From: Kiritimatiellia bacterium
Lineage (GTDB): Bacteria; Verrucomicrobiota; Kiritimatiellia; RFP12; UBA1067
Direction: 5' to 3'
Assembly: GCA_017652705.1 (NCBI GenBank)
Contig: JAGCAM010000043.1
Span: 1 to 41,699, forward strand
DNA length: 41,699 nucleotides
The notes under the pieces are model-generated. The model searched no databases and had not been told where the DNA came from. It worked only from the letters and a program-made list of their open reading frames with translations. The translations under genes and the position numbers were made by a program. Positions 1-41,699 of this stretch are shown here, piece by piece; position 1 is the stretch's first letter, and the number at the start of each line of letters is the position of its first letter.

Positions 1-16
1 CGTCTCCGCGGCTTTT

Positions 17-133
17 TGCCGGTGGCCACAGAGGAGTCGCCATACCCGTTCCCATTCCGAACACGGAAGTCAAGGGCTCCATCGCCGAGGGTAGTGCGGG
101 ACCCGCCCGTGCGAGAGTAGGACGCCGCCGGCC
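17..133 (+). rRNA. rrf: 5S ribosomal RNA
   Basis: Structural RNA of the large ribosomal subunit. The block has the conserved 5S core: a CCCATTCCGAACACGGAAGT-type loop near 50-70 and the GAGAGTAGG segment near 113-121. The ends pair through a terminal helix (GCCGG at 18-22 with CCGGC at 128-132). The 23S gene is presumably just upstream, outside the window. The exact ends are estimated to within a few bases. A perfect hairpin with flanking T and A runs follows at once. Confidence 0.95.
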
Positions 134-166
134 CTTTTTGTCTCCGCCACCGGCGGAGACAAAAAG
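134..166 (+). terminator. Intrinsic terminator after 5S rRNA
   Basis: A perfect 15-bp inverted repeat (134-148 with 152-166) has a 3-nt loop ACC. The outer part of the stem is CTTTTT/AAAAAG, so the element presents a U-tract in either direction and could terminate both strands. It closes the rRNA operon and separates it from the downstream secreted-protein gene. Confidence 0.85.
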
Positions 167-189
167 GAACCCACGGGAAATCTATTGAC

Positions 190-1878
190 ATGGGTGTTGA
201 AAAAAATACATTTGCTTGCGCATTCGCGGTGATATGCGCAGTTGGCGCATCCCGCGCCGAAGTTGCCGGGCATTGCCCGTTCAACGCGCTCAGGTTCGGT
301 TTCGGTTTCACCGCCCCCGGCAAATGGCCGGCTATGCGCGCGGCGATCGAGAAGAACCGCGCCGCGTTCGACGAGGTGTGGTTCTCCACCGGAATTTCCT
401 ATCCGCCGCTGGAATGGCACCGGTTGCATTCCGGCCGGTGCGCGGCGGCGGTGGCGGATCTGCGGCGGCTGGGAGTGGTGCCTTCGATCGAGATTCAGAC
501 AATTATCGGCCACGGCGACGATCTGCTCGCATCAGGTGATTGCAGCGGTCAGACATGGGGAACATGGACCGGATGCGACGGTACCGCCGCCAAACACGCC
601 GCCTGCTCGCGGGATCCGCGGCTCGCCGCTTATTTCGTCCGCGTGGCGGAGATATACGCGGAATGGAGGCCTGGTTCGATGTGGATAGACGACGACGTTA
701 CGCTGCGCAACAGGGCGCCGATGAATCCGGCGAGGGCGTTGGACGGGTGTTTCTGCGACAGGTGCGTTTCGGCTTTTTCGGCCGCGGAGGGGAAGCGGTG
801 GACGCGCGCGGAGCTTGAGAAAGCGCTGCGATCGGACAAGCAGGTTGCCGGGAGGTGGTGGGATTTTCAGGCGGGGTCGCTCGCGGAACTCGCCGGCGGG
901 ATTGTGCGGGCGGCGCACGCGGTTTCGCCGGAGACGCGTTTCGGCTATCAGTTCGGCGGCACGTGGGCGAAGCAAATCGTCGAAGCGATTCACGCCGCCG
1001 GCGGGAGCCCCGTGCGTCTGCGTCCGGGCGCCGGCGCGTACTGGGACACCAACCCATTTGATCAGTTGGAAAAAGCGTATTACCTACAGGTTCTCGTGCG
1101 CAAGTACGGCGAAATCGGCTGCGCGGGGGAGGTCTGCCCTGAAATCGAAACATGTCCTCGCACGTTTTCGTGCAGAACGCCCCAGGGCGTCATTCTCGAA
1201 GCGTTCGAGAACCTCGCGCTCGGTATGGATTTTCTCAGCATGTTCATCGCTGATACGCGCGGGGGCGAGGATGTGGCGTACTACGCTGACAGGCTGTTCC
1301 CGAGGCTGGCTGAAGCGAACGGTTTTCTGAAGGCTTACCGAGATGCCTCGGAGGGTGCGTCGCCTTGCGGTTTCACCGTGCCGGGCGGGATTCCTCCGCC
1401 GCTCGTCGCCTGCCGCGGCATTCCGGTGGCCGCCGGCAAGTGCATTTCGCTCGGTGAGCTGCCCGACGTCGGGTCCATACCGGTGCGGACGGCCGGCTCG
1501 GGGTGGGTGAAAGGCAAAGGTCTCCACACCAGGATAATGCAGATAGCGGCCGGGCCTGCGCTCATCTCTTTCGCAGAGAAATGCGACGAGGCGAGCGGCG
1601 GGAGGACTCCGGTCATGTTCGGGGGGCCGGTCATGGCGTGGGTGATGCCGCGCGTTGCACCGGACGGCGCGTTGAAGACCGTGGCGGTGGTCAATGCGTC
1701 GATCGACCGTCAGGAGCCGGTCGCGGTGAAGCTCAGGGGAGCGGGCGGCGCCAGGATATTCTGGCGCACGCCGGAAGGTTCGCGCGAGTTGCGGGTCGCC
1801 GGGTGCGCCTCCGCCGTCGAGGTGGAATTGCCGCGCATAGGCGCTTGGCAGTGCGGTTTTATCGAAGTTCGCCATTGA
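190..1878 (+). CDS. Secreted glycoside-hydrolase-like TIM-barrel protein
   Basis: 562 aa. The N-terminus looks like a Sec signal peptide: hydrophobic residues about 8-20, then SRA before a likely cleavage site at residue 23. The mature part resembles clan GH-A-like hydrolases of PVC bacteria. It has an FDEVWFSTG strand near residues 60-70, a WIDDD motif near 165-169, and a CFCDRC cysteine cluster near 187-192 of the kind seen in GH42-like beta-galactosidases. The last 150 residues look like a beta-sandwich. Asp/Glu residues of the WIDDD and later PEIE segments are candidate catalytic residues, but I cannot assign a family or substrate. ATG at 190 is chosen because it preserves the signal peptide. 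The gene is alone between the 5S terminator and a tRNA promoter, and I see no convincing promoter of its own. Confidence 0.6.
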   Translation: MGVEKNTFACAFAVICAVGASRAEVAGHCPFNALRFGFGFTAPGKWPAMRAAIEKNRAAFDEVWFSTGISYPPLEWHRLHSGRCAAAVADLRRLGVVPSIEIQTIIGHGDDLLASGDCSGQTWGTWTGCDGTAAKHAACSRDPRLAAYFVRVAEIYAEWRPGSMWIDDDVTLRNRAPMNPARALDGCFCDRCVSAFSAAEGKRWTRAELEKALRSDKQVAGRWWDFQAGSLAELAGGIVRAAHAVSPETRFGYQFGGTWAKQIVEAIHAAGGSPVRLRPGAGAYWDTNPFDQLEKAYYLQVLVRKYGEIGCAGEVCPEIETCPRTFSCRTPQGVILEAFENLALGMDFLSMFIADTRGGEDVAYYADRLFPRLAEANGFLKAYRDASEGASPCGFTVPGGIPPPLVACRGIPVAAGKCISLGELPDVGSIPVRTAGSGWVKGKGLHTRIMQIAAGPALISFAEKCDEASGGRTPVMFGGPVMAWVMPRVAPDGALKTVAVVNASIDRQEPVAVKLRGAGGARIFWRTPEGSRELRVAGCASAVEVELPRIGAWQCGFIEVRH

Positions 1879-1904
1879 CTTTCGGCCCTGGAATTTGATA
1901 TACT
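1875..1904 (+). promoter_or_regulatory. Promoter of tRNA-CAT gene
   Basis: The -35 is TTGACT (1875-1880), the spacer is 18 bp, and the extended -10 is TGA-TATACT with the hexamer at 1899-1904. The predicted transcription start is near 1911, about 14 nt before the tRNA. The -35 overlaps the TGA stop (1876-1878) of the upstream hydrolase-like gene. Confidence 0.75.
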
Positions 1905-1924
1905 CCGCACCAAATGTCAAACAA

Positions 1925-2000
1925 GGCGAGATAGCTCAGTTGGTAGAGCGCAGGACTCATAAGCCTAAGGTCAAGGGTTCGATCCCCTTTCTCGCCACCA
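1925..2000 (+). tRNA. tRNA with CAT anticodon (elongator Met, or Ile2)
   Basis: A 76-nt cloverleaf. Acceptor stem GGCGAGA/TCTCGCC, D-arm GCTC...GAGC, T-arm AAGGG TTCGATC CCCTT, and CCA encoded at 1998-2000. The anticodon CAT is at 1958-1960 in the loop CTCATAA. Position 1 pairs with 72, so it is not the usual initiator. CAT can be elongator tRNA-Met or the lysidine-modified Ile2 (AUA) tRNA, and sequence alone does not settle this. The anticodon stem has two non-Watson-Crick pairs, C27-A43 and A31-G39. The next coding region starts only 7 nt after CCA. Confidence 0.92.
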
Positions 2001-2007
2001 TCCCGAA

Positions 2008-2670
2008 ATGAAATCCCGTCTGCCGTTTCCGATACTCCATGAAGATTCCGATTTGATCGTAATCGACAAGCCGGCGGGCATGCTGACGACGCGCACGCGG
2101 GCGAAAGAAACCAGTACGGCGGAGGAACGTCTCAACGACTATGTGCGCAAGGGTCAGCGCCGGAGCCGCCGCCGGGTGTGGCTGGTGCACCGTCTCGACC
2201 GCGGCACGAGCGGCGTGATGATGTTCGCGAAGAGCGAAGCGGTGGCGGAGCGGTTCCGTTCCGCCTGGAGCGAACTCACCGAAAAGACGTATCTGGCGGT
2301 CGTCGAAGGGGATCCGGGCGGGGGCGGCGTTTTCGAGTCTTATCTGCGTGACGACGAGCGGACAATGAAGGTGCGGAGTGTGAAAGATTCCCGTTGCGGC
2401 AAGTTCGCGCGCACGGAATGGAGGAAGCTTTCGGAGCGCAAAGGTTTCACGCTGGTGGAGGTGGCGCTGAAGTCTGGGCGGAAGAACCAGATAAGGGTGC
2501 ATTTCAGCGAGGCGGGGCATCCGGTGGCGGGCGACGTGAAATACGGTGCGCGCGCCGCGCCGAGGCTTTTTCTGCATTCGGCGAGGCTCAGGTTCAGACA
2601 TCCGGGCACCGGCGAATGGATGGAATTCGATTCGCCGGCCGAATTCGACTGGAGGGGGGAGACGCGGTGA
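2008..2670 (+). CDS. RluA-family RNA pseudouridine synthase
   Basis: 220 aa. Isomerises uridine to pseudouridine in rRNA or tRNA. The RluA catalytic motif HRLDRGTSG is at residues 61-69 with the catalytic Asp at 64. The N-terminal DLIVIDKPAGML segment and the C-terminal GRKNQIRVHF and GHPVAGDVKYG motifs are also typical. There is no N-terminal S4 domain, as in the RluA/RluC-catalytic-only subgroup. The target site cannot be predicted. The gene starts 7 nt downstream of the tRNA 3' CCA with no Shine-Dalgarno sequence in that gap, so it is probably co-transcribed with the tRNA. Its stop overlaps the GTG start of the next gene (GTGA). Confidence 0.9.
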   Translation: MKSRLPFPILHEDSDLIVIDKPAGMLTTRTRAKETSTAEERLNDYVRKGQRRSRRRVWLVHRLDRGTSGVMMFAKSEAVAERFRSAWSELTEKTYLAVVEGDPGGGGVFESYLRDDERTMKVRSVKDSRCGKFARTEWRKLSERKGFTLVEVALKSGRKNQIRVHFSEAGHPVAGDVKYGARAAPRLFLHSARLRFRHPGTGEWMEFDSPAEFDWRGETR

Positions 2671-3335
2671 ACGCGTTGTTTTTCGACATCGACGGCACGC
2701 TATTCGACACGAAGGCCGATCTGGCGGCCACGGTGAACCACGCGCGGCGCGATCTGGGGCTGGCCGAGTGGCCTGAAGACCGGATCGTCGCCAATGTCGG
2801 GCGCGGGGCGAAACACCTGCTGGTCAACAGCGTGCCTGAATGTCTCGGACCGGAGGCGTCAATGCCGCGGGGGTACGAGGAGCTCCGCGCGATTTTTCTC
2901 GGGCGGTACGCCGAACACTGCTGCGAGCGGGTGGCGCCGTACCCCGGGGTGCGGCGGACGCTGGACGAGCTGCGCGACCGCGGCTGGCTGATGGGGGTCA
3001 ACACCAACAAGCCGAACTTCGCGGTGAAAATGATTCTCGAGAAGTTCGGTTTCACGCGGTATTTCGGTTCGGCGGTGGTGGCCGGCGGCGACGGTTTCGA
3101 ACTCAAGCCGAGTGCGCAGCCGCTGCACGAGTGCGCTTCGCGCCTGCGTGGGCACCGGCTTTCACCGCAGGACTGGATGGTCGGCGACAACTGGACGGAC
3201 ATGCAGTGCGCGTCGGCGGCCGGGATAAAAGGCGCGTTCTGCACTTTCGGCTTCGGCCAACTCCAGGGGGCGCGGTTCAACGTGAAAATCGGGCGGATCG
3301 AAGAATTGCTGCGCCACTTGAAAGCAGAGGACTGA
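2667..3335 (+). CDS. gph: HAD-family phosphoglycolate phosphatase-like hydrolase
   Basis: 222 aa. HAD phosphatase of the Gph type, which hydrolyses 2-phosphoglycolate. Motif I is DIDGTLFD (Asp7 nucleophile, Asp9), motif II lies in GVNTNKP, the motif III lysine is in LKPSAQPL, and motif IV is VGDNWTDM. A helical cap domain (about 17-85) follows motif I. The GTG start is favoured: a GGAGGGGGGA Shine-Dalgarno sequence at 2651-2660 lies 6 nt upstream, and the GTGA overlap couples it to the pseudouridine synthase. Relatives act on other small phosphomonoesters, so the exact substrate is inferred. Confidence 0.8.
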   Translation: MNALFFDIDGTLFDTKADLAATVNHARRDLGLAEWPEDRIVANVGRGAKHLLVNSVPECLGPEASMPRGYEELRAIFLGRYAEHCCERVAPYPGVRRTLDELRDRGWLMGVNTNKPNFAVKMILEKFGFTRYFGSAVVAGGDGFELKPSAQPLHECASRLRGHRLSPQDWMVGDNWTDMQCASAAGIKGAFCTFGFGQLQGARFNVKIGRIEELLRHLKAED

Positions 3336-3348
3336 ATTTGATATAATA
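3319..3348 (+). promoter_or_regulatory. Promoter of rpmH operon
   Basis: TTGAAA (3319-3324), 18-bp spacer, TATAAT (3343-3348) with the extended TGA in front. The predicted start near 3355 gives a leader of about 25 nt containing GAAAGG (3365-3370), so this mRNA is leadered. The -35 overlaps the end of the upstream gph gene. Confidence 0.8.
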
Positions 3349-3379
3349 CACCGAAATTTCAGTTGAAAGGAAGACAATC

Positions 3380-3517
3380 ATGAAGATGACATGGCAGCCG
3401 TCGAGGATCAAGCGTAAACGCAAGATCGGTTACCGCGCCCGCAAGGCGACGAAAGGAGGGCGCAAAGTGCTTGCGTCTCGCCGCGCCAAGGGGCGCAAGC
3501 GCCTTACGCAGGTATAA
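3380..3517 (+). CDS. rpmH: 50S ribosomal protein L34
   Basis: 45 aa, very basic. It matches the L34 pattern throughout: [12 protein letters not shown] at the N-terminus, then [12 protein letters not shown], then [11 protein letters not shown]34 binds 23S rRNA in the large subunit. ATG 3380 gives the usual two-residue lead before the T-W/F-QPS motif; the ATG two codons later is less likely. GAAAGG at 3365-3370 is the ribosome binding site. rpmH-rnpA-yidD-yidC is the classic conserved order. Confidence 0.97.
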
Positions 3518-3527
3518 GGTAGCTTTG

Positions 3528-3860
3528 ATGTCCACGCGACTCCCCGGGGCGAGGTACAGGCGTATCTTCGACCGGGGGCGTTCCGTAAAGGGACGTCTCC
3601 TGGCGGCGTGGTATCTTGAATCGCCGGACGCCGACCGCATGGCCGGCGTCGTCGTTTCAAAGCGGAGTTTCCACGACGCGGTGGCGCGCAACCGCGCCAA
3701 GCGGCTGATGCGCGAGGCGTTCAGGCTGCTGGTCAAAGCAGGTTGCATGCCGGAGAATACGGAGTGGGTTTTCGTGGCGAGGAGCGCGATGGGCGGCAAG
3801 AAATGCTCCGATGTGGCTGAGGAGATGAAATGGTGCGCAAGGCGCTTGTCGCGGCGGTGA
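3528..3860 (+). CDS. rnpA: Ribonuclease P protein component
   Basis: 110 aa. Protein subunit that helps RNase P RNA bind and cleave the 5' leader of pre-tRNA. The diagnostic RNR motif is clear (ARNRAKRLMREAFR, about residues 54-67), preceded by the SKRSF strand. ATG 3528 lies 10 nt after the rpmH stop with AAGG (3516-3519) upstream. The open frame reaches further upstream inside rpmH, but that part has no family similarity. The 3' end overlaps yidD by 31 nt. Confidence 0.95.
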   Translation: MSTRLPGARYRRIFDRGRSVKGRLLAAWYLESPDADRMAGVVVSKRSFHDAVARNRAKRLMREAFRLLVKAGCMPENTEWVFVARSAMGGKKCSDVAEEMKWCARRLSRR

Positions 3861-4084
3861 GGGGATACCAGGTCGTGCTCGGCCCGTCGATGGGCGGGGT
3901 GTGCCGGTTCGAGCCGAGTTGTTCGAATTACATGATCGAGGCGCTCAACTCGCACGGGGCGGTGAAGGGTCTGCTGCTGGGGCTTTGGCGGTTGCTGCGG
4001 TGCCACCCGTTCGGCGGGTACGGGTACGATCCGGTGCCGCCGAAAGGGCGGTGGAAAAACGATTTTGAGAGGGACGCTAAATGA
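3830..4084 (+). CDS. yidD: Membrane protein insertion efficiency factor YidD
   Basis: 84 aa. Small membrane-associated protein that assists YidC/Sec-dependent insertion of inner-membrane proteins. It has the family signatures: GYQVVLGP at the N-terminus, CRFEPSCSNYMIEAL, and CHPFGGYGYDPVP. It starts inside the end of rnpA and ends in an ATGA overlap with yidC, so translation of the three genes is probably coupled. Confidence 0.96.
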   Translation: MVRKALVAAVRGYQVVLGPSMGGVCRFEPSCSNYMIEALNSHGAVKGLLLGLWRLLRCHPFGGYGYDPVPPKGRWKNDFERDAK

Positions 4085-5838
4085 ACAAGACGGAAAAACT
4101 GATTTCTTTGCTGCTGGGCGCGGTTCTGGTCTGGTATCTCTTCAGCGAGAGCAACCGCGCCAAGCGGGAGGCGGCGAATCGCCCGCAGCCGCCGCAGTCG
4201 GTGTCGACCAATGCGGCGGCGGTTCCGCCGGCGGGGGGGACGGCGGCGGTCGCCGAAAAAGCGGCGGTCGCGGCGGAAGCCGCCGCGAAAGAGCCGCCGG
4301 TCGAAATGCACGACACGTTCATTTCGATTTCCAACGCCGACGAAGTGGTGACTTTCGCGGCCAACGAGCGGGGGGCGTCCGTGAAGAGCGTTACGCTGCT
4401 CGGCTACGCGCGCGGCGCCGGCGCGGTGTCGGCGGAAAATCCGCCGGTGGAACTTGATTTCGGCGAGAGCGGCGGGAGGGCGCTTGAACTGCGCGGCGTC
4501 GCCGGGCCGGCCGAGGGCGAGAAGGCCGAGTTCTTCGCCGATTCGCCGACGAGCGTAGTCTACCGCACTTCGCGCATGACGCGGCGCTTCTCGTTGGCGG
4601 GGGGCTACGTGATCGCGATGGAAGAGACGTTCGCCGCCACCGGCGGGGCGCACACCGTCGGCATCGGGTGCATGGGCATGGGCAGTTCGAAGAACGATCT
4701 GCTTTCGGTGGACAGCATGGCGCTCGACGCCGGCAAGGGCAAACCCGGGGTCATCCACCACGGCGACGATGATTCGCCGCTCAAGCCGTACCTTGTAGGC
4801 GGTCTGGCCGGCGGCTGCAGCGGCGCGAAAAACGCGGCGGGCATGCCGCGGTCGGTGAAAGTCGGGTATCCGGGCGCGCAGACATGGCTTGCCGCCAAGA
4901 ACAGGTTCTTCGTGGTTGCGCTCGCTTCGTGCGACCAGCTGAACGGAGGTTTCAGCGCAGTGATCGACCGCGACACCGCCAAAAGCGCCTATGCGCCGGA
5001 GAGACTGTCGGCGGCGGTTGAATTCGGGGAGCTGCCGCGCAGACGGTCGGCGGTATTCTACGCCGGGCCGAAGAAACAGCATCTGCTCTGGAATCTCGGC
5101 ATGAAGGACGTCATGGAGTTCGGCATGTGGCGGTGGCTCTGCTACCCCCTGGTGTGGGTGCTCAACCTGTTCAACGATTTAATACCCAACTACGGCGTGG
5201 CGATAATTCTGCTGACGATTCTCGTGAGGATCATGTTCTGGCCGCTCACCCGCAAGTCGACGGAGGGCATGAAGAAGATGCAGGAAATCCAGCCCCTCAT
5301 GAAGGAACTGCAGAAGAAATTCAAGGACAATCCCCAGCGGCTGCAGCAGGAGACCTGGGCGCTCTACAAGGAGAAGAAGGTCAATCCGCTGAGTTCCTGT
5401 CTGCCGATGCTCATACAGATACCGGTGTTCATCGCCCTGTTCAACGTGCTGCGGTCGGCGGTGGAGCTGCGGTACGCGCCGTTTCTGTGGATCGGGGATC
5501 TGTCGGAGCCGGAAGCGCTCTTCGCGGACTGGTTCCCTTTCGGGGGGCTGAATCTGCTGCCGATACTGATGGCGGTAACGACGGCGCTGCAGAGCGCGTT
5601 CACCCCGACCTCCGGCGACGCGAAGCAGCAGCGGATGATGATGATCTTCATGCCGGCGATGATGCTGGTGATGTTTTACTCGTTTCCGTCGGCGCTTTCG
5701 CTGTACTGGTTCCTGTCGAACATCTTTTCGATCGTGCAGATGTGGCTGATCCGCCGCGAAGCCGCGAAGAAGCAGAATGCCGCGTCGCCCGAGATCATCG
5801 AGCCGGTGCAGACGCGGCAGATGCGCCGGCACCGGTGA
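4081..5838 (+). CDS. yidC: Membrane protein insertase YidC
   Basis: 585 aa, the long Gram-negative form. It has an N-terminal membrane anchor (about 7-22), a low-complexity Pro/Ala linker, a large periplasmic P1 beta-domain (about 70-330), and the conserved insertase core (about 350-565) with several transmembrane segments. The core carries the hydrophilic-groove arginine in ILVRIMFWPLTRKS, followed by the coiled cytoplasmic helical hairpin (MKKMQEIQPLMKELQKKF). The C-terminus is basic. The ATGA overlap with yidD and conserved order support the call. Confidence 0.97.
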   Translation: MNKTEKLISLLLGAVLVWYLFSESNRAKREAANRPQPPQSVSTNAAAVPPAGGTAAVAEKAAVAAEAAAKEPPVEMHDTFISISNADEVVTFAANERGASVKSVTLLGYARGAGAVSAENPPVELDFGESGGRALELRGVAGPAEGEKAEFFADSPTSVVYRTSRMTRRFSLAGGYVIAMEETFAATGGAHTVGIGCMGMGSSKNDLLSVDSMALDAGKGKPGVIHHGDDDSPLKPYLVGGLAGGCSGAKNAAGMPRSVKVGYPGAQTWLAAKNRFFVVALASCDQLNGGFSAVIDRDTAKSAYAPERLSAAVEFGELPRRRSAVFYAGPKKQHLLWNLGMKDVMEFGMWRWLCYPLVWVLNLFNDLIPNYGVAIILLTILVRIMFWPLTRKSTEGMKKMQEIQPLMKELQKKFKDNPQRLQQETWALYKEKKVNPLSSCLPMLIQIPVFIALFNVLRSAVELRYAPFLWIGDLSEPEALFADWFPFGGLNLLPILMAVTTALQSAFTPTSGDAKQQRMMMIFMPAMMLVMFYSFPSALSLYWFLSNIFSIVQMWLIRREAAKKQNAASPEIIEPVQTRQMRRHR

Positions 5839-5874
5839 AGGGCGGCGCGGACAGTGGTTTCGGAGGGCGGCGGA

Positions 5875-6903
5875 GTGGCAGAGCAACGCGAGAACGACCA
5901 GAAAACGGCTGCGTCGCGCAAGACGGCCAAACTGAAGAACAGACTGCTCGCCCCGGTCGAATGGCTCGGCATCGCCGCCGGGCTGTGCATCATGCCCTGG
6001 CTGCCGCGCCGGGCGCTTTTCCCGCTGTGCGACTTGATTTCCCGCGTCATGTACATTTTCGACCGTCGCGGCAGGCGCCGGGCGCTTGAAAATCTGCGCA
6101 TCCTGCGCGGCGAGTACAGGAATTTCCCGGATGTCGTGTTTTTCAATCCGGACGCCGCGCCTTACGACCCTTCGCCGGGCGAGGAGCGGATCGTGCGCCG
6201 TTCGTACCGCAACATGAGCCGCACGGTGGGTTACGCTTTCTGGACGTGTTTCAGGGCGCGGGCGCGCTGCGCGGCCACCGGCGTCATGTGCGAGGAGGGC
6301 AGAAAGTTTCTTTCCGGGAACCGCCCGGTGGTGACGGTGTCGGGGCATATCGGCTGCTGGGAACTGCTCTCGCAGCTGGCCTTTCTCGAAGGGCACGGCA
6401 TGATGTCGGTCGCCAAGGACATCGGAACCCCCGGCATGACGGCTCTGCTCATGAAAGCGAGACGCTCGATCGGGCAGGAGATCGTCCGGGCGGAGGGGGC
6501 TTTCCGCCCGCTGATGCAGGGTCTCCGGCGGGGTCTTTCGCTCGGGCTGCTGGTGGACCAGAGCGTGTCGCCGAAGCGCGGCGGCGTGTGGGTGAAGTTT
6601 CTGGGGATGCCTATGTCGGTCTCCGCGGCGCCCGCCTTTTTCGCCGCGAAGGGCATGGCGCCGATCGCGGTGGCCTGGTCGCGGCCCTTGAAAGACGGGC
6701 GGTACCGCTGCGAGGTGGTGGACGTGATTTCCGCCGCGGAGGCGCGCGACGTGTGGGCTACCACCCAGCGGTGCGCCGCCGATCTCGAGCGCGTCGTGCG
6801 CCGGCACCCCTCGTGCTGGGTGCTCAACTACAATTTCTTCAGCAATCTGCCGCGGCCGGAGGATCTGGTGAAGTTGAAGGCGAAACTCGCGGGCGCGAAA
6901 TGA
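5875..6903 (+). CDS. LpxL/HtrB-type lipid A acyltransferase
   Basis: 342 aa. Lysophospholipid-acyltransferase fold protein that adds a secondary acyl chain to lipid A on the inner membrane. The HX4E catalytic motif is H158-IGCW-E163. The 'NMSRTVGYAFW' region, the 'SLGLLVDQSV' block and the 'FFAAKGMAPIAVAW' strand are typical of LpxL. A hydrophobic segment (about 28-42) is the membrane anchor. The GTG at 5875 is preferred because GGAGGG (5862-5867) sits 7 nt upstream; a GTG at 5854 is in frame with weaker support. It probably ends the rpmH-yidC operon. Which acyl position it serves is unknown. Confidence 0.85.
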   Translation: MAEQRENDQKTAASRKTAKLKNRLLAPVEWLGIAAGLCIMPWLPRRALFPLCDLISRVMYIFDRRGRRRALENLRILRGEYRNFPDVVFFNPDAAPYDPSPGEERIVRRSYRNMSRTVGYAFWTCFRARARCAATGVMCEEGRKFLSGNRPVVTVSGHIGCWELLSQLAFLEGHGMMSVAKDIGTPGMTALLMKARRSIGQEIVRAEGAFRPLMQGLRRGLSLGLLVDQSVSPKRGGVWVKFLGMPMSVSAAPAFFAAKGMAPIAVAWSRPLKDGRYRCEVVDVISAAEARDVWATTQRCAADLERVVRRHPSCWVLNYNFFSNLPRPEDLVKLKAKLAGAK

Positions 6904-6910
6904 GCGATTA

Positions 6911-6921
6911 TGTGGTATAAT
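6911..6921 (+). promoter_or_regulatory. Extended -10 promoter, leaderless glycosyltransferase
   Basis: TGTGG-TATAAT; hexamer 6916-6921. No good -35 is seen. The start codon is at 6930, 9 nt after the hexamer, so the predicted 5' UTR is 0-3 nt. Confidence 0.75.
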
Positions 6922-6929
6922 AGAAACGC

Positions 6930-7703
6930 ATGAACAACATTCTCTGTCTCAAGTGGGGTGACCTTTATTCGGCGGAGTACGTGAACCGGCTCCACCGCGG
7001 GGTTAAAATGCATTTGCACCGCCCGTTCCGGTTCGTCTGCGTCACCGACGACCCGACGGGGCTGGAAGACGGGGTGGAGAGCGCGCCGGTGCCGCCGAAG
7101 CCGCCGGGCATGGAATTCAACGACCAGTACACCGCCTGGCCGAACATCTATCTGAAACTGTGCGTGTTCGAGAAGGGGTTCGCCGGGCTGGAGGGGCCGA
7201 CCCTGTTTCTCGACATCGACCAGATAGTGACCGGCGATCTCGACTGCTTTTTCGACTACCTCCCGGGCGAGTTCTGCATAATCCACAACTGGGTGGAATT
7301 CAGAAAGAGGCTGTTCCGCAAAGTCCCGTTCTGCGGCAATTCAAGCTGTTTCCGTTTCGAAGCCGGCGCGGCAAGCGACCGGATTTACCGGAAGTTCCTG
7401 TCCGAACTGCCGACCGCGCTCGACTACAACGTGTTCTGCACCGAGCAGAATTACATGACGCACGCGGTCGGGCCGGCGAACATCCGTTTCTGGCCGGACA
7501 ATTTCGTTCGCTCCTTCAAGCGGTCGTGCGTCCGGCCGTGGCCGCTGAACCACCTGCTGCCGCCACGGCTGCCGCGCGACACGAGAATACTGTGCTTCCA
7601 CGGCAACCCCACGCCGACGGAGGCGATCGCTGGCTACCGCGGGCGGCATCTCAACACCTGGACCAAGCCGGCGCCGTGGGTTAAGACGCTCTGGGAGAAA
7701 TGA
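6930..7703 (+). CDS. Glycosyltransferase with DxD motif (GT8-like)
   Basis: 257 aa, probably cytoplasmic, with no signal peptide or membrane helix. It has a GT-A nucleotide-sugar layout: an N-terminal strand (NNILCLKWG), then 'TLFLDIDQIVTGDLD', where D95-I-D97 is the metal-binding DxD. A later acceptor-site region has 'FCTEQNYMTHAVG' and a terminal FHGNPTP segment, as in GT8-like enzymes whose C-terminal FHGxxKPW closes the sugar site. It likely adds a hexose to LPS core or another surface glycan. Sugar and acceptor are unknown. It overlaps the following GT25 gene by ATGA. Confidence 0.75.
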   Translation: MNNILCLKWGDLYSAEYVNRLHRGVKMHLHRPFRFVCVTDDPTGLEDGVESAPVPPKPPGMEFNDQYTAWPNIYLKLCVFEKGFAGLEGPTLFLDIDQIVTGDLDCFFDYLPGEFCIIHNWVEFRKRLFRKVPFCGNSSCFRFEAGAASDRIYRKFLSELPTALDYNVFCTEQNYMTHAVGPANIRFWPDNFVRSFKRSCVRPWPLNHLLPPRLPRDTRILCFHGNPTPTEAIAGYRGRHLNTWTKPAPWVKTLWEK

Positions 7704-8404
7704 AGATGCTCAAAACCTATCTCGTCAACATGGACTGGAACCCGCAGCGGCTCGCCTTCATGAAGGAGCAGCTCGACCGTTTCGGCATTGAATTCGAGAG
7801 GTTTCCCGGAATCGCCGGGGCGAGTTTCAAGGGGGCCGCGCTCAGAAAGGTTTTTTCGCCGGTCCGTTCGCTGATCGCGCTGCGCAAGAAAATGACCGCG
7901 GGGCAGCTCGGCGACACGCTCTCGCATCTTGCCATCTACCACAAGATGATCGACGGCGGCGTGCCCGCGGCGCTGATTTTCGAAGACGACGGCGTGCTGG
8001 CTCCGTTTTTTCCGAAGCAGGTGGAGGAGGTGGAGAAGTTTCTCGACCCCGCAAAGCCGCAGGTTTTTCTCTTCGACGGCTACGGCACCGACATCGACGA
8101 GAGCACCCCGCCCGGCATCCGCCCGGCTAAAAATGCATGGTGCACCGAATGCTACATCTGCACCCTGGCCGCGGCGAAACTGCTTGTGGCGAAAAACGAG
8201 CCGGTGGTGGTTGTCTGCGACAGCTGGAAGCGTTTCCGCCGGTGGTTCGGTCTTGAACTCTACCACGTCGTGCCGCTCGCCGTCACGCAGGCCGACGCCA
8301 GATTCGGCAGCGACATTCCGGTCGAGGAGAAGGTCGGCAGCTGGCTTGTGCGGCAGATTCTCTGGATTATCGACTTCTTTCTCATCAAAATCACCGGCAG
8401 ATGA
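7700..8404 (+). CDS. Glycosyltransferase family 25 protein (LPS type)
   Basis: 234 aa. It matches GT25 (Lex1/LgtB-type) enzymes: an N-terminal 'TYLVNMDWNPQRLAFMKEQL' segment, GQLGDTLSH at 68-76, and 'ALIFEDDGVL' with acidic residues E95-D96-D97. The family transfers galactose or similar sugars to lipooligosaccharide. A hydrophobic C-terminal stretch (LWIIDFFLI, about 219-229) may contact the membrane. It is the middle gene of a three-gene set joined by ATGA overlaps. Donor and acceptor are inferred only in general terms. Confidence 0.82.
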   Translation: MKMLKTYLVNMDWNPQRLAFMKEQLDRFGIEFERFPGIAGASFKGAALRKVFSPVRSLIALRKKMTAGQLGDTLSHLAIYHKMIDGGVPAALIFEDDGVLAPFFPKQVEEVEKFLDPAKPQVFLFDGYGTDIDESTPPGIRPAKNAWCTECYICTLAAAKLLVAKNEPVVVVCDSWKRFRRWFGLELYHVVPLAVTQADARFGSDIPVEEKVGSWLVRQILWIIDFFLIKITGR

Positions 8405-9315
8405 ACATCGACGTTAAAATGCTCGCAGGGCGGCTGGCGGACCGCATGCGGCTCGTGTCTTTCGAACTTACGCCGGTTCATGCGCACTGCGCCTGGCCGG
8501 TTTTCAAGGGGATCGCCGAAGGCACGACGCCGGTTTTCGTGAAACTCACCGAGCGCGACGCCGCCGAACGTTCGCTGGCTTTCCTCGCCGCCGCTTCCGG
8601 CGTCTGCCCCTTTCTGCCGAAGCCGGTCATGAAGGAAGCGCTAGAGTTCGAAGGCCTCGCCGCGATCTGCACGGAGTGGAAGGAGGCCGTGCACGTCAAC
8701 GCCGAAGACATGACCGAGGGGCAGCTCGGGGCGTTCGCCGAGGGCTGCCGTCTGCTGGCGAAGGCGCTGTCGGAATACCGCGGGCGCATCGTGCCGCTGT
8801 CCGACGAAGATTCGCCGGCGCGGCAGTACGACGAATTGCGCTGCTATTCGCTGCGGCATCCAATCGCCGGCCGCCTCATACGGCCGCTCCTGGAAATTCC
8901 CGAACGGGAGCGTTCCTACGGCGGCCGCCGGCTGACCGCGGTGCACGGCGATCTGCAGCCCAGAAACTACGGGTTCGACGGCGACCGTTTCGCGGCGGTT
9001 TTCGACACCGATGACATAACCGAAGGCATCGCCTGCGAAGACCCCGCCTACGCGTTCACGGAGCGCGTCCGCCGGGCGGAACTTTCGGCGCAGTCGCGGC
9101 GGCGGCTCGCCGACATGTTCTGCCGCATGGCGGAAATGTCCCCCTGGCCGAAGGAAGACTGGATTTTCGCTTTAAACCGCGCGCGTCTCAGAATCGCCGC
9201 GCGCCGGCTCGCCAGGCATCCGGACGCCGCGTTCGTCGCTTTCGACATCCGCCGCCGCGACGCACCGCTACGAAATTTCTCCGACTGCGTGCGCAGGCGG
9301 TTTTTTTTGGTATAA
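8401..9315 (+). CDS. APH-type kinase, probable surface-glycan kinase
   Basis: 304 aa. Protein-kinase-like fold of the aminoglycoside/choline/sugar kinase group. A likely ATP-binding lysine is in FVKLTER (K48). The catalytic loop is HGDLQPRN (182-189), followed by the metal-binding segment FDTDD (201-205). Its position after two LPS-type glycosyltransferases suggests it phosphorylates a core sugar or a precursor rather than an antibiotic; that is inference. The start overlaps GT25 by ATGA. The 3' end is unusual: the last codons run through a terminator-like hairpin with T8, and the TAA stop (9313-9315) lies inside the TATAAT of the tkt promoter. Confidence 0.7.
   Translation: MNIDVKMLAGRLADRMRLVSFELTPVHAHCAWPVFKGIAEGTTPVFVKLTERDAAERSLAFLAAASGVCPFLPKPVMKEALEFEGLAAICTEWKEAVHVNAEDMTEGQLGAFAEGCRLLAKALSEYRGRIVPLSDEDSPARQYDELRCYSLRHPIAGRLIRPLLEIPERERSYGGRRLTAVHGDLQPRNYGFDGDRFAAVFDTDDITEGIACEDPAYAFTERVRRAELSAQSRRRLADMFCRMAEMSPWPKEDWIFALNRARLRIAARRLARHPDAAFVAFDIRRRDAPLRNFSDCVRRRFFLV
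9281..9308 (+). terminator. Intrinsic terminator within the 3' end of the kinase gene
   Basis: The stem is CCG-A-CTGC (9281-9288) with GCAG-G-CGG (9293-9300), seven pairs around one A-G mismatch. The loop is GTGC and T8 follows (9301-9308). It sits within the kinase coding sequence and abuts the tkt -10 element. Confidence 0.6.
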
Positions 9316-9316
9316 T
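9308..9316 (+). promoter_or_regulatory. Extended -10 promoter of tkt
   Basis: TGG-TATAAT; hexamer 9311-9316, directly after the T8 run. No clear -35. The start near 9323 gives a leader of about 26 nt with a strong GGGAGG site (9340-9345) ahead of ATG 9349, so this transcript is leadered. Confidence 0.75.
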
Positions 9317-9348
9317 AAAAGGAAAATCTTTTTGCAACGGGAGGTACG

Positions 9349-11301
9349 ATGAAGATCACCGATGAGCAGCTGAGACTGGCGGCGGACACCATACGCTGTC
9401 TCTGCGCCGACACTGTCGAAAAGGCCAAATCCGGTCATCCCGGCGCGGCGATGGGCATGGCCGATCTCGCCGCGACGCTTTGGCTGAAGCATTTCGCCTT
9501 CGATCCGGCCGACGTCACGTGGGGCAACCGCGACCGGCTGGTGTTTTCCGGCGGGCACGCTTCGGCGCTCGTGTACGCCCTCGCCCATCTTTCGGGCACG
9601 GGCGGTCTTTCGATCGAAGAGCTGAAGAACTTCCGCCAGTTCGGCAGCCGCTGCGCCGGGCACCCCGAGCGCGGGCTGACGCCCGGCGTGGAGGTCACGA
9701 CCGGGCCTCTCGGTCAGGGGTTGGCGATGGGCGTCGGTCTCGCGCTCGGCGCGAAGATGAAGAACCGTACGAACCGCACGTGGGTGTTCTGCGGCGACGG
9801 CGACATGGAAGAAGGCGTCAGCCACGAGGCGGCGTCGTTCGCCGGGGCGATGCGCGTCGGCGGTCTCGTGGTGATTTACGATTTCAACGGCATCCAGATC
9901 GAAGGCGCCGTCACCGACACCAACCGCGACGACGCCAAGGCGCGTTTCCTCGCGTACGGCTGGAAGGTTCTCGAAACCGACGGTCACGACTTCGCCGGAA
10001 TGGAAAAGGCGCTGCGCAAGGCCGAGAAAATCGCCGACGCGCCGGTTCTCCTCATCGCGAAGACGGTGATCGGCAAGGGTGCGCCGTCCAAAGCCGGCAC
10101 CAGCGAATGCCACGGCGCGCCGCTCGGCGCCGAGGAAGTCGCCGCCACCAAGCGGGCGCTCGGCTTCGACCCCGAAAAAAGCTTTTACGTCCCGCAGGAG
10201 GTGTACGACCTCTTCTCCGCGCGCGCGGCGTTCTGCCACCGCCGGCGCAACAAAGACGTCAAGGCCGAGAAGTCCCTCGCCAGAACGGAGACGCCGCCGG
10301 AGCCTGTCACCAGAGAGCGGCTCATGGCCGCCCTGCCGAAGTTCGACCCCGAAAAGCCCGTCGCCACGCGTTCTGCGAACGGCACGGTCATGAACGCGCT
10401 CGCCGACGTGTTCGTCGATCTCGTCGGCGGCTCCGCCGATCTCGAGGGCTCCAACAAAACCGGGCTCAAAAAACACGGCTGGATCGCCCCCGGCGATTTC
10501 TCCGGACGCAACTTCCACTGGGGCGTGCGCGAACTCGCGATGTCGGCGATGGTCAACGGCCTTACCGCCTACGGGAACATGCGCGCTTTCGGCGCGACGT
10601 TTTTCGTGTTTTCCGACTACTGCCGGCCGGCGATACGGCTCGCGGCGATCATGGGGCTGCCGTCGATTTTCGTATTCTCGCACGACAGTTTCTACGTCGG
10701 CGAAGACGGCCCCACGCATCAGCCGGTCGAACAGCTTGCGGCCTTGCGGACAATCCCCAACGTTACGACGTTCCGTCCGGCGGACGCGAACGAAACCGGC
10801 TACGCCTGGGTGGAAATGCTGATGAACGTCTCCGGGCCGAGCTGCATCATGACGACGCGGCAGAATCTGCCGGTGCTGGAAGGCACGTCCGCCGAAGGCG
10901 TGGCGAAAGGCGCCTACTCCATCTGGCAGGCCGGCGAACAGAACGGCGAAACCCTGCTTTTCATCGCGACCGGCAGCGAGGTCGCCCTCGCGATCGGCGC
11001 GGCGAAACGCATTTGGGAGGAATCCCGGCACGCGGTGCGCGTGGTTTCCATGCCTTCGATGGAGCGGTTCCTGGCGCAGAAATGCACGTACCGCGAATAT
11101 GTCGTGCCGGAACGGATGACCAGGCGGGTGATCGTCGAGGCTGGTTCTCGGTTCGGCTGGGACCGTTTCCGCCTCGATTTCAAGACCACGAGATTCATCA
11201 CGCGCGACGATTTCGGCGCGTCCGGCCCGTGCAAGGTTCTGGAACGCGAGTTCGGCTTCACCGTCGACAACGTTCTGGCCGCCGCCAGAGAACTGATATG
11301 A
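9349..11301 (+). CDS. tkt: Transketolase
   Basis: 650 aa, full length for the family. A thiamine-diphosphate enzyme that moves two-carbon ketol units in the non-oxidative pentose phosphate pathway. It has the N-terminal KSGHPGAAMGMADL motif, the TTGPLGQG segment, the ThDP/metal motif GDGDMEEG (149-156), the central pyrimidine-binding domain with 'VRELAMSAMVNGL' and 'FSDYCRPAIRLAAIM', HDSFYVGEDGPTHQPVEQ, and the C-terminal domain. GGGAGG (9340-9345) supports ATG 9349. The stop overlaps the next start (ATGA), so a secreted HAD phosphatase is translationally coupled to it. Confidence 0.97.
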   Translation: MKITDEQLRLAADTIRCLCADTVEKAKSGHPGAAMGMADLAATLWLKHFAFDPADVTWGNRDRLVFSGGHASALVYALAHLSGTGGLSIEELKNFRQFGSRCAGHPERGLTPGVEVTTGPLGQGLAMGVGLALGAKMKNRTNRTWVFCGDGDMEEGVSHEAASFAGAMRVGGLVVIYDFNGIQIEGAVTDTNRDDAKARFLAYGWKVLETDGHDFAGMEKALRKAEKIADAPVLLIAKTVIGKGAPSKAGTSECHGAPLGAEEVAATKRALGFDPEKSFYVPQEVYDLFSARAAFCHRRRNKDVKAEKSLARTETPPEPVTRERLMAALPKFDPEKPVATRSANGTVMNALADVFVDLVGGSADLEGSNKTGLKKHGWIAPGDFSGRNFHWGVRELAMSAMVNGLTAYGNMRAFGATFFVFSDYCRPAIRLAAIMGLPSIFVFSHDSFYVGEDGPTHQPVEQLAALRTIPNVTTFRPADANETGYAWVEMLMNVSGPSCIMTTRQNLPVLEGTSAEGVAKGAYSIWQAGEQNGETLLFIATGSEVALAIGAAKRIWEESRHAVRVVSMPSMERFLAQKCTYREYVVPERMTRRVIVEAGSRFGWDRFRLDFKTTRFITRDDFGASGPCKVLEREFGFTVDNVLAAARELI

Positions 11302-12167
11302 AAAAGACTCTGCTTGCGATTTTCGCCGCCGCGCTGTGCTCCGCGGCGGCCGTGGCCGACAACGCCGACGTCGTGACGGCCAGAATTCTGGCCAATGTCG
11401 CCAAATTGAAGGCGGCCGATCCCGAAGCGGTGCCGATGGCGTTCTGGGACTTCGACGGCACGATTATCAAAGGCGACGTTTCGGACGGGCTGGTGGAAAA
11501 CGGCCGCGTCGCCTTCAAGGGGCTCGTGCAGCGCACCATCGAGAGCGGTTTGTCGCCAGTCTACGCCTCCGTCGGCGGGTGGGACCGCTTCCGGGCCGAC
11601 TACGCGCGTTTCCGCGAAATCGGCTGCTGGCTGGCGTGGCCGTACCTCGCCCAGATATACGCCGGGGCGGTTTCGGCCGACATCGACGGCTTCTGCAGGC
11701 GGGAATACACCGCCGTCTACCGCAAGTGGTATTTCGCCTTCTCGGTGAAGGTGATGAAGTCGCTCGCGGCGGCGGGCGTCGAGAACTGCATTATTTCCGG
11801 CAGTCCGGAAGCGTATGTGCGCAACGCGGCGGACACGGTCGGTGTGCCGCGCTGCCGCATCCGCGGCATCAGGGTGGCGGAACCGGGCGGCCGTTTCACC
11901 ACCCGGCTCTTGTATCCGATGCCGTTCGAGGAAGGCAAGATAGAGAATCTCCGCGAGATTGTAGCGGCCCGGCCCCACGGCGTGGCGATCGCCGGGTTCG
12001 GCAACAGCTACCGCAACGACGCCCCGTTCATGCGCTACATCGTCGCGCAGCCTTCGCTGCCGGGCGGAGCGAAGGGCACCGCCGTGATGATCAACGGCGC
12101 CAACCCGGTCCCCGGCTACGCGGAACATTTCATCTGCATCGAAGAGACCCGCGTGGTCGGCGAATAG
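11298..12167 (+). CDS. Exported HAD-superfamily phosphatase
   Basis: 289 aa. Signal peptide MKKTLLAIFAAALCSAAAVA with a predicted cut after residue 20, so the enzyme should be periplasmic. Motif I is FWDFDGTI (Asp51 nucleophile, Asp53), motif II is the IISGSPE segment, and GFGNSYRNDAPF is motif IV. The pattern fits the SerB-like HAD group (PF12710), which includes periplasmic phosphorylcholine phosphatases. Substrate unknown. It overlaps tkt by ATGA, and a strong GC hairpin follows. Coupling to a cytosolic sugar-phosphate enzyme has no obvious metabolic reason. Confidence 0.75.
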   Translation: MKKTLLAIFAAALCSAAAVADNADVVTARILANVAKLKAADPEAVPMAFWDFDGTIIKGDVSDGLVENGRVAFKGLVQRTIESGLSPVYASVGGWDRFRADYARFREIGCWLAWPYLAQIYAGAVSADIDGFCRREYTAVYRKWYFAFSVKVMKSLAAAGVENCIISGSPEAYVRNAADTVGVPRCRIRGIRVAEPGGRFTTRLLYPMPFEEGKIENLREIVAARPHGVAIAGFGNSYRNDAPFMRYIVAQPSLPGGAKGTAVMINGANPVPGYAEHFICIEETRVVGE

Positions 12168-12187
12168 CGTCCGCTTCCGAACCCGAA

Positions 12188-12231
12188 CGGGCATTCCCTG
12201 CGGGGATGCGTCCTTCATCCCCGCATGCCCG
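12188..12231 (+). other. GC-rich hairpin in the intergenic region (possible terminator)
   Basis: A perfect 10-bp inner stem (12199-12208 with 12216-12225) with loop CGTCCTT. An outer 6-bp stem (12188-12193 with 12226-12231) is separated by a 5-nt bulge. No T-run follows. It lies 20 nt after the HAD gene and 27 nt before the -35 of the beta-galactosidase promoter. It could be an mRNA-stabilising end, a Rho-type stop or an operator. Confidence 0.55.
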
Positions 12232-12257
12232 CAGTCGCTGCGCTGGTGCCCTGGGCA

Positions 12258-12286
12258 TTGATAGAACGGCGGCGGTTTGATATACT
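12258..12286 (+). promoter_or_regulatory. Promoter of GH2 beta-galactosidase gene
   Basis: TTGATA (12258-12263), 17-bp spacer, extended -10 TGA-TATACT (hexamer 12281-12286). The predicted leader of about 29 nt holds GAAAGG (12306-12311) ahead of ATG 12322. Confidence 0.78.
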
Positions 12287-12321
12287 TGTCCAAATCCTAA
12301 AACCAGAAAGGTCAGTGCAAG

Positions 12322-15300
12322 ATGAGAGTTACAACGTTGATTCTGACGGCGGCGGCGGCGGCCGCCGGCTTTGCGGCGGATAATGCGGTCGTCCCGGAAT
12401 GGGAAAATCTCGCCGTCAATTCCGTCAACAGGCTTCCCGCGCGCACCTACTCGATGCCCCTCGCCGACGAAAAAGCCGCGCTCACCGACGCGATCGAGCC
12501 TTCGACCCCCTACAAGCTTTCGCTCAACGGCGAATGGAAGATTTCCTGGGCGGGCAACCCCGATCTGCGCGTGAAAGACTTCTGGAAAGCCGGGTTTGAC
12601 GATTCCGCCTGGTTCAAAATCGACGTTCCGAGCTGTGTGGAGATGCGGGGGTTCGGCTCGCCCGGTTACGTCAACGTGCGTTATCCGCACGCCAACAAGT
12701 GGCCCAGAATCCTCGACCGCGAAACCGAGAAGGCGGACTACAACCCGGTGTCGAGCTACCGGCGGTCGTTCAAGGTGCCGGCGGAATGGAAGGACCGCGA
12801 CGTGATACTGCGCTTCGACGGCGTGTATTCGGCGTACTACGTCTGGGTGAACGGGCAGTTCGCCGGTTACGCCGAAGACTCCAAGCTGCCGTCCGAATTC
12901 GACATCACGAAATTCCTGACCGAAGGCGAGAACCAGCTCGCGGTGGAGGTCTACCGTTGGTGCGACGGCAGCTACATCGAGGATCAGGACATGTTCAGGT
13001 ACTCCGGCATTTACCGCGACGTGACGCTCTGGGCGAAGCCGCGGGACGGCATCTGGGATTTCAAGGTCAACACGTGGAACGACGGACGCATTGAAGTGAA
13101 GGGTATCGACGGCGAATGGACGGGAGCGCTTTACGACGCCGACTTCCTGAAGGTGGCGGAGCTTTCTTCTTCTGCAGCGCAGCCGGTGGTGCTGAAGACG
13201 CTCAACCTCTGGTCGGCCGAAAAGCCGTATCTGTACACGCTGGTGCTGAAGAAGGGGGCGGACATCCGGGCGAAGCGCGTCGGTTTCAAGACGCAGACCC
13301 TGGCCGGCAACGTTTTTCTCGTGAACGGCATGAAGGTCAAGTTCAAAGGCGTCAACCGCCACGAGTGCAGCGCCGACAATGGCAGGTCGGTGTCGCTCGA
13401 GGAGATGACCGAGGACGTGAAATTGATGAAGCGCTACAACATCAACACGGTGCGCACGTGCCATTATCCGGATCATCACCTGTGGTACGATCTGTGCGAC
13501 CGTTACGGCATATACGTGGTGGCGGAGGCGAACATCGAGGCTCACGAGCCCGGTTATGGCGACAAAGGTCTCGGAAGGTTCCCCGAATGGAGCCATTCAA
13601 TCGTGGAGCGGAACGAGCGCAACGTCGTTTTTCACCGCAACAACCCGTGCGTGACGATGTGGTCGATGGGCAACGAGACCGGGCACGGAGTTTGCTTCAC
13701 CCAGGCGATAGCGGCCGTGAAAGCGGCCGATCCGACGCGGCCGGTGCACTGGGAGCGCGGCAACGAGGCGGCCGACGTCGATTCCTCCATGTATCCGACG
13801 GTTGAGTGGCTGGACCGGCGCGGCAGGCTCGGCGACGTCGCCGCCGGCTCGGCCGGGGCCGGTGATCTGGCGATGCCCGGGCAGACGGCGGGCAAGGTGT
13901 TTTTCCTGTGCGAATACGCGCACGCGATGGGTAACGCGATCGGGAATTTTCATGAATACTGGGACGTGTTCTACAAATACGACTCGCTCGCCGGCGGGTG
14001 CATCTGGGACTGGGTCGACCAGGCGGTCTGGAAGTACACTGACAGGGTGGATCCGAAGACCGGGGCTCGAGAGAGGTATCTCGCCTACGGCGGCGATTTC
14101 GACGAGACGCCGAACGACGGCCCGTTCTGCTGCAACGGGGTGGTCGGCCCGCTGCGCGAGGTGACGGCGAAGCTGGTCGAAGTCGGCCACGTGTACCGCA
14201 ATCTCGTGGTGACGCGGTCAGAGCTTGAAGGCGACAACGGCTACGCCGTCGTGTTCGATCTCGTCAACCGCCACTGCTTCACCCGCGCCGACGAATTCCT
14301 CGGCGTGTGGCAGGTCCGCGAGAACGGGGTGGTCACGAAGGGCGGTGCGTTCGAGACTCCGGCGCTCGAGCCGCTTTCGCGCTGCCGGTTCACCGTGCCG
14401 GGGCTGGCCGAAGCGCTTGCGCAGTCCGCGGCGGGCGCCGAACTTTTCGTCGACATCGAGTTCCGCACGAAGACGGGGACGGTTTGGGCCGACAAGGGGT
14501 GGACGGTTTCGAGAAACCAGATCGCGGTGTCCGGCCCGTGGAAATTCAACGGCGGAGTCGAGGCGGCGCGGCCGCAGTTCGAGGCCGGGGAGAAGACGCT
14601 GACGGTCAGGGCCGGCGGTACGCGGGCGGTGTTCTGCCGCGACACCGGCACGCTTTCGGAGCTGGAGATGAACGGCGTGATGGTGCTGAAAGACCCGGCG
14701 CCCGGGATCGCGGCGGGGCCACAGTTCACGTGCATTCGTGCGTTCACCGACAACGACTGCTGGATGCGCGAGGGTAAATACTGGGCGATGCCGGGCAGGG
14801 TCGGGTTTTTCTCCACCGGGCTCAGCCAGCTGCGCCACCACGCCAGGCCGATTGTGGTCGACGGCGATTCGGTCAAAGTCACGACCGAGGTGACGGGTTC
14901 GAAGTCGGGCGGCTTCACGCACGAGGCGGTGTGGACGTTTTCCGCGGACGGCGCGGTGTCGGTGGCGAACTCGGTTACGCCGCACGGCACGATGCCGCCG
15001 GCGCTGCCGCGCATGGGGCTTTCCCTGAAGCTCGACAAGTCGCTGGAGACGATGCGGTATTACGGGCGCGGGCCGAGGGAGAATTACATCGACCGTCTTA
15101 CGGGGTCGTTTCTTGGCGTATGGAAGTCGACGGTGACCGAGCAGTACGAAGCGTACGTGCGGCCACAGGACAACGGGTACAAGTGCGACGTGCGCTGGGT
15201 GGAGTTCACCGACGCGAAAGGCGCCGGGGTGAGGTTCTCGGCTTCGGAGCCGTTGTTCGTGCAGGCGTTGCACTACGGAGTGGAGGATCTGGAATTCGCC

Positions 15301-15483
15301 CGCCACCGCAACGGGCAGAAGAGATACTGTGCGCAGCCGGTGAAGCGCGGGGAAGTCTGTCTCAATCTCGACGTTCGCCAGCTCGGTCTCGGCGGGGCGA
15401 GCTGCGGTCCGGCGCCCATGAAGAAGTACATTTTCCCGATCGAACCCGTGAAGTGGGCGTTGAAAATCGAAGCGGTGAAGTAA
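12322..15483 (+). CDS. lacZ: Secreted GH2 beta-galactosidase (LacZ type)
   Basis: 1053 aa. Signal peptide about residues 1-19 (ends GFAADN), so it acts in the periplasm or outside. It has the five-domain LacZ layout: a jelly-roll sugar-binding domain (about 60-230, with 'SSYRRSFKVP' and 'WVNGQFAGYAEDSKLPSEFD'), an Ig-like domain, the TIM barrel (about 340-640), and the C-terminal LacZ small-chain domain (about 760-1050, with 'MRYYGRGPRENYIDR'). The acid/base is E452 in WSMGNETGHG and the nucleophile is E531 in CEYAHAMGN. The family releases terminal beta-galactose. An exported enzyme suits degradation of host or plant glycans. It is monocistronic with its own promoter. Confidence 0.93.
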   Translation: MRVTTLILTAAAAAAGFAADNAVVPEWENLAVNSVNRLPARTYSMPLADEKAALTDAIEPSTPYKLSLNGEWKISWAGNPDLRVKDFWKAGFDDSAWFKIDVPSCVEMRGFGSPGYVNVRYPHANKWPRILDRETEKADYNPVSSYRRSFKVPAEWKDRDVILRFDGVYSAYYVWVNGQFAGYAEDSKLPSEFDITKFLTEGENQLAVEVYRWCDGSYIEDQDMFRYSGIYRDVTLWAKPRDGIWDFKVNTWNDGRIEVKGIDGEWTGALYDADFLKVAELSSSAAQPVVLKTLNLWSAEKPYLYTLVLKKGADIRAKRVGFKTQTLAGNVFLVNGMKVKFKGVNRHECSADNGRSVSLEEMTEDVKLMKRYNINTVRTCHYPDHHLWYDLCDRYGIYVVAEANIEAHEPGYGDKGLGRFPEWSHSIVERNERNVVFHRNNPCVTMWSMGNETGHGVCFTQAIAAVKAADPTRPVHWERGNEAADVDSSMYPTVEWLDRRGRLGDVAAGSAGAGDLAMPGQTAGKVFFLCEYAHAMGNAIGNFHEYWDVFYKYDSLAGGCIWDWVDQAVWKYTDRVDPKTGARERYLAYGGDFDETPNDGPFCCNGVVGPLREVTAKLVEVGHVYRNLVVTRSELEGDNGYAVVFDLVNRHCFTRADEFLGVWQVRENGVVTKGGAFETPALEPLSRCRFTVPGLAEALAQSAAGAELFVDIEFRTKTGTVWADKGWTVSRNQIAVSGPWKFNGGVEAARPQFEAGEKTLTVRAGGTRAVFCRDTGTLSELEMNGVMVLKDPAPGIAAGPQFTCIRAFTDNDCWMREGKYWAMPGRVGFFSTGLSQLRHHARPIVVDGDSVKVTTEVTGSKSGGFTHEAVWTFSADGAVSVANSVTPHGTMPPALPRMGLSLKLDKSLETMRYYGRGPRENYIDRLTGSFLGVWKSTVTEQYEAYVRPQDNGYKCDVRWVEFTDAKGAGVRFSASEPLFVQALHYGVEDLEFARHRNGQKRYCAQPVKRGEVCLNLDVRQLGLGGASCGPAPMKKYIFPIEPVKWALKIEAVK

Positions 15484-15502
15484 GACGGGCCGGTGCCGTT
15501 TT

Positions 15503-15511
15503 TGGTATAAT
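15503..15511 (+). promoter_or_regulatory. Extended -10 promoter, leaderless tyrS operon
   Basis: TGG-TATAAT preceded by a T run; hexamer 15506-15511. The start codon at 15518 is 7 nt after the hexamer, where transcription itself would be expected to begin. No Shine-Dalgarno sequence and no clear -35. A weak hairpin (ACGG 15485-15488 with CCGT 15496-15499) plus T5 lies just upstream. Confidence 0.78.
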
Positions 15512-15517
15512 ACCGGT

Positions 15518-16762
15518 ATGAATCTGCTTGAAGAGTTGGAGGCGCGGGGGCTCGTCGACGCGCTGACGGATCCCGGGATCGGCAAGGCGCTGGAGAGGCC
15601 GATGACGGTGTACTGCGGGTTCGACCCGTCGGCGCGTTCGCTGCAGGCCGGCAATCTCGTCTCGATGATCGTGCTGAGGCGCTTTCAGCTGGCCGGTCAC
15701 CGGGTGATCGCGCTCGTGGGGGGCGCGACCGGGCTCATCGGCGATCCGTCGGGCAAGTCGGCCGAACGCAACATGCTCACGGTGGCGCAGGTCGAGGAGA
15801 ACAAGCGCGGCATCCGCGAAAACCTCTCGCGCGTTCTCGATTTCGACGGCCCGAACGCGGCGGTGATGGTCGACAACTACGAATGGTACAAAGGCATTTC
15901 GGCGATCGAGTTCCTCCGCGACATTGCGATTAATTTCAGGGTGCCGCAGATGCTCGCCAAAGAATCGGTCAAGAAGCGGCTGGAAGCGAGCGAAGGTGCG
16001 CTCACGTTCACCGAATTTTCGTACCAGATTCTTCAGGGCAACGATTTCCTGCACCTTTTCGACGGATACGGCTGCCGGCTGGAGGTCGGCGGGGCTGATC
16101 AGTGGGGCAACATAACCGCCGGCACCGATCTTGTGCGCAAGATGCGCGGCGAAACGGCGTTCGGGCTGACGTTTCCGCTGCTGCTTGATTCGTCGGGCAG
16201 AAAATTCGGCAAGTCGGAGGGCAACGCGCTTTTTCTCGACGCGTCGATGACCCCGGTTTTCGACTGGTACCAGTATTTTCTGCGCGCGGCCGACGCCGAC
16301 GTGATACGCTACCTGAAGGTTTTCTCGATGCGGCCGCTCGATGAAATCGCGGGGCTGGAGGCGGAGATGGCCGCGCATCCAGAGGCGCGCGTCCCGCAGA
16401 AGGCGCTCGCGGAGGAGCTGACGCGCCTTGTCCACGGCGAAGAAGGTCTCGCCAGGGCGCGCGCGGCGACGGAGGCGCTTTATTCGAAGAAGTCGCCTTC
16501 CGACGCGGCGAATTCCGCCGACGTGCCGAGCGCCGCGGTCCGGGCGGAGGACTGCATCGGCAAACCGGTGTTCGCCGTCGCCGCGGAGGCCGGCATGTTC
16601 AAGTCGAAGGGCGAAGCGCGGAGGATGGCCCGGCAGGGAGGGCTTTCGCTCAACGGCGAAAAGATCGACGACGCGCGTCTGTTCGCCGCCGGCGACGTCG
16701 CCGACGGCGGGGTGGCGGTGCTCAGAAGCGGCAAGAAGAACTATTTCGTGCTCAGGTTTTGA
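15518..16762 (+). CDS. tyrS: Tyrosyl-tRNA synthetase
   Basis: 414 aa. Charges tRNA-Tyr. It has the class Ic catalytic core (VYCGFDPSARSL, GGATGLIGDPSGKS), the 'YQILQGNDFLHLF' and 'VGGADQWGNITAG' tyrosine-site motifs, the KFGKS loop near residue 230, and a C-terminal S4 RNA-binding domain (about 350-414). The HIGH signature position reads Q43-A-G-N46, so the first histidine is glutamine. It opens a long operon and its stop overlaps the TTG start of an LptF/G-type gene. Confidence 0.96.
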   Translation: MNLLEELEARGLVDALTDPGIGKALERPMTVYCGFDPSARSLQAGNLVSMIVLRRFQLAGHRVIALVGGATGLIGDPSGKSAERNMLTVAQVEENKRGIRENLSRVLDFDGPNAAVMVDNYEWYKGISAIEFLRDIAINFRVPQMLAKESVKKRLEASEGALTFTEFSYQILQGNDFLHLFDGYGCRLEVGGADQWGNITAGTDLVRKMRGETAFGLTFPLLLDSSGRKFGKSEGNALFLDASMTPVFDWYQYFLRAADADVIRYLKVFSMRPLDEIAGLEAEMAAHPEARVPQKALAEELTRLVHGEEGLARARAATEALYSKKSPSDAANSADVPSAAVRAEDCIGKPVFAVAAEAGMFKSKGEARRMARQGGLSLNGEKIDDARLFAAGDVADGGVAVLRSGKKNYFVLRF

Positions 16763-17877
16763 AAACGATAGAGAGAGACGTCTTCGGGTCGTTCCTGTCG
16801 AGCTTCGTGCTCGCGTTTCTGGTGCTCAGCTTCGTGCTGACCATCGGGTTGCTCGTGCAGATCGTCGGGTTCATCATGGACGGCGTGCCGATGTCGCTCG
16901 TCGGGGAGTTCTGCCTGGTGTCGCTGCCGGAGACGCTGCAGTGGTCGATGCCGCTTTCGCTGCTGGTGAGTTCGGTGCTGGTGTTTTCGAGACTGTCGGC
17001 CGACAGCGAGATTTCCGCCATGCGGGCGTGCGGCATCAACATCCTTTCGGTGATGAAGTGGCCGGTGCTGTTCGGGGCGCTCTGCACGCTGCTGGGCTTC
17101 TGGGTGAACAACGAAATCGTGCCGCGCGGTCACGAGGTGCGGCGGACGCTCAAGGCGAAGGTGTCGGTCAAAACCGGGCTGAGCGTCCTCGAACCGGGGC
17201 GCATAATCGACGATTTCCCGAAAGTGAAGATGTATTTCGGCCGGAAGAGCGGCAACTGGGTCTACGACCTCGCGGTGCTCGACTATTCCAACCCCAAAGT
17301 GGACAGGCTGATTACCGCCGACAAGGCGCTCGTGCGCCAGAACGGCGCGGACATCGACTTCGAACTGTATCACATGACGGTCGATCCGGTCGACGAAAAG
17401 CGCATGACGATGGCGAGGGCCAACCGGTTCGTCTATTCGATGAAGAACGTGATAAAAGATTCCGAATACACCAAGCGGGTGAAGGATTACAGGTTTTTCG
17501 AGACGCTCGAGCGGATACGCGGCATGGCGGACTTCGCGGCGAAGGTCAAGGGCGGCGGCAAGATGGACCAGAAGCGGCGCGACATGGTCATGAGGGAGTT
17601 GAGCTGCCACCGGGTCGAGCTGAACAAGCGTTTCGTGTTCGCGATGGCCTCGATCTGTTTCGTGCTGATCGGCGCGCCGCTCGGCATACGTTCCCAGCGC
17701 AGGGAATCGACGGTCGGGATGGCCATCTCCCTGGCCGTGTCGCTCGGATATTACGTGATAGTGATTTTGATGCTGTCGTGCGAGGAAATGTACGGCATAC
17801 ACCCCGAATGCCTGATCTGGCTGCCGGTGGCGGTGTGCCTCGCGCTGGCGGCGAGACTGATACGGAGGCACTTGTGA
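16759..17877 (+). CDS. LptF/LptG-family LPS export permease
   Basis: 372 aa. YjgP/YjgQ family inner-membrane subunit of the Lpt ABC complex that extracts LPS and passes it to the periplasmic bridge. It has three N-terminal helices (about 11-36, 52-76, 95-115), a periplasmic beta-jellyroll-like region (about 120-260) and three C-terminal helices (about 288-370), the usual layout. 'ISAMRACGIN' matches the conserved coupling-helix region. LptF and LptG cannot be told apart here. The TTG start overlaps the tyrS stop (TTGA); any later ATG would remove the first helix. The partner permease and LptB are not in the window. Confidence 0.88.
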   Translation: MKTIERDVFGSFLSSFVLAFLVLSFVLTIGLLVQIVGFIMDGVPMSLVGEFCLVSLPETLQWSMPLSLLVSSVLVFSRLSADSEISAMRACGINILSVMKWPVLFGALCTLLGFWVNNEIVPRGHEVRRTLKAKVSVKTGLSVLEPGRIIDDFPKVKMYFGRKSGNWVYDLAVLDYSNPKVDRLITADKALVRQNGADIDFELYHMTVDPVDEKRMTMARANRFVYSMKNVIKDSEYTKRVKDYRFFETLERIRGMADFAAKVKGGGKMDQKRRDMVMRELSCHRVELNKRFVFAMASICFVLIGAPLGIRSQRRESTVGMAISLAVSLGYYVIVILMLSCEEMYGIHPECLIWLPVAVCLALAARLIRRHL

Positions 17878-18653
17878 TGAAAATACATCCGACAGCCGTG
17901 GTTGAAGACGGTGCGCGACTTGGCGAGGACGTGACGGTGGGGCCGTACGCGCACGTCGGAGCGTGCGTCAAGGTCGGCGACGGCACGTCGATAGGGCAGG
18001 GGGCGATCGTCGACGGGCACACCACGATCGGTTCGATGTGCCAGATATTCCCCTACGCCTGCATCGGCATGAAGACGCAGGATCTCAAGTACCGCGAAGG
18101 GTCGGTCTCTTACGTCGAGATAGGCGACCGCACGGTGATCAGGGAATTCGCGACGGTCCATCTCGGCACTTCCGACGGCGAAAAGACGGTGATCGGCAGC
18201 GACTGCCTGTTCATGTGCTACTGCCACGCGGCGCACGGGGTGGTGCTGGGCGACCACGTGATATGCTCCAACGCTGTGCAGCTCGCCGGCGACGTGCATC
18301 TCGAGGAATACGCGATAATCGGCGGCTCGTCGGCGGTGCACCAGTTCTGCACCGTCGGCAGGCACTCGATGGTGGGCGGGGTTTCGCGGGTCAACCAGGA
18401 CGTACCCCCCTACATGCTGTGCGGGGTCTCGGGCGGCGACGTCAAGGTGGTCGGTCCGAACGTGGTGGGGCTCACGCGCCGGGGCTTCGCGAAAGACACG
18501 ATCGCCGCGCTGAAGGAGGCCGCGCGCATCCTGTACCGCAGCGGGCTCAACCGCAGTCAGGCGCTTGAACGCATCGAGAACGATCTCGAACAGATCGAGG
18601 AGATAAAGTATCTCGTGCATTTTTACCGCAATTCGCAGCGCGGGGTCGCGTGA
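17877..18653 (+). CDS. lpxA: UDP-N-acetylglucosamine acyltransferase LpxA
   Basis: 258 aa. First step of lipid A synthesis: transfers an acyl group from acyl-ACP to UDP-GlcNAc. It has the left-handed beta-helix hexapeptide repeats from residue 1 to about 190 (IHPTAVVEDGARLGEDVTVG), the catalytic-histidine block near 'CYCHAAHGVVLGDHV', the LpxA-specific 'IIGGSSAVHQFCTVG' and 'QDVPPYMLCGVSG', and a helical C-terminal domain. ATG 17877 shares one base with the LptF/G stop (TGATG). Confidence 0.95.
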   Translation: MKIHPTAVVEDGARLGEDVTVGPYAHVGACVKVGDGTSIGQGAIVDGHTTIGSMCQIFPYACIGMKTQDLKYREGSVSYVEIGDRTVIREFATVHLGTSDGEKTVIGSDCLFMCYCHAAHGVVLGDHVICSNAVQLAGDVHLEEYAIIGGSSAVHQFCTVGRHSMVGGVSRVNQDVPPYMLCGVSGGDVKVVGPNVVGLTRRGFAKDTIAALKEAARILYRSGLNRSQALERIENDLEQIEEIKYLVHFYRNSQRGVA

Positions 18654-18684
18654 CCGCCGGGGAACCGCGGGGGCTGGCAGCGCC

Positions 18685-19776
18685 ATGAAGTATACGCTGG
18701 ATTCGAGAGCGGTGAAGCCCGGCATGGGGTTTGTCGCGCTGAAAGGCGAGAAAGCCGACGGCCGCGACTTCATACAGGACGCGGTCGCCGCCGGCGCGGT
18801 CGACGTCATCATCGGTCTTGACGAACTGCAGCGGCGCGCCCGCGAACGCCGGCGAGGGCTCAGGGCGAAGGTGGTGGGGGTGACCGGCTCGGCGGGCAAA
18901 ACCACCACCAAGGAACTGCTGAAGGTTTTCCTTTCCGCCGCCGGCAGAACATACGCCACGGAGGGCAACTTCAACAACCACATCGGGCTGCCGCTGACGA
19001 TTTTGAACTGTCCTGACGACGCTGACTTTCTCGTGCTGGAGATGGGCTCCAACCATCCGGGCGAAATCGCCGCGCTTTGCGAGATCGCCGCGCCCGACGT
19101 CGGGGTGGTGACGAACATCGGAACCGCCCACATGGAATTCTTCGGTTCGCGCGAGGGAATCGCGAAGGAAAAGGGAACGCTGCTCGAACGCGCCGCCACC
19201 GGTTTTTCGGCGGCGGGCGAGCCGCTTCTGCGGGGAACGGTCGACACCAGGCAGGAATGGATGCGCCGCGCCCTCGCCGGAGTGCTGCCCGGCGAACACA
19301 ACGTGGCCAACGCCTGTCTCGCCTACGCAGCCGCCGAGAGCTTCGGCGTTTCGAAGGAGGCCGCCGCCGCCGCGCTGAAAGATTTTTCGCTGCCCGGGGC
19401 GCGCTGGCGCAAAGTCGAAAAGAACGGGGCGGTTTTCATCGACGACACCTACAACGCCAATCCGGATTCGATGATCGCCGCCCTTGACGCCTTCGTTTCG
19501 GAACCGTGCGAAGGGCGGCGCATCGCCGTGCTCGGCGACATGTTCGAACTCGGGCCGACCGCACAGGAACTGCACCGCAAGGTGTTCGAACACGCGGCGA
19601 GTCTCGGCGTGCGGCCGGTGATCGCCGTGGGGGAGATGTCGTCGCGGTGCCGCTGTGACGCCGCTTTCGGCGGCGTGGAGGAATTGAAAGGCAAGTTGGC
19701 CGACGAAGTGTCTGCCGGCGATCTCGTGCTGCTCAAGGCGTCCCACGCCGTCGGTCTCGGAAGGTTGCTGGAATAA
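18685..19776 (+). CDS. murF: UDP-MurNAc-pentapeptide synthetase, compact MurF
   Basis: 363 aa, about 90 shorter than typical MurF (near 450). Mur ligase that adds the D-Ala-D-Ala dipeptide to the peptidoglycan precursor. Visible motifs: N-terminal DSRAVKPGMGFVALKGEKADGRDF, P-loop GSAGKTT (68-74), EMGSNHPGEIA, NIGTAHMEFFGS, the lysine in GIAKEKG, GEHNVANA, and DDTYNANPDSM in the C-terminal domain. The first 25 or so residues are missing. So are about 60 residues of the central domain between KEKGTLLE and GEHNVANA, which in E. coli MurF holds the NADD and substrate-lid strands. No frameshift is visible, so this looks like a compact variant. ATG 18685 is the only sensible start. Confidence 0.87.
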   Translation: MKYTLDSRAVKPGMGFVALKGEKADGRDFIQDAVAAGAVDVIIGLDELQRRARERRRGLRAKVVGVTGSAGKTTTKELLKVFLSAAGRTYATEGNFNNHIGLPLTILNCPDDADFLVLEMGSNHPGEIAALCEIAAPDVGVVTNIGTAHMEFFGSREGIAKEKGTLLERAATGFSAAGEPLLRGTVDTRQEWMRRALAGVLPGEHNVANACLAYAAAESFGVSKEAAAAALKDFSLPGARWRKVEKNGAVFIDDTYNANPDSMIAALDAFVSEPCEGRRIAVLGDMFELGPTAQELHRKVFEHAASLGVRPVIAVGEMSSRCRCDAAFGGVEELKGKLADEVSAGDLVLLKASHAVGLGRLLE

Positions 19777-19786
19777 AGGCGGGGCG

Positions 19787-20497
19787 ATGATCGAAGTCAG
19801 GAACATGGCGTTTTCATACCGCAGAAAGCAGGTCCTGCGGGACGTGTCGTTCGTCGTTTCGCCCGGCGAGATCGTCTCGGTGGTCGGTGCGAACGGGGCG
19901 GGCAAAACCACGCTTCTCCGGGTGCTGGCCACGCTTGCCGTGCCTGATTCCGGAACGGTGATGGTAGACGGACAGGATGCGCTGGCGAGACCGCTGCGTT
20001 ACCGCCGGCAGATGGGCTATCTGCCGGAGAGACCGGCGCTTTACGAGGATATGACGGTCAAGGAATACCTGAGATACCGCGCCGCGCTCAAGGGCGAACC
20101 GGTCAAGCGGATACGCCGCCGCGTGAACGAGGCGGCCGATCTGTGCCAGGTGTCGCATCTGCTCAGAACGCCAATCGGGTCGCTCTCGGCCGGTCTGAGC
20201 AAGCGCGTCGCGCTGGCGGACGCGCTGCTGCTCAGGCCGAGAGTGCTGCTGCTGGACGATTTTCTCTCCGATCTTGACACGGCCATGCGCGACGCGGCGG
20301 GAGAGGTGCTCTCAAACGCCGCGGCGTTTTCAAGCGTGATTGTGACTGGGCATGAAATCGACGATTTCGCCAGATGGACGACGCGTTTTCTGGTGCTCCG
20401 CGACGGCGTAATCGCTTCTTCGGTGGACGCGACGGGCATCGACGTCGCAGAGCTGAGGGAACGGGTCGACGCGGTGATCGGAGGTGACGAGAGATGA
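19787..20497 (+). CDS. ABC transporter ATP-binding protein (GldA-like)
   Basis: 236 aa. Nucleotide-binding subunit of an ABC-2 type exporter. Walker A GANGAGKT (34-41), a Q-loop region with Glu in YLPERP, signature LSAGLSKR (133-140), Walker B VLLLDD (153-158) and H-loop His189. The residue after the Walker B aspartate, normally the catalytic Glu, is Asp158. The next two genes encode the fused GldF-GldG permease and a DUF4340 protein, so this is the ATPase of the Gld-like module found in many PVC bacteria and Bacteroidetes. Cargo unknown. It lies 10 nt after murF and overlaps the next start by ATGA. Confidence 0.88.
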   Translation: MIEVRNMAFSYRRKQVLRDVSFVVSPGEIVSVVGANGAGKTTLLRVLATLAVPDSGTVMVDGQDALARPLRYRRQMGYLPERPALYEDMTVKEYLRYRAALKGEPVKRIRRRVNEAADLCQVSHLLRTPIGSLSAGLSKRVALADALLLRPRVLLLDDFLSDLDTAMRDAAGEVLSNAAAFSSVIVTGHEIDDFARWTTRFLVLRDGVIASSVDATGIDVAELRERVDAVIGGDER

Positions 20498-22563
20498 GTC
20501 CGGTGCGGGTCACGTTTATGCGCACGGTGGGGGTGGCGCGCGGTCTTTTCTCCACGGTTTTCGTGATCGGAGGGTTCCTCGCGGTAGCCGCGCTGTCGTT
20601 CGCGTACGGACTTGAAACAGCGGAGGGCGGCCGCCTGCCGCTGCCGGTGGTGTGGGCTTCGCGGGTGGCGCCGCTTCTGCCGGCTCTCGCCGCGCTGCTG
20701 GCGATGGACGTGTGGAGCGACGAACGGATGACCGGCAGGGTGGACGCTCTGCTGTCGGCGGCGGTGCGCGAACGTGATTACGTGCTCGGCAAATTTCTCG
20801 GAGTGTGGGCCATGACAATGCTTGCGGTGGCGGGGTTCATGGTGACGTCGGTGGCGTCTGTGTGGCTTTGCGCCCCGAAGGCCCTCGCCGGATCCGATGT
20901 CTGCTCTTTTCTGCTGGCGCTGCTGGCGCTCGCCTTGCAGACGGGCGCGTGGTGCGCGGTGTCGGTGGCGATGAGCGCGCTGTTTTCGCGGCCTGCGGCA
21001 GCGGCCTGCGCGTCGATCGTCGTCCTTGTCGTGCTGCCGCGCGGACTTTGGGAGGGGGTGATGATCCTGTCTGAAGCCGGCCGCAGAACCGTGGGGACCA
21101 TGCCGATCGACGCCCACGTGATCGATTTCGCCTCGGGCATCGTGCCTGTCGGCTCGGCCGCCGCCTATGTCGCGGTCGCGGCGGTTATGCTGTTCGTCGC
21201 CACGAAGTTCGTGGCCTCGTACCGTTTCGTCGGGCGCGGGGCGTTCGGGTTGAAGGTCTCGACGGGCGTCAGCGTCGCGTTGTCGCTTGTCCTGTGCGCG
21301 CTGACGCTGCTGTTTCTGCGCAAGGTCAACCCTGTCGTTGATTTGACGGCCGCCGGTGCTTCGGCGGCGCTCTCGCCGCGTACGCGAAGCATACTCGCCG
21401 ACTCCGGCGGCGGCATCTCGATAACGAGTTTCATGCCGAGAAACGATCCCGGGTTCGACTCGACGGCGCGGTTGCTGCGCATGTTCCGGAGGGAGTCCGC
21501 ATCGGTCGGAGGCGCCGGCATGCAGATCAGGTTCGTCGATCCGCGGTGGGACATCGGCGCGGCGGAGCGGCTGGTCCAGAACGGCGCCGTCGAGAACAGC
21601 GTCGTTTTCGAGAAGGGGCGGAGAATGGTGTCGGTGCCGGTCGACGACGATTTCGGCGAGCGCGCCTGCGCGTCGGCGGTCCGCAGAATAACCTTTCCCC
21701 CGCAGCGCAGGAACGTTTACTGGACGGTCGGACACGGTGAAATCGGCTATGACGTTTACGGCCCCTTCGGCATGAGCGACATCGCGAGAGACCTCGCGCG
21801 GGAGGGCTTTCTCAACCATCCGATAGACCTTGCCGCCTCCCGCAGCATCCCCAGAGACTGCGCGCTCATCGTGATCGCCGGGGCGAAAGACGATTTTTCG
21901 CGGGCGGAAATCGGGCGTGTCGACTCGCATCTGCGCGAAGGCGGCCGTCTGCTCGTGCTGATGAGTTCGACCAAAACCGGCGGGGTGGTCTCAATGCTGC
22001 CGTCGTGGGGCATAAGACCGGTTGACGCGCCGATAATGGAGGCCAAAACGCTCACAGGGACGGATGTCATTGTGTCCGACTTCACCGACCACGCGATATC
22101 CGCACCGTTGAAGGGTTCGCGCATCGTGCTGGACCGTCCGGTGACGTTCGTGCCATCCGCGGTGGCCGAGACCGGCGGATCCGGGGCGGACAACATAGGT
22201 TTTTCTGCGGTGGCCGTGGTGGGGCCGGCCGCTGTTGCGGCGGCGGTGGAGCGCGGTGTCGGCGGCGGCGGGGATCTGGCGGTGCGGCCTACGAGAATCG
22301 TCGCCGTCGGCGACGCGAGTTTCGCCATGAACGGACAGCTCGCCGCCAGGGCGAGCGCGAACCGCGATTTCTTCCTCAACTGCGCCGCCTATCTTTCCGG
22401 AGCCGATGCGCACGCCTTCGGCGGGGAAGGCTTTGACACGCTTGAAACCGGTCTTGACCGGGCGGGGCGTCTGCGGCATCTGGCGTGGACCGCGGCGTTC
22501 GTGCCAGCCGCGGCGGTGCTGCTGCTGGCGCTGCCGGTTGTACGACGGAGGCGCCGGGCGTGA
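20494..22563 (+). CDS. Fused GldF-GldG-type ABC-2 permease and auxiliary protein
   Basis: 689 aa. The first 240 or so residues form an ABC-2 permease with about six hydrophobic helices and the typical MDVWSDERMTGRVDALLSA segment after helix 2. From about 255 to 680 the chain matches GldG-like auxiliary proteins (ABC_transp_aux type): a membrane helix (about 255-275), then a large exported region with VYWTVGHGE, a DCALIVIAG strand and REGGRLLVLMSS, then a final helix (about 662-682) and an arginine-rich end. In Flavobacterium GldF and GldG are separate. It overlaps both neighbours (ATGA upstream, GTGA downstream). Confidence 0.85.
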   Translation: MSPVRVTFMRTVGVARGLFSTVFVIGGFLAVAALSFAYGLETAEGGRLPLPVVWASRVAPLLPALAALLAMDVWSDERMTGRVDALLSAAVRERDYVLGKFLGVWAMTMLAVAGFMVTSVASVWLCAPKALAGSDVCSFLLALLALALQTGAWCAVSVAMSALFSRPAAAACASIVVLVVLPRGLWEGVMILSEAGRRTVGTMPIDAHVIDFASGIVPVGSAAAYVAVAAVMLFVATKFVASYRFVGRGAFGLKVSTGVSVALSLVLCALTLLFLRKVNPVVDLTAAGASAALSPRTRSILADSGGGISITSFMPRNDPGFDSTARLLRMFRRESASVGGAGMQIRFVDPRWDIGAAERLVQNGAVENSVVFEKGRRMVSVPVDDDFGERACASAVRRITFPPQRRNVYWTVGHGEIGYDVYGPFGMSDIARDLAREGFLNHPIDLAASRSIPRDCALIVIAGAKDDFSRAEIGRVDSHLREGGRLLVLMSSTKTGGVVSMLPSWGIRPVDAPIMEAKTLTGTDVIVSDFTDHAISAPLKGSRIVLDRPVTFVPSAVAETGGSGADNIGFSAVAVVGPAAVAAAVERGVGGGGDLAVRPTRIVAVGDASFAMNGQLAARASANRDFFLNCAAYLSGADAHAFGGEGFDTLETGLDRAGRLRHLAWTAAFVPAAAVLLLALPVVRRRRRA

Positions 22564-24245
22564 GAAACCGCAAGGTAATACTGCTGCTGCTGACCGCAGT
22601 CTTGGCTTTCGCCGCGGCGGACTTCGCCCTCTATTTTGGAGACGCCGATGCCAAGGTGGTGGAGCGCACATCGCTCGTCGACATTTCCGCCGGCGTTTCC
22701 AGAATCGCCGTGGAGCGCAAAAACACCCCGGTCACGGTGCTGGAGAAGACCGCGGACCGGTGGAAAATCGTTTCTCCGTTCAGCGGTGTGGTCGAAGAGC
22801 AGGCGGTGATGAAACTGCTGGACGCGGTTTCGCTGACGCCGATTTCCGATGCGATGTCCGATTCGGAACTGTTGAAGCTCGGGCGCACCCGAGCCGACTT
22901 CTCCCTTGACGATCCGGTCGTGAGCGTCACGCTGACGGACCCGGCGGGGAAAACAGAGACGATCGGCTTCGGCGCACCCACTCCGTCGGCGGACGGGGTT
23001 TACGCCATGGTGGCCGGTTCCGCCGCGCTTTTCGTCGTGCCTTTGTCGGTCATGGAGGCGGTGGACGTGACTGCCGACGGATTCCGCCGCCGTTCGCTTT
23101 TCACGTCCGGATTCGAATCGGTCGCCGCGTTCGGCATCAAACGCGGAACCGGATCGATTCTTGAATTCGAACGCGAGGGGGACGGCTGGAAAATGCGCGA
23201 CGGCGCGGCTTCGCCGCAGAAGGTCTCCAAATTCATTTCCGACCTCACCTCCGCCGCCGCGGTCAATTTCGTCTGGCCCGTGGGATCCAGCAACGAGACG
23301 GAACATGCGTCGAATTCGCTGCTTGCCGGATACGGTCTCGACCCCGACGGGGCGCTTACGGTGACGTTCAAGGGCGCCGACGGCGCGGACGGACGGATAT
23401 CGTTCGGCAAAGCCGCCGGCGACGGTCTCGTCTACGCGCTTGTGCAGAACGGCGGAGCGGTCGTGACCGTGCCGGCCGCGCTCAAGGACGCCGCCGGGCA
23501 GGACGCCGTCATGTTCACGGATTCGCGGGTTTTTCCGGTGGAAGCCCGTTCGGTGGTGTTTTTCTCGGTTTCCGACAACGGAATCCTTTACGCGCTTTCA
23601 AGGGACAAGAGCGGATCGTGGGGCATTGAATCGCCGATATCCGCGCCGGCCGACCAGACCGCCGCCGGCGCGCTGCTTTCCCGCCTGCTGTCGCTGTCGC
23701 CGGCGGATATAGTGCCGTCCGGCGGCGTTGCGGTGTCGATAACCACCAACGAGGCCAAAGTAACGGTCTCGCGCGAAAGCGTATTCGGCAATCTGCCGCC
23801 GGAGGGGCTGCGCTCGCTGGAAATGCTCCGGGTGGATCCCGCGCTGGTCCGGCGGATCGTCCGCATACCGCAGGATAAAACCGTGAAACCAGTTTCGGTG
23901 GTGTACGGCAGAGACCGCAGGGCGTGGAACGTCGAGAGCGGTGACAACGTCGCCACCGTCAGGGAAAACGGGGTTAAGACGGTGCTTTCGGCGCTTAATC
24001 CGCTGTCCGCGCTGAAGGTGGAGAAACTCCGCGTGCAGGCGTCGGAACTTTCGGCCTACGGACTCGATGCGCCGTTCCTGACGGTGGCGGTCGACCAGGA
24101 ATCAGACGAATCGGTGAGACGCAACATCATCATCGGCAAAAAGACCGCCGGGGGTCGTTTCGCCACGATTGGTTCCTCCGACGCGGTGTTCGTCATTTCC
24201 GACGCGGCGGTTCGGGCGCTGGCGTCGGAAATCACCGGCAAGTGA
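22560..24245 (+). CDS. DUF4340 domain-containing exported protein
   Basis: 561 aa. N-terminal membrane anchor or signal (about 5-22, VILLLLTAVLAFAAADF), then repeated DUF4340-type units: 'SRIAVERKNTPVTVLEKTADRWKIVSPFSG', 'ADFSLDDPVVSVTLTD' and 'TIGFGAPTPSADGVYAMV'. These patterns recur near residues 230-310 and 440-540. DUF4340 proteins are encoded next to GldFG-type ABC genes in many phyla; their biochemical role is unknown. GTG 22560 is chosen because of the GTGA overlap and the complete N-terminal anchor. It is the last gene of the 15518-24245 operon. Confidence 0.85.
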   Translation: MRNRKVILLLLTAVLAFAAADFALYFGDADAKVVERTSLVDISAGVSRIAVERKNTPVTVLEKTADRWKIVSPFSGVVEEQAVMKLLDAVSLTPISDAMSDSELLKLGRTRADFSLDDPVVSVTLTDPAGKTETIGFGAPTPSADGVYAMVAGSAALFVVPLSVMEAVDVTADGFRRRSLFTSGFESVAAFGIKRGTGSILEFEREGDGWKMRDGAASPQKVSKFISDLTSAAAVNFVWPVGSSNETEHASNSLLAGYGLDPDGALTVTFKGADGADGRISFGKAAGDGLVYALVQNGGAVVTVPAALKDAAGQDAVMFTDSRVFPVEARSVVFFSVSDNGILYALSRDKSGSWGIESPISAPADQTAAGALLSRLLSLSPADIVPSGGVAVSITTNEAKVTVSRESVFGNLPPEGLRSLEMLRVDPALVRRIVRIPQDKTVKPVSVVYGRDRRAWNVESGDNVATVRENGVKTVLSALNPLSALKVEKLRVQASELSAYGLDAPFLTVAVDQESDESVRRNIIIGKKTAGGRFATIGSSDAVFVISDAAVRALASEITGK

Positions 24246-24289
24246 CCTGTCGAACCGCCGATTTCGGACAAGCGCGTCAGGAGTAAATA

Positions 24290-24298
24290 TGGTATAAT
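24290..24298 (+). promoter_or_regulatory. Extended -10 promoter of BspA-like pseudogene
   Basis: TGG-TATAAT; hexamer 24293-24298, in an A/T-rich patch. The start codon at 24307 is 9 nt after the hexamer, so the transcript would be leaderless. The promoter looks intact although the gene is broken. Confidence 0.7.
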
Positions 24299-24306
24299 TA
24301 ACAGCC

Positions 24307-25348
24307 ATGGAAAAAGCACTCTCACTCGCTTTCGCCGCCTTCGTGGCACTCGGACTCCGCGCCGAAGCCCAAACCGTTAACGGCGTTTCGTGGATATGCC
24401 GCGTCGTTGGCGGCGCGGCGGAAATTTACGACAGCGGCGCGACGGCAGTCGGCGGCAAGACGTCCGGCCCGGTCCCCATCCCCTCCAAACTCGGCGGCCG
24501 GTCCGTCGCCGGCATCGGTGACGGCGCGTTCTGAAACTGCGGCGAAATGACGTTTGTGAAGATTCCGGGCACGGTTGAAAACATTGGCGCTTCGTCCAAT
24601 GTGTTTGAGGAATGCAGGAACATAACATCTGCGACCGTTCCGGGGAGATTGCACGGAGTGCCGGCGAATCCGCTGGCCGCCGTTGCAATTTCAGAAGGAA
24701 CAGCGAATATCTGGGGCATGGGGTTCAACGGATGCCGAACGCAGACCCGGATGACGGTGCCGGAGAGCGTGTGCGCCATCGGCTTTATGGCGTTCAACAA
24801 CTGCAGTTCGATCGAAGAAGTCGACTTTCTGGGCGCTCCGCCGTCGGGGCTGGCCCGCTCCGGCCTGGGCAAGGGCGTGGAAATAAGGTATAACCGCGAT
24901 TACGCGGAGGAATGGACCGCAACGCTTTCGTCCGCCGAGCGGAAGACGGTCTACGCCGGGTTCGTGTCGGTGTCGGCGGACGGGAAGGCGCTTGATTTCG
25001 ACGCTGCGACGAAGAAACCCGCGAAGGAGGTGTCGCTGCCGATCGGGTTCACTTCGCTGTCGGTTCCGAAAGCGACCGCGGTTGATCCGCCGGCCGGGCT
25101 CGCCGTGGACGCGCGCACCGGCGTCATTTACGGCACGCCGGTGAAGCCCGGTTCGTACACGGCGACGGTGACGGTCAAAAGCGCCGCCGGCAACGCCGTC
25201 TACACCGGAATGGCCGACCTACACCGGAATGGTCGACATCATCATACCGGCGGCGAAGTACGTGGACACGCTGACGATCGAAACGACCGTCGATGCGGGA
25301 GGCGAAGTGCTCGGAATCGACACCTCGCCCGACGGCCCGGCCGAGTAG
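24307..25348 (+). pseudogene. Broken BspA-like leucine-rich-repeat surface protein
   Basis: The gene begins with a signal peptide (MEKALSLAFAAFVALGLRAEAQ), then BspA/LRR_5-type repeats: 'SVAGIGDGAF', 'MTFVKIPGTVENIG', 'AFNNCSSIEEVDFLGAPP'. A putative Ig-like domain (He_PIG type, 'LAVDARTGVIYGTPVKPGSYTATVTV') follows. Two lesions are visible. TGA at 24532-24534 falls between GDGAF and NCGEM, exactly inside a repeat, with the same frame continuing afterwards. A 19-bp tandem duplication (25201-25219 and 25220-25238, two mismatches) shifts the frame. Removing one copy restores an acidic C-terminus ending at TAG 25346-25348. Such proteins are usually cell-surface or exported. It could be a real pseudogene, or one or both changes could be assembly errors. 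Confidence 0.8.
25201..25238 (+). repeat. 19-bp direct tandem duplication causing a frameshift
   Basis: Two adjacent copies beginning TACACCGGAATGG, 25201-25219 and 25220-25238, differ at unit positions 14 and 19. Nineteen is not a multiple of three, so the duplication moves the reading frame by one. Confidence 0.85.
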
Positions 25349-25429
25349 CGCCGGGGAGGAAGTGATGCCGGTCGATCCGCGGAGTACGGCGCAGGCGATG
25401 TTTTTAGAGTGTTGCAAAAGGAACCCTGC
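25349..25429 (+). other. Intergenic gap before the fused esterase gene
   Basis: 81 bp between the pseudogene stop and the next ATG. It holds an A/G-rich ribosome binding site (AAAAGGA, ending near 25422). I see no convincing -10 of the TGRTATAAT type and no hairpin. The downstream gene may depend on the promoter at 24290. Confidence 0.4.
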
Positions 25430-27598
25430 ATGAAAAAGGCAATCCCGTCACTGGCCGTGCTTTTGGCCGTTTCGTGTGTATGCGCGGCGACGCTCGACCC
25501 GTCGCTGCAGAACGTCTGGTTGAGAGGCGTCACAGACAAAAACGCCCTCCTCTACAAACCCGGCGAGGAGATGAAGTTCACCATCGAAATGCTCGGCGCC
25601 ACCAACGCCATACCTGAAAACGCGTGGGAACTCTGGCTGCAGCGCACCGGCGACGACGGCAAAAAGGAGGAATTCTCCCTTCCCCTGCCGCTGAAGGACG
25701 GCAAACTCGTTTACAAGACGAAACTCGACTGCAGCGGATTCGTGCGCGTATATGCGCAGGTGTTCGCCGCGGGCCGCAAATTCGTCCCCCGCACCGGCAA
25801 GGCATGGACCGGTGGACGGATATGTTTCGACGGCGGCGCCGGGGTTAACGTGCACACGCTGCAGGGGCTGCCAGAACCGGACGACTTCGACAAGTTCTGG
25901 GCGAAGCGCCGTGCCCGTCTTGACGCGCTGCCGATCAAAGCCGACGTCAAGGCGGTCAGTTCCAACGAAAACGCCGTCTGCCACGCCGTGAGCGTGAATT
26001 GCGCTGGGGGGCGTCCGTCGACTTTCTACATGTCGGTGCCGGTGAAATGCCTGCAGGGCGGGGAGAAGGTCCCCGCGCTCGTCACGTTCTGGGGATATTC
26101 TGACGCCCGCAAGCCGTCGCGCTCCGGTCTCGACGCCGATCGCATTCTCGTCGATTTCAACCCGCACGGATTCGAGCTCGAGCGCGAAGAAGAGTATTAC
26201 AGCGAGTTCTACCGGTCGATCGCCTCCGGCCGGAGCAACCCAGCGGTCACGAATGCGAAATACCCCGCCAGTTACGCTTTCGACTATGAAAAGAACATGA
26301 ACGCCGACACCGCCTACTTCGCGGGGATGTCGTGGAGGCTTTTGCGCGCTCTGCAGTACGTCAAATCGACGCCTTGGTGGAACGGCCGTGACCTTTCGGT
26401 GAAGGGCGGCAGCCAGGGCGGGTTGCAGTCGATCTGGGCGGCCGGCCTGGACAAGGACGTCACGGACTGCGAATCGGTCGTGACCTGGTGCTGCGATTTC
26501 GGCGGAACCAAATTCAACCGTCTGCGCGGCGGCTGGTACATCCGTCATACGCGGGCGCTCGACTATTACGATCCGGTCAACGTCGCAAAGCGCATACCGA
26601 AGACGTGCCGGGTGACGATTTCCCGCGCCGGGCTCGGCGATTACACGTGTCCGCCGTCGGGGCTGGCCTGCCTTTACAACAGCATAACCGCGCCGAAGAA
26701 GATCGTCTGGTACCAGGGTTCCGAGCACGGGTACGTGGCACCGCCGGTGCCTGATGAAACGTTCACTTTCGAGTCCGGGGCGGGAGAGGGTCCGGTGACT
26801 TTCGAAAAGCCGATCTGCGACGCCGAAATAGACATGGCGGCGGCGCCGCGCGATCCGGCCGAGAAGAAGGCGGACGCGCCTTCGGGCATGAAACTCGTGC
26901 TGCTGGTCGGTCAGAGCAACATGGCCGGCAGGGCGGACGTGCCGCCGGAGTACCGGCGGCCGCTGAAAGGCGCCTTTAAACTCAACCGCGACGATGAATG
27001 GGTCGAGGCGACGTCGCCGCTGCACTTCGACCGCTCCTTCGCCGGCGTCGGTCCCGGGGATGAATTCGTGCGGCGCTATCTCGCCGACCACCCCGGCGAA
27101 ACCGTGGGCATCGTGCCTTGCGCCGTGGGCGGCTCGCGTCTCGCCACGTGGGATCCCGACGGCGCAGGCAGGAGCGGCGCCAATTTCCGCCGCGCGCTCC
27201 AGCGCGTGAAAAAAGCCGGGGAGAAAGGTGATTTCATCGCCATTCTCTGGCATCAGGGCGAGTCGGACGCGACGGCCCGCAGATTTGAAGAGAACCGCGT
27301 GTACTATCCGGAGCGTTTCGCGGCGATGGCGGCGGCGTTCCGCCGCGAAACCGGAGACGTGCCGGTGCTGATCGGCGAAATCGGGAGGTTTCTCGCTGTC
27401 AACGCCGAACTGATGAACCCCATCCTCAACGCGCTGCCTGCATCGGTGCCGCGCTCGGCGTGCGTTTCGTCGGAAGGTCTCACCGACAAGGGAGACAAGA
27501 TACATTTCAGTTTCAACGGTGCAAAGGGGCTCGGCGCACGGTACTATGAAGCGTACCGCAAAATGGAGAAACGAGCGACCGGCAGGAAGGACGGGTGA
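25430..27598 (+). CDS. Exported two-domain carbohydrate esterase (CE7 + SGNH/CE6-like)
   Basis: 722 aa. Signal peptide about 1-19. A beta-sandwich-like N-terminal region (about 25-135) leads into a CE7 acetyl-xylan-esterase alpha/beta-hydrolase domain (about 148-440): PEPDDFDKFW entry motif, nucleophile elbow GGSQGG with Ser328, likely Asp404 (GLGDYTCPPSG) and His433 (SEHGY). After a linker, residues 486-715 form an SGNH esterase of the SASA/CE6 type: GQSNMAG (Ser496), a CAVGGSRLATW block, WHQGESDA, and a terminal KIHFSFNGAKGLG holding the catalytic His region. Both families remove O-acetyl groups from polysaccharides or sialic acids. The ATG at 25430 has AAAAGGA upstream; an in-frame GTG at 25409 would spoil the signal peptide. 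The GTGA overlap joins the next gene. Confidence 0.85.
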   Translation: MKKAIPSLAVLLAVSCVCAATLDPSLQNVWLRGVTDKNALLYKPGEEMKFTIEMLGATNAIPENAWELWLQRTGDDGKKEEFSLPLPLKDGKLVYKTKLDCSGFVRVYAQVFAAGRKFVPRTGKAWTGGRICFDGGAGVNVHTLQGLPEPDDFDKFWAKRRARLDALPIKADVKAVSSNENAVCHAVSVNCAGGRPSTFYMSVPVKCLQGGEKVPALVTFWGYSDARKPSRSGLDADRILVDFNPHGFELEREEEYYSEFYRSIASGRSNPAVTNAKYPASYAFDYEKNMNADTAYFAGMSWRLLRALQYVKSTPWWNGRDLSVKGGSQGGLQSIWAAGLDKDVTDCESVVTWCCDFGGTKFNRLRGGWYIRHTRALDYYDPVNVAKRIPKTCRVTISRAGLGDYTCPPSGLACLYNSITAPKKIVWYQGSEHGYVAPPVPDETFTFESGAGEGPVTFEKPICDAEIDMAAAPRDPAEKKADAPSGMKLVLLVGQSNMAGRADVPPEYRRPLKGAFKLNRDDEWVEATSPLHFDRSFAGVGPGDEFVRRYLADHPGETVGIVPCAVGGSRLATWDPDGAGRSGANFRRALQRVKKAGEKGDFIAILWHQGESDATARRFEENRVYYPERFAAMAAAFRRETGDVPVLIGEIGRFLAVNAELMNPILNALPASVPRSACVSSEGLTDKGDKIHFSFNGAKGLGARYYEAYRKMEKRATGRKDG

Positions 27599-28782
27599 CG
27601 AAGATGAAGAGACGGCTTTTCGCCGCGGCGCTTTGTTCGGCATGGGCGCTTTCAGCCGCTGATCTGCGTGAAGGGGCGTTTTATCCGTTCGCGGAAATAC
27701 CGGCTGAGCTGATCGCCCGTTCGCCGGCCGGCGCACCGGTGACTTTTTCGCTGGAGGAGAACATGACCACCGGTTACGGGTGGGAATTCGACAGCAACAC
27801 CAACGAATGTTCGGTCGTAGCGGATCATGTCGGGGGCGCATCCTCCCTCGCCGGCGCGCCTGGCAGAATGAAGGTGACGGTGAAAAGCCTCGTGCAGACC
27901 CCGGTCCGCGTCGAGTTCTTCTACCGGAGGCCGTGGGAGAAGAACGCCGCACCGGCCAGAAAGATGCGGTTCCTGCTTTACACCGCGGCGGGAAAGACGT
28001 CGGGGGCGAATTATCCGGATGGAGCGGTGCTGCGGCTGCTTAAAGCGGAATGCGCCGCGCGCGGCATCGTCATCACCGACTGGCACCTTCACATCCGCGG
28101 CGGCATGACGCCCGAAATGGCGGCGGAGCGCGAGCGGGCCTCGGGCATACGGTCGGGGGCGATCGAGAATCACGGGCGGGAGTGGGAGATAAACGACAAC
28201 GCGCGGCTGCGGGAATTCGCGGCGCGGGTGAAGGCGGTGAAATCGGACGGACACCGGCTTCCAGCGGGCATACAGGTGAACGACCGGGACTGGTTCCGCC
28301 AGATCGACCCGACGACGCGCGCGGAGTTCGACTACATTCTCGCCGACACGATGATCATGGGCAGGCTTCCCGGAGGGCGTGACAACCGGCTGTGGCTGGT
28401 AAAGAAAATCAACGACCCCGACGCATGGATGGAACGGTACGTGGAGCATAATCTTCGCATTCTTGACGAACCGATCGACATACTGGCTAACCCTACATAC
28501 CTGCCGGCGCCGCTGGCGGGCGATTACGACCGGCTCTGGACGGACGAGCGCATGCGGCGGGTGATCAAGAAGGCCGTGTCGCGCGGCGTGGCGATCGAGA
28601 TACAGGCCGAGTCTCCGTATCCGCGTCCCAAGTTTCTCCGGATGGCGAAGGCGATGGGCGCGAAGTTCTCTTTCGGCACGAACAACTTCGACACGAGGCC
28701 GAAAGACCTTTCGAGGTGGCTTGAAGCGATAACGTGGCTGGATCTGCGCGCAGGGGACATCTGGTCGCCCGGCATGAGATAA
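27595..28782 (+). CDS. Exported chagasin-like (I42) inhibitor fused to PHP-type phosphoesterase
   Basis: 395 aa. Signal peptide about 1-22 (RRLFAAALCSAWALSAA). Residues about 35-132 match the chagasin/I42 cysteine-protease-inhibitor fold. The first loop reads NMTTGYGW (56-63; family NPTTGYxW) and the third loop RPWE is at 112-115. Residues about 143-390 match a PHP-family protein common in PVC genomes: DWHLHIRGG (metal ligands H164, H166), 'SGIRSGAIENHGREWEIND', 'FDYILADTMI', 'EPIDILANPTYLP' and 'KFSFGTNNFD'. PHP domains usually hydrolyse phosphoesters. GTG 27595 overlaps the upstream stop (GTGA) with AGGAAGG 4 nt ahead; ATG 27604 is the alternative. The fusion is unusual and its substrate unknown. 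Confidence 0.82.
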   Translation: MTKMKRRLFAAALCSAWALSAADLREGAFYPFAEIPAELIARSPAGAPVTFSLEENMTTGYGWEFDSNTNECSVVADHVGGASSLAGAPGRMKVTVKSLVQTPVRVEFFYRRPWEKNAAPARKMRFLLYTAAGKTSGANYPDGAVLRLLKAECAARGIVITDWHLHIRGGMTPEMAAERERASGIRSGAIENHGREWEINDNARLREFAARVKAVKSDGHRLPAGIQVNDRDWFRQIDPTTRAEFDYILADTMIMGRLPGGRDNRLWLVKKINDPDAWMERYVEHNLRILDEPIDILANPTYLPAPLAGDYDRLWTDERMRRVIKKAVSRGVAIEIQAESPYPRPKFLRMAKAMGAKFSFGTNNFDTRPKDLSRWLEAITWLDLRAGDIWSPGMR

Positions 28783-28784
28783 TT

Positions 28785-28793
28785 TGGTATAAT
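28785..28793 (+). promoter_or_regulatory. Extended -10 promoter of prfB, near-leaderless
   Basis: TGG-TATAAT; hexamer 28788-28793. ATG at 28804 is 11 nt downstream, so the predicted 5' UTR is about 4 nt without a Shine-Dalgarno sequence. An ATG at 28794 is out of frame. Confidence 0.72.
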
Positions 28794-28803
28794 ATGCAAA
28801 AGT

Positions 28804-29940
28804 ATGGCTGAAGAAAAAAAAGAGAAACTGCTCGAAGTCGAAGAGGTAAGGCAGAGAATCGACGCCCTGCGCGGCAAGGTCGCCGAGATGTCCGATTACA
28901 TCAAAATCGCCGAACGGCGGCGCCGGCTCGCCGAGCTTGAAGACAGGCAGTCGGCGGCGGACTTCTGGAGCAACCGGACGAAAGCCCGCGAAGTGATCGC
29001 CGCCACCAACGCCGAGCGCGCCTACGTGCTGCCGTACGATTCGCTGGTGAAGACGGTCGAGGACGCCGGCGTGATGCTTGAACTGGCCGAAATGGAGGAG
29101 GGCTCTTCACGGCAGAGCGCGCTTTCCGACACGCTTGCCGAATGCGCCAAAGCCGACTGCTTTTTCGGCAAGCTGCGGCTTCAGTCCCTGCTGGGCGGCA
29201 AGTTCGACCAGTGCAACGTGTTCGTGAAACTCCACGCCGGCCAGGGCGGAACCGAGGCCTGCGACTGGGTGGCGATGCTGTACCGGATGTATCAGCGCTA
29301 CGCCGAAAGCCAGGGCTGGAAAGTCGAGGAGTACGACTGCCAGCCCGGCGAAGAGGCGGGTCTCAAAGACGTTTATTTCAGGGTGGAGGGCCCTTACGCC
29401 TACGGCATGCTCAAGGCCGAGCGCGGCATCCACCGTCTGGTTCGGATATCTCCGTTCGACGCGAACAAGCGCCGCCAGACGTCGTTCGCCTCGATGGAGA
29501 CGGTGGCTGAAATAAACGACGACATCGAGGTTGAGATAAAAGACGAAGACTTGAGAATCGACACATACCGCAGCGGCGGCGCGGGCGGCCAGCACGTGAA
29601 CAAGACCGATTCGGCGGTGCGGCTCACCCATCTGCCGACGGGCATCGTGGTCGCCTGCCAGAAGGAGCGCTCGCAGCACATGAACAAGGAGAAGGCGATG
29701 AACATGCTCCGCGCGCAGCTCTACGAATATTACGAAGACCAGAAAAAGGCCGAAATGGACAGGTTCTACGGGGCGAAGAGCGAGAACGGCTGGGGCAGCC
29801 AGATACGCTCGTACGTGTTCTGCCCGTACACGATGGTGAAAGACCTCCGCACCGAGCATGAAACCAGCGACGTCGATTCGGTGATGGACGGCAACCTTCA
29901 GCCGTTCATCGAGGCGTGGCTGCAGATGAAGGCGAAGTAG
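28804..29940 (+). CDS. prfB: Peptide chain release factor 2
   Basis: 378 aa. Terminates translation at UGA and UAA. The SPF tripeptide that reads the stop codon is at 216-218 (RISPFDANKRRQTSF) and the GGQ that triggers hydrolysis is at 261-263. The N-terminal helical domain is complete. The gene is one continuous frame: the programmed +1 frameshift with an internal TGA that autoregulates prfB in many bacteria is absent. The next gene starts 3 nt after the stop. Confidence 0.96.
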   Translation: MAEEKKEKLLEVEEVRQRIDALRGKVAEMSDYIKIAERRRRLAELEDRQSAADFWSNRTKAREVIAATNAERAYVLPYDSLVKTVEDAGVMLELAEMEEGSSRQSALSDTLAECAKADCFFGKLRLQSLLGGKFDQCNVFVKLHAGQGGTEACDWVAMLYRMYQRYAESQGWKVEEYDCQPGEEAGLKDVYFRVEGPYAYGMLKAERGIHRLVRISPFDANKRRQTSFASMETVAEINDDIEVEIKDEDLRIDTYRSGGAGGQHVNKTDSAVRLTHLPTGIVVACQKERSQHMNKEKAMNMLRAQLYEYYEDQKKAEMDRFYGAKSENGWGSQIRSYVFCPYTMVKDLRTEHETSDVDSVMDGNLQPFIEAWLQMKAK

Positions 29941-29943
29941 ATT

Positions 29944-30279
29944 ATGGCGTTTGAAGACGGAACGTACTGGCGGCCGCTTGACCCGGACAAGCGCGGGCGT
30001 TACAAGACGACGTCCGCCGCGCTCGAAGCCGCGTTCAAAGACCTGCTCACCGAGAAGAACGAATTCTTCGATTCGCTCGCCGACAACTGGAAAAGGATGT
30101 TCCCGGATCTGCCGGCGAGGCCCGGCCGCTACGAAGACGGGAAGATTTTCATCTACGTGAAGAACGCGCCGACCTCGTTCGCGGTGCGTCCGAAGCTGCG
30201 CGGAATCGCGGCGCGTCTCGCGAAGCTGCCCGGGGCGCCGAAGAAGGTCGAACTGCGGATGGAGATTCATTCGACATGA
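29944..30279 (+). CDS. Small DUF721/DciA-like protein
   Basis: 111 aa, cytoplasmic. Its core fits the DUF721 (DciA) pattern: a tryptophan-containing helix (FFDSLADNWKRMFP), an entry strand (RPGRYEDGKIFIYVKNAPTSFAVRPKLRGIAARL), and a final strand VELRMEIH. DciA-type proteins load or help the replicative helicase in bacteria lacking DnaC/DnaI. Similarity is by pattern only. It lies between prfB and a peptide-binding protein, with an ATGA overlap to the latter. Confidence 0.55.
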   Translation: MAFEDGTYWRPLDPDKRGRYKTTSAALEAAFKDLLTEKNEFFDSLADNWKRMFPDLPARPGRYEDGKIFIYVKNAPTSFAVRPKLRGIAARLAKLPGAPKKVELRMEIHST

Positions 30280-31754
30280 CGGCCGCCGCGGCACTGGTTG
30301 TCGCCGCGACGTTCACCCGCACGATGGAACGTGTCGCGACGATGGATCCGGCGATGTCGCGGGCGGTGTACGATTCCCACGCGGTGCAGCTCGTGTACGA
30401 GACGCCGCTGTCGATCGACTACGAGGCGCGGCCTTACCGGCTGGCCCCGGGATTCTGCGAAATGCCGGAAATCGCCGAAGGCGGCCTCGTCTATGTTTTC
30501 AGAGTGCGCGAGGCGGAACTGGCCGCGGGTTTCGGCGCGGCCGACATGGTGCGGTCGCTGGAAAGGCTTCGCGACCCTGAACTCGTCTCGCCCAACGGGT
30601 GGATAGTTAAGGACGTTGAAAAGGCGGAGGCGCCGGACGTGCGGACGGTGAGGATAACGCTGAAACGGCGCTGCCATTTCTTTCCGTGGCTGATGACGCA
30701 CGCGGCGAGCTGCGTGATCGGCGCCGACGGCCGTGGATCCGGCGAGTTCGTGCTGTCGCACTGGCGCAAGAACCACGAGATGGTTTTCAGGCGCAAAGGA
30801 AAGGCCGGGCGCGGCTTTGACACGGTGCGGTATCTGGTGGTCGACGACGTGTCCACCCAGTGGCTGATGTTTCTGCGCGGAGAGCTTGATTTTCTCGGGG
30901 AGATTTCACGCGACAACTGGGACGCAGTGATCGGCGCCGACGGCCGCATCGACGCTTCGCTGGAACGGGCCGGGGTGCGGCTTTATTCGCTGTCGACGCT
31001 TAACGTGCTGCATCTGGGCATAAACATGAAGGACCCGGTGCTGGGACCGAACCGCAAACTGCGGCAGGCTTTGAACGCGGCTTTCGACTATCCGTCGTGG
31101 GAGAAATTCTACAACGGGCGCATAGCGCCGTGCGCGACGCCGGTGCCGCCCGGCGTGGAGGGCCGTCTGGAGACGCCGTTCGCGTACGCGTACGATCCGG
31201 AGAAGGCCCGGCGGCTGCTCGCCGAGGCGGGGTACCCCGGCGGCATCGACCCGAAAACCGGCCGGCGGCTGACGCTGACGCTGGCGATCGGGCGGGCGAG
31301 CCAGGAGAGCCGCGAGGCGGGCGAGCTGATGGCTTCATTCTACGCCCGCGTGGGGGTGCGGATGGAATCGTCTTTCAAGACATGGGACGCGTTTCTCAAG
31401 GCGGTGAACGACGGCCGGGTGCAGATGTTCCGAATGGGTTGGGTGGGGGACTATCCCGACGCGCAGAACTTTCTGCAGCTTTTTCATTCGCGCAACGTCA
31501 ACCCGGGGCCGAACCACTCGAACTACACGAATCCCGAATACGACCGCGAATACGACGCGGCGATGGCGGCGGCGACGGCGGGGGAACGCAACCGGCACTG
31601 GCTGAAGTGCCAGGAGATCATCCGCGAAGACTGCCCGTGGGTGTTCACGCATTTCAAGAAAGAGTACTCGCTCGTGCGGCCGACGGTTGAGAACTACCGT
31701 CCGACCGATTTTCCGTACGGGGTGGAGAGATATTATGAAAACGCTTTACATTGA
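30276..31754 (+). CDS. Peptide/nickel ABC substrate-binding protein (SBP family 5)
   Basis: 492 aa. Matches DppA/OppA-type binding proteins: an N-terminal lobe with 'ATMDPAMSRAVYDSHAVQLVYETPLSIDY', 'ADMVRSLERLRDPE', the conserved block 'TLNVLHLGINMKDPVLGPNRKLRQALNAAFDY', 'YDPEKARRLLAEAGYPGG' and 'WVGDYPDAQNFLQLFHS'. The family delivers oligopeptides to a permease, but no permease or ATPase genes are near. The signal region is odd: MTAAAALVVAATFTR has a short hydrophobic stretch and no basic n-region. No upstream in-frame start is available because of the ATGA overlap. The last 20 nt overlap tsaB. Confidence 0.85.
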   Translation: MTAAAALVVAATFTRTMERVATMDPAMSRAVYDSHAVQLVYETPLSIDYEARPYRLAPGFCEMPEIAEGGLVYVFRVREAELAAGFGAADMVRSLERLRDPELVSPNGWIVKDVEKAEAPDVRTVRITLKRRCHFFPWLMTHAASCVIGADGRGSGEFVLSHWRKNHEMVFRRKGKAGRGFDTVRYLVVDDVSTQWLMFLRGELDFLGEISRDNWDAVIGADGRIDASLERAGVRLYSLSTLNVLHLGINMKDPVLGPNRKLRQALNAAFDYPSWEKFYNGRIAPCATPVPPGVEGRLETPFAYAYDPEKARRLLAEAGYPGGIDPKTGRRLTLTLAIGRASQESREAGELMASFYARVGVRMESSFKTWDAFLKAVNDGRVQMFRMGWVGDYPDAQNFLQLFHSRNVNPGPNHSNYTNPEYDREYDAAMAAATAGERNRHWLKCQEIIREDCPWVFTHFKKEYSLVRPTVENYRPTDFPYGVERYYENALH

Positions 31755-32265
31755 GCGCTCGGCCGGCGGAGGCAAAAACGGCGGCTGGGCGGAGGAACTC
31801 GACCTCGAAGGTGTCGGCCGCATCGTGGTCGGCACGGGGCCCGGCAGTTTCGCGGGCGTGCGCTCGGCGATAGCCTTTGCCCAGGGCTACTCGCTTGGGA
31901 CCGGCTGCGAAGTTCTTGGAATGCCTTCGCCGTGCGCGCTCGCGGGCGAAGGCAGAACGGCGGTGGTGGGCGACTCCCGCCGCGGGCTGGCCTGGATCGC
32001 GCTGTTCGACGGTTTCAAACCGGCGGGCGAGATATTTCAAGTCGCGCAGGAGAATCTCGCTGCGGTGGTTCCGGAGGGATACCGGGTCGTGACGCCGGAC
32101 GAGTCGCGCATGGGGGAGACGTTGCGCGCCGCGTTCGGCGCGCGGTACGCGGGCGGGCGCGTGCCCGACGCGGAGGGGTTAAGGCGTTTCGCGGAGAAAA
32201 ACCCCGCCGTGCTGAAGCCGGAACCGCTGCCGGTCTACCTCAACCCGGCGGTGCGTCACTTCTGA
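31735..32265 (+). CDS. tsaB: tRNA t6A biosynthesis protein TsaB, compact
   Basis: 176 aa, against about 220-230 for typical TsaB. TsaB partners TsaD in making N6-threonylcarbamoyladenosine at position 37 of ANN-decoding tRNAs. Diagnostic motif GTGPGSFAGVRSAIAFAQG (33-51) and the PVYLNP end motif are present. The early region between the first strand (TLYIERS) and the GPGSF motif is much shorter than in E. coli and lacks the usual 'H..L' helix. ATG 31735 lies inside the end of the upstream gene with a GGAGAG-like site. The 3' end overlaps the convergent lipoprotein gene by 10 bp. Confidence 0.85.
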   Translation: MKTLYIERSAGGGKNGGWAEELDLEGVGRIVVGTGPGSFAGVRSAIAFAQGYSLGTGCEVLGMPSPCALAGEGRTAVVGDSRRGLAWIALFDGFKPAGEIFQVAQENLAAVVPEGYRVVTPDESRMGETLRAAFGARYAGGRVPDAEGLRRFAEKNPAVLKPEPLPVYLNPAVRHF

Positions 32266-32714
32266 GACCAGTCGCCGTTTTCGGCCTGTATCCAGACGCC
32301 GCTGCCGTCGGGCAGTTTTTCGCGGATGCGTTTCGCGTAGCGTTTCTGCACCGCCTCGACCGAGACGCCGCTGTCCTTCGCCACCTCTTTGAATCGCCTG
32401 GTTCTTCTGGAGTTGGCGTCGGCGATGAGAATGCGGTCGTCGTCGGTGGCGCCGGAGCGGGCTTCGAGCATGGCCTTGGAGTTGATGCCGGCGACCTTGC
32501 GGTCGAGCATGGCTTTGATTTCCTTGAAATCGCCTTTGGGCTTGGCCTGGTTTTCGTCGGCGAAGGCGCGGTCTAGTTCGCGGTCGACTTTGAGGTTGAC
32601 GTCCATCGTGATGTGGATGGGTTTCACTTCGCTCTCGGTTTTCACCGAAATGCAGCCGGCGGCGGCGAGCGCGGCGAGCGCGGCGAGCGCGGCGTGAGTC
32701 GTGGTGATGTTCAT
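32256..32714 (-). CDS. Lipoprotein fusing YnbE-like and YdbL-like (DUF1318) parts
   Basis: 152 aa. Lipoprotein signal peptide with lipobox LAAAGC (lipidated Cys21). Residues 21-50 (CISVKTESEVKPIHITMDVNLKVDRELD) match YnbE-type lipoproteins, which share a KPIxInMNVxI strand. Residues about 60-152 match YdbL/DUF1318: 'ILIADANSRRTRRFKEVAKDSGVSVEAVQKRYAKR', ending with a GxWxxK-like NGDWSQK. In E. coli ynbE and ydbL are separate genes beside ydbH. Here both halves are one chain, coupled by ATGA overlap to a YdbH-like gene. It is likely an outer-membrane lipoprotein in lipid transport; that role is inferred from the homologues. Confidence 0.75.
   Translation of the reverse strand: MNITTTHAALAALAALAAAGCISVKTESEVKPIHITMDVNLKVDRELDRAFADENQAKPKGDFKEIKAMLDRKVAGINSKAMLEARSGATDDDRILIADANSRRTRRFKEVAKDSGVSVEAVQKRYAKRIREKLPDGSGVWIQAENGDWSQK
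32664..32694 (-). repeat. 9-bp tandem repeat in the lipoprotein signal sequence
   Basis: Three exact copies of GGCGAGCGC (+ strand, 32664-32690) plus 4 nt of a fourth encode the repeated Ala-Leu-Ala of the hydrophobic core. Unit length is divisible by three, so copy-number changes would alter signal-peptide length without breaking the frame. Confidence 0.8.
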
Positions 32715-33928
32715 TTTTTCATTTTTCCTTTCAGTCTTTTCAGCCTGGTGTTGTAGTCCAGCCCGATGTTGATCATCTGTTCAAGTTCTCCGTGGAAGTT
32801 GACGGTGAGGTTGACGGGCACGGTCTGTTCGCCGCGGGTGGCCGAGCCGGCCACGTGGAAGGTCAGCGTGGCGGATCCCCCGGCTGGGCGTTTCAGGTCG
32901 AGCTTCAACGCGGAGTAGTCGAGATCGGTGAGCGCGTACGCCACGTTTTTGCGGGTTTTCTCGTCGAGACCGGCGAGGGCCAGGTTGTCGGTGACGAGTT
33001 CGGGGTTGCGCATCTGCAGCTTGCCGGTTTCACCGGGCGTGGAGTATAGAAACGCGTCGCTGAGCCGCACCGCGCTGCCGCTTTCGCGGATGAACATCCG
33101 CATCTTGCCGTGGAGCCGGCCGGAGGCATCGCCTCTGAAACATTTGAAGTTTTTCAGCGCGTGGCCGGCGTCGATGTTTTCGAGAAAGAGAGTGAACCCG
33201 GTGTTCAGCGTGGCGGGGTCGAGAAAGAGGGAGTAGACGCTGAGCCGTCCGTTGCAGAAACCGGCCGAGGCCTCGTTGACTATCAGCGAGCGTTCGGTGG
33301 CGCGTATCGAAGCGAAGAAATTGGTGAGGGTGAAGCCGGCGGCGGTTATCAGGTCGGCGCGGGGGAACAGCGGCGCGATGAAGAGCCTGTCGGCGATGCC
33401 GGAGACGCCCGGAACCGCGGAAAGGCCTTCGACGGTTATTTCATTCTTTCCGGACATCATGGCGGCGTCCACGTTTCTGAGGGGAACTTTGACATCCCAG
33501 ACCGGCACCGGGGTTTTGAAGGTGCGCTCGGCCTTGGCATCGAGGGCGACGGAGCCGGAAAAGACGAGATTGGAAACGCCCTCCGGCGGATACCGCTCAA
33601 GCACCGACTTCAGCACTGAGTCGTCGGATGAGAATTCTGTTTCCGGCACTTTGACGCTCACCGACCATTCGCTGCACGACGCACCGAATTCCGCCCGTGC
33701 GCGCCAGGGGGAGTCGAGGAGCGCCACGTCGAGGGTTCCGGAAACCCCCGGTCCGTTGCGCCAGCAGTAGCCGAACGACATGCGCACGTCGGGGAAAAGA
33801 CCGAATTCCGACAGTTTCGCGGAGATGAAATATTCGGCCGCGGCCGGCACCGCGAAAGGAGCGGCCGCGATGATGACCAGCAACACCGCCGCGACCGCGA
33901 TTAGAATTTTCTTCAGCGCCTTTTTCAT
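32711..33928 (-). CDS. Compact YdbH-like (AsmA/TamB-type) envelope protein
   Basis: 405 aa. An N-terminal membrane anchor (about 8-31) is followed by an exported beta-rich chain. The C-terminal half carries the YdbH family pattern: 'GDASGRLHGKMRMFIRESGSAVRLSDAFLYSTPGE', 'ALTDLDYSALKLDLKR', then 'GSATRGEQTVPVNLTVNFHGELEQMINIG'. E. coli YdbH is about twice as long. There it works with YnbE as one of the AsmA-like proteins (with TamB and YhdP) that carry phospholipids to the outer membrane. It overlaps the YnbE-YdbL fusion by ATGA. The extended -10 at 33937-33945 makes its mRNA leaderless. Confidence 0.75.
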   Translation of the reverse strand: MKKALKKILIAVAAVLLVIIAAAPFAVPAAAEYFISAKLSEFGLFPDVRMSFGYCWRNGPGVSGTLDVALLDSPWRARAEFGASCSEWSVSVKVPETEFSSDDSVLKSVLERYPPEGVSNLVFSGSVALDAKAERTFKTPVPVWDVKVPLRNVDAAMMSGKNEITVEGLSAVPGVSGIADRLFIAPLFPRADLITAAGFTLTNFFASIRATERSLIVNEASAGFCNGRLSVYSLFLDPATLNTGFTLFLENIDAGHALKNFKCFRGDASGRLHGKMRMFIRESGSAVRLSDAFLYSTPGETGKLQMRNPELVTDNLALAGLDEKTRKNVAYALTDLDYSALKLDLKRPAGGSATLTFHVAGSATRGEQTVPVNLTVNFHGELEQMINIGLDYNTRLKRLKGKMKK

Positions 33929-33936
33929 TGATGGTT

Positions 33937-33945
33937 ATTCTACCA
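33937..33945 (-). promoter_or_regulatory. Extended -10 promoter of YdbH-like operon (- strand)
   Basis: On the - strand, TGG-TAGAAT; hexamer 33942 to 33937. The start codon (A at 33928) is 9 nt downstream, so the mRNA is predicted leaderless. No Shine-Dalgarno sequence. It fires away from the promoter at 33991, inside one 77-bp gap. Confidence 0.65.
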
Positions 33946-33990
33946 TACCCGGCTGCGGTTTTCAACAGCGAAGCGCGGGGCGTTTTTTTT

Positions 33991-33999
33991 TGGTATAAT
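33991..33999 (+). promoter_or_regulatory. Extended -10 promoter, leaderless GH99-like gene
   Basis: TGG-TATAAT after a run of nine T; hexamer 33994-33999. ATG at 34006 is 7 nt after the hexamer, so the predicted 5' UTR is 0-1 nt. No clear -35. Confidence 0.78.
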
Positions 34000-34005
34000 A
34001 CTGAC

Positions 34006-35199
34006 ATGAAAACAACCTTGGCATTGGCAGCGATTGCGGCGGCCGGAGTCGTGCATTGCGCGGCCGCGCCGAGAAACTATGACGTGGCGGCCTATGTGTG
34101 GCCCGCCTACCAGCCGGCCCCGCGCTGGGCGGAACTCGGCATCTTCAAGAAGGGGATCGGCGAGTGGCAGAGCGTGCAGGAGGCCGTGCCCAAATGGGAA
34201 GGTCATCTGCAGCCGCTCAAACCTCTGTGGGGGTACGGCAACGAGGCGGATCCGCAAGTCGTGGCCCGTAAAATCGACGCCGCCGTCCAGGCGGGCGTCA
34301 ACGTGTTCATCTACGACTGGTACTGGTACGAGTCGCGCCCGTTCCTCGAAGACGCCCTGAACAACGGGTTCCTCGCGGCGGAGAACAGGGGGAAGATGAA
34401 GTTCTTCATCATGTGGGCGAACCACAGCGTGGTGAAACTGTGGGACAACAAGGCGGCGGACAAGCAGCTTGACAAGCCGATCTGGCACGGCGGGGTGGGG
34501 TTCGACGAGTTCAAGAAACTCGTCGCCCGCTGGATCGACCGCTATTTCCGCCAGCCGAATTACTACCGCATACAGGGCAAGCCGGTGCTGATGATCTACA
34601 CCGTGCCGTCGTTCTGCAAAGGCATCGGGGGGTGCGACGCCGCCGCAAAGGCCGTGGATTACCTGCGCTCGGAGTGCGTGAAGGCGGGTCTCGGCGGCGT
34701 CCATCTGATGGTGAGCGACCACGGCATCAGCGTCGAGCACGTGAAGAAACTCGGCATCGACTCCGGCACCATCTACAATCTAGTGCACTGGAGCAACCCC
34801 GCCGGCAACCCAGAATTCACGAAGTGGGCGGACATAGCGGTGAAGCGTTTCGACGCCGCCGTAAAGGAACTGCCCTACAAAGCGTACTTCCCCCATGCGT
34901 CGATCGGGTGGGACAACAACCCGCGGTATCCGCCGGGTTCGGTGCAGCCGGCGGTCGTCGGCGGAACGCCGGAGAAGTTCGAGAGGCTGTTGCGCAAAGT
35001 GAAGGACTGGAGCGACCGCAACACGCCGGCCGGGTATCCGCAGCTCATCACCATAAACTCCTGGAACGAATGGACCGAAGGGTCGTACCTCGAGCCGGAC
35101 GAGCACTTCGGCTACGGGTATCTCGAAGCGGTGAGACGCGTGTTCCGCCCGGGCGGGAAGCCTTTCCCGGCGGTCGGCGGCGGGGCTGGCGCGAAATGA
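34006..35199 (+). CDS. Exported GH99/WbsX-like protein
   Basis: 397 aa. Signal peptide about 1-20 (KTTLALAAIAAAGVVHCAAA). The rest matches the GH99-like/WbsX TIM-barrel family: 'DVAAYVWPAY', 'AGVNVFIYDWYWYESRPFLEDALNNGFL', 'IQGKPVLMIY', and the C-terminal INSWNEWTEGSYLEPD motif with its acidic residues. GH99 enzymes are endo-alpha-mannosidases; WbsX-like members sit in polysaccharide loci. Here the enzyme is exported and coupled (ATGA) to a Gfo/Idh/MocA protein, so glycan breakdown is plausible. Start 34006 is set by the promoter and signal peptide; the longer frame from 33928 would begin upstream of the promoter. Confidence 0.85.
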   Translation: MKTTLALAAIAAAGVVHCAAAPRNYDVAAYVWPAYQPAPRWAELGIFKKGIGEWQSVQEAVPKWEGHLQPLKPLWGYGNEADPQVVARKIDAAVQAGVNVFIYDWYWYESRPFLEDALNNGFLAAENRGKMKFFIMWANHSVVKLWDNKAADKQLDKPIWHGGVGFDEFKKLVARWIDRYFRQPNYYRIQGKPVLMIYTVPSFCKGIGGCDAAAKAVDYLRSECVKAGLGGVHLMVSDHGISVEHVKKLGIDSGTIYNLVHWSNPAGNPEFTKWADIAVKRFDAAVKELPYKAYFPHASIGWDNNPRYPPGSVQPAVVGGTPEKFERLLRKVKDWSDRNTPAGYPQLITINSWNEWTEGSYLEPDEHFGYGYLEAVRRVFRPGGKPFPAVGGGAGAK

Positions 35200-36668
35200 G
35201 CGGAACGACTCGCAGGGGGTTTCTCGGCGGTTCGGCCTCGCTGGCGGCGGCCGGTCTGCCGTCGCTCTTCAACATCGGCTGCGCGGGTTTCGGCCGCAGC
35301 CGCTCGGCCCGGCTCGCTTCCGGCGGCAAGATACGCCTGGGGCTCGCCGGCTGCGGCGGCAGGATGGGCCTTTCGACCGGCTACGGCATACTCAACCATT
35401 TCTGCGACGACTGCGAAATCGTCTGCATCGCCGATCCGGACCCAGAACGCTGGGCGCTGACGCGGGCGGTGGTTAAGGCCCGCCAGCCGGCGACCGACGC
35501 CGGGCGCATCCGCGCGTTCCGCGATTACCGGGAGATGCTTGACCGATGCGGAGGCGAACTCGACGCGGTGGCGGTCGCGACGCCCAACCACCATCACGCG
35601 CTCGCCGCGGTCACGGCGATGAGAATGGGCCTGCACGTTTACGTGGAGAAGCCGATGGCGCTCACCGTGGAGGAAGTGAAGCTGATGCTCGCCGAATCGC
35701 GGCGGAGCGGAGTTGTCACGCAGGTCGGCAACCAGGGGCATTCCGAAGAGGATATCCGCCGTCTGGTGGAGCATGTCCGAGCGGGTACGATCGGCGAGGT
35801 GCGGGAGGTCTGGACTTACGACGACAGAGTTAACGCCATGCCGTACCGCCCCCCGTCGGCGCCGCCCCCCGCGCGTATGGACTGGGACAGCTGGTGCGGT
35901 CCGGCGCCGGTCTGCGACTACTATGCGCCGACGAAGGACCACAACGGCATGCATCCCCACGACTGGCACGACTGGATCGGGTACGGCAACGGATCCATCG
36001 GAAACATGGGCACGCACATACTCGACCCGGTGTTCTGGGCGCTCGGCCTCGGTTCGCCGGCGAGCGTGACGGCGCGGCGCGCCGACTGGGGGTGCGAAGG
36101 CAGCTGGACGGTGGCGACAGAACTGGAGTGGAAGTTCCCTTCGCGCGGTTCGATGCCTCCCGTGACGGTGCATTGGTTCGATGGCCTGCGCGAGGGGATA
36201 CCGTACACCAGCGAATACGTTGACGGCATCGGCGTCTGCAGAAAGCGCGGATACCAGCATCTGCCGCCGGTGGTGGAGGAGTTGGAGCGAAAGTACGGAA
36301 TGGAACTCGGCAATCTCGGGGCGGTTTTCATAGGTGAGCGCGGTATCGCCCGCATCGCCCAGCACGGTGGAGAATTGATGTTCGGCCCGGCGGAGCTGGC
36401 TGAATCGCCGGCGCCGGAGTTCATTCCGCGCGAAACCGGGCTCGACCATTACAACGACTGGATCAGGGCGATACGCAATCCTTCGCGCGGAACCGGCTGC
36501 GGGTTCGAATATTCCGCGCCTCTCGCCGAGATGGTGCTGCTTGGCAACGTGGCTCCACGCGCCGGCGTCGGCCGGAAGCTGCGGTGGGACGGGACGCGCG
36601 TCACGAACTGCGAGGAGGCCAACGCTTTTTTGAGAACCACGTACCGGAAAGGTTGGGAGCTCGCATGA
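35196..36668 (+). CDS. Tat-exported Gfo/Idh/MocA-family oxidoreductase
   Basis: 490 aa. Twin-arginine signal TTRRGFLGG at 4-12 and a hydrophobic stretch to about 30. The NAD(P)-binding Rossmann domain begins 'KIRLGLAGCGGRMG'. Motifs 'VAVATPNHHHALAAVTAM' and EKPMALT (catalytic-region Lys152) are typical. The C-terminal half is the alpha/beta substrate domain with many His and Trp residues ('HPHDWHDWIGYGNGSIGNMGTHILDP'). Exported members often act on glycosides by oxidation and elimination. It follows the GH99-like gene by ATGA overlap and overlaps the next small ORF by ATGA. Confidence 0.9.
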   Translation: MSGTTRRGFLGGSASLAAAGLPSLFNIGCAGFGRSRSARLASGGKIRLGLAGCGGRMGLSTGYGILNHFCDDCEIVCIADPDPERWALTRAVVKARQPATDAGRIRAFRDYREMLDRCGGELDAVAVATPNHHHALAAVTAMRMGLHVYVEKPMALTVEEVKLMLAESRRSGVVTQVGNQGHSEEDIRRLVEHVRAGTIGEVREVWTYDDRVNAMPYRPPSAPPPARMDWDSWCGPAPVCDYYAPTKDHNGMHPHDWHDWIGYGNGSIGNMGTHILDPVFWALGLGSPASVTARRADWGCEGSWTVATELEWKFPSRGSMPPVTVHWFDGLREGIPYTSEYVDGIGVCRKRGYQHLPPVVEELERKYGMELGNLGAVFIGERGIARIAQHGGELMFGPAELAESPAPEFIPRETGLDHYNDWIRAIRNPSRGTGCGFEYSAPLAEMVLLGNVAPRAGVGRKLRWDGTRVTNCEEANAFLRTTYRKGWELA

Positions 36669-36904
36669 CGGCCCCGCGCGGTGGGCGGGTGTCGTTCGCG
36701 TCCGTGGCGGCGTTTTCGTTCGCGGCGGCCGGCGAGATTGTGGCGCCCGGCGGCGCCGACGAGCGCAACTGGCGCGGGCAGATGGCGGAGGAATTCCGTT
36801 TTGACCCGCTGTTCATGGACGGACCGTGGACGTGTTTCGACGTCACCGGCCGGGGGAAGTGCCGGTTCATGCCGGACAACGTGGTTTTCGGCTCGGTGGA
36901 ATGA
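36665..36904 (+). CDS. Small protein of unknown function
   Basis: 79 aa. I do not recognise it. It has a mildly hydrophobic Ala/Phe-rich stretch at about 9-23 and a conserved-looking second half with 'FRFDPLFMDGPWTCFDVTGRGKCRFMPDN'. Reality is supported by ATGA overlaps at both ends, with the Gfo/Idh/MocA gene and with the DUF4422 gene; this would be unlikely by chance. The frame extends further upstream to 36584 inside the oxidoreductase, but the ATGA start is more natural. Confidence 0.55.
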   Translation: MTAPRGGRVSFASVAAFSFAAAGEIVAPGGADERNWRGQMAEEFRFDPLFMDGPWTCFDVTGRGKCRFMPDNVVFGSVE

Positions 36905-37695
36905 ACCCGGGGGTGGAGAACACAACGCAGGTTTTGCGGGTGGTGGTGGCGGCGCACAAACCGTACCGGATGCCAGAAGACCCGGTTTACCTGCCTTTGC
37001 AGGTCGGCGCCGCGGGCAAGGCGCCGATCGGGTTCGCGCGCGACGACGATGGGGAGAACATCAGCGGGAGGAACAGGAACTGGTGCGAACTCACCGGACT
37101 TTACTGGGCGTGGAAGAACCTTCGCGCGGACGCGGTGGGGCTGGTGCACTACCGCAGGCTTTTCAAAGGGCGGCGCGGCGCGGCGTCGGGCGCCGAGTTT
37201 CTGAAGCTGCTTGAAAACCACGACGTGATACTGCCGGTGAAGCGCAGGTATTACATCGAAACCATCCACTCGCATTACGCACACGCGCATCACGCGGAGG
37301 ACCTGGACGCGACCCGGGGGATACTGGCCGAGCGCCATCCGGGCTTTCTCGGTTCGTTCGATGCGGTGATGGCGGCGAGAAGCGTCCATCTTTTCAACAT
37401 GGCGGTGATGAAGCGGAGTTTTTTCAACGCATACTGCGAATGGCTTTTCGACGTGCTTTTTGAACTTGAACGCCGTCTCGACATTTCGGCGTATTCGCGG
37501 TACGACGCGAGAGTCTTCGGGTTCGTGGCGGAGCGGCTGCTGGACGTGTGGCTGGGCGCGGCGGAAGGCGGCGGAGCGGCGCGGACGGCGGAGATGAAGG
37601 TTCTCCATCTTGAGTCGCAGCGCTGGCCGAGCAAGGCGGTCGCTTTTCTCCGCAGGAAGTTCCGGAGTTCCGCGGGAAATGCAAATATGATATAA
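36901..37695 (+). CDS. DUF4422-type glycosyltransferase
   Basis: 264 aa. Matches DUF4422 (capsular or surface polysaccharide glycosyltransferases): 'VVVAAHKPYRMPEDPVYLPLQVG', 'DDDGENISGRNRNWCELTGLYWAWKN', 'AVGLVHYRRLF' and 'ETIHSHYAHAHHAEDLDATRGIL'. Cytoplasmic, probably adding a sugar to a surface glycan. Sugar unknown. The last codons are GCA AAT ATG ATA TAA: the TAA stop (37693-37695) lies inside the TATAAT box of the scpA promoter. Confidence 0.85.
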   Translation: MNPGVENTTQVLRVVVAAHKPYRMPEDPVYLPLQVGAAGKAPIGFARDDDGENISGRNRNWCELTGLYWAWKNLRADAVGLVHYRRLFKGRRGAASGAEFLKLLENHDVILPVKRRYYIETIHSHYAHAHHAEDLDATRGILAERHPGFLGSFDAVMAARSVHLFNMAVMKRSFFNAYCEWLFDVLFELERRLDISAYSRYDARVFGFVAERLLDVWLGAAEGGGAARTAEMKVLHLESQRWPSKAVAFLRRKFRSSAGNANMI

Positions 37696-37696
37696 T
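37688..37696 (+). promoter_or_regulatory. Extended -10 promoter of scpA operon, near-leaderless
   Basis: TGA-TATAAT; hexamer 37691-37696. ATG 37706 is 10 nt after the hexamer, so the leader is about 3 nt. The promoter contains the stop codon of the upstream DUF4422 gene. Confidence 0.75.
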
Positions 37697-37705
37697 ATCC
37701 GCGTT

Positions 37706-38506
37706 ATGGCGGAGAAGCAGCTTTTTGCGGACGACTACAAAGTGAACCTCGACGTGTTCGAAGGTCCGCTCGACCTGCTTCTGTACCTGATCCGCCGCGA
37801 AGAGCTCGATATCTACGACATCCCGATCGAACACATCACCGTTGAATACATGAAGTTCATCGACGAGGCGCGCGAACTCGACCTCGACATCGCCGGCGAA
37901 TTCATCGTCATGGCGGCGACGCTGATGGTCATCAAGTCGCGGATGCTGCTGCCGGTGAGCAGGCGCGTCGCGGAGGAGGACGACGGCGAGTGGGTCGACC
38001 CGAGGCTCGATCTCGTGCGCCAGCTGATCGAATACAAGAAATTCAAGGACGCCGCTGCGAGCCTCGGCGCAATGGAGGAGCTCGCTTCGAACTCTTTCGA
38101 ATACGGCGGCGGGCGGCCCAAGTTCGAGAAGACCGCGGCGGACGCGCGCAGGGCGATCGCCAATCTCGATCTCTACGATCTGCTGACCGCTTTTCAGGAG
38201 GCGCTCGCGCGCGCCGGCGAAATACCGCACGAAGAGCTCAAGGGCATCCGTTTTTCGGTGCCGGACAAGATGGACTACGTGCTCGACCGCGCCCGGCGCG
38301 ACGGGCAGGTGTCGTTTTCAACGCTGTTCGACCCCGAGAAATCGCCCAAGGGCGAGATCATCGTCACTTTCCTCGCGCTGCTCGAACTGCTGCGCCAGCA
38401 CCGCGTCATCGTCTACCAGAACGCGGCGTTCCATGAAATCATGATACTGCCGTCGAAGGAAATTCCCGAAGACACGGCGCTTGAGAAGCCCGACGATTAT
38501 GAATGA
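37706..38506 (+). CDS. scpA: Segregation and condensation protein A
   Basis: 266 aa. Kleisin subunit of the Smc-ScpA-ScpB condensin, bridging the Smc heads. The N-terminal signature 'VFEGPLDLLLYLIRREELDIYDIPI' is clear, followed by 'EFIVMAATLMVIKSRMLLP'. The C-terminal winged-helix part ('GEIIVTFLALLELLRQHRVIVYQNAAFHEIMI') binds the Smc head. Overlaps scpB by 8 nt. Confidence 0.96.
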   Translation: MAEKQLFADDYKVNLDVFEGPLDLLLYLIRREELDIYDIPIEHITVEYMKFIDEARELDLDIAGEFIVMAATLMVIKSRMLLPVSRRVAEEDDGEWVDPRLDLVRQLIEYKKFKDAAASLGAMEELASNSFEYGGGRPKFEKTAADARRAIANLDLYDLLTAFQEALARAGEIPHEELKGIRFSVPDKMDYVLDRARRDGQVSFSTLFDPEKSPKGEIIVTFLALLELLRQHRVIVYQNAAFHEIMILPSKEIPEDTALEKPDDYE

Positions 38507-39377
38507 AAATGCCAGAATACCGCCGCCCGGTTCGCTGCAGGAGATAGTCGGGGCGCTGCTTTTCGCGAGCGAGACCCCGCTGACCGCCGCGGAACTGCGC
38601 AACGCGGTGCGCGCGGTCGAGCCCGAGGAAGGCGACGACAAAGAGGTGATGGAGGTGTACCGCACGTGCACCTCGAAGGAGATAGAATCGGCTATACGCG
38701 GGTTCGGCAAGGCGCTGGAGGTCGCGCGCGCCGGGTTCGCGCTGGCGTGCGCGGCGGGCGCGTACAGAATCCAGACCGTGCCGTCGTGCGGCAGATACGT
38801 GCGCGCGATGCTGAAGATGGACCGCCCGAGCCGGCTCGGACGCGCTTCGCTGGAGACGCTGGCGATCATCGCCTACCGCCAGCCGATCACCAAAAGCGAG
38901 GTGGAGGACATCCGCGGCGTGGATGTTTCGGCCAACATCAAAACGCTGCTCGAACTGCAGCTCATCCGTCTGACCGGCCGCTCGGAACTGCCGGGGCATC
39001 CGTTTCTGTACGGCACGACGCCCGCGTTTCTCGAACATTTCGGGTTGGCGTCGCTGCAGCAGCTCAACGAACTCGACCCGACGCTGCAGCGGTCGAATCC
39101 GCGGCTGAAGGCCGAGCAGTACCGCAAGCCGGTCAAACTGGAGCTGGAGGAGGCGGCGGAGACCGCCGCGCGCGCCGAGGCCGCGGAGGCCGCCGGCAAA
39201 GACGCCGCGGAGCCGGAAGTGAAGCCAGACGGCGGAACCACTCCGCCGCCCCCCGCCGAAGACGATTTCTTCATCGACGACACGCCGGAGGAATTCGACG
39301 ACGACGATGACGACGAAGAGGAAGACGATGAAGACGGCGATGGTGAAAACGGAGGGAATGATGAGACCGATGAATAA
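38499..39377 (+). CDS. scpB: Segregation and condensation protein B with a long acidic tail
   Basis: 292 aa. Winged-helix dimer that binds ScpA. The core (about 10-205) has 'LQEIVGALLFASETPLTAAELRNAV' and 'LGRASLETLAIIAYRQPITKSEVEDIRGVD'. After that comes an unusual tail of about 85 residues, first Ala/Glu-rich and then nearly all Asp/Glu at the end (for example DDDDDDEEEDDED). ATG 38499 is used; the TTG at 38481 is in frame but less likely. The region encoding the tail overlaps the start of the next gene. Confidence 0.93.
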   Translation: MNENARIPPPGSLQEIVGALLFASETPLTAAELRNAVRAVEPEEGDDKEVMEVYRTCTSKEIESAIRGFGKALEVARAGFALACAAGAYRIQTVPSCGRYVRAMLKMDRPSRLGRASLETLAIIAYRQPITKSEVEDIRGVDVSANIKTLLELQLIRLTGRSELPGHPFLYGTTPAFLEHFGLASLQQLNELDPTLQRSNPRLKAEQYRKPVKLELEEAAETAARAEAAEAAGKDAAEPEVKPDGGTTPPPPAEDDFFIDDTPEEFDDDDDDEEEDDEDGDGENGGNDETDE

Positions 39378-40431
39378 AACGCTGGCGGCTGCGGCGCTGG
39401 CGGTTCTTGCCGCGTGCGACTATGTCGGGCGCGGCGGGAAGGACGTCGAGGAGCGCGAAGACCCCGTTTACAAGGCGGCGATGGAGGACTACTCCGCCGG
39501 GCGCATTGGCGCCGCGGTGACCGGTTTCGAGAAAGCGCTGCGGCGCAACCCGGCGAATGCGAGCGCGCGGTTTCAGCTGGGCTGTCTGCTGCAGGAGTCC
39601 AAGCGCGATTACATCGGCGCGTACTGCGCCTACCGCGAATATCTCGCGCAGCGGCCCGACAGCGACAAAGTCAAACTGGCGCGCGACCGTCTTGCCATCT
39701 GCGAGAAAGAAGTCGCCAGACGCCTCGCGGCCAAGTACGGGCTGAACAGCGCGGAAACGGTCGCGAAGGAACTCGAGGCGGTGCGCGGCGATCTGAAGTC
39801 GGCGAAAAACCGCATCGCCGCCACCGAAAAGAACCTCTCCGTCTCGCTGGCGCGGACGCGTTCGCTCACCACCGAGCGTGACCGTCTTCTCGCAATCGTC
39901 AAGGGAGAGGCGACGGCCGAGGAGAAAAAATCCGGCACGCCCCCGGTCAGGGAGGTCAAGGATCTGCTGGAGGAGGCGGAGGACGGCGAGAACGGCGCCG
40001 CCGCGCCAGGTGAGTTGTCCGAAGAGGCGAACGCGCTCCTGGCCGAAGATGACGTCGGCGCGGCGAATAAGCCCTCCGCCGACGAGGTGAAGTCGCTCAA
40101 GGCGGAAGTGGAAACCGGCGACCGGGTGAAACTGGCGGACGACGTCGCCAAGCTCAAGGCGGAGGAGTCCGACGAAGTGTCGCCCGGTTCGTCGCTGTTG
40201 CCCACCAACCGCACGTCGGTGGCTAAGAAGAAGCCCGACGGCGCCAGACCGAAAGCGCCGCAGATAGCGCGGCCGAAAGCCTACGAAGTGAAAGAGGGCG
40301 ACACGCTCTACGGCATCGCCAAGCGCTTTTACGGAACCCTCTCGGCGTGGAAGATGATCCGCGAGGCCAACAAAGCCCTCATATCGCCCGACAACCGGCT
40401 GCGCGCCGGCGACAAGCTCGTCCTGCCGTGA
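39361..40431 (+). CDS. LysM lipoprotein with tetratricopeptide-like region
   Basis: 356 aa. Lipoprotein signal ending in lipobox LAAC (Cys about residue 19). Residues about 32-110 form TPR-like helices ('AAMEDYSAGRIGAAVTGFEKALRRNPANASARFQLG'). A coiled-coil, charged middle follows (about 120-280). The C-terminal LysM domain ('YEVKEGDTLYGIAKRFYGTLSAWKMIREANK') binds peptidoglycan. Start chosen at 39361: GGAGGG (39351-39356) is 4 nt upstream. ATG 39358 and 39370 are alternatives. It overlaps scpB by 17 nt. Confidence 0.85.
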   Translation: MRPMNKTLAAAALAVLAACDYVGRGGKDVEEREDPVYKAAMEDYSAGRIGAAVTGFEKALRRNPANASARFQLGCLLQESKRDYIGAYCAYREYLAQRPDSDKVKLARDRLAICEKEVARRLAAKYGLNSAETVAKELEAVRGDLKSAKNRIAATEKNLSVSLARTRSLTTERDRLLAIVKGEATAEEKKSGTPPVREVKDLLEEAEDGENGAAAPGELSEEANALLAEDDVGAANKPSADEVKSLKAEVETGDRVKLADDVAKLKAEESDEVSPGSSLLPTNRTSVAKKKPDGARPKAPQIARPKAYEVKEGDTLYGIAKRFYGTLSAWKMIREANKALISPDNRLRAGDKLVLP

Positions 40432-40434
40432 CCG

Positions 40435-40686
40435 ATGGGAAAAGTTCCCACATCGCTGCTTGACCACGACCACGCGTACACCCGGTCGGAAAGCCCGTGG
40501 ATAATCGCGGAGCGGGACGTGGCGGTCGGCACCCCCTACGAGCGGCTGATCAAATACATCTCCGGCGGGGGGATGCGCATGTTCGGGCGCACGGTTCGGC
40601 AGGAGGAAGTGCGGTTGAAACGCTTGCGGTTCATTTCGGCGGCGGCGGTGATCGCCGCGCTGTGGCTGGTGTTTTTCATTTTCTAA
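40435..40686 (+). CDS. Small tail-anchored membrane protein of unknown function
   Basis: 83 aa. A polar N-terminus rich in His/Asp/Arg is followed by one C-terminal hydrophobic helix (about 64-83, [18 protein letters not shown]) at the very end, a tail-anchor layout. No family recognised. It starts 3 nt after the LysM lipoprotein stop with no own ribosome site, so it is probably translationally coupled. It lies between two LysM genes, suggesting a cell-envelope role. Confidence 0.6.
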
Positions 40687-40700
40687 AAAAAAGGAGCGAC

Positions 40701-41219
40701 ATGAACTGGAAATACATAATGACGGTGGCGGGCCTGACGGCGGGCTTCGCCGCGTTCGCGCAGGCGAAGGAGAATTTCATCCAGCAGCAGGCCTACGCCG
40801 AAATGCAGAAGGTGTCCGGCCAGGTGGACGTGCTGCAGACGAACCTGAACGAGCTGCAGAAGCGCGTCGGGGCCTTGGAGGGCGGCGGCGACACCCGCGG
40901 CATCCGCCAGGAAATAGAATCGCTGAAGGTTTCGGTCGCGGAGCTGCGCAAGATGATCCAGAACCAGCGCGCAGAAATCGTGCGCGATCTTTCCGACAGG
41001 CTTTCGAAGATCCAGCCGGTGCCGGCCCCCAAGCCGACAGCAAAGGTCGAGAAGAAGGTGGTCGTCGGACCGCACATCGAATACGTCGTCCAGTCCGGCG
41101 ACACCCTTTCGCTGATTGCGCAGGCGTTCGACACGACGGTTCCGAAAATCAAGGAGCTGAACAATCTGAAGAACGACAATCTGCGGGTGGGGCAGAAACT
41201 CAATCTGCCCAAGAAGTGA
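40701..41219 (+). CDS. Exported coiled-coil LysM protein
   Basis: 172 aa. Signal peptide about 1-22 (ends AFAQAKEN). A heptad-rich coiled coil follows (about 30-105), then a Pro/Lys linker and a C-terminal LysM domain (about 124-172, '[29 protein letters not shown]'). It should tether to peptidoglycan in the periplasm. AAGGAG (40691-40696) supports ATG 40701. Confidence 0.88.
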
Positions 41220-41232
41220 GAGGGGGCTTTTC

Positions 41233-41699
41233 GTGAAGATTCTGGTGGTTGGTTCCGGCGGCCGCGAACACGCGATCGCGTGGAGGCTTTCCCGCGACGC
41301 GGAAAAGCATGAAATATACTGCGCCCCAGGCAACGCCGGCACACTGTCGGTGGCGGCGAACGTGCCGCTGGCCGCGGGCGACGTCGCCGGCATAGTGGAA
41401 TGGTCGAAGCGGGAGCGCCCCGATCTCGTTGTGGTCGGACCGGAAGCCCCGCTGGTGGCAGGTCTCGTCGACGCGCTCGGAGCGGCCGGAATCGCCGCGT
41501 TCGGCCCGGTCGCGGCCGGGGCGCGCATCGAGGGGTCGAAACGCTTCGCCAAGGAGGTGATGGCGGCGGCCGGCGTGCCGACCGGCATGGCAGAGACGTT
41601 CACCGACGCAGCGAAGGCCAAGGCCGCGCTGCCAGCGTTCGGACTGCCTGTCGTGATCAAGGCCGACGGCCTTGCCGCCGGCAAGGGCGTCGTCGTCGC
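41233..41699 (+). CDS. purD: Phosphoribosylamine-glycine ligase, cut by the window edge
   Basis: About the first 155 residues are present; the 3' end lies outside the window. PurD joins phosphoribosylamine and glycine in purine synthesis. Motifs: KILVVGSGGREHAIAW at the start, PDLVVVGPEAPLVAGL, EGSKRFAKEVM, and the ATP-grasp KADGLAAGKGVVV near the edge. The GTG start has AGAGGGGG 7 nt upstream. Confidence 0.95.
   Translation, partial: MKILVVGSGGREHAIAWRLSRDAEKHEIYCAPGNAGTLSVAANVPLAAGDVAGIVEWSKRERPDLVVVGPEAPLVAGLVDALGAAGIAAFGPVAAGARIEGSKRFAKEVMAAAGVPTGMAETFTDAAKAKAALPAFGLPVVIKADGLAAGKGVVV

Follow-up and report, generated by a model that had tools for sequence, protein, structure and literature searches.

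The gene at 27595-28782 of the window, the whole stretch of 41,699 nucleotides analyzed here, encodes a two-domain protein in which an I42 (chagasin) domain precedes a PHP-type barrel with an altered metal site. Our leading, still tentative reading is that the protein is an exported barrel that acts on or binds carbohydrate, accompanied by an accessory I42 domain that was acquired once and that possibly inhibits papain-like proteases in the window protein. Both domains come from known superfamilies. What is new is a barrel subfamily for which there is no Pfam model, together with its pairing with I42. The first-pass annotation had called the pairing unusual, and the literature searched, which was not exhaustive, yielded no paper on an I42-PHP fusion or on PHP domains tied to glycan degradation.

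27595..28782, + strand: whole two-domain gene, 395 amino acids from the GTG at 27595 or 392 amino acids from the ATG at 27604.
27604..27657, + strand: probable signal peptide MKRRLFAAALCSAWALSA, with a basic start, a hydrophobic core and an A-x-A-like end.

The likelier start of the open reading frame is the in-frame ATG at 27604, which gives the signal-peptide-like N-terminus MKRRLFAAALCSAWALSAADL; the stretch AGGAAGGA lies immediately upstream of this ATG. Judged from its N-terminal sequence, the two-domain protein is probably exported, as had been proposed. The gene upstream (25409-27598, + strand) joins an acetyl xylan esterase of the AXE1 type to a SASA (sialic acid acetylesterase-like) domain, and there is an overlap between its stop codon and the GTG at the start of the gene under study. 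A conserved operon was rejected since the loci of relatives do not share the neighbors of the window gene. An exception to this lack of shared neighbors is a solute-binding-protein-like gene that adjoins the barrel gene in L096/L023.

Homologs spanning the full length of the window protein were found in 12 other genomes of its family. The full two-domain chain is present in at least 13 genomes of that family, the window's own among them; about 25 carry the C-terminal domain only and several the I42 domain only. A match to some part of the protein is present in 59 of the 115 genomes. The scan for the same architecture suggested in the first-pass annotation thus recovered the fusion repeatedly. 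Because of this recurrence the fusion is neither a product of chance nor an assembly artifact, and a chimera was ruled out by the presence of the same fusion in MAGs of separate projects; in independent MAGs the architecture is found again with 60-72% identity.

The N-terminal half is defined by the following features.

27727..27963, + strand: I42 (chagasin) domain, residues 45-123, PF09394 Inhibitor_I42.
27760..27783, + strand: inhibitory loop L2, NMTTGYGW, residues 56-63, corresponding to the NPTTG loop of chagasin with Pro replaced by Met.
27925..27945, + strand: inhibitory loop L6, RRPWEKN, residues 111-117, preceded by Tyr and corresponding to the RPW loop of chagasin/ICP.

PF09394 matched residues 45-123 of the window protein with an E-value of 6.6e-11 and 42.8 bits, above the curated cut-off of 27.2. 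The genome-wide search gave 9.0e-12 for the same domain, the sole I42 domain detected in the assembled genome. A phmmer search against the PDB matched amoebiasin-2, amoebiasin-1, P. aeruginosa ICP and chagasin. The AlphaFold2 model of the whole chain, with 12 fusions as input, had a pLDDT of 80, and its predicted beta-sandwich (approximately residues 35-131) superimposed on chagasin (2oul_B) with a Z score of 11.0 and 2.4 Å over 96 residues. The initial assignment to I42 had been made from the motifs NMTTGYGW and RPWE, both of which lie inside the domain, and had been staked on an I42 profile match and a chagasin-like fold; the profile match at 45-123 and the model at 35-131 bear it out. The protein resembles the chagasin/ICP family (MEROPS I42, PF09394) in profile match, predicted fold, signal-like start and the NxTTG, GxPG-like and RPW loops. 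It differs in that I42 makes up the N-terminal half of a protein with two domains, with sister fusions in which the loops are missing, whereas the characterized I42 members are, to our knowledge, mainly single inhibitors. All three chagasin loops are retained in the window protein, as NMTTG (L2), GAPG (L4-like) and RPW (L6); chagasin has GxGG in L4. In chagasin, the P30A substitution changes Ki little (PMC2607524).

To follow the history of the I42 half, we mapped I42 presence and loop loss onto a phylogeny of 63 barrel sequences. The I42 fusions (19/19) all fall within one supported group of 20 rows (98/95). Two changes account for the presence of I42, and on these sequences the best interpretation is a single gain and a single loss (L084). 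For the loops three changes are required, two of them forced by supported branches; the protease-binding loops were lost in about three lineages while the barrel was conserved. Fusions that lack the loops comprise L074 (= L011), L080/L083 (= L012/L014) and six Victivallales sequences; PF09394 no longer matches those tested. L2 (NxTTG) and L6 (RPW) disappeared together in every one of these lineages. L094 (= L013) keeps L2 and has RPG in place of RPW. The Victivallales fusions (L075, L076, L077, L087, L091 and L092) apparently lack both a signal peptide and the loops. The mean pairwise identity is 52.0% for the I42 domain versus 75.9% for the barrel, the I42 value being lower in 66 of 66 pairs. 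We regard the I42 domain as accessory because of this lower identity and because its history holds one gain, one loss and about three loop-loss lineages.

Deletion of T31-T32 in chagasin leaves the fold in place and raises Ki by hundreds of fold (PMC2607524), and by analogy the loop-less natural variants are most likely non-inhibitory. One alternative, possible but unlikely in our estimation, extends this to the window protein itself: the I42 domain would be merely a structural or ligand-binding Ig-like module and its intact loops residual. The faster evolution of the domain relative to the barrel, its persistence in L074, L080/L083 and the six Victivallales fusions after L2 and L6 were gone, and the ability of the shortened chagasin to fold while barely inhibiting (PMC2607524) are consistent with that view. 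However, L2, the L4-like loop and L6 are jointly intact in nine tree rows over several branches, and drift without constraint would break loops singly. The first-pass annotation had itself mentioned a mere binding module, a description that suits several loop-less relatives; the window copy keeps three loops, and inhibition by it is possible. In the reading we prefer, the I42 domain would have joined the barrel in a single event, in the common ancestor of a Kiritimatiellia/Victivallales clade. The copy in the window protein may still inhibit papain-like (C1) cysteine proteases encountered extracellularly, which would shield the chain or its neighbors, and in sister lineages the domain would have decayed into a non-inhibitory Ig-like module. 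An inhibitor role where the loops persist is suggested by the joint loss of L2 and L6 and by an I42 gene that lies near a papain-like protease gene in genome G059. Chagasin domains in this one clade range naturally from intact to loop-less, and the series can be used to ask when an inhibitor fold becomes a plain structural module.

In G059 the standalone I42 gene (L158, contig C88, 1120-1599, - strand) lies about 0.7 kb downstream of the papain-like C1 protease gene (2320-4332, - strand), on the same strand and with another short open reading frame between them; the two are a possible inhibitor-protease pair. C1 proteases occur in 53 of the 115 genomes of the family; the search detected none in the genome of the window, whose completeness is only 67.7%. 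In genome G063 a close relative of the I42 domain (L048, 520-1956, - strand) is joined to another kind of C-terminal region, about 340 amino acids long and with no Pfam match, so the I42 domain itself has also been shuffled. In another family of the phylum, three tandem I42 domains occur in open reading frames of about 420-460 amino acids (G215:C13, G221:C22, G235:C12, G410:C25, G213:C27 and G283:C17).

The C-terminal half is a predicted PHP barrel.

28036..28779, + strand: variant PHP barrel, residues 148-395, model pLDDT 96, pTM 0.93.

The model of this domain alone was built with 55 relatives. It matched histidinol phosphatase of T. thermophilus (2yxo_B) with a Z score of 20.9 over 226 residues at 2.7 Å, PolX (3au2) with 20.1 and YcdX (1m65) with 18.6. 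These PHP matches (HisK, PolX and YcdX) span 202-227 residues and clearly outscore the next class of folds. With a Z score of about 13, the RNase P subunit Rpp30, itself PHP-like, is a further match to the model. The corresponding region of the whole-chain model (about 148-395) likewise matches PHP proteins, and hhalign aligned the family profile with YcdX at an E-value of 4e-6. The C-terminal part of the window protein by itself had no PHP match in Pfam or NCBIfam. PF02811 was matched by 4 of the 55 relatives, with a best E-value of 1.8e-4. The PHP-like domain of the first-pass annotation is therefore right as to fold, and the profile search it proposed succeeded for these four relatives and failed for the window protein alone. 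Weak Pfam matches to Autoind_bind and Hydrolase_6 and a PDB match to lysozyme (E 0.25) were dismissed as chance, and Foldseek rows to GH123 and amylases were disregarded as misaligned (rmsd of at least 18 Å). The barrel shares with the PHP superfamily (PF02811: HisK, YcdX and the PHP domain of PolX) seven strands, HxH at strand 1, a conserved Glu at strand 6 and alignable motifs. It departs from it in the metal site, in belonging to a probably exported protein and in a family most of whose members have no Pfam match. The comparison of metal sites below uses the computed alignment to YcdX together with the residues that we take to be its metal ligands from its structure.

Five sites carry kept or altered positions of the metal center.

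28084..28092, + strand: HxH (H164, H166), PHP metal positions 1 and 2, kept in 55/55 relatives.
28273..28275, + strand: Q227, PHP metal position 5 (normally Glu), Gln in 55/55, aligned to the Glu of GIEAN in YcdX.
28345..28353, + strand: D251-T-M253, with M253 at position 6 (normally His), D and M each 55/55, aligned to A-G-F-H of YcdX.
28489..28491, + strand: N299, end of barrel strand 5, PHP position 7 (normally His/Cys), Asn in 54/55.
28681..28689, + strand: N363-N364-F365, PHP 'SDxH' motif with positions 8 and 9, N363 and N364 in 55/55, F365 in 45/55.

Metal-binding PHP domains hold three metals with nine ligands, H, H, D/H, H, E, H, C/H, D/N and H (PMC3666897). In the window protein these positions are H164, H166, absent, H193, Q227, M253, N299, N363 and F365. 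H164, H166 and H193 are thus retained, N363 is a tolerated residue, and positions 3, 5, 6, 7 and 9 are lost, so the protein does not have the nine-ligand set of the PHP metallo-phosphoesterases; three of the five replacements are the (nearly) invariant Q, M and N. Position 7 was assigned to N299 by strand order, and hhalign sets the YcdX His opposite the invariant E292 instead; neither is His or Cys. The H193 column has His in only 25 of the 55 relatives. Two Parabacteroides relatives have DAL and DAM at the D251-T-M253 site and otherwise the same pattern, with one Leu for Met. Further residues invariant among the 55 relatives are N192, R231, W233, D251, E292, E335 and N364, and most of these sit at or just past the C-terminal ends of the barrel strands as assigned from the model. 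We read the pocket formed by H164, H166, N192, Q227, R231, D251, M253, N299, E335, N363 and N364 as rebuilt and metal-poor, not decayed. A single metal could be held at HxH plus D251 or E335.

There are two other accounts of the barrel. The first makes it a non-catalytic binding or scaffolding domain that brings partners to glycan, a pseudoenzyme like Rpp30 or the PHP domain of E. coli Pol III. The lost metal ligands, the varied N-terminal partners and the match to Rpp30 (Z score of about 13) are in keeping with this account, to which we give a minor share of our belief. Numerous relatives, however, are exported without any partner, and the polar pocket (H, H, N, Q, R, D, N, E, N, N) is (nearly) invariant in 55 diverse members, which suggests chemistry or very specific binding. 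The PHP domain of Pol III alpha and Rpp30 of RNase P do share with the barrel a PHP fold and an incomplete metal site, but they are structural parts of a polymerase or of RNase P, whereas the window barrel is of an exported type, with strictly conserved new pocket residues and swapped partners. The second account, which we consider improbable, takes up the phosphoesterase of the first-pass annotation and sees an active metal-dependent enzyme fused to a cysteine-protease inhibitor. The fold, with histidinol phosphatase as its best match, the HxH in all relatives and H193 in the window protein are what such an enzyme would have. Five of nine metal positions are nevertheless replaced, with Q227, M253 and N299 as (nearly) invariant substitutes, and conservation of H193 does not extend to the relatives. 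The barrel is probably not a phosphatase because most of the metal-holding residues are lost, and the PHP domain of E. coli Pol III, with five ligands replaced as well, binds no metal (PMC3666897). An active trinuclear PHP phosphatase was judged unlikely on the same ground. That the protein is chiefly a protease inhibitor with the barrel as its carrier is very improbable: the loops are intact and C1 proteases are present in about half of the family genomes (53/115), but conservation is stronger in the barrel than in I42, and barrels lacking I42 are common, outside the fusion clade too.

Returning to the reading we prefer, the C-terminal barrel would be the working part, its three-metal phosphoesterase center replaced by a conserved metal-poor pocket, and it would bind or convert a carbohydrate or its breakdown product rather than a phosphate ester. 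A carbohydrate role is suggested by fusions of the barrel to GH43, GH29 and PF06439, by glycoside hydrolase neighbors and by the upstream AXE1+SASA gene. The barrel is fused to GH43 in L015 (PF04616, E 1.5e-41), to a GH29 alpha-L-fucosidase in L038 (E 2e-81) and to a PF06439 3-keto-disaccharide hydrolase in L150 (E 5.9e-36; L042 and L045 were below the cut-off). The neighbors at some barrel loci are GH53, GH20, GH29+SASA, GH29-like and GH2 genes and an HpcH/HpaI aldolase gene, next to unrelated genes, in a hand-picked set. On these sequences the fusions appear to be stronger evidence than the neighbors, the weight of which is lowered by the richness of PVC and Bacteroidota genomes in carbohydrate enzymes. 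The barrel itself has no glycoside hydrolase, lyase or esterase match in Pfam, such matches being limited to partners and neighbors, and a fusion to a nitroreductase (L016, E 1.9e-17) is at odds with a purely carbohydrate theme. The barrel also stands alone, with a signal-like, Tat-like (RRxF) or lipoprotein-like (lipobox) start. A bolder version of our reading, which we hold with clearly less confidence, is that the barrel establishes a new family of PHP-scaffold enzymes with metal-free or single-metal chemistry on carbohydrates or 3-keto-sugar intermediates, to which one rumen/gut clade added a protease inhibitor to survive protease-rich surroundings.

A search with the family profile in a contig collection with one genome per species gave 367 loci related to the C-terminal domain. 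Among these, the top 80 are mostly MAGs of Kiritimatiellia, Victivallales, Akkermansiaceae, Planctomycetia and Thermoguttaceae (mainly PVC), largely from rumen, gut and lake samples by their record titles. In Planctomycetota and Bacteroidota, several proteins with a PF06439 (DUF1080, '3-keto-disaccharide hydrolase') domain end in the same variant PHP barrel, whereas the window protein has I42 as its N-terminal partner. These PF06439 proteins include two more relatives, WP_005861479.1 and WP_121956407.1, in Parabacteroides distasonis records, which are annotated only as a DUF1080 protein and a family 16 glycoside hydrolase. The barrel family is widespread in PVC and Bacteroidota and has no Pfam model; current annotation would miss it or would label it as PHP phosphatase or DUF1080. 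Its invariant pocket, its swapped partners and its members in cultured Parabacteroides distasonis make the chemistry of the barrel directly testable.

Fusions of PF06439 with the variant PHP barrel (L149, L150, L151 and L042-L047) branch off deep in the barrel tree, and the pairing is perhaps old. In L142 (3912-5693, + strand) the barrel follows an N-terminal region of about 360 amino acids that has no Pfam match. The Parabacteroides 'plasmid' records (L159, L160) bear lysS, rpe and glmM and are probably mislabeled pieces of chromosome.
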